In this document: positions 1-23,092 of the stretch, in pieces
Position numbering within the stretch: position 1 is the stretch's first letter
Layout of the letters: every line of letters starts with the position of its first letter
Source: a virus
Reading direction: 5' to 3' (one strand)
Length of the DNA stretch: 23,092 nucleotides
IMG/VR virus record: IMGVR_UViG_3300042294_002873
Location: 1-23,092 of that record
Made by a program: the position numbers and the translations under genes
The notes under the pieces: generated by a model
Told to the model about the DNA's origin: nothing
The model's input: only the letters and a program-made list of their open reading frames with translations
Database searches by the model: none

Positions 1-32
1 ATGCCGACCGCGGCGATGAGGTAGGTGCTCAT
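1..32 (-). CDS. Start of an unidentified gene, cut by the window edge
   Basis: Only the first ten codons are visible (MSTYLIAAVG), so no function can be given. The ATG overlaps the TGA of the preceding HExxH gene in an ATGA junction, the same coupling used through most of this operon, which is why I accept it as a real start. The hydrophobic N-terminus could be a signal or membrane segment, but ten residues are too few to say. Confidence 0.5.
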   Translation of the reverse strand, partial: MSTYLIAAVG

Positions 33-388
33 TTTTTAAGTCGTTTGATAGCCTCCCGATAAAAGAACTGCATGAGGTAGGCTTGGGTTTCTTCGTCCAC
101 GGTGCCGAGGTGCCGCATAAACCCGTTCACCGCATGGACCAGCTCATGCACCAGCGCCCCGGCGTTTTCGCCCTCGGGGTATCGCTCAAGGTGGACAAAC
201 GCAGCGTTACCGTGGCTGCAGGTGTAACCAAAGCACCACTCGCCATCCTCGCCGATGTCGGGATCAATGCGCAGCCACCGCACACACGCCCGCCTGCTCA
301 CCTCCAGCTGGGGGGTGATGCTGAACCGCACAATACAACCAAACGTGCGGTCCCTGACGGTAAACTGGCGGGCGGTGGCGGTGGACAT
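29..388 (-). CDS. Small HExxH metallopeptidase-like phage protein
   Basis: A 119-residue protein of unknown role. It carries HELVH at residues 81-85 in a predicted helix, followed by an acidic pair (E99, E100) in DEETQAY about 15 residues later. This is the geometry of zincin-type metallopeptidases, where two histidines and a downstream glutamate bind zinc and the HE glutamate is catalytic. The start is set by a TAATG overlap with the upstream stop; an in-frame extension of 40 residues to 508 would run inside the upstream gene and looks like shadow coding. It lies at the far end of the replication operon, where phages often keep accessory proteins. Whether it is an active protease cannot be told; small HExxH proteins are widespread in phages with no assigned substrate. 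Existence is nearly certain, the zinc site is probable, the function unknown. Confidence 0.8.
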   Translation of the reverse strand: MSTATARQFTVRDRTFGCIVRFSITPQLEVSRRACVRWLRIDPDIGEDGEWCFGYTCSHGNAAFVHLERYPEGENAGALVHELVHAVNGFMRHLGTVDEETQAYLMQFFYREAIKRLKK

Positions 389-690
389 TAGGCGGCCTTC
401 TGGTAACGGGCTTCGGGCGCCACTTTCTTCAAGTGGACATCGATGCGGATTTGTGGCACCTGCTGAACGGCGGCAACTACCTTGCAGATGTGCATGGGCG
501 CGGCCCACGTCTCGGCGTCGATATGGCGCAAATCTTCGTCTGACGCCCTTAACAAAGTGCCGGCGTCACGCACAAGAAATGCGGCCGCGGCTGCGTGTGA
601 CTTAAACGGACCATAGGCGCTGCGGCTTCCTTCGTGTTCGCCCGGAGCCTCGGTGTCGATGACCCAATAGGTTTCGGTTTTCTTTTTCAT
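388..690 (-). CDS. Conserved-looking hypothetical phage protein
   Basis: I do not recognise this 100-residue protein. It begins with a basic stretch (MKKKTETYWVID), has a short mid-segment typical of small alpha/beta phage proteins (YGPFKSHAAAAAFLVRDAG) and ends in a lysine/alanine tail. No cysteine pairs, membrane segment or clear HTH is visible. The pattern of an opening strand with a GPF turn followed by an alanine-rich helix resembles small phage proteins that read like 'Y.V.D...G..GPF.S...A..F', but I cannot name the family. It starts at 690 in an ATGA overlap with the nuclease gene upstream and ends in a TAATG overlap with the HExxH gene, so it is translated as part of the operon. Confidence 0.75.
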   Translation of the reverse strand: MKKKTETYWVIDTEAPGEHEGSRSAYGPFKSHAAAAAFLVRDAGTLLRASDEDLRHIDAETWAAPMHICKVVAAVQQVPQIRIDVHLKKVAPEARYQKAA

Positions 691-1448
691 GCGGCTTTCT
701 TCAACGACAACTGCGCGTAGTGGAGAGCGAGGCGGGCTTGGAAGACTTTCCAGTAGTGCTCAATGCTGAAGATGTCGGACACCTCGAAGTCGCCGGCACG
801 TTCTTTGCCGATGCGGACGATGGCCCGACGCTGAATCTTCATGTCGGGACGATTCTCGTTCCACAACTGCTCGTAGCCGGCCAACTGAACCTTGTGCGAT
901 CCAACAATGGCGTTGCTCGTTTTCCAGTCGAGAAGGACGATCTTGCCGTCACGGTCGCGGCTTGGCGCGTCGATGGTGCCGCCGAAGAGATATTCCTCGG
1001 AGACTAGCTGCACTTCCGGCTCAATGACGGTGAGACCTTCAGCATCCCACCAACGGCGGAAGTTGTTGAACGCGATGGTGGCTTTTTCTACGTCCGCAGG
1101 GCTGAACTCGCTCAGATCCGGCTCGTGGTTGTGCAAAAAGCACTCAATCATGAAATGCGCCACGGTGCCGATGTCGGCCGCCTTGTCGCGGACCTTCCGG
1201 TAGTCCTGGCCCTCCATGCCGAGCTTCCACGCCCAATGAATGAGTCCGCTTGTGTCCTCGCCAATCTTGGCGATGGTGCTGGCGCCGGGGACTTCGGTGC
1301 CGTCTTTGAGCGGATACTTCTGGTGGGCGCGGGTCTTCTCAAGACGTACGATTTTGCGTCCGTCCTCGGTGAAGCGATCCGGCTCCGCGGGCTTGGCGGG
1401 TTTCCCCGCCTTGCCCTTGGTGCTGCGTGGTGTGCGTTTGGTGGGCAT
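687..1448 (-). CDS. PD-(D/E)XK nuclease, RecB/Cas4-like
   Basis: A 253-residue protein that probably cuts or trims DNA ends during phage replication or recombination. Visible motifs in order are a basic N-terminal tail (residues 1-20), GTVAHFMIE at 94-102 (the histidine helix motif of RecB-type nucleases), IEPE at 142-145, GGTID at 157-161, LLDWKTS at 172-178 and QLAGY at 188-192. D160, D174 and K176 match the metal-binding and catalytic residues of the fold. No CxxC iron-sulfur ligands as in many Cas4 proteins are seen, so 'RecB-like' is the safer name. I chose the ATG at 1448 rather than GTG at 1460, which would overlap the SSB stop and add four residues. Its position directly after the SSB gene fits an exonuclease/SSB recombination pair. 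The family call is firm; the exact polarity of nuclease action is unknown. Confidence 0.88.
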   Translation of the reverse strand: MPTKRTPRSTKGKAGKPAKPAEPDRFTEDGRKIVRLEKTRAHQKYPLKDGTEVPGASTIAKIGEDTSGLIHWAWKLGMEGQDYRKVRDKAADIGTVAHFMIECFLHNHEPDLSEFSPADVEKATIAFNNFRRWWDAEGLTVIEPEVQLVSEEYLFGGTIDAPSRDRDGKIVLLDWKTSNAIVGSHKVQLAGYEQLWNENRPDMKIQRRAIVRIGKERAGDFEVSDIFSIEHYWKVFQARLALHYAQLSLKKAA

Positions 1449-1453
1449 AACGA

Positions 1454-2023
1454 CTACCACTCAATGTCTTTGTCGTCCGTGCCGGTCTTGGCCGAGGCGC
1501 GCGGGGCTTCTTCCGTGTCGAAGCCGTAGGCCGCCGCGCTGCCGCCGTCGCCCCAGGTGACGAGTTCAAGCACCTGCACCGCCTTCGGCTGCAGCGTGAT
1601 GCCGGCGCCAAGGCTGGCCGTGTACCAGCAGTAGGGGACAACGGCGACCTTGAGCTTGCTGCCACCGCCGATGTTGTCGGTGATGACTTCGCCGGAGGCA
1701 TTGAAGAGCTTGGGCGCGCGGCTGTAGGTCTCGCCGGCCTTGTCTTTGCCCATGGCCTTGACCTTGAGCTTCAACTGCACCAGACCGTCGTTGGTTTCCC
1801 ACGGAAAGGCGTGGAGCTTGAGCTTGTCTTTCTTCAGCTCGCGCTTTTTCTCGTTGAGGAACTCGGTGAAGACGCCATCCACCGCTTCGATGAAGGGCGC
1901 GGCGTCGTCTTCGGACATCTCCAAGTTGACGCTGTAAACGCCGATATCGTCGAACTTGGTGTCGGGGCGGTTGAGGTGGGGATACCGGGCGATGCCGGCG
2001 GGTGTGGTTATGGTTTTATTCAT
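1454..2023 (-). CDS. Single-stranded DNA-binding protein, T7 gp2.5-like
   Basis: A 189-residue protein likely to coat single-stranded DNA at the replication fork. The N-terminal stretch TPAGIARYPHLNRPDTKFD and the following strand GVYSVNLEM are characteristic of gp2.5-like and related phage SSBs with an OB fold. The middle includes a lysine-rich segment (ELKKDKLKL) and a GGGSKLKVAV turn-strand. The C-terminus is acidic and ends in an aromatic residue (TDDKDIEW). In T7 gp2.5 an acidic tail ending in phenylalanine contacts helicase and polymerase, so this tail is strong supporting evidence. The ATG at 2023 overlaps the end of the resolvase-like gene by 8 bp; the 35-residue upstream extension is rejected as it lies inside that gene. 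Sits between DnaB/resolvase and the RecB-like nuclease, as expected for a replication module. Confidence 0.85.
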   Translation of the reverse strand: MNKTITTPAGIARYPHLNRPDTKFDDIGVYSVNLEMSEDDAAPFIEAVDGVFTEFLNEKKRELKKDKLKLHAFPWETNDGLVQLKLKVKAMGKDKAGETYSRAPKLFNASGEVITDNIGGGSKLKVAVVPYCWYTASLGAGITLQPKAVQVLELVTWGDGGSAAAYGFDTEEAPRASAKTGTDDKDIEW

Positions 2024-2369
2024 TTGGTTGTGTTGGTTGGTTAAGAAAATCGGAGCGGCGGACGATAGTGAGGAAATCCTCGCCGCGCAGTGTGACGAGC
2101 CACCCCTCGCCGTTGCGCTTGTGGGCAACGACCGGGAAGAGCTTGGCCTTGGCGTCGCGGATGGCCTGAGCCATCCAGTCGCGGATCTTCACGACTTGGC
2201 AGAACTTGACCTCAAAGTGGAAGTCCGGCAGGCACGGGCAAACGACATCCGGCGAATCCCCAAGTCCGCTGAACTGCTGTCCGCGGCGGATACCGGAATC
2301 GCCGAAGGCTTCGCGCAGCTCGTCGCGCCACATGCGTTCTCCGCGGGCGCCTTTCGCGCGGCTATTCAT
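2016..2369 (-). CDS. Hjc-like PD-(D/E)XK Holliday-junction resolvase/endonuclease
   Basis: A 117-residue protein resembling small Holliday-junction resolvases and related PD-(D/E)XK phage endonucleases, which cut branched DNA before packaging. Motifs: NSRAKGARGERMW with E11, SPDVVC with D41, and FEVKF with E53 and K55, followed by a helix (IRDWMAQAIRDAK) and a strand PVVAHKRN as in the Hjc-type fold. These four residues are the expected active-site set. The start at 2369 overlaps the DnaB stop by 8 bp (ATGAATAG), and its own end overlaps the SSB start through a near-identical ATGAATAA, so translation is probably coupled in both places. A 43-residue extension upstream is rejected because it is inside dnaB. 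Name confidence is moderate because several PD-(D/E)XK families share this architecture; VRR-NUC is an alternative. Confidence 0.8.
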   Translation of the reverse strand: MNSRAKGARGERMWRDELREAFGDSGIRRGQQFSGLGDSPDVVCPCLPDFHFEVKFCQVVKIRDWMAQAIRDAKAKLFPVVAHKRNGEGWLVTLRGEDFLTIVRRSDFLNQPTQPNE

Positions 2370-3744
2370 TGAGCGCCTCCCAGAGTTTCTTGCTCGGGGC
2401 AAACACATCGGTGCCGTCGGTCGTGCGCCCGCCAAGCGCGGCGTCTTGGAAGCGTGTGAACCGGGGGCGCCAAACCAGATTGACCTTGCCGGTCGCACCG
2501 GCGCGGTGCTTGGCGATGAGCAGCTCGGCGTCCTGCGGGTCGGGTTCCTGCTCTTGGTCCACCGCGTAATAGCAAGGACGATGCACCAAACAGACCAAAT
2601 CCGCGTCCTGCTCGATGCTGCCCGACTCCCGGAGGTCGGACATCTTGGGGCGGTTGTCCGACCTGTCCTCAGCCTTACGATTGACCTGGGCGGCGGCTAC
2701 AACCGGAACGTTCAGCTCCATGGCCATGCTTTTGAGGCCGCGGGATACAAAGCCAACCTCGTTCTCGCGGCTCTGCGCGCCGATGTGGGTGACAAGCTGG
2801 AGGTAGTCCACGAAAATCGCTTTGACGCCCCAGCGTCGCACGGCCAAGCGGCTGCGGCCGCGGATGTCGAGCATGGTCAACCCGCCACGGTCGTCCACAA
2901 ACAGCGGCTCCTCGGCAAACTCGGCCGCGCGGTCGGCAATGCGCAGCTTGGTCGGGTGGTCAAGGAATCCGTTGCGCACGACTTCGATGTTGGTCTCGGC
3001 GCGCCCGAGCACAACACGCGCAGCCAGCTCGTTGGCCGGCATTTCAAGCGAGAAATACAGCACCGGAACACCACGGCGCGCCATGTTTTCGGCGCAGTTG
3101 AGCATGAAAGCGCTCTTACCCATCGCCGGACGCCCCGCAACGATAGCCAGCTGGCCGCCGCGCAGTCCGCCGGTCATGTAGTCGAAGGCTTTGAAGCCGG
3201 TTTCAACGCCGAGCTTTTGTCCTGGGGTGCTCAGTTTTTCCAGCTCCTCAAGCAGTCCCGGCACGATTGCACTGGCCGGTCGCATGGAGTCGGTCGGCTG
3301 GCCAAGGCTCAAAGACAGCACGCTCTCGCCAGCCTCCTGCAACACGGTGTCGGCCGGCTGGGACATGTCGGAGGCCGCGGACTGCAATGCGGCCGACGCC
3401 TCCAAGATGCGGCGGCGCGCATAAAGATCACGGAGCGTCTGCGCGTGATACTCGACCGCGGCAGGGCCGCCGGCCGACTTGGAGAGCATGTCCATCAGTG
3501 CTCCGGCGCCGCCGACAAATTCCAAGCGATGGTTGGCGTCGAGAACTTGCGTGACTGCAATGACATTTGGCACGCCTCCCGTGGCGCGGATATCGCGGAT
3601 CGTCGAAAATATCTGCGCGTGGGCGGGAGTGAAAAACAACTCGGCGTTCAAGCCGGCAACCTCGTCGACCATGTTCGGCTCCTGCAGGAGCGAACCCAGC
3701 ACGGCGGCTTCGGTATCGGGGCTGTTCGGTATGGTGCGTTTCAT
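2362..3744 (-). CDS. dnaB: Replicative DNA helicase, DnaB family
   Basis: A 460-residue hexameric helicase that unwinds DNA at the phage fork. The N-terminal domain (residues 5-110) opens with the usual 'PNSPDTEAAVLGSLL' and supports primase/loader contacts; a linker follows to about 170. The RecA-like domain has Walker A GRPAMGKS at 204-211, the catalytic glutamate in SLEM (E234), Walker B IFVDYLQL at 310-317, AAQVNR at 351-356 and DLRESGSIEQDADLV at 370-384. Length matches full DnaB proteins. Start: ATG directly abuts the TAA of a 29-residue ORF, with GGAGG about ten bases upstream. No primase gene is seen in this window, so the phage may recruit the host primase through this N-terminal domain. 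An O-like initiator at 5824-6621 would be its loader or recruiter. Very high confidence. Confidence 0.97.
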   Translation of the reverse strand: MKRTIPNSPDTEAAVLGSLLQEPNMVDEVAGLNAELFFTPAHAQIFSTIRDIRATGGVPNVIAVTQVLDANHRLEFVGGAGALMDMLSKSAGGPAAVEYHAQTLRDLYARRRILEASAALQSAASDMSQPADTVLQEAGESVLSLSLGQPTDSMRPASAIVPGLLEELEKLSTPGQKLGVETGFKAFDYMTGGLRGGQLAIVAGRPAMGKSAFMLNCAENMARRGVPVLYFSLEMPANELAARVVLGRAETNIEVVRNGFLDHPTKLRIADRAAEFAEEPLFVDDRGGLTMLDIRGRSRLAVRRWGVKAIFVDYLQLVTHIGAQSRENEVGFVSRGLKSMAMELNVPVVAAAQVNRKAEDRSDNRPKMSDLRESGSIEQDADLVCLVHRPCYYAVDQEQEPDPQDAELLIAKHRAGATGKVNLVWRPRFTRFQDAALGGRTTDGTDVFAPSKKLWEALNE

Positions 3745-3834
3745 TTAAGCCATCCCTCCGTCATTGTGGTCGTTGATCGCCAGCGCCATCACGGCCAGCG
3801 TCAGCAGGATTATGACACACACGACGGCGCTCAT
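3745..3834 (-). CDS. 29-residue membrane peptide just upstream of dnaB
   Basis: A short ORF encoding MSAVVCVIILLTLAVMALAI followed by a polar tail NDHNDGGMA. Nearly the whole peptide is one hydrophobic helix. GGAGG lies seven bases before the ATG, a better SD site than most genes here have, and the TAA immediately precedes the dnaB ATG, so it could act as a leader that couples translation into dnaB. It overlaps the 3' part of the 67-residue gene in a different frame. A single-span phage membrane peptide is plausible, but it may be just a translational leader whose product is not important. Confidence 0.55.
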   Translation of the reverse strand: MSAVVCVIILLTLAVMALAINDHNDGGMA

Positions 3835-3964
3835 TCGCGTTCCTCCGTCGTCGCAGCTCCCCGCGGTGCTGCAGCCAGCGCTCGCAAGCGGCGTCCACGG
3901 CAATAAAATGTTCGGCAAGGTGTGGCCATTGTTCGCGCAGGGCTTGTTCGTCGTGTGGGTTCAT
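3761..3964 (-). CDS. Small basic hypothetical protein
   Basis: A 67-residue ORF with a normal-looking N-terminal half (MNPHDEQALREQWPHLAEHF, then IAVDAACERWLQHRGEL) predicted to be helical, and a very arginine-rich C-terminal half. I do not recognise it. Its ATG overlaps the upstream TGA in an ATGA junction, which supports translation. The C-terminal half overlaps the 29-residue membrane ORF out of frame, and its composition there (RRRRNANERRR) suggests that the sequence is constrained mainly by the other frame. The true product might therefore matter only for its first 40 residues. Confidence 0.6.
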   Translation of the reverse strand: MNPHDEQALREQWPHLAEHFIAVDAACERWLQHRGELRRRRNANERRRVCHNPADAGRDGAGDQRPQ

Positions 3965-4290
3965 CGGGGGTCGTTCGGTGCTGCGGTGTGGCCCCCGGTG
4001 TTGTTAGACAATGCTGGACATTCTTGGACACTGCAAGCCTTTTTTTTAAGGGGCCAATCCAGATGCCCCCAGTCCCGCGGCTCGGTGACCTCCGTGGCCT
4101 CACCGCAGACACCGCATTTGCCCGGGTGATACGTCGCGCCGTAGGAATTACCCGCCGGTCGGCGACCATAGGCGCGTCCGCACGGCGCGCAAATCCAGTC
4201 GGGGTATTTCGGCGCGAAAATGGCCTCGTAGTTGGCACGGTATATGCGGCCATTCACCGGCCGCGGCGTGTCGCCCTTGCCTGCACTCAT
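3961..4290 (-). CDS. Zinc-ribbon-type hypothetical phage protein
   Basis: A 109-residue protein beginning MSAGKGDTPRPVNGRIYRAN, an opening seen in many small phage proteins of unknown role. Two cysteine pairs, CAPC near residues 34-37 and CGVC near 59-62, are well placed to bind one zinc ion. The last 30 residues (from about PLKKKACSVQEC) are encoded over a cluster of TGTCC decamers (4006-4030), so this tail may be a by-product of regulatory DNA. Both ends are ATGA overlaps with neighbours. Function unknown; nucleic-acid binding is only a guess from the zinc ribbon. Confidence 0.75.
   Translation of the reverse strand: MSAGKGDTPRPVNGRIYRANYEAIFAPKYPDWICAPCGRAYGRRPAGNSYGATYHPGKCGVCGEATEVTEPRDWGHLDWPLKKKACSVQECPALSNNTGGHTAAPNDPR
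4006..4030 (-). promoter_or_regulatory. TGTCC decamer cluster A
   Basis: On the minus strand TGTCC, TGTCC and TGTCT recur at exact 10-bp intervals (plus-strand GGACA at 4026-4030 and 4016-4020, AGACA at 4006-4010). The same arrangement appears at 9494-9610, 9925-9949 and 12346-12370. This copy lies in the 3' end of the zinc-ribbon gene, about 40 bases ahead of the next ATG (3964), so it could govern an internal promoter ahead of the dnaB block. A direct-repeat operator is an inference. Confidence 0.55.
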
Positions 4291-4817
4291 TTCGCCGCCC
4301 CCTTTAGTTTGTGATAGCAGCTTAAAACAAACTCCGCATAATCAGGAAGGTCGCCTCCGCCCAATTCCTTGAGTGCAACAGACAGCATCTCCGCACACTC
4401 CCGCCATTGGTCGCGTTCGCTCTCCAGTTCTTCGATACAATCAGCTTGGCGAAAGGTTATCGCCCTTTCCTCGTCGCGCTCGCGCTCTGCCGTGCTCCAA
4501 CACAGCAACGCCTCGACGTGCAAATTGGCCAACTCACGCAGCGTGCTCGCCCCGCCGGCCAACACCAGCGCTTCATCGCGCTCTCGACGGAGTTCATCCC
4601 GCTCTTGCTGCGCCATGTGCAAATCCTCCGCAAGCCCCGTGTTGGCGTTCCGCAAGTTTTCAACGTCCTTTGGAAGCATTCCATCTGGTAATCCATCGGC
4701 TAATTTGTCTGCATAGGCTCGCGCTTCATTCCGCTCACGTTCCATTTGCTGTGCAAACTCGGTTGGAACCACATGGTTTCCCCGTGCTAGGTTGTCTGTT
4801 TCGGGCGTGTCGCTCAT
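4287..4817 (-). CDS. Coiled-coil hypothetical phage protein
   Basis: A 176-residue, strongly charged helical protein. The opening MSDTPETDNLARGNHVVP followed by TEFAQQMERERNEAR is a recurring arrangement in phage hypothetical proteins ('PxTD... VVP..FA..LERE...'). Glu/Arg heptads run through residues 22-85 and 105-150 (ERDELRRERDEAL, ERERDEERAI, ELESERDQWREC), predicting an extended coiled coil. No enzymatic motif is visible. It lies in the ATGA-coupled early operon. Role unknown. Confidence 0.78.
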   Translation of the reverse strand: MSDTPETDNLARGNHVVPTEFAQQMERERNEARAYADKLADGLPDGMLPKDVENLRNANTGLAEDLHMAQQERDELRRERDEALVLAGGASTLRELANLHVEALLCWSTAERERDEERAITFRQADCIEELESERDQWRECAEMLSVALKELGGGDLPDYAEFVLSCYHKLKGAAK

Positions 4818-5014
4818 TTTGTTTCCTCGGTAAAATCGTCGTCGCTAAACATCGGGCGCCCGCGCTCGTCCAAAAATGGAAAGTGGTGCAACGCCTCGCT
4901 CGCCCGCCGCTTCAGCTCGCCGATAGTCTTCGGGCGCCTCTGCGGGTTTAGCAGGTCCCCCAAAAGGTCGCGGCTTTTGCGCAAGGCGCGGTGCTGCTCG
5001 TAGCGAAGGCTCAT
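4814..5014 (-). CDS. Small hypothetical phage protein
   Basis: A 66-residue protein starting MSLRYEQHRALRKSRDLLGD, then a proline/arginine-rich stretch and a helix ELKRRASEALHHFPFL. The C-terminus is acidic (DDDFTEETK). I do not recognise it. I chose the ATG at 5014 because it overlaps the TGA of the preceding 59-residue gene; a longer start at 5104 would sit inside that gene. Composition (helical, basic front, acidic end) is typical of small phage early proteins. Confidence 0.72.
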   Translation of the reverse strand: MSLRYEQHRALRKSRDLLGDLLNPQRRPKTIGELKRRASEALHHFPFLDERGRPMFSDDDFTEETK

Positions 5015-5190
5015 CGCACGCGAATCTTTTTGCTGAAAAGCCACGCACTCTTCCGGGCCTCTGGCGGCGGCATTAGGCCACGCGAGACCAGAAACCGGTC
5101 GCACGCACGCTGCACCTGCAAGTGGTAAATATACGGCACGCCGGCGGTGCCGTCTTCGAGCTTCAGCGTCTTGCCGTTCATCGTGGTCAT
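5011..5190 (-). CDS. 59-residue hypothetical protein with strong SD
   Basis: Encodes MTTMNGKTLKLEDGTAGVPY, then IYHLQVQRACDRFLVSRGLM and a basic end (WLFSKKIRVR). AGGAGG is seven bases before the ATG, one of the best ribosome sites in the window, and the TGA overlaps the next ATG (5014). Both ends therefore fit the operon, which is why I keep it although it is short. No family recognised; no cysteine motif or membrane helix. Confidence 0.72.
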   Translation of the reverse strand: MTTMNGKTLKLEDGTAGVPYIYHLQVQRACDRFLVSRGLMPPPEARKSAWLFSKKIRVR

Positions 5191-5357
5191 TTTTCTTCCT
5201 CCTGTCCGTTTAGAAAAATGAACACCGCGCGCAATGCCGCCATGCTGCTGATAGCATCATCAAATAAATCAATGACGGCTTCGTTGTTAATGGTGAGTTG
5301 CTGGTTTTTCCGGCGCGGGGCGACGGCTTTCTTCGGGGTGGGTTTGGCTTTTTTCAT
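5187..5357 (-). CDS. 56-residue basic-to-acidic hypothetical protein
   Basis: Encodes a lysine/proline-rich N-terminus (MKKAKPTPKKAVAPRRKNQQ) and a helical C-terminal half around AVIDLFDDAISSMAALRAVF, ending QEEEK. The final bases encoding GQEEEK double as the AGGAGG ribosome site of the next gene, and the TGA overlaps that gene's ATG. No SD is seen before this ATG. The basic N-terminus could bind nucleic acid or be a disordered tether. Function unknown. Confidence 0.65.
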   Translation of the reverse strand: MKKAKPTPKKAVAPRRKNQQLTINNEAVIDLFDDAISSMAALRAVFIFLNGQEEEK

Positions 5358-5371
5358 GGATATAAAGAGTT

Positions 5372-5827
5372 TTATACGGCGAGGGGTAGGACACTGACTG
5401 TCTTAGGCCCAAAAAATGTTAGCGATTCTGCGACGTCGTCGAGCAACTCCCAGTTATTGGGTTTACGGTGTCGGGTTGGGTTGTAGCGCACAGTCAATCG
5501 GCTGCGGATGTCCTCAAATGTCCAAAAGACAAACTGATTGCGATCCGGTAGGTAGGCCGCCAACACGTCAAAATCGTGCTGCTCATAAGGGCGGGCCTTT
5601 TGGCCACCAGAATTGCGCCTAACCGATATGTGGTAAGCGCCGCGGTCGAGCGTGGCCGTTTTCACTTGGACGGCAATCGGTCGGACGCCATCCCGGGTGA
5701 GCAACACGTCGGCTGTCTGAGCGTGACCGAAGGGCGTAAAAATCTCCCAATCGTTGACCATCGCGCCGGCGATAAACAGCGTCTCGCTGATTTCTCCCTT
5801 CCGGCAGGCTGAAAGTTGTTTTGTCAT
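5372..5827 (-). CDS. PD-(D/E)XK endonuclease-like protein (PDDEXK_5-like)
   Basis: A 151-residue protein that resembles a family of small PD-(D/E)XK proteins often found near mobile DNA. Motifs: KGEISE at 10-15 (helix glutamate), FTPFGHAQTADVLL with D40, and VQVKTA at 53-58 with Q54 and K56. These fit the D...(E/Q)xK active-site pattern; the glutamine at the usual E position is a known variant. The C-terminal part (QFVFWTFEDI, then NPTRHRKPNNWELL) is typical of the family end. The start is an ATGA overlap with the initiator gene upstream. It is the third nuclease-fold protein in this early region. It may process or cut DNA, but catalysis is unproven. Confidence 0.78.
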   Translation of the reverse strand: MTKQLSACRKGEISETLFIAGAMVNDWEIFTPFGHAQTADVLLTRDGVRPIAVQVKTATLDRGAYHISVRRNSGGQKARPYEQHDFDVLAAYLPDRNQFVFWTFEDIRSRLTVRYNPTRHRKPNNWELLDDVAESLTFFGPKTVSVLPLAV

Positions 5828-6621
5828 GCTGCTCCTCTCATCTTTTGCTCCATATCCAGCATCCGGCGCTCGGCCGCCGAGGGCTGCCGCGGGCCGGTCG
5901 GCATGGGGACAACCTTAGGGGCTTCCGCAGGGCGGTCGATAAACACGCCCCGCCAGCCGTGCTTGACGCTCTTGCGCAAAGCCTCGACGGCGATGGACTC
6001 ATTGACGGCTCCCAGATCGTCCACGATGCGCTTGGCCGCGGTCGGGGTGAGCGGCGCTTTGATTTCCCTGCGATGCTGTGCAAATTCCGCCCAAGCACGC
6101 GCTAACCCCGGACCATGAGGCAGGGGCAAAGATGCTGGGTCGAATTTCGGGGGCGAGGGACGTTTAGGGGAAGAAGAAGGGAGCGAAGGCGACGCAGTCG
6201 CCGGAGCGGGCGCGTCAGCGCCTTTATTACGTTCCTTTATGTTACTTATAGTTGGGGTCTCATTCTGACACCACTTGGGTCTCATTCTGACACTACTTGG
6301 GTCTCTTTCTGAGACCGGTCTCATTCTGAGACCCATCTCGTTTGCCACTCCGGGAATCTTCCAAATCGACGCCTCAGCACCATCGCCGGCCAGCTTGCGG
6401 TGGCCCTTTTCGACCATGATCAGCTCGCCGCGGTCTTGCAGGCGACGCAGGCAGCGGGCCACAGTGGCGCGGGCCAGCCGGGTCTTTTCCTCCAGCTTGC
6501 CCCAAGAGCCAAAACAGTTGCCCTCCTCGTCGGCAAAGTCGGCCAGAGCCAGCAGAACGAGCCTATCGGCGCCTTCCGCAGGCGACTGCGTCCAGACGTA
6601 GTTGGTAGCGGCGACACTCAT
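5824..6621 (-). CDS. O-like replication initiator with winged helix
   Basis: A 265-residue protein with an N-terminal winged-helix/HTH (about residues 8-85: ADRLVLLALADFADEEG, then CFGSWGKLEEKTRLARATV and RCLRRLQDRGELIMVEKG). This 'rapid growth-phase HTH' layout is shared with phage replication initiators and host-like DnaD/O-type proteins. Residues 95-125 are encoded by four iterons (see 6256-6332), followed by a disordered serine/proline linker (135-165) and a C-terminal helical domain (LARAWAEFAQHRREIKAPLT) that would contact DnaB. Such internal iterons are the hallmark of lambda O-type genes, where the protein binds the repeats in its own gene. Start is an ATGA overlap with the upstream gene. 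It is very likely the origin-binding initiator that recruits the DnaB encoded downstream. A transcriptional regulator is the alternative. Confidence 0.78.
   Translation of the reverse strand: MSVAATNYVWTQSPAEGADRLVLLALADFADEEGNCFGSWGKLEEKTRLARATVARCLRRLQDRGELIMVEKGHRKLAGDGAEASIWKIPGVANEMGLRMRPVSERDPSSVRMRPKWCQNETPTISNIKERNKGADAPAPATASPSLPSSSPKRPSPPKFDPASLPLPHGPGLARAWAEFAQHRREIKAPLTPTAAKRIVDDLGAVNESIAVEALRKSVKHGWRGVFIDRPAEAPKVVPMPTGPRQPSAAERRMLDMEQKMRGAA
6256..6332 (+). repeat. Four iterons: candidate phage replication origin
   Basis: Four 16-bp copies: GGTCTCATTCTGACAC at 6256-6271 and 6278-6293, GGTCTCTTTCTGAGAC at 6300-6315, GGTCTCATTCTGAGAC at 6317-6332. Start-to-start spacings are 22, 22 and 17 bp. 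The last two are near-perfect dyads (GGTCTCA-TTC-TGAGACC), as lambda iterons are. AT-rich sequence (about 6224-6252, TTTATTACGTTCCTTTATG and on) lies directly beside the array, a plausible melting region. The array sits within an initiator-like gene, as in lambdoid phages. Confidence 0.8.
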
Positions 6622-7016
6622 CGGGCTTTCAGTAGGCGGGATTTGCGGCTCACATCGGCACTCTCAAACACTAGATCACCCTCCACCGAGGCCATTCCGG
6701 TGTAACGAGCCTTGAGGCGGTTGTGCGGCGGGTTCGACGGCAGCCAGCTCTGCGCGTCTTTCACCCAGCAGCGCACCGGCTGACCCCAGTCGGGCACCTC
6801 GACAAACAGCAGGCGAGGGTGGCGAGCGGGCTGATGCTTGCATATCACCGCGCCGACCTCATCGCCGGCACTGTAGCCAGCCTTGGCGGCGGCCGCCTCG
6901 GCCTGCTCCTTGGGGCTAAGAGGCGGCTGCATGGGCTTGTCGGCAGGTTTCTCTGTCGGTTGACTGACGGTTTGGCTAATGGTGGACTTAGCGCGGGTGA
7001 GGATGTCTTTGATCAT
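6618..7016 (-). CDS. Hypothetical phage protein with C-terminal beta domain
   Basis: A 132-residue protein not recognised. It begins MIKDILTRAKSTISQTVSQP, continues with a proline/lysine-rich linker and an alanine-rich helix (SPKEQAEAAAAKAGYSAGDE), then a domain rich in strands and tryptophans (LLFVEVPDWGQPVRCWVKDA, SWLPSNPP) up to a basic end. The ATG at 7016 is preferred over the TTG at 7082, which has no SD at suitable distance. It is the first gene after a 162-bp gap and ends in an ATGA overlap with the initiator, suggesting that it is the promoter-proximal partner of the initiator. Its SD is weak. Confidence 0.68.
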   Translation of the reverse strand: MIKDILTRAKSTISQTVSQPTEKPADKPMQPPLSPKEQAEAAAAKAGYSAGDEVGAVICKHQPARHPRLLFVEVPDWGQPVRCWVKDAQSWLPSNPPHNRLKARYTGMASVEGDLVFESADVSRKSRLLKAR

Positions 7017-7178
7017 AAGGTTTTTATTAAAAATTTCGGGAGACCGAAGCGGTTGGGGGGATTGAAAAAATCTGAAAGCCAAGACCCCCGCCCCCCCTCC
7101 ATAAGTCGATACAATGACTCTTATGTATAGTGGCTCTACTCTGTTGTCTCATTAACAGTCTCATCACTTTGCGAGTCA
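7017..7178 (-). promoter_or_regulatory. 162-bp intergenic region, candidate promoter for the initiator block
   Basis: No gene is seen here. Reading the minus strand, a -10-like TATACAT lies at 7129-7123 but no good -35 at 17 bp could be found. GTCTCATT at 7146-7153 and GTCTCAT at 7158-7164 repeat the first half of the iterons (GGTCTCATT) 12 bp apart, so the initiator might bind here and control its own operon. A C-rich tract occupies about 7084-7100. All regulatory meaning here is inference. Confidence 0.35.
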
Positions 7179-7760
7179 TTATGCAGGTTCCTCTGTAGGG
7201 CCAGTCTCAATCTCAACAATGGGCGAGGGGAGTGCAGCCGCCTTTTGAGCCGCGGCCGTATCTGTGCCGACCGGTTCCACGACAACATCAACGACATTGG
7301 CGCTCCTCAGTCCGCTGACAAAGTCCTGCCAAGAGTCAGCCGCGGGCGCCATCACATGCTCGACACGCTGCGTTGCTCCGCCGGAAAGCAGCTCGCTCTT
7401 CTCAGTGGCGACAGCCGACATGATGGTGAGTTCGTGAGACTTCATATCTGGCACGCGCTCAAAGAGTTCCGCCGTGCCGAGCGCTGCCAGAGTTTTCCAG
7501 TTCTTCGCAGTGATCTCCCTGGCACGCTCTAGCAGTTCCGGCCGGTTGCGAATCAGCGCGACGACCGTGTGGTGCGACGTATTGAATGCTCGGCAGATTT
7601 GCTTCACGCCCATTCCGGCGAGGTGAGCCGCGGCGATCTTCTCGGCCTTGGCCTCCGGCACCTCAAGTCCTGTGCTGCCGTGGATCACGACAGGCGCGAT
7701 CTCCGGCTCTTGTTTTTTAGCCTTTGGCTTGGCTTTTGATTTGGTCCGCGGTCTTGCCAT
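7179..7760 (-). CDS. HTH DNA-binding phage protein
   Basis: A 193-residue protein with a very basic N-terminal tail (MARPRTKSKAKPKAKK) and an HTH at about residues 36-72: AEKIAAAHLAGMGVKQICRA, then FNTSHHTVVALIRNRPEL. This 'recurrent step plus recognition helix' pattern (GxxxxxIcrxfnxSxxTV) is that of resolvase/terminase-small-subunit style HTHs. A helical region follows (ELLERAREITAKNWKTL, LGTAELFERV) and a low-complexity acidic C-terminus. It could be a transcriptional regulator of the early operon or a terminase-small-subunit-like protein; its position in the early block, away from any terminase large subunit, favours a regulator or DNA-organising role. It starts two bases after the upstream stop; no SD is visible. 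Confidence 0.68.
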   Translation of the reverse strand: MARPRTKSKAKPKAKKQEPEIAPVVIHGSTGLEVPEAKAEKIAAAHLAGMGVKQICRAFNTSHHTVVALIRNRPELLERAREITAKNWKTLAALGTAELFERVPDMKSHELTIMSAVATEKSELLSGGATQRVEHVMAPAADSWQDFVSGLRSANVVDVVVEPVGTDTAAAQKAAALPSPIVEIETGPTEEPA

Positions 7761-7762
7761 GG

Positions 7763-8098
7763 TCAGTAAATAAAAACGCCGCTACGGGGCAAATCGCCCG
7801 ATGCGCTCTCTGTAGAAATCTCCCTTAGCTGTCGGGCCACATTCGCCAACACCCTCTGAGCGTCAGCCTTGGTGCCGATCACCTTGAAGATGACCAAATG
7901 CCCGCCACAAACCGCCCAGGCGCAGCGCACCAGCTTCAGCCCCGAGCGCAGATACTTGGACGCCGCAGCGATGCGCGATTGGATGCGCCACTCGTTGTGA
8001 GCGACCGGCCAAGCGCAAAGGGACGCGCCGGGATTGGAACCCGGGGCCGGCAAGCGTTTACGCCGGCGAGGCATATGCTCCGCGTCTTGAATCTTCAT
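7763..8098 (-). CDS. Hypothetical protein
   Basis: A 111-residue protein not recognised. Its N-terminal 30 residues are basic and rich in proline (MPRRRKRLPAPGSNPGASL) and the rest alternates short helices and strands (IAAASKYLRSGLKLVRCAWA, LVIFKVIGTKADAQRVLANV). I set the start at 8098, where the ATG overlaps the TGA of the preceding 59-residue gene; the longer reading from 8134 would lie inside that gene. The PGSNPG stretch comes from a tRNA-T-arm-like DNA sequence, but no tRNA is present (see rejected items). Confidence 0.68.
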   Translation of the reverse strand: MKIQDAEHMPRRRKRLPAPGSNPGASLCAWPVAHNEWRIQSRIAAASKYLRSGLKLVRCAWAVCGGHLVIFKVIGTKADAQRVLANVARQLREISTESASGDLPRSGVFIY

Positions 8099-8274
8099 GC
8101 TACGAGCTTTTGCAGCAGGACGTGCTTTTCCCATGGATCAATCTGCTTTGTTAAATGGAACCCATTGCAATACGGGCATTGGTAAACCTTCATCTTCGGC
8201 CGGCAGCGACGTGCCTCTCGCGGGCTGTAAAACAGCCGCTTGCGTCCGCACATGCGCCATTCCCGAAAGCTCAC
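8095..8274 (-). CDS. 59-residue zinc-finger-like protein, GTG start
   Basis: Starts VSFREWRMCGRKRLFYSPRE and continues through RRCRPKMKVYQCPYCNGFHL. Cysteines C24 (RRC) and CPYC with a histidine at CNGFH can form a small zinc site, as in short phage CxxC proteins. A perfect AGGAGG lies seven bases before the GTG, and its TGA overlaps the next ATG. These signals decide the start even though no ATG is available upstream. Role unknown; RNA or DNA binding is possible. Confidence 0.72.
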   Translation of the reverse strand: MSFREWRMCGRKRLFYSPREARRCRPKMKVYQCPYCNGFHLTKQIDPWEKHVLLQKLVA

Positions 8275-8286
8275 GTCCGCGCCTCC

Positions 8287-8496
8287 TCACTTCAGCCGGT
8301 AGCAGGAATAGCGTTTACCGTTGCGGTGCAGCGTCCGGGACGTAATCCGGTGGCCGTCACCGCGCAGCTCCTCGATGCGAGCCGCGAGGCGCATACAGCG
8401 GTATTGCGTGTAGGCGCTCATCTGCGTGATCGGCAGTCCGCGCTTGAGGTGTCTGAGAATACGTTGAGTTTGTGTGGTGGGGTTGGTGGGCTTCAT
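8287..8496 (-). CDS. Small HTH-domain phage protein
   Basis: A 69-residue protein matching a compact HTH: TTQTQRILRHLKRGLPITQM (helix and turn), SAYTQYRCMRLAARIEELR (recognition region), then a basic wing HRITSRTLHRNGKRYSCYRL. It resembles small phage HTH proteins in which a 'TQxxRIL.HL..G..IT..' start precedes an R/LAxRIxxLR helix. I chose 8496 because this ATG overlaps the TGA of the upstream gene. Could regulate the early operon or act on host RNA polymerase; there is no direct evidence. Confidence in existence and fold is good. Confidence 0.76.
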   Translation of the reverse strand: MKPTNPTTQTQRILRHLKRGLPITQMSAYTQYRCMRLAARIEELRGDGHRITSRTLHRNGKRYSCYRLK

Positions 8497-8669
8497 GGTT
8501 TGCGTTTGGTGAAAATGTTGCGGCAGACCTGCATAATTGCGTCGGTTGGCAGGCACGGCCGGCCGCCGTAGTAGGTGCGGGCCTTGGGCTTCTCCGCGGC
8601 GCGGGCGCGCAGCCATTCGTCTACGAGGTCAACCTCGCGGTCGGTGGGTGAGTAGGGCAGGGGGGTCAT
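8493..8669 (-). CDS. 58-residue hypothetical protein
   Basis: Encodes MTPLPYSPTDREVDLVDEWL then a basic middle (RARAAEKPKARTYYGGRPC) and DAIMQVCRNIFTKRKP. The ATG overlaps the TGA of the coiled-coil gene (8666-8668) and its own TGA overlaps the ATG at 8496. No family is recognised. Its two cysteines (C39 and C49) are too far apart for a classic zinc knuckle. The composition is that of a small basic phage protein. Confidence 0.65.
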   Translation of the reverse strand: MTPLPYSPTDREVDLVDEWLRARAAEKPKARTYYGGRPCLPTDAIMQVCRNIFTKRKP

Positions 8670-8932
8670 GCTGCCACCTCCAGTTGCCGCTGCTTGTAGG
8701 CCCGCAGCATCGCCTCAAGCCTCAGCACGTCATCGCGCAGCTCATCATTGTCCTCTTCCAGCTCCGCAATACGGTTCTTGAGCTGGTAAGTCTCGCCGCG
8801 GTAACTGTCTCGCGCTGCCCGCAGACAGCGCACCAGATCGTCCTTGTCGATCTTGTCGCGGTAGGCAGTGAGCTGGTGCTCCGTGTTGCGAAGCTGGGCT
8901 TCCAATATAGCGATGCGCTCCTCGCAGCTCAT
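8666..8932 (-). CDS. Coiled-coil phage protein
   Basis: An 88-residue protein that is almost entirely coiled coil: ERIAILEAQLRNTEHQL at the front, and IAELEEDNDELRDDVLRLE near the end, with leucines in heptad positions. A short linker (DKDDLVRCLRAARDSYR) joins the two helices. The start at 8932 gives an ATGA overlap with the upstream stop; the longer MEGGP start is not needed. Such proteins can be adaptors or dimerisation modules. Function unknown. Confidence 0.74.
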   Translation of the reverse strand: MSCEERIAILEAQLRNTEHQLTAYRDKIDKDDLVRCLRAARDSYRGETYQLKNRIAELEEDNDELRDDVLRLEAMLRAYKQRQLEVAA

Positions 8933-9162
8933 TGGCCCTCCTTCCAATTCATCACGGCGCAGTGCGCCGCCAACATCGCCGCGTAATACTCCTTGCTGTC
9001 CGTCATTCCCTCGGTAGCCAGCAGCACACGCTTCAACAGCTCCCGCGCCTCATTGCGCTCCTTGATCAGCCGCAGCATCGGAGAGTCCAGCAAGCACTCC
9101 TCATCGCCACACCCGCAGGCAGCCTCCGAGTGATACGGCGCATCAACCATGAGGTCGATCAT
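8929..9162 (-). CDS. Small cysteine-containing hypothetical protein
   Basis: A 77-residue protein with a cysteine cluster CGCGDEEC near residues 16-23 and a helical remainder (LRLIKERNEARELLKRVLLA). GGAGG lies six bases before the ATG. The ATG overlaps the TGA of the upstream membrane peptide and the TGA overlaps the ATG at 8932. The cysteine cluster could bind metal. No family recognised. Confidence 0.74.
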   Translation of the reverse strand: MIDLMVDAPYHSEAACGCGDEECLLDSPMLRLIKERNEARELLKRVLLATEGMTDSKEYYAAMLAAHCAVMNWKEGQ

Positions 9163-9296
9163 CGCCGGCCTCCAATCCGGTTAATGGCTTCCAGTGCGAT
9201 GAATGCCGCAAATATCACGGCCGTGGCGGACATGAACGTCGAGTCCGTGAGATAGCTCAATACTTCAAGCATGGTGGGTGTCGTGTGGTGTGTCAT
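9159..9296 (-). CDS. 45-residue membrane peptide
   Basis: Encodes MTHHTTPTMLEVLSYLTDST followed by a hydrophobic helix around FMSATAVIFAAFIALEAI and a basic end NRIGGRR. It is a single-pass, positive-C-terminus membrane peptide. The ATG at 9296 overlaps the TGA of the excisionase-like gene, and its TGA overlaps the ATG at 9162. An internal ATG at 9272 would give a 37-residue form with the same membrane segment. Could be a small early membrane protein, for instance affecting the host envelope; that is inference. Confidence 0.65.
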   Translation of the reverse strand: MTHHTTPTMLEVLSYLTDSTFMSATAVIFAAFIALEAINRIGGRR

Positions 9297-9490
9297 AGAG
9301 ACTTGGTGTTATTGAAAGTGCGTTGCTCGATGAACCTCTCCAGCGCCCGCATCGAGATGCGCGTGCCGCGCTGCGGCCCGACCGAAAACGCCGGCAGCTC
9401 ACCGCTGCGGATCGCCTCCTCCAGACGCGAGCGCCGCATACGCAGCGCCTTCGCCGCCTCGGTCACGGTCATGGCAAGTGGGGCATTCAT
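9293..9490 (-). CDS. Excisionase-like HTH protein
   Basis: A 65-residue protein with a winged helix of the MerR/Xis type: MTVTEAAKALRMRRSRLEEA (helix-turn-helix), IRSGELPAFSV, then GTRISMRALERFIEQR. Short proteins of this design are excisionases or anti-repressor-like regulators. It is the first gene of the leftward early operon and faces the plus-strand regulator across a 122-bp region packed with TGTCC decamers. The ATG at 9490 is chosen because the longer frame reads through those repeats. It probably binds DNA near attP or the control region and favours excision or lytic growth. No SD is evident; the decamer GGAC sits in the SD place, so a regulator binding there could also block translation initiation or mask the promoter. 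Confidence 0.76.
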   Translation of the reverse strand: MNAPLAMTVTEAAKALRMRRSRLEEAIRSGELPAFSVGPQRGTRISMRALERFIEQRTFNNTKSL

Positions 9491-9612
9491 CGTTGTCCAA
9501 GAATGTCCAAAGATGTCCGAGTGGTCAACAATTATTTTCGGACAATCTTGGACACATGGGGTGAAGACCCTATTTGACAATTTTCGGACAACAGCGGACA
9601 TTCGTGGACGCT
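9491..9612. promoter_or_regulatory. Divergent control region with TGTCC decamer clusters B, C and D
   Basis: Between the excisionase-like and RHH-like genes. Plus-strand TGTCC at 9494, 9504 and 9514 (cluster B); GGACA at 9540 and 9550 (C); GGACA at 9586 and 9596 plus GGACG at 9606 (D), all 10 bp apart, with a partial TGACA at 9575. A consensus -35 TTGACA lies at 9574-9579 pointing right, with only a poor -10 (GACATT, 9597-9602) at 17 bp, which would start transcription very near the ATG at 9613. On the minus strand TTGACC near 9528-9523 is a possible -35 for the early operon. The layout resembles a phage lysis/lysogeny switch. Confidence 0.68.
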
Positions 9613-9879
9613 ATGACAACACGCACCCGAGCCGACCGTAAGGACAGCAAGTCAGTGACCATCTCGCTGACCCCGTCCGACCATGCTAGGCTCCTACGTC
9701 ACGCACCCGCCCACGCGGTGAAAAACAACAAATACGCCCAGCTCGCCATCCGGTTCTTTATGGACTGCGAGGACGCCTTCGCCGGCCCGCTCAACGAGCA
9801 GTTCCGCGCCATGCTCGTCCGCGACGCCAAAGGCTTGAGCCAGAAACTCGCCAAGCTCCTCAACAACCCCAAAGCCTAA
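9613..9879 (+). CDS. Ribbon-helix-helix-like regulator candidate
   Basis: An 88-residue protein. After a basic tail (MTTRTRADRKDSK) it has a strand SVTISLT followed by helix PSDHARLLRHAPAHAV and a second helix NKYAQLAIRFFMD. A strand followed by two helices is the ribbon-helix-helix fold, whose members bind tandem direct repeats with the strand. The C-terminal region (LNEQFRAMLVRDAKGLSQKL) is helical and may mediate oligomers. It is divergently arranged with the excisionase-like gene, and its ATG sits three bases after decamer cluster D, so it would regulate both itself and the early operon. The start is at 9613 since the longer frame reads through the decamers; no SD is visible, so a leaderless start is possible. 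A lysogeny repressor role is inferred from position, not shown by sequence alone. Confidence 0.65.
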   Translation: MTTRTRADRKDSKSVTISLTPSDHARLLRHAPAHAVKNNKYAQLAIRFFMDCEDAFAGPLNEQFRAMLVRDAKGLSQKLAKLLNNPKA

Positions 9880-9924
9880 GCGCAAAAAACATGACGAAAA
9901 AAATCCGCAAAATTTTAGTTGCCA

Positions 9925-9949
9925 TGTCCAGAATTGTCCGATAGTGTCC
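9925..9949 (+). promoter_or_regulatory. TGTCC decamer cluster E
   Basis: TGTCC at 9925-9929, 9935-9939 and 9945-9949, three units exactly 10 bp apart, ending eight bases before the ATG at 9958. Unlike cluster D, the orientation relative to the downstream gene is reversed. It presumably overlaps the promoter or ribosome site of the 80-residue gene and so brings the plus-strand cargo genes under the same control as the switch region. Confidence 0.6.
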
Positions 9950-9957
9950 ACAACGTA

Positions 9958-10200
9958 ATGAACGCACATACCAGACTAAACATTAATCAAGGCAATCTTC
10001 CCGCATGGGCAAACCAGCAAGCCGAGCGCCTTGCCAAACTGCGCACATTTCAACCCGGGGGCTGGACGGCCGTCGGTAGTGCATCCGCCACACGCAAAAT
10101 CAAAAGCCAATTGCGTGAAGCAGGACTCTCGGGCAGCTGGCTCGACGCAACAATTTTCGATATAACGGATCTTGCTAAACTGATTGCGAGGGCCGCCTAA
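9958..10200 (+). CDS. Hypothetical protein of the lysogeny/cargo block
   Basis: An 80-residue protein not recognised. It opens MNAHTRLNINQGNLPAWANQ, then a helix QAERLAKLRTFQPGGWTAVG, and ends with an alpha-helical region around SGSWLDATIFDITDLAKLIA. The start at 9958 follows decamer cluster E; a longer frame from 9919 would translate the repeats and is rejected. The next gene starts two bases after its TAA, so the two are likely co-transcribed. A small regulator is conceivable from size and place, but nothing shows it. Confidence 0.62.
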   Translation: MNAHTRLNINQGNLPAWANQQAERLAKLRTFQPGGWTAVGSASATRKIKSQLREAGLSGSWLDATIFDITDLAKLIARAA

Positions 10201-10201
10201 C

Positions 10202-10786
10202 ATGAAAACCATCGACGCCCGCACCATCGCCCTGATCGGCTTCGCCGCCAGCCAGTGGGCCGAGGAACGCATCAACGGCAGCCGCCACAGTCGCCGCTAC
10301 CGCCAGCTCATCGCCGCCGGCCTTGCCCTGCACCAGAACGGCGAGCTATACGCATCGGCTCCTAAAATGCGCCGCGCCCTCGCCACCATCGCCCGACACG
10401 CCGCACCTCTGGCCATGCTCCTCATCGCGTGCCTGCTGACCGCCTGCGCCACCACGCCACAGCCCGAGACGTGGAACACCGAGCGCGCCAAGCCCGTCAT
10501 CACCATCGACATCGCCAGCATCCCACCCGGCGCCCTCATCTACGCCAACGCCGAATACGTCGGCACCGCGCCGCTCAAAATGAAAGTCGTCGCCGACCGC
10601 TTCGGCAACTGGGAGCAAAACACACGCATCCAAGCCTACGTCCCGCACGACGTAAAAAACTACGAAGAAGCCGTCTACCCGAGCGGCTTCCGCATACCCT
10701 CCCGGCTCCTCCTCCGCGTCCCAGGCTACACCCATTGGCACTCCGCCACCCAGCAGCGCCCACCGCAACCGCTCACCATTCAATGA
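10202..10786 (+). CDS. PEGA-domain lipoprotein, lysogeny cargo candidate
   Basis: A 194-residue protein. Residues 1-55 are a helical, basic region (SQWAEERINGSRHSRRYRQL); residues 56-81 are a lipoprotein signal (MRRALATIARHAAP, hydrophobic LAMLLIACLL, lipobox LTAC), and the rest includes a PEGA-like domain (ITIDIASIPPGALIYANAEY, VGTAPLKMKV). PEGA domains are surface beta modules on lipoproteins. In-frame ATG at 10367 would start a conventional lipoprotein of 139 residues; the longer form puts 55 residues before the signal peptide, which is unusual. No SD precedes 10367, while a weak GAGG precedes 10202, so I keep the longer form but flag it. As an envelope protein expressed from the lysogeny side it could be a superinfection-exclusion or conversion factor; that is inference. 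Confidence 0.7.
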   Translation: MKTIDARTIALIGFAASQWAEERINGSRHSRRYRQLIAAGLALHQNGELYASAPKMRRALATIARHAAPLAMLLIACLLTACATTPQPETWNTERAKPVITIDIASIPPGALIYANAEYVGTAPLKMKVVADRFGNWEQNTRIQAYVPHDVKNYEEAVYPSGFRIPSRLLLRVPGYTHWHSATQQRPPQPLTIQ

Positions 10787-11007
10787 ACCGCCACGACTAC
10801 TTCTCCACCGGCACCTTCCCATGGGGCGGCATCCGCCTCGCCGGCCGCCGATTCGACAGCCCCGAGCTGTTCAGCATCATGCGCCGGCACCGCCTCTGCG
10901 CCGACAGCATCCGCCACGCCTGCGCCGACCTCGATCTCCTGCCCTACGCCGAAGAATGCGCGGCCATTGAGGCGCATATTTGCCGCACTGAGGCAGCCTA
11001 TGTATAA
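10783..11007 (+). CDS. Hypothetical protein
   Basis: A 74-residue protein, not recognised. The front (MNRHDYFSTGTFPWGGIRLA, GRRFDSPELFSIM) is beta/loop-like and the remainder helical with several cysteines (LCADSIRHACADLDLLPY, EECAAIEAHIC). The ATG overlaps the TGA of the lipoprotein gene (ATGA), and the next gene begins inside its last codons. It is likely translated together with the lipoprotein; a partner role in the envelope is possible but not shown. Confidence 0.62.
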   Translation: MNRHDYFSTGTFPWGGIRLAGRRFDSPELFSIMRRHRLCADSIRHACADLDLLPYAEECAAIEAHICRTEAAYV

Positions 11008-11152
11008 TCCGCGCATGAAAGACCGACACCTGTGCCCACACTGCGGAAGGGCCGTGTACACCAAACAGCAGGAGTTCTGGCAAACCGTCATCGCCGGACT
11101 CGCCGGCCTCGGCCTCGTCGCGCTTGTCGTGATTATCAGCCGACTATTTTAG
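11000..11152 (+). CDS. Zinc-ribbon membrane peptide
   Basis: A 50-residue peptide with CPHCGRA near residues 12-18 and a C-terminal transmembrane helix (VIAGLAGLGLVALVVIISRL). A GAGG sits six bases before the ATG at 11000, overlapping the end of the preceding gene; a second ATG at 11015 would lack five residues. Short zinc-ribbon membrane peptides occur in both phage and host genomes with no uniform role. Its 3' end overlaps the end of the convergent integrase gene by 9 bp. Confidence 0.62.
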   Translation: MYNPRMKDRHLCPHCGRAVYTKQQEFWQTVIAGLAGLGLVALVVIISRLF

Positions 11153-12247
11153 CCCATCCCACACGCTGGCCACGTCCACCTCTCGGTCGTACACCGCATA
11201 GAACCGCGCCGTCGTCTGCGGGCTGGCGTGCCCCAGCATGTGCTGCACCACGCTGATCTTCCCGGTCGCGTTCAGCATATCGCTGCCGGCCTGTCGCCTC
11301 AGCTCGTAGGCCGCCGAGCGTCGATCGGGAATAAACTCGCGCACCCAAGCGTTGAACACCCGCTCCATAAACCTCTTGCGCATGTCCGGCGTGCGTCCGG
11401 CAACGATGTAGTCCACCGCCTCCAGCAGCTCCGGCACCATCCACGCCGGTAGCGACATCACCCGACCCCGCTTGTAGCCCGTCTTCAGCGTCAGCTCTTG
11501 GTCCGGCCGCTCGACGATCACGATCACATGACGGCCCTCCCGCTCCTCAATCCACCCACGGCGGCAGTGCGCACACTCCTTCGGCGTCATGCCGAGGTAG
11601 CGCGTGAGCAGATACCCGCGGCGGATATTGCCGCCGATAGCCTTGCTCGACGCCTCCATTTTCTTGAGGATCTCCGGTTCAAGGCGGATAAACGTCGAGA
11701 CCGAAGCCTTCATGCCGGTCGTGGCCGCGGCGAACTTGGCGATATTGTCCGGCAGATCAAAGCCCTCCCACTGCAGCGGATGGGCAAACACCGCCCGCGC
11801 GCCGGTCAGGTTACTGCGCACGCTGTAGGGGCTACCCTTGTAAGCAGCAACATATTTGCTGATCAGCCTCGGGGTGAGCACCGACAAGTGCAGCGCCCTG
11901 ATCGCCTCATCGCCCTTCTCCGGGTACACGCACCGCAAGACCCGCAGCAGGCAGTTGACATTGCCGTGCCGGCTGGCGATTTTGCTCACCCTTTCGTAAT
12001 GCTCAATCGCCGCTCCAATCGTCCCCGTCGTGTCGCGCCGCGCAAAAGCCCGCAAAGCTTCCAGCCCCTTGGCAGCCGTCGCGTCCATCACGACCTTCGC
12101 CTTGGCCTTCGCCGTGGCCACGTCCTCGGTGCCCAGGCTCATGCGCTGCCGCTGGCGCAGCTCCGGGTGGTAGAACTTGAGCTGCCATTTCGGCGAGGAG
12201 CCGTGCTTGTAAATGCGGCCGGTCAATCCCGAGGTTTTAATCACCAT
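11144..12247 (-). CDS. int: Tyrosine recombinase (phage integrase)
   Basis: A 367-residue integrase that would insert the phage at a tRNA gene. Residues 1-75 form an arm-binding domain (SGLTGRIYKHGSSPKWQLKF), 76-170 a core-binding domain and 190-367 the catalytic domain. Visible active-site residues are K255 or K259 (TLKTGYKRGRV), R317 (YELRRQAG), H340 (MLGHASPQTT) and Y350 (ARFYAVY), the last being at H+10 as in several phage integrases. Two canonical residues are altered: T221 (LGMTPKE) sits where Arg I is expected, and Y314 where His/Lys II is normal. I chose ATG 12247; the upstream frame starts with TTG at 12268. Upstream lies the attP-like site. It is convergent with the cargo block and separated from the excisionase-like gene. 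Family certain; the altered residues deserve a check. Confidence 0.88.
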   Translation of the reverse strand: MVIKTSGLTGRIYKHGSSPKWQLKFYHPELRQRQRMSLGTEDVATAKAKAKVVMDATAAKGLEALRAFARRDTTGTIGAAIEHYERVSKIASRHGNVNCLLRVLRCVYPEKGDEAIRALHLSVLTPRLISKYVAAYKGSPYSVRSNLTGARAVFAHPLQWEGFDLPDNIAKFAAATTGMKASVSTFIRLEPEILKKMEASSKAIGGNIRRGYLLTRYLGMTPKECAHCRRGWIEEREGRHVIVIVERPDQELTLKTGYKRGRVMSLPAWMVPELLEAVDYIVAGRTPDMRKRFMERVFNAWVREFIPDRRSAAYELRRQAGSDMLNATGKISVVQHMLGHASPQTTARFYAVYDREVDVASVWDGLK

Positions 12248-12345
12248 GGCCACACTGTTATCTGCCAAACTTTTCGTGTCAAAAACTTTGGCAAAAGTTT
12301 GGCAGCAACTTTGGCAGAAAGTTTGGCAGCAAACTGCACTTTAGT

Positions 12346-12370
12346 GGACGGGATTGGACTTTACTGGACA
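12346..12370 (-). promoter_or_regulatory. TGTCC decamer cluster F
   Basis: Plus-strand GGACG at 12346, GGACT at 12356 and GGACA at 12366, exactly 10 bp apart (TGTCC-like on the minus strand). It lies between the left arm repeats and the tRNA core, about 100 bases upstream of the integrase start, so the same regulator as at 9491-9612 may act on integrase expression or the intasome. Confidence 0.55.
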
Positions 12371-12396
12371 CACTCCACAGAGGAATTTGATAGCAC

Positions 12397-12440
12397 GCAT
12401 CCGTAGCTCAATGGTAGAGCAGTTGACTCTTAACTAATTG
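12397..12440 (+). other. tRNA-Lys(CUU) 5' fragment: attachment core
   Basis: Matches the acceptor 5' strand, D-arm (GCTCAATGGTAGAGC) and anticodon arm through the loop (CTCTTAA, anticodon CTT at 12429-12431) of a bacterial tRNA-Lys. The 3' side of the anticodon stem reads CTAATTG in place of the expected TCAATTG, and no normal T-arm or acceptor 3' strand follows. It is therefore a fragment, not a functional gene. Homology appears to end at about 12433, which would mark one limit of the crossover core. Confidence 0.72.
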
Positions 12441-12499
12441 CCCGGCCCCTTATTTTAGAGGGTCTTCGAGGACTTTGGCTGATAGTTTGGCAGTAATTT

Positions 12500-12533
12500 G
12501 GCAAAAAGAAAGGGCCAGCCGTAGCTGACCCTT
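12500..12533 (-). terminator. Rho-independent terminator after the giant late gene
   Basis: On the minus strand AAGGGTCAGC-TACG-GCTGGCCCTT forms a ten-pair stem (12533-12510, one G-U) capped by a C(UACG)G tetraloop, one of the most stable RNA loops, followed by TTCTTTTT. It lies 34 bases past the stop of the 12567-18509 gene and directly beside the right attP arm, so it keeps late transcription out of attP and integrase. Its T-run touches the last TTTGGCA site. Confidence 0.85.
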
Positions 12534-12566
12534 AGTCTCCTTCCGGTCGTGCCGGATGAGCTGAAA

Positions 12567-15500
12567 CTACGCACCGCGCAGCATTTCAAGTATTTCAAGC
12601 GGCGGCGACTCCGCGGCCTGCCGAATCGGTGCTATTTGCTCTTGCGGTTCTGGGAGGACGAGTTCAGGGGCGTGACGTTTGTAGGCTTCGCGGAGGATCT
12701 CTGCGTACCTCCCACGAAAACGAACGATGTCCCGTATTTTTGAAGCGCCTCCTCGTTTGACAATCGCCGATAGGTAAGATTGTCCATCTTGGTTGCTTTT
12801 CCAGTCGTTTCCATAGCTTGTTACCCTAGCAGACGTGTCTTCAACGTCAATTTTTATTCCGTTTCTTCCCGCCCAATCGTTGAGCCTTTTGACGGCCTGA
12901 TCAGCCCTCTTTTCGGTCAACCCCTTGGGCTTAAAATCTTTGGTCGCGTCCGCAATCATGCCGGCGTCGCCGCCAGGGAGCTGCTCCATCGTATAGCCAG
13001 AAATCTCAGCATCATCGATGATCGATTGCATCTCCACGTCGGTAAATTTGCTGCCGTCAGCCTTCTTAAACATCAGCACCCGGCTGTCCTTGCCTCCAAC
13101 GCCCAGCACCGTGGACATTGTCATGGCTTGCTCGGATGAGTTGGCCAGCGCGAGACCCAAAATATCCGTTGCCTCAGCGCTGCCGAGCACCTCGATGACA
13201 GTCGTTGGCGATCGCATCTTGCCCCATACCCCAGTGCCGGAAGACACGCGCTGAACGCGCAGCGATCCGCCGATCATTTGCGCCAGCTCGCCGATAGCCT
13301 GCGGAATCACATCCATCGTAATCGCTCCAGCCGCCTCTGGGGACAGCAGATCAAACGATGGATAATTCGCCGGCAAGAGATTGCCAGACGAGAAATTGAC
13401 CTCCGCGTAAATACGCGAAGTGTTCTGCTGTAGCGCGCTTAACACGGTCGGCTCAGGCAATCCGTATTGCCGCAGCACGCGCATCCACCCGACCGCCTGC
13501 ACTTCCGCGGGCGTCCACTCGCCGCCGCGCCAGCCGATCTTGTTAAGGTGATCGGTCATTGCGTTGCCCCATTCCGAGATGCCCTCGTATTTCGGGCCGC
13601 CTGGGCTGCCGCGCATATCCACGCCAACATCGAATCCTTTACTGCCCTGCGGCATCACCCGAATGCGCTCCGGCACGATCACCGTCTTGTTACCCTGCTT
13701 GACCGCCTTGGTCTCCAGCACCTTCACGCGCGTTGGCTTGCCATCAATGAACAGGTCACCATCGTCGGAGCGCTGCTTCAGCCGCGTCAGCGTCTGCTGG
13801 TCAACGTGCCCGCTGTCGCGCCCCGTGTGAACGTCTGCCACAAATGGCCGCCCGCCCGCAGGCTGCTTCGCCATGTAAGTCCGATATTCGCGCAGGAATC
13901 CCGCATCGACAAAGTCCGTCAGCTTCGGCCCGAATCCGCCCTCCGGCACCCTGCCAAGCAGCACACCTTCGATTTTTCCGTCTGCCAATCCGCCCTTCTT
14001 GCCAGTGCCAATGCCGGCCAGCCGGTCCTCAACCTTGAAGACATTGCCCAGCGCGCCACCAGGGCTGACATTCTGCTGCGCCGCAAGCCAAGCCATCATC
14101 ATCTCGCCGGCGCGGTCTCCGAAAATCTCGGTAAAGTAACCCTTCAACTCGCGATACCATTGCCGGTAAGCCGCCGTCTCCGCGGGCGCCTGCCAAGCCT
14201 CCGTCTCTTCAATCCATCCGGCGAACGACTTCCCGCCGTCCTTTTTGATTGCGCCAATGTAAATCGGCCGCCCCTGGTTGTCGTGAAAGCGCACAAACTT
14301 ATTCTTCGCCACGCCAGTGCCCTCGCGCTTCGCCTGCTTGGCGCGAAGGTTCTCCATGCCATCGCCAACCGCTTTCTCAAGGAATTTTGCCGAGCGAAGC
14401 CCGACTGCATCAGCATCAACATCGACCACATCCGGCATCGCCTGCCCGCGGCGCCCTACATCACCTTGAGTCCCGCGGGAAGCTCCCCGCGGCGCTGCAT
14501 TCGCATCACCGTTGCCAGCCACAGGCGCATCTCCGGCGGGAAGGACTTCTGCACCTTCCAGCGCTGCATACGGGACGCGCTCACGGTAGCTTTGGAAGAA
14601 GGCTTCGGCGTCCTCGGGATGACGGTTCGCGTAGTCACGATAATTAGTATAAGACTCCTTGCGCTGCTTGGCAAGTGACCGGAAGTAAGCGTCAGCCTCT
14701 TGCAACTGGCGGGCGCTGTCGGCGCGCCAAGATGCATCCGGCACGCGCAGGGTGCTACCGTCCGGCTGGACAAAGTCCGGCATCCCCTGAGCCTCCCGCG
14801 GGATCTGCTGGGGCATGCGGTTGTTGTTGATCTTGTCGTAGTCGAAGAAGTAGCCGGTGCGCCCGCTCGGCTGGGCGTCGTTGAGGCGGTCGATGCGCCA
14901 GGTGCGGATGCTGCCCTTGGGATTTAGCTCGGCGTAGAGCGGGTTGGCGGCGCGCTGCACGGCGGTGCCGGTGCCGATGAGTCCGTTGAGCGTATCGCGC
15001 TTCTGCTGTCCGATGGTTGCCTCTCCGGGCAATCCGTTGCGGTGGTTGGCGAGGTAGGTCTTGAGGTCGGCCTCCACCTGCCGCATGTCGTTGTTGAAGA
15101 TGCCCAGCTCGCCGCGGTTGATCGCCTTCATGGCCGACGCGCGGAAGGCGTTAAGGTCAAGCGAGGCGGCGAGCAAATGGTTCTGCTTGGTCACCTGCCA
15201 ACCGAAAGGCACGGTCTCGCGCTGGATGGCACGCACAGCGCCCATGTTGGTGATGCGATAGCGTCCGCTGGAGCTGGTGCCGATGGCGTTGTAATCGATA
15301 TTCCAGCTCCCGCCCTCGGCGCGGCTGGCTTCCATGGCCCGGGCAAACTCGCGCACATGCTTGGGGAATTGCGTGAAGAGGTCAAACTGCGGCGGTAGCA
15401 CCGGCCCGCCGATGACTTCGCGGCCGTTGACCTTGCGCTTGCCAAACTCGGTCGAGTTCACCGGCACAAACTTGCGCGCATCGTACAGCGTCTTGATTTG

Positions 15501-18500
15501 CGCTGCGCGGTTGGCCTCAGCGGCGTTGATGATGCGCTGCGGCTTGAAGCTGTAGGTGCCGTCCGGCTTTTGGAAAAGGAAATCGTTCTCCAAGACGCCG
15601 CGTCCCTCGTCCCGTAATTTGACGTGCGTGCTGCGCGCCATGTCTTCCGGGCGGCTGCTGCGCGCCAGCTCCACGCCGCGGGGCGTTGCGCTGCCAGCCT
15701 CCTCGAGGCCGGTCAAAAATTGATCGTAGGCTCGGACGTATTCCTTCACCCGCTTCTGCATGATGCGGTCTTGGAAAAGCGGGTTGTCGCGGAAAAGCAC
15801 CGACGGATTGTCCAGCATCTTGCCGGTGCCGCGGTCAAGGCGCACGCCCATCATCTCCAGCACCCGCCCGCCAGTCGCCAGCATTGCCTCGGCGAGGCGA
15901 GGGAAGGCGGCATCGCGGCGGATCGCGCGGAAGTCAATGGCCGGCGCCTCGCTGGCAAAAGTCTCGGCGATGATCTCGTCCCGCGCCCAGTCGAGGGGGT
16001 CTTGGCCATTTTCAATGCTGCGCTGGGATAGCTCTTCGACACGCTGGTCGATGAGACGCTGTCGTGCCTGCTCAGAAACCGGCTGGCTCTTCATAATGTC
16101 CGCCAGCGTTGTCTTGCCTGTGGAGACGGCATCGATCTGGGCGTCGGTCAATTTGACCGGGGCGTCCTCAATCGCGCCGACCAGAATGTCCTTGTCCACC
16201 AACTGTGTTGCGTACTCTCTGCCGCGCGCAGCGACGCCTTCGGGCGCATATTGCTGGTTCACCAAATTGCGCAGATCGTTGCGCGGCTGACCGTCAAGAA
16301 TGTTGCTGGTCAAAATGGCGTGACCGATTTCGTGCGGGATAATTCGATTAGGCGACAAGTCCTGCGCCAGCCGCTGGTTGGACGACACGGTGTCGCCCGT
16401 TTTAACTAGCAGCCGAACTCCCTGCGGCACATGCGTCGAATCCACGGTCCCGTCTGCCGCGGTGATGTCGATCACGCTGCCACCGCGATCAGCGTCGGGG
16501 CGCACCACGACCGAGCCGTCCACCGGAGCTGTGTGGCCCATGTTGACGAAGATCCTCGCCAACCCATTGGCGTCCTTTTCAACGTAAAGACCCGCGGCCG
16601 TCTCGCCGCCGGCTGCGCGGAGGTCGGCGTTGGCCCGATAATCCTGACCACGCAGCGGGATAAATTTTACCTTGTCGCGCAACACGCCCTGCATGGCCGC
16701 CAACTGCGAGAGGCTGTCGTGCGAAAGCGACATGAGAGACGCTGCGTCACCGTTGCTCTCGGTCACATCGACCAGCATTCTGGCAATGTCGGCGTCCACC
16801 TCGGCCGGCCGCCTGCCGAAAGCCCTTGTCGCCGTCCCGGCAACAGTTCCCAGCAGAACAGCGCCGCCCACAATCTGCCCGCCTTGCTCGGCATCTGGAG
16901 CCGTTAAGGCAAACGGAGCCGCCGCAAGGCCAGACACCGCAGCAGAGCTAACAATGTCGTCCGTTAGCCGGAAGACTTGTGTTGCGCCCAGGTTGTCCGC
17001 CGTCCGCGACAGCCTGCGCAGCATCTGCGGGTTCTCGGGGCTTTTGGCCACACGCTGCAGCGTACTCTCAACAGACCCCGCGCCGGGCTGCATGTAGCGG
17101 GCGTAGCGCTGGGGGAACACGCCACTCTTGGCCATCGCCTCGGCCGTCTCGGCACCAGCCACGCCGACGCCTCCAGCACCCATTTCGCGCACGATGGCAT
17201 AACCGCCGCCCGCGGCCCCTCCGGTGCGCCGAAGAATCGCCCCGCCAAATTTCATGATGGGCAAGATCGAAAGAACACCTGTAGCCACGCCACCTATTGC
17301 CGCCGGCGCTCCTTGACCTTGCGCGCTTAAATAACCCGCGGTGGCAGTCAACGCTGTTGCGGCCGCCGTCTGCTGCCCAGCATTCATTCCGGTCAAATCC
17401 TGCACCTTGTCAGTGATACGCATGGAGCCGCGCTGCAAAGCGTCCGCCCCCGCATTGGCCACCCCTTCCGTCATCTTAAGAGGCACTCCGGTTATCGAAG
17501 ACAGGCGGCGCAGGACGCGCGCCTTGGCCAGCACACCAGCGCCAACCGGCAAAATGTTGTCCGGCGCCATGGCCAAAGATAAGCCAGTTGCCAAGGCACG
17601 CTGTGGCTGCATGACCTCGCCGGTGAACGGATTTGTGGCCCTTGCCTCGCTACTTTCTTGCGTTACCGGCGTCTGGCCGATGCGGTAATTTCCCACGCCC
17701 GCAATCTCGCGGTCAAAGTTCTTGCCGCGCCGATAATCTTCAAACGCCTGTTCGACATCAGCATTTTCTTCCAGCGGCGTTGGCGCCGTCTCGCCACGTT
17801 CTTTCGCCGCGGCAAACTCGCGGTTGATGATTTCAATGTCCTTGCGCAGGTCGCCGGAAAGTTTGCCCTCAGCCTGCAGCTTTTGGGTAATGGCGCCGCG
17901 CACCTGCTCCTGCCTCCGCACGTCTGTAGCATGGTCGCGCACCGTGTTGCCGATCCAGTCAACGAACTTGGCAAACTCCAAACCGGCCTTGCGCCCACCC
18001 TCCTTAAACGTGACAAAGTTCTGCGTAGCGAAGCGGTCTGGCCGGAAAAGATTGGAGGTAAAATTGTCCCGAAGCTCGCCGCCCATTTCCGCAGTAAGCG
18101 ACACCAGCCCTTGGCCCGCGGCAACCGCTCCATCCACAAAGCTGCCCACCGTGTTCTTTTGCTCCTGCCTCCGCGCATGCACCGGGGCAAACTCCTCAAA
18201 GGGCATCTCATAGGACGGATCATAATACAAAGCGTCCTCTTGCGCGTTCAGCTCTGCATCTGTCAGCGGCCTTGCTGGCGCTCGAAAGTCCGCTTGCGGT
18301 GGCTGCGGTTCAGGCTGCGGCATGGTCTTCTGGCCAAAGGACGTGGCCTGCATGACGCTGTCCGACGTGACGCGCTGGTCCATCTGCGCGTCCGTCATCG
18401 GGGCGGCCTCCGGCGGCTCGAGCACCCTAGCGGCAGTTCCGTAAAGGTTCTGTCGAGCCTCCATCTCGTCCATTGCGTCGAGCTGGGCGTCTGTAAAGCC

Positions 18501-18509
18501 TTTTGCCAT
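12567..18509 (-). CDS. Giant virion/ejection-type polyvalent protein with HEIGH zincin motif
   Basis: A 1980-residue protein, the last gene of the late block. Its N-terminus repeats a short TDAQ-type motif (residues 6-12, 39-45, 83-89 and again at 788). Residues 300-330, 375-460 and 520-565 are hydrophobic, Gly/Ala-rich segments fit to cross or line a membrane, as in podovirus ejection proteins. HEIGH at 726-730 in IIPHEIGHAI is a zincin metal-binding and catalytic helix; a possible third ligand is in DEIIAE near 844. Further on are charged domains I cannot name, including one around VADVHTGRDSG. Giant multi-domain proteins carried in the virion and injected with DNA ('polyvalent proteins') are known in phages and often include such peptidases. 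SD is weak and the gene starts three bases after the previous stop. The whole frame is intact. I am confident that it is a virion-type giant; the exact job of the peptidase is open. Confidence 0.72.
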   Translation of the reverse strand: MAKGFTDAQLDAMDEMEARQNLYGTAARVLEPPEAAPMTDAQMDQRVTSDSVMQATSFGQKTMPQPEPQPPQADFRAPARPLTDAELNAQEDALYYDPSYEMPFEEFAPVHARRQEQKNTVGSFVDGAVAAGQGLVSLTAEMGGELRDNFTSNLFRPDRFATQNFVTFKEGGRKAGLEFAKFVDWIGNTVRDHATDVRRQEQVRGAITQKLQAEGKLSGDLRKDIEIINREFAAAKERGETAPTPLEENADVEQAFEDYRRGKNFDREIAGVGNYRIGQTPVTQESSEARATNPFTGEVMQPQRALATGLSLAMAPDNILPVGAGVLAKARVLRRLSSITGVPLKMTEGVANAGADALQRGSMRITDKVQDLTGMNAGQQTAAATALTATAGYLSAQGQGAPAAIGGVATGVLSILPIMKFGGAILRRTGGAAGGGYAIVREMGAGGVGVAGAETAEAMAKSGVFPQRYARYMQPGAGSVESTLQRVAKSPENPQMLRRLSRTADNLGATQVFRLTDDIVSSAAVSGLAAAPFALTAPDAEQGGQIVGGAVLLGTVAGTATRAFGRRPAEVDADIARMLVDVTESNGDAASLMSLSHDSLSQLAAMQGVLRDKVKFIPLRGQDYRANADLRAAGGETAAGLYVEKDANGLARIFVNMGHTAPVDGSVVVRPDADRGGSVIDITAADGTVDSTHVPQGVRLLVKTGDTVSSNQRLAQDLSPNRIIPHEIGHAILTSNILDGQPRNDLRNLVNQQYAPEGVAARGREYATQLVDKDILVGAIEDAPVKLTDAQIDAVSTGKTTLADIMKSQPVSEQARQRLIDQRVEELSQRSIENGQDPLDWARDEIIAETFASEAPAIDFRAIRRDAAFPRLAEAMLATGGRVLEMMGVRLDRGTGKMLDNPSVLFRDNPLFQDRIMQKRVKEYVRAYDQFLTGLEEAGSATPRGVELARSSRPEDMARSTHVKLRDEGRGVLENDFLFQKPDGTYSFKPQRIINAAEANRAAQIKTLYDARKFVPVNSTEFGKRKVNGREVIGGPVLPPQFDLFTQFPKHVREFARAMEASRAEGGSWNIDYNAIGTSSSGRYRITNMGAVRAIQRETVPFGWQVTKQNHLLAASLDLNAFRASAMKAINRGELGIFNNDMRQVEADLKTYLANHRNGLPGEATIGQQKRDTLNGLIGTGTAVQRAANPLYAELNPKGSIRTWRIDRLNDAQPSGRTGYFFDYDKINNNRMPQQIPREAQGMPDFVQPDGSTLRVPDASWRADSARQLQEADAYFRSLAKQRKESYTNYRDYANRHPEDAEAFFQSYRERVPYAALEGAEVLPAGDAPVAGNGDANAAPRGASRGTQGDVGRRGQAMPDVVDVDADAVGLRSAKFLEKAVGDGMENLRAKQAKREGTGVAKNKFVRFHDNQGRPIYIGAIKKDGGKSFAGWIEETEAWQAPAETAAYRQWYRELKGYFTEIFGDRAGEMMMAWLAAQQNVSPGGALGNVFKVEDRLAGIGTGKKGGLADGKIEGVLLGRVPEGGFGPKLTDFVDAGFLREYRTYMAKQPAGGRPFVADVHTGRDSGHVDQQTLTRLKQRSDDGDLFIDGKPTRVKVLETKAVKQGNKTVIVPERIRVMPQGSKGFDVGVDMRGSPGGPKYEGISEWGNAMTDHLNKIGWRGGEWTPAEVQAVGWMRVLRQYGLPEPTVLSALQQNTSRIYAEVNFSSGNLLPANYPSFDLLSPEAAGAITMDVIPQAIGELAQMIGGSLRVQRVSSGTGVWGKMRSPTTVIEVLGSAEATDILGLALANSSEQAMTMSTVLGVGGKDSRVLMFKKADGSKFTDVEMQSIIDDAEISGYTMEQLPGGDAGMIADATKDFKPKGLTEKRADQAVKRLNDWAGRNGIKIDVEDTSARVTSYGNDWKSNQDGQSYLSAIVKRGGASKIRDIVRFRGRYAEILREAYKRHAPELVLPEPQEQIAPIRQAAESPPLEILEMLRGA

Positions 18510-18512
18510 TAG

Positions 18513-19463
18513 TTATTGGACGGGGTTCCAAAGTCCGTCGTCACCTTTTTCGTAGGTGATCCCGCCGGAAACACGTCGCGGCTTGGCCGGTGCGGCGGCC
18601 GAAACAGTGCCAGGTGAGGACGGCGCATTGTCCGAGGCGAGCCGTTTTTCTGCGTTGGTTAATACTTCCAAAACCTCTCCCATCGACTTACGGAATCCCT
18701 CCTCCGACTGAGAATTCTGCGCGCGTACGATAGCCTGCGTGGCTTTCTCGCCCTCCACGTCGGTGATCGGCCCGCCGCCCTTCAGTGATTGGAACGCCTG
18801 CAAAAATGCCCCGCCCTTGAGCTGGTCGAGCATTGCCATGAAGTCCGCTTCCTTGGTGCCAGAAAACGGCTGACTCTTTAGGCCAAAAAGAAAAGAAGCA
18901 TTTTTTGCGCCCACCGACCCAGAAAAGCCGGGATGCTCTAAGATGCCGCTCACCACGCCGCGCAAAATGCCGATTTGGTCCCGTGTGGCTTGCGCTTTTT
19001 CGTTGCGCTGAGCCTCTAGGGCTTGGTTGCGAGGATCGCTCGCCGCCTTATTCCGCTCATCCTGCATCTTGTAAAACTCCTGCGCCGTATCCGCCGCCCA
19101 CTTCGGGCTGACCTCCATGTTGTAGCTGCGGTCGTAGACGTGCTGCAGTGCCGGGTCGAGGGCGTCGTACATGGCGTTGAACTCCTCGTCCGAAGCCGCG
19201 TTGTTGAGCTGCTGGATGAAGCTAACGTCCATAAACGCGCCGGTCGGCTTGAGGTTAGGTTCGGCGCCGCGCACTTCGGTGGCGGTTGAAAGATCGTTGA
19301 CCACGTCTTCCGGCGCCGCCAACGAATCGTCAGACATGGCCGGACCGTAATTGGAATCAACATCGGCCAGCGAGTTGTTGATGCTCGTCTGGCTTGCCGA
19401 GTCGAGAGCCGGAAGATCTGGCTCAACCGGAGGCGGAAGCTGTCTGTTGCGGGGGGATGCCAT
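18513..19463 (-). CDS. Virion-associated hypothetical protein
   Basis: A 316-residue protein. The first 75 residues are acidic and disordered-looking, 80-140 are helical (QQLNNAASDEEFNAMYDALD), and the stretch around 180-275 has a recognisable phage motif: FSGTKEADFMAMLDQLKGGA, FLQAFQSLKGGGPITDVEGE, QSEEGFRKSMGEVLEVL. Proteins with 'ADF...LD.LK...FLQA...LKG.G.ITD.EG' sit near ejection or tail-hub genes in several phages. The C-terminus (ITYEKGDDGLWNPVQ) is a short beta end. It lies between two other virion-like genes. I infer a virion or ejection role, but I cannot name the family formally. Confidence 0.7.
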   Translation of the reverse strand: MASPRNRQLPPPVEPDLPALDSASQTSINNSLADVDSNYGPAMSDDSLAAPEDVVNDLSTATEVRGAEPNLKPTGAFMDVSFIQQLNNAASDEEFNAMYDALDPALQHVYDRSYNMEVSPKWAADTAQEFYKMQDERNKAASDPRNQALEAQRNEKAQATRDQIGILRGVVSGILEHPGFSGSVGAKNASFLFGLKSQPFSGTKEADFMAMLDQLKGGAFLQAFQSLKGGGPITDVEGEKATQAIVRAQNSQSEEGFRKSMGEVLEVLTNAEKRLASDNAPSSPGTVSAAAPAKPRRVSGGITYEKGDDGLWNPVQ

Positions 19464-19468
19464 AAGTT

Positions 19469-19954
19469 TTAGCGCACGCGGCGACGGGTGGCTCCCATGA
19501 TGTTGTTGCCACCTTGGGCGGCGATATCTTCTTGGTTGCCGGTTAAGGCACGAGCTACGGGGGAATTTATGATCTGCGCATTCTCCCGAATCCCCGCATT
19601 GCGCTGCGCCATCATGGCGTTGCTCATCGGGCCAGCTAGTCCAAACAGCGCATTGTATCCGGCAATCTTCGCCTGCGGGTCTTTTTGCTTGCGGAGGTCA
19701 GCGAGATATCCTCCAACGGCAGGATTGTCCTTAAACATAGAGCCGCCAAGAATCTCGCCGATTTTGTCGTAGCCTTCGGCTTCGGCCTTCATGGCTCTGT
19801 TCCCTGCGTAGCTGGAGGCCAAGCCCATCAGCGCCCCGCCGATATCATTGACCAGGCCGACATTGGCCTGTGCGGTCGTATTAGCCGCGCCGACTGCGGC
19901 GTTTCCGAGAATCTCTCCGCTCCGATCTTCGTTCCCTGGGTTAAATGCAAACAT
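19469..19954 (-). CDS. Small virion-type hypothetical protein
   Basis: A 161-residue protein with small-residue-rich helical segments (NAAVGAANTTAQANVGLVND, GGALMGLASSYAGNRAMKAE) and a middle GYLADLRKQKDPQAKIAGYN. GGAGG precedes the ATG at nine bases. Ala/Gly/Asn-rich composition close to that of the 511-residue neighbour suggests another internal or ejection component. No catalytic motif. Function unknown. Confidence 0.68.
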   Translation of the reverse strand: MFAFNPGNEDRSGEILGNAAVGAANTTAQANVGLVNDIGGALMGLASSYAGNRAMKAEAEGYDKIGEILGGSMFKDNPAVGGYLADLRKQKDPQAKIAGYNALFGLAGPMSNAMMAQRNAGIRENAQIINSPVARALTGNQEDIAAQGGNNIMGATRRRVR

Positions 19955-19958
19955 AGTT

Positions 19959-20249
19959 TTATTCCTCCTGTATTCCCGCCGCAGCCCGTGCTTCGAGGCA
20001 CAGTGGTGAACCCGGCACGAAAGCGCGGCAGGCTGCCGGCCGGTGATTGTAAATAGAACACGACACGCCGCAGCCGACCTTGCCGGTCAGCGCCACGCAT
20101 CTATGGTTCGTTGTCTTCATCAAAGGGTAGTCGGTGCGCAGCATCCATGGCGGGATGCCAGCGGCGTCGGAGCGGTCTCGTCGCAGCACAGGCCAGGACC
20201 ACTTGTGAGAGCAGCATGCCCCACACCGTTCACAGTCGAATCTTGCCAC
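19959..20249 (-). CDS. YkgJ-type cysteine-cluster protein
   Basis: A 96-residue protein with the full YkgJ signature: an early CERCGACC motif (cysteines at 6, 9, 12 and 13), an HRCVAL element and CSIYNHRPAACRAF near the end. The family binds a metal or iron-sulfur cluster through these cysteines; the biochemical role is unsettled. The start is uncertain. The GTG at 20249 begins just before the conserved motif (MARFDCERC), while ATG 20324 adds 25 residues of unrelated look. Both overlap the PP-loop gene's 3' end, by 130 or 205 bp. The gene ends four bases before the next start. Its pairing with a PAPS-reductase-like enzyme suggests a shared sulfur or iron chemistry. The family is clear, the start is not. 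Confidence 0.68.
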   Translation of the reverse strand: MARFDCERCGACCSHKWSWPVLRRDRSDAAGIPPWMLRTDYPLMKTTNHRCVALTGKVGCGVSCSIYNHRPAACRAFVPGSPLCLEARAAAGIQEE

Positions 20250-21079
20250 GTCGGGCGGAAGCCCTGCGCTTCCGATTGTAGGTCGATGTAGGGCGCCAGA
20301 GAGCTGATGTTGTTCGTCTCGCATGAGTTCTTAGGACAGTATACCGTCTCGCCCAAGTGCCGGTTGATGCAGTTCCAGCAGACCGGGTAGTAGTCCGAGT
20401 TCGCGCTCTTGTCCTTGCGGTGCCGCCACACGCCGTCCGCCTTTTCGTAGCGCGTCTCGTCATTAGGAACGCCCTCGGCTTCCAAGTAATTCCACACCTC
20501 GGCATCCGACCAATGGCGCATAGGATAGTATTGCGTCGGCACACCGGCCTGCACCAAGGCGTCCTGCGCCAGCGGCACTTGGCCCTTGATGAGATCCACG
20601 TCGGCCGACTTTTGGCCGTGGAAAGCGGCGTCCCAAGGAAAGTTAAAGGTGCCGGTCGGGCGCTTCAGAGCATCCAGCCCGCAGAGGTAGCGTCCGCTGG
20701 CCAGCTCCTCCGGTTGCGGCTCTTCGGTGCCGAGGCAGAGGAACATCACCTTCCGCGGCGCCATCTCATACATCTTCACAAAGTCAAAGCGCGGCACGCC
20801 GGTCTCGATGTCGTAGCCGTCCGTCAGCGCATAGCCGAGCGGCGACCAGTCATACATCTCCAAGTCCCAAGCCTGCGCCAGCATGTCCGAATGCGCATAC
20901 CGGTGCCGGAACCGCGGCTCCCGCCACTGCACCACCGGCGTCTTGGCGCCCACCTTGAAGCGGATCAGGTGCAGCATCGCAGTGCTGTCCTTGCCGCCGC
21001 TCCAGAGCACGACAGGGTTGGCGCTGGCGGCGAGCCAGCGTTCCACCTTGCGGCAGGTGTCTGTGACGAGTTGATCCAT
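20120..21079 (-). CDS. PP-loop PAPS-reductase-like (DndC-like) enzyme
   Basis: A 319-residue protein of the adenosine nucleotide alpha-hydrolase superfamily. The PP-loop SGGKDS lies at 27-32 in VVLWSGGKDSTAML, followed by PMRHWSDAEVWNYL at 186-199, the typical family element. CWNC at 234-237 with cysteines at 248 and 253 (YCPKNSC) could ligate a 4Fe-4S cluster, as in DndC and related enzymes that handle sulfur. Substrate cannot be read from sequence: PAPS reduction, DNA or tRNA thiolation are all possible. The last 50 residues (from about 270) look like untypical read-through, coding out of frame over the YkgJ gene. Start: a TAATG overlap with the 511-residue gene. Sitting within the virion block, not the early block, makes late action or virion packaging possible. 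Confidence 0.8.
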   Translation of the reverse strand: MDQLVTDTCRKVERWLAASANPVVLWSGGKDSTAMLHLIRFKVGAKTPVVQWREPRFRHRYAHSDMLAQAWDLEMYDWSPLGYALTDGYDIETGVPRFDFVKMYEMAPRKVMFLCLGTEEPQPEELASGRYLCGLDALKRPTGTFNFPWDAAFHGQKSADVDLIKGQVPLAQDALVQAGVPTQYYPMRHWSDAEVWNYLEAEGVPNDETRYEKADGVWRHRKDKSANSDYYPVCWNCINRHLGETVYCPKNSCETNNISSLAPYIDLQSEAQGFRPTWQDSTVNGVGHAALTSGPGLCCDETAPTPLASRHGCCAPTTL

Positions 21080-22614
21080 TAGATAGCGATGCCGATGCCT
21101 GCGATGCCGATAGCGGCGCCCACACCGGAGCCGACCATTCCCATCGTCCCCGCTTGGCTGGCCGCTCCCGCCTGCATCCCCGCACCTTGCAGCGCGGCCG
21201 CGTTGTTGGCCCAAGAGTTGTAGCGGTTGGCCGCCATGTTGGCGTTGAAGCTCTCCACGTTGCCTGCGGTCTGCACCGCATTGTTGAAGGTGTTGCCGAT
21301 GAGACTGGTTCCTTGCCCCATCGTGGCGCTGCCAAGCTGGAAGGCCGAATTGATGCCTCGCGCATACGGATCAAGCGCTCCGTAACCTTCAGCCAAGGTG
21401 ATGCGGCGACCTCGGCGGGCGAGATCGAGCTGATTGGCCCCGAGGGCAAGATTCATGCGGCGATCATTGCCCGCGTTGAAGGCATCGTTGGCCGAAAGCA
21501 TGAAGCTGCGATTCTGCGCGAGCTGCGCCTGGTTCGCCGCCTGGTTGGCCATCTGCGCCTGCATAAACATCTGCCCCAGCGTCTGGTCGCGGTTTTGGTT
21601 AGCCAAGGATGCGCGCAGTCCGGCATCTTGATTGGCCAGAGAGGCACGCATCGAGGCGTCGAGGTTGGCCAGATTGGCCTGCTGCTGGTTGGCCGCGTTG
21701 AATTGTCCGGTATTGAAGGCCGTCTGCTGGTTGGCCATCGCCGCCCGCATCGCCGCCTCTTGGTCGGCGAGGGACATTTGACCAGCCATCTGCTGATTGG
21801 CCATCGCCGCGCGCATCTGCGCCTCTTGGTTGCCAAACTGCCGTGACACATCCTGCTGCTGCACGCCTTGGGCAAAGGCCAAATCTTCCGCCTGCCGGCT
21901 GCGGGCATAGCGGTCACGATTAAGCAACTCGGCCGCCAGACCGGCGTTGCCCGTGGCCATGCCGCGCGAGGCCATCCCCGCGCGCGCCGACTGCACCGCA
22001 TCGCGTGATGCCTCCGGCGAGAGCCTTCCGTCGCTGTTGGCCCGCTGGATCGCTTGCTGCATGAGCGCGCCGCCTAGCGCTCCGGCCTCGACATTCTGCG
22101 CGTTCACATCGGCCACCCGCTGCGCGTTGACCGCGTTCACGTCGGCCACCCGACCCATCTGCGCCGCCGCCGCCTGTTGTGCGCGCACATTGCGGGCCGA
22201 CACCTCGCGGATATTCATAGGGCCAGAGACTTGATCCGCCCGCACATCCATCGCCCCCATGCCGGCGCTTTGTATCTGGCGGTCTGCCAGCGTTGGCCCC
22301 TCGGCAAATTCGGCCGCAGCTTGACGTTGGATGTCAGACTCAAAGGACGAAGGCGCCCCGGCCGCAGCGAGTTCTTCGCCCAGCACGCCACGGGTGCGGG
22401 CGAGGTATTCGTTGTCTAGCTCGCTGGCCACTTGGCGCGCCGTGCCAAGCTGCAGCGCGGTCATCTGCGGGTAAAGCCGCTGGATCTGCGCCTCCTGCTC
22501 CCGCATCTGGGCTATGGCGCCGCGCGTGGCGGCCGCATACATCTTATCGTAATCGATTGGCTTCGGTGCCGGCGGCGCCGGTGGCGGTGCTGGAATGCTT
22601 GGTCCTCCTCCCAT
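21079..22614 (-). CDS. Q/N/A-rich repetitive virion protein
   Basis: A 511-residue protein with an N-terminus typical of internal virion or tail-tube-tip proteins (MGGGPSIPAPPPAPPAPKPI). Residues 25-130 are helical. At 157-172 VADVNA is repeated; at 262-365 a run of near-repeats (MRAAMANQQ twice, MRASLANQD, LRASLANQN, MANQAANQAQ) forms a long, alanine- and glutamine-rich helical rod. A glycine/isoleucine-rich C-terminus (GVGAAIGIAGIGIAI) looks membrane-active. AGGAGG precedes the ATG at eight bases. It lies upstream of the ejection-like genes, so a pore or ejection-apparatus role is a fair inference; a tape-measure-like or fibre shaft is the alternative. Confidence 0.72.
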   Translation of the reverse strand: MGGGPSIPAPPPAPPAPKPIDYDKMYAAATRGAIAQMREQEAQIQRLYPQMTALQLGTARQVASELDNEYLARTRGVLGEELAAAGAPSSFESDIQRQAAAEFAEGPTLADRQIQSAGMGAMDVRADQVSGPMNIREVSARNVRAQQAAAAQMGRVADVNAVNAQRVADVNAQNVEAGALGGALMQQAIQRANSDGRLSPEASRDAVQSARAGMASRGMATGNAGLAAELLNRDRYARSRQAEDLAFAQGVQQQDVSRQFGNQEAQMRAAMANQQMAGQMSLADQEAAMRAAMANQQTAFNTGQFNAANQQQANLANLDASMRASLANQDAGLRASLANQNRDQTLGQMFMQAQMANQAANQAQLAQNRSFMLSANDAFNAGNDRRMNLALGANQLDLARRGRRITLAEGYGALDPYARGINSAFQLGSATMGQGTSLIGNTFNNAVQTAGNVESFNANMAANRYNSWANNAAALQGAGMQAGAASQAGTMGMVGSGVGAAIGIAGIGIAI

Positions 22615-22615
22615 A

Positions 22616-22963
22616 TTATTGTCCTCCTACTTTCTTCATAAGTTTCTCCCAATAGTATACCCGCGGCTCAAAGCTCCCACGGCGGCACCAGGCCACATAG
22701 GGGTGCGGATGCGGTGCCACGCGCAGACACTCCCGCACAGGGTCTGTGCCAAAAGCGCCAGCAGCCAAAGTGACGAACCAGCAGTTAGCTTCCCCGAGTT
22801 CAAATTGTTGCTCCTCCGCGTTCCACCGGCAGGCTTTGGCCAGCACAAAGCAGGACGGCGAGTTCCACACATAGCCCGCCGAAAGATGCTCCCCGACCTC
22901 TTCCCAGAAGTCCTGCGTCGAGTGCTCGTCCCACCAGTGTTTTGCGCGTTGCCATGGGGTCAT
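22616..22963 (-). CDS. Hypothetical phage protein, W/C/H-rich
   Basis: A 115-residue protein. MTPWQRAKHWWDEHSTQDFW opens a helical front; the rest is rich in aromatic and cysteine residues (SCFVLAKACRWNAEEQQF, CWFVTLAAGAFGTDPVRECL, RVAPHPHPYVAWCRRG, RVYYWEKLMKKVGG). I cannot name the family but its ordered 'W...H..F..C..LAKA...' pattern looks like a folded, conserved protein. It starts two bases after the tail-like gene's stop and ends just ahead of the 511-residue gene. Late expression is likely from the position. Confidence 0.68.
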   Translation of the reverse strand: MTPWQRAKHWWDEHSTQDFWEEVGEHLSAGYVWNSPSCFVLAKACRWNAEEQQFELGEANCWFVTLAAGAFGTDPVRECLRVAPHPHPYVAWCRRGSFEPRVYYWEKLMKKVGGQ

Positions 22964-22965
22964 GC

Positions 22966-23092
22966 TTAGCCCTCATACATGATGTTGACCGACCCCGCAT
23001 CGAAGGTATCGGTGCCGTTGACTGTTGTAAGGCGGACTTGAGTGAGGGCATCTGACAAAGATTTTGAGCCGCCCGAAATCTTCAAGGCACCG
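22966..23092 (-). CDS. C-terminal end of a tail or fibre-like protein (partial)
   Basis: Only the last 41 residues lie in the window: GALKISGGSKSLSDALTQVR, then LTTVNGTDTFDAGSVNIMYE and G. The ending 'TDTFDAGSVNIMYEG' is a pattern seen at the C-terminus of phage tail, fibre or receptor-binding proteins. It continues past the right edge. The stop is two bases before the ATG of the next gene. Tail-fibre identity is probable, not certain. Confidence 0.6.
   Translation of the reverse strand, partial: GALKISGGSKSLSDALTQVRLTTVNGTDTFDAGSVNIMYEG

Follow-up and report, generated by a model that had tools for sequence, protein, structure and literature searches.

Two small DNA-binding proteins probably read the helix-phased direct repeats of an uncultured temperate phage

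Repeat clusters of the phage record

The stretch of DNA analysed here (the window) is an entire IMG/VR record of 23,092 bases. It carries six clusters of short direct repeats, which raises the question of which protein reads them and whether all six serve the same one. The initial annotation had proposed a single operator system, read by an RHH protein, that coordinates early genes, cargo genes and integration. Judging from its gene content, the source is a temperate phage: it encodes a DnaB helicase, an O-like initiator, a T7-type SSB, an integrase with an attP, and an internal virion protein. The tyrosine integrase gene lies at 11144–12247 on the minus strand, its start being assigned to the ATG at 12247. 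The integrase query recovered no prophage from GTDB genomes, and among cultured phages none was found with a related integrase or RHH protein.

All six clusters, designated A to F, were verified on the sequence at the reported positions and with strict 10-bp steps. A search for the triple TGTCC-N5 with up to three mismatches gave 10 overlapping matches versus 0.59 expected; none of the 100 dinucleotide shuffles used as the null (mean 0.59 matches, maximum 3) reached 10. The description of the clusters as TGTCC units was accurate in full only for cluster B (9494–9518, plus strand) and cluster E (9925–9949, plus strand), with three exact units each; the other clusters are degenerate or have two units. 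Cluster A (4006–4030, minus strand) and cluster D (9586–9610, minus strand) each contain two exact units and one single-mismatch unit. Cluster C (9540–9554, minus strand) has two units only, lies between the putative back-to-back promoters and varies between relatives. Cluster F (12346–12370, minus strand) combines one exact unit with GGACG and GGACT. After compiling, the best promoter unit was TGTCC[AG]NNNN (TGTCCR-N4). The structural half of the window contained none of the clusters. A scan of viral contigs for three TGTCCR units returned mostly chance matches.

Conservation of the arrays in related phages

About 40 related contigs were collected from IMG/VR with the integrase, and two more (L009 and L035) with the repeat pattern. 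The near-identical L011, in which the RHH, HTH_17, DnaB and Int proteins are 98–100% identical, keeps the four three-unit arrays from the cluster scan. The relatives share a conserved map in the order integrase, cargo genes, RHH gene, control region, HTH_17 gene, replication genes and DnaB gene; L153–L155 and L163 carry the regulator module in inverted orientation with respect to the integrase gene. In the relatives, arrays are found on the promoters of the RHH and HTH genes, between the RHH gene and a cargo gene, and before DnaB. Pattern searches of the full records found those early positions and attP, with few additional sites. The array before DnaB is kept in 20 phages, the window included. 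The letters of the arrays vary, being TGTCCR in the window's lineage and TGCCWA in most other relatives. Autocorrelation peaked at 10 bp both at PR, the putative promoter of the RHH gene, and at attP in four of four lineages, with z values of 4.7 to 9.2 against random windows that are inflated by the shared kinship of the phages. Two contigs with opposed clusters, L030 and L081, were rejected, since they lacked both regulators; the cluster of L030 lies inside an 816-aa ORF.

Two candidate readers of the repeats

The RHH protein (88 aa) is encoded at 9613–9879 on the plus strand. Its match to Pfam HicB was weak (0.054); relatives scored better, with 0.0004 in L131 and 7.3e-5 in L141, the sole one passing the curated cut-off. 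The sequence pattern KSVTISLTPSDHARLLRHA...NNKYAQLAIRFFMD is compatible with a strand-helix-helix arrangement. A search for relatives with solved structures found none. The AlphaFold model of the monomer was poor (pLDDT 58.5), as is expected because the strand forms in the dimer only. A tandem operator-like array, cluster D, is situated on the gene's own putative promoter and has counterparts in the relatives. The temperate phages studied so far mostly have HTH repressors of the CI or C type. No HTH_3 protein was present in the records of 15 relatives (20–48 kb, completeness unknown), and for this reason the RHH protein appears to be the strongest candidate for the role of lysogeny or early repressor. 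A literature search on RHH proteins combined with direct repeats turned up nothing useful.

The RHH gene had been named in the initial annotation, which missed the gene on the opposite side of the control region. This gene (9293–9490, minus strand) encodes a 65-aa Xis-like protein that matched Pfam HTH_17 with 2.8e-11. Its closest solved relative by sequence was Xis of mycobacteriophage Pukovnik (1.4e-6), followed by BldC, and the top Foldseek matches were Xis, RdfS and BldC, none of them with E < 0.001. Proteins of the HTH_17 fold form head-to-tail filaments on direct repeats spaced about one turn apart (PMC5859096, PMC11963761, PMC7498355), and thus the RHH and HTH_17 proteins are both serious candidates for reading the repeats. 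By its sequence relationships, the HTH_17 protein is a probable excisionase.

The surroundings of cluster F differ from those of a promoter array, no recognisable promoter being found beneath it. The cluster lies between arm-type repeats of the integrase (TTTGGCA) and the tRNA-like attP core. The arm-type repeats occupy 12263–12328 (12263–12269 on the minus strand; starts at 12287, 12298, 12310 and 12322 on the plus strand), with steps of 11–12 bp and outside the 10-bp arrays. The core (12400–12440, plus strand) resembles the 5' part of a tRNA gene and has an equivalent position in relatives, and further arm-type repeats are present on its opposite side (12474–12503, plus strand). Direct repeats with 10-bp steps between the arm sites and the core were detected at attP of the relatives as well. 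Excisionases bind between the integrase arm sites and the attP core.

Covariation of arrays and regulators

Several pairs of relatives differ mainly in one of the two regulators. In L132 and L134 the integrases and the RHH proteins are each 89% identical, whereas the HTH_17 proteins are 32% identical. The promoter arrays of this pair are alike (GCCAACA, TCCAAC, GCCAACA, at 10-bp steps), but the attP array changes from CGTCCAACAACGTCCAACAAA to TTGCATCTGGTTGCAATTGA. The same contrast, a changed HTH protein with promoter arrays kept, was repeated between L133 and L153 or L158, in which the RHH protein is 97% identical. L155 and L163 show the reverse: integrases are 95% and HTH_17 proteins 89% identical as opposed to 37% for RHH, the attP arrays are alike (GAGTTGATCTGGTTTGATCTG versus TAGTTGGTTTGAGTTGAACTGG), and the array before DnaB changes from TGCCAACATTTGCCAACATATGCC to TGTCCATGTTTGTCCATAAATGTCC, i.e., from TGCCA to TGTCC.

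Partial Mantel tests over 22 phages gave correlations of 0.78 between the PR array and the RHH protein and 0.62 between the attP array and the HTH_17 protein, while the crossed pairs reached 0.35 and, for attP with RHH, 0.19. The crossed pairs also gave small permutation p-values, and the ranking is more telling than the p-values. In a comparison of about 20 conserved proteins, RHH ranked first for both the PR array (0.85) and the DnaB array (0.71, with 0.41 for HTH_17), and HTH_17 ranked first for the attP array (0.73, followed by Int with 0.70 and RHH with 0.50). Linkage would favour the opposite assignments, because the DnaB array, approximately 5–6 kb from the RHH gene, is closer to the HTH_17 gene, and the RHH gene lies between the HTH_17 gene and attP in most phages compared. 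Int adjoins attP and is an exception to this argument, but the L132/L134 pair separates Int from HTH_17. In the SYAT- and GER-type relatives, the attP units differ from the promoter units.

One phage, L035, is an exception, having TGTCC arrays and yet an RHH protein that groups with the TGCCA clade; its inverted array escaped the automatic scan and was added by hand to the array comparison. At position 16 of the RHH protein, predicted to face the DNA, the residue is T in the TGTCC clade, F or Y in the TGCCA clade, and H in L035. The distinction T/H versus F/Y, noticed post hoc, matches TGTCC versus TGCCA throughout the compared sequences and suggests a specificity residue. L035 would fit the RHH assignment only if position 16 is decisive; its promoter letters follow the HTH clade. 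L136 and L155, with identical HTH_17 proteins, have the attP units GGTTGCATTT and GGTTTGATCT, which are variants in the same register.

Promoter anatomy and the cargo cassette

Comparison of the arrays suggests early and cargo promoters with a TTG-type −35 element, a 17-bp spacer filled by the repeat units, and a −10 element overlapped by them. Units placed in the spacer and over the −10 element would block RNA polymerase. The putative leftward promoter with cluster A (−35 at 4036–4031, −10 at 4013–4008) precedes gene 3761 and dnaB, and the putative leftward promoter PL of the HTH_17 (xis) gene (−35 at 9528–9523, −10 at 9505–9500) coincides with cluster B. Of the two putative rightward promoters, PR of the RHH gene (−35 at 9574–9579, −10 at 9597–9602) would be covered by cluster D, and the cargo promoter (−35 at 9919–9924, −10 at 9942–9947) by cluster E. 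These promoters were absent from the list of a sigma-70 consensus scan, so their assignment rests on the comparison.

Cluster E precedes a cargo gene at 9958–10200 (plus strand), the 80-aa product of which had no family match. The next ORF on the cargo side starts at 10202. In T-type relatives, TTG precedes the first unit by exactly 6 bp in 12/12 cargo arrays (the background frequency of TTG is 1.8%). The proteins behind the cargo arrays include several unrelated ones of 73 to 322 aa, some of them alike in their first codons alone (MNTHT...). On these sequence grounds, the cargo arrays resemble a promoter-operator cassette that is portable. A search for its exact pattern gave four IMG/VR contigs, every one belonging to the phage family of the window, and no matches in 84,980 GTDB species genomes.

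Proposed regulation and alternative explanations

We consider it likely that two proteins use the 10-bp direct repeats of this phage, with the RHH protein acting on clusters A–E as a repressor and the HTH_17 protein on cluster F as an excisionase. The idea of RHH operators is supported for the early and cargo promoters, where the letters of the arrays follow the RHH gene across relatives, and is not supported for the attP cluster. The latter, which the initial annotation had placed in one regulon with the others, varies with the HTH_17 gene, occupies the position of an excisionase site and is unlike the promoter arrays in most relatives. From sequence we infer binding, repression, the role in lysogeny and excision as follows. 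The RHH protein would bind cooperatively to TGTCCR units aligned along a single face of the helix, probably with one dimer per unit. The promoters it would repress are its own, the early promoter directed leftward from the same control region (xis followed by the replication genes), the internal dnaB promoter and, for the cargo, the promoter at 9919. When the phage enters a naive cell, all array promoters would fire together until enough RHH protein has accumulated from its own promoter to coat the arrays and shut off the early and cargo promoters. Such a burst at entry would be comparable to the RHH-controlled establishment genes of pLS20-family plasmids (PMC8708921) and to SSV1 F55. Upon induction, xis would be expressed and the excisionase would fill the attP array; on the GTCC array between arm sites and core, HTH_17, probably as a head-to-tail filament, would steer the integrase to excision.

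The two kinds of arrays are hardest to tell apart in the window's own lineage, where promoter and attP units look alike, both with GTCC. This likeness leaves some room for models with one protein. The HTH_17 excisionase could bind all six clusters by itself, in the manner of Apl (phage 186) or Cox (P2) at attP and the early switch, with another role for the RHH protein; Apl has direct repeats 10–11 bp apart at attP and pR-pL alike (PMC7498355), the HTH_17 fold is a direct-repeat binder fold, and the promoter letters of L035 agree with its HTH clade, not with its RHH clade. We regard this as unlikely, since promoter arrays stayed unchanged when HTH_17 was swapped with RHH constant (L132/L134, L133/L153), the DnaB array changed when RHH was swapped with HTH_17 constant (L155/L163), and HTH_17 correlated less with the DnaB array than RHH did. 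Still less probable is the model of the initial annotation, in which the RHH protein alone binds all six clusters, attP included. The GTCC within the attP units of the window and its nearest relatives agrees with it, but in all other lineages the attP array is unlike the promoter arrays and follows HTH_17, not RHH, and in GER-type phages it stays GTCC while their RHH protein goes with TGCCA.

That the clusters are a dispersed host repeat, the alternative named in the initial annotation, or a functionless chance feature in a phage seems highly improbable. The letters of the arrays vary in step with a phage gene, the arrays hold fixed positions on the map of related phages, and the cassette pattern is confined to the one phage family in the databases searched.

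If two proteins do read the arrays, the likeness of their units in the window's lineage may have a further meaning. It is conceivable, though rather doubtful, that an RHH repressor and a winged-helix excisionase of unrelated folds came to read the same 10-bp GTCC repeat there. In that case, the attP array could be occupied by the repressor during lysogeny, and on induction the excisionase could move onto the promoters, so that immunity and excision would be coupled via competition for common sites.

Comparison with known systems

An uncultured phage family appears, from its sequences, to run its early promoters by a small RHH protein on 10-bp arrays. The parts are individually of known kinds; the novelty lies in their combination within a single phage family, in the cassette and in the natural swaps of specificity. 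The swaps offer a ready-made test of site choice by RHH proteins (T/H versus F/Y for TGTCC versus TGCCA), and the cassette shows a route for plugging accessory genes into repressor control and gives a handle for the discovery of cargo genes in metagenomes. A caution also follows: similar helix-phased repeats within one phage may serve two different proteins.

Apl of phage 186 and Cox of P2 resemble the present case in their direct repeats, which recur after about one turn of the helix both at attP and at the early switch (PMC7498355). Here, in contrast, most relatives have attP arrays that follow one protein and promoter arrays that follow another, and the promoters are divergent instead of convergent. 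Sites of one protein at both attP and the switch were not seen in SYAT- and GER-type relatives, and the window's lineage is ambiguous in this respect. Pukovnik Xis, RdfS and BldC, which match the 9293–9490 protein in sequence or fold, bind direct repeats head to tail with about one protein per turn; the unit sequence and the phage family are new here. F55 of SSV1 is a small viral RHH regulator that holds the lysogenic state and binds tandem repeats in several early promoters as well as in its own promoter (PMC5569661, PMC9608457). It differs in coming from an archaeal virus, with an 11-nt unit and archaeal promoters, and it is likened to the 9613 protein by the proposed mode of action rather than by close sequence kinship. 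Reg of pLS20-family plasmids (Reg_p576) is likewise an RHH repressor, and many promoters of accessory (establishment) genes carry operators for it (PMC8708921). It belongs to a conjugative plasmid, and its operators flank the promoters, whereas those of the window's phage fill the spacer.

Three genes behind arrays of 10-bp-spaced direct repeats have start codons at 9490, 9613, and 9958, only about 9–10 nt downstream of the inferred −10 element, and in many array-preceded genes the first codons are CA-rich (ATGAATACACACACC...). Taken together, the short distance and these codons suggest that the messages are leaderless or nearly so.

In three related IMG/VR contigs (L009, L143, and L144), the cargo proteins are unrelated, yet their first codons are shared (MNTHTNTMGAANTTAA). 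Cassettes may therefore be exchanged by recombination at the promoter and the beginning of the gene. None of three cargo proteins tested had a Pfam match. A lipoprotein-like cargo protein of the window (10202–10786) matched the PEGA domain weakly, falling slightly short of the cut-off (0.00062).

In six other relatives (L134, L136, L148, L153, L157, and L158), a short MHAHLAL-like remnant of the usual HTH_17 start lies between the leftward promoter and HTH_17. The HTH_17 gene that comes after it is a different one and has an additional TGCC array of its own, which looks as though the probable excisionase gene had been swapped by recombination. The attP core (12400–12440 in the window; upstream of the integrase gene in relatives L131 and L138) resembles different tRNA genes, being Lys-like in the window and like other tRNAs in relatives, despite related integrases.

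Halfway between the two divergent promoters lies a partly palindromic element, GGGGTGAAGACCC (9555–9572), discernible in most relatives (in L133 as TAGGGTTTTCACCCCAT); it may be where another regulator binds. The early operon encodes a PD-(D/E)XK endonuclease-family protein (5372–5827; PF11645, 1e-12). A PAPS-reductase-like protein encoded among the structural genes (20120–21079) shared 85–87% identity with its counterparts in contigs L135–L137.

Follow-up and report, generated by a model that had tools for sequence, protein, structure and literature searches.

Why does a gene resembling those for PAPS reductases lie among virion genes, overlapping a gene for a small cysteine-rich protein? In phages, the usual explanation of PAPS-reductase genes is an auxiliary role in sulfur metabolism, and the labels moron and auxiliary metabolic gene are common for them (PMC9144972, PMC11654794). 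The locus was examined in a 23,092-base IMG/VR virus record, IMGVR_UViG_3300042294_002873, positions 1 to 23,092, referred to here as the window. Besides its virion block, the window has genes for a DnaB helicase, a replication initiator and an integrase, and most of its long ORFs are on the minus strand. An initial annotation had described a PP-loop enzyme and a YkgJ-type protein that are adjacent and overlap on the minus strand within the virion block. Profile searches confirmed this assignment. The enzyme scores 30.2 bits against Pfam PF01507 (cut-off 22.5) and also matches PHROG 424, and the small protein scores 39 bits against PF03692 (cut-off 23). The pair and its neighbours are listed in Table 1.

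Table 1. Features of the window virion block around the PP-loop/YkgJ pair
Feature	Coordinates	Strand	Remarks
Giant protein, 1980 aa	12567..18509	-	End of block; Bcep22-like phages have their giant virion protein here
Probable ejected protein	18513..19463	-	PHROG 2534, 'released from the phage upon host infection'
Virion-block protein, 161 aa	19469..19954	-	Directly after YkgJ
YkgJ-type cysteine protein, 96 aa	19959..20249	-	GTG start at 20249; CxxCxxCC plus four further invariant cysteines, C51, C64, C74 and C84 (numbered from the GTG)
Enzyme/YkgJ reading-frame overlap, 130 nt	20120..20249	-	YkgJ in the -1 frame
PP-loop enzyme (PAPS_reduct superfamily), 319 aa	20120..21079	-	SGGKDS at residues 27-32; invariant C133, C234, C237 and C248
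gp14-like virion protein	21079..22614	-	Starts MGGG; cysteine-free; hydrophobic Gly-rich C-terminus; likeness to T7 gp14 judged from position and make-up
Small protein, 115 aa	22616..22963	-	Position of T7 gp13 and of the Bcep22-like acetyltransferase

Two further assignments in the block were not supported. Pfam gives no support for the window family of the 115-aa protein as an acetyltransferase, and a match of the 1980-aa protein to apocytochrome f is under the cut-off and probably spurious. The 1980-aa protein (12567-18509) contains a HEIGH metallopeptidase-like motif. Elsewhere in the window, AT and GC skew at 9000-11500 are sharply unlike the remainder, and the three plus-strand ORFs tried in this region had no PHROG match.

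To establish how widely the pair occurs, IMG/VR was searched with the enzyme and, independently, with YkgJ. At least 456 enzyme relatives and at least 291 YkgJ relatives of this subtype are present, of which the best 80 per search were read. Pairs were counted as distinct genes after removal of duplicates, using only those with enough flanking sequence. An enzyme gene lies within 1.7 kb of 136/136 distinct YkgJ genes, and YkgJ lies within 1.5 kb downstream of 134/152 distinct enzyme genes. In 90 of these 134 pairs the genes are adjacent or overlapping, 43 have at least one gene between them, and one is inverted. In the inverted pair (L146:5811-6212) YkgJ is encoded on the other strand and runs towards the PP-loop gene, which it still adjoins, so a simple operon accident would not account for the pairing. 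The initial annotation had made its reading depend on recurrence in other phages; over a hundred distinct viral genes show the pair, which excludes chance. Hundreds of uncultured short-tailed phages carry a conserved PP-loop/YkgJ pair, placed among genes for probable ejection proteins, that looks like a dedicated modification system. YkgJ is absent from 18/152 enzyme loci, and enzyme-bearing records of up to 66 kb exist without it, indicating that the enzyme does not always need YkgJ. On a quick enzyme tree, in which some long branches are uncertainly placed, accounting for YkgJ presence takes four changes, and both deep branches include it.

The enzyme subfamily is phage-restricted as far as sequence searches reached. 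A tblastn search of 50,697 phage records with three PP-loop relatives produced no match. Two YkgJ matches filed under Acinetobacter phage MD-2021a were dismissed because their neighbours are bacterial housekeeping genes; the stretch read from one record (L293, CAKLQH020000013.1) contains guaB, glmM, pdxH and recJ. A search of genome contigs identified one true enzyme relative, on a phage-like contig of a Chthoniobacter MAG, and three other matches were discarded as short or weak PP-loop matches. Among the matches listed for 113 genomes of the MAG's class, a PP-loop/YkgJ neighbour pair was found on the phage-like contig only. This contig hints at a Verrucomicrobiota host, although it may be a mis-binned phage.

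The extent of each coding region in the overlap was examined in relatives. The initial annotation had started YkgJ at an ATG at 20324. The codon at 20249 is GTG in 27/40 and ATG in 13/40 distinct relatives, with no other codon found, and only from around this position does the YkgJ frame vary in a protein-like way. Codon-position variation tracks the enzyme frame until about enzyme codon 270-276 and the YkgJ frame thereafter; about 18 codons within the overlap vary little in both frames, and the final ~25 residues of the enzyme frame vary only as YkgJ allows. One relative (L050) has a stop codon within the first 25 residues that a longer YkgJ would have. Together the conserved codon, the pattern of variation and the L050 stop suggest that YkgJ probably starts at the GTG at 20249, that the ATG at 20324 and the 25 extra N-terminal residues are probably not used, and that the enzyme is probably functional to about residue 290-295, with its frame running on beyond that point across the YkgJ gene. 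Fusion of the two proteins by a programmed frameshift was also weighed and dismissed: YkgJ keeps a start codon of its own, and other clades have the two genes either without overlap or with further genes between them.

The CxxCxxCC pattern noted initially in YkgJ is retained. C6, C9, C12 and C13 are invariant in 19 relatives, in which YkgJ keeps eight cysteines. The structure model of YkgJ is poor (pLDDT 62.6) and a sequence search of solved structures gave no match, so no fold is claimed. A parallel is FliB, which also has a cysteine-cluster domain, binds one [4Fe-4S] cluster and modifies a surface protein; its authors compare its cysteine motif with PF03692 (PMC8598068). FliB differs in being a methyltransferase with a CX4CX3CC motif, whereas the window YkgJ is 96 aa long with CX2CX2CC and an invariant SWP stretch.

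Conservation in the enzyme was assessed with 28 diverse relatives. S27, G29, K30, D31 and S32 of the SGGKDS loop are invariant. The four cysteines initially singled out were 234, 237, 248 and 253; the first three are invariant, C253 is not conserved, and C133 takes its place as the fourth invariant cysteine. No cysteine beyond C248 is conserved in these relatives, so there is no ECGxH-type catalytic motif. The intact SGGKDS makes this an ATP-type PP-loop rather than a reductase loop. Because the loop is intact and no conserved cysteine follows C248, the sequence makes a true PAPS reductase unlikely. By sequence comparison, C133 and C234xxC237 match the order of Fe-S cysteines in APS-type enzymes; the CC pair is absent and C248 is extra. 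The invariant cysteines and analogy suggest Fe-S binding by the enzyme; zinc is possible.

The AlphaFold2 model of the enzyme is confident (pLDDT 91.8). Residues 1-234 give similarly good matches to CysD, FAD synthase, APS/PAPS reductases, TtuA and LarE, with Z scores of 14.6 for CysD (1zun), 11.4 for the assimilatory APS/PAPS reductases (2goy) and 13.3 for TtuA over 162 residues. TtuA and NcsA, which have [4Fe-4S] clusters, are among the top PDB matches in Foldseek, and the PP-loop half of the model was also likened to Fe-S sulfurtransferases. Since several PP-loop families match equally, the fold indicates the superfamily and not the reaction. While the PP-loop fold is shared with CysD and the assimilatory reductases, the window enzyme lacks the conserved catalytic C-terminal cysteine and has a beta-rich stretch, at about residues 82-184 of the model. 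A full-length structural match was obtained with A0A6J7XPH8 from an uncultured Caudovirales phage (TM 0.86-0.93, 30% identity), suggesting that this protein is a member or near neighbour of the enzyme family; it is known here only by its annotation, 'phosphoadenosine phosphosulphate reductase'. The sulfur or Fe-S chemistry proposed at the outset is thus plausible by analogy, from the likeness of the PP-loop model and the [4Fe-4S] precedent of FliB (PMC8598068).

The position of the enzyme gene is nearly constant. A long ORF ends at the enzyme start in 150/151 distinct loci, with a 1-nt stop/start overlap in 101; the stop codon of the window gp14-like gene likewise overlaps the enzyme ATG by 1 nt. 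Where the upstream products were read they are virion-type, with a hydrophobic Gly-rich C-terminus, and none contains cysteine (33/33 cases). When loci were anchored instead on the small gene further upstream, the enzyme was present in 71/72 with room for it. In most loci of the clade to which the window belongs, the pair is followed by a relative of the 161-aa protein. Conserved gene order by itself could reflect shared ancestry of the virion block. Two loci (L118:3913-5628 and L124:4318-5992) have two tandem virion genes, the first with an MGG start and the second starting MKRP, before the PP-loop gene, where the others have one.

A literature search found no phage function for YkgJ or PF03692, and the initial statement that none is described for the pair holds as far as the literature was searched. 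In cultured Bcep22-like phages, however, this slot is taken by an enzyme resembling PAPS reductase, which has been termed a moron. A PAPSR-type enzyme other than that of the window occupies the slot in three Lessievirus phages (DC1, BcepIL02 and JC1), Aeromonas phage phiA008 and MW202711. As in the window, the gene just before that of the Bcep22-like PP-loop enzyme encodes a virion-associated protein whose C-terminus is hydrophobic and Gly-rich, and ejection-type proteins and a giant protein come after; an acetyltransferase gene lies before, in the position of the window 115-aa protein. The Bcep22-like enzyme belongs to another subfamily, scoring only 23 bits with the A6 profile and having a CC...CxxC cysteine set. 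These phages lack YkgJ, and their upstream protein starts MLEN or MLEI rather than MGG as in the window. Mass spectrometry of JC1 virions found gp64, gp67, gp68 and gp69; gp64, the positional counterpart of the window gp14-like protein, is therefore a virion protein, and the enzyme, gp65, is not in the list (PMC9144972). Its absence fits a modifier rather than a part of the virion. In phiA008 the annotation of the PAPSR-type gene (L291:4001-4687) reads hypothetical protein and begins at 4154, an internal start; the open frame from 4001 on takes in the PP-loop.

From the genes, their conservation, co-occurrence and order, and the invariant residues observed here, we tentatively propose that the pair is a late-made, ATP-dependent Fe-S enzyme and its YkgJ helper, which modify an ejection protein. 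Both would be synthesised late, alongside the ejection proteins. The PP-loop protein would bind ATP and very likely hold one [4Fe-4S] cluster through C133, C234, C237 and C248. It would adenylate its substrate and then pass sulfur or another nucleophile to it, with YkgJ, through its CxxCxxCC cluster, as its dedicated partner for Fe-S, electrons or sulfur. The likeliest substrate would be a virion ejection protein, foremost the gp14-like protein, since its gene is directly upstream and its stop codon overlaps the enzyme start. As this protein is cysteine-free, its cysteine-directed modification is excluded, and the modification would be elsewhere on it or on another protein. Modification of an ejection protein is supported by the fixed, coupled slot, by the Fe-S precedents of FliB and DndC, and by the absence of the JC1 enzyme from the virion list.

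We wondered whether the enzyme might instead act on tRNA. A sulfurtransferase like TtuA, NcsA or TtcA could thiolate tRNA and so aid late translation, with YkgJ supplying sulfur or electrons. The intact SGGKDS loop and the rank and Z score of the [4Fe-4S] enzymes among the structural matches are consistent with this possibility. However, CysD, FAD synthase and APS reductase match about as well, no RNA-binding domain was recognised in the enzyme, and a constant slot beside one virion protein is unexpected of a tRNA enzyme. Action on tRNA is thus unlikely. It is more doubtful that both proteins are packaged and injected so as to work, perhaps against a defence, in the cell infected next. The pair does sit between ejection-type genes, but the PAPSR-type enzyme of JC1 is not listed in the virion (PMC9144972), although it belongs to another subfamily and a missing list entry is weak evidence.

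A true PAPS or APS reductase that raises the host cysteine supply is the reading that the PF01507 and PHROG 424 matches and the usual labels of similar genes (PMC9144972, PMC11654794) would favor. The ATP-type loop, the lack of an ECGxH-type motif, the constant slot in the virion block and the absence, as far as searches reached, of cellular relatives of the subfamily, save the one phage-like MAG contig, make it improbable. The initial annotation had likened the enzyme to DndC, with which it shares the SGGKDS loop and a comparable set of four cysteines. Those proposed for DndC are C146, C273, C280 and C283, of which C146, C280 and C283 are common to APS reductase, an Fe-S precedent (PMC12193691). 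In the window enzyme, the fourth cysteine comes after the CxxC and not before it. Late thiolation of phage DNA, as phosphorothioate or a thiolated base, is very improbable despite weak DndC-like matches and the similar cysteine set (PMC12193691), since the enzyme scores 19.1 bits against the DndC model NCBIfam TIGR03183 (cut-off 290.4) and DndD and cysteine desulfurase were both absent from the seven related phage records examined, which may be incomplete and whose hosts could supply a desulfurase.

A near-constant enzyme, a constant virion-protein neighbour, invariant cysteines of an apparent metal site, the lack of the conserved reductase cysteine and a usual YkgJ partner lead away from metabolism. 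The pattern points to an uncharacterised modification chemistry in the building or delivery of the podophage ejection machinery. The same-slot enzymes of cultured Bcep22-like phages make part of this question testable, and the proposal would give a candidate role to YkgJ, a widespread family about whose function little is known.

The start of the upstream protein suggested one form that modification of an ejection protein could take. In Cap9 and QatC, QueC-family protein modifiers, a PP-loop enzyme likewise lies beside a protein often beginning MGG; the partner CD-NTase starts MGGS and QatB starts MGTS, and Cap9 of type IV CBASS modifies the N-terminal glycine of the MGGS-starting protein (PMC13279940). 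By analogy, the enzyme and YkgJ might cap the N-terminal glycine of MGG-type virion proteins as a viral counterpart of Cap9 conjugation, a speculative idea that we consider doubtful. If it were true, ejection proteins would need the attached chemical group for assembly, for passing the membrane or for evasion once in the next host. An MGG start is found in 105/150 distinct upstream genes and is absent in 30%. Where it is found the glycine codons vary freely (GGT, GGA, GGC), so the glycines themselves appear to be selected. Conversely, the window enzyme is not QueC by Pfam (no PF06508 match; the best relative tried, L187, has 18.5 bits against a threshold of 22) and no link to 7-deazaguanine is known. 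An MGG gene is absent from 15/87 longer loci, so MGG is not required. Six hand-chosen cultured podophages without the enzyme contain no convincing MGG-start gene; the sole MGG ORF counted in them, in phiKMV, was rejected as antisense to an annotated gene. Many virion-block proteins of these phages begin MGG, again with freely varying glycine codons (21079-22614 in the window; L226, L261, L268, L275, L277 and others), and several small tandem MGG virion proteins end in FGG plus one residue (FGGA, FGGV, FGGT).
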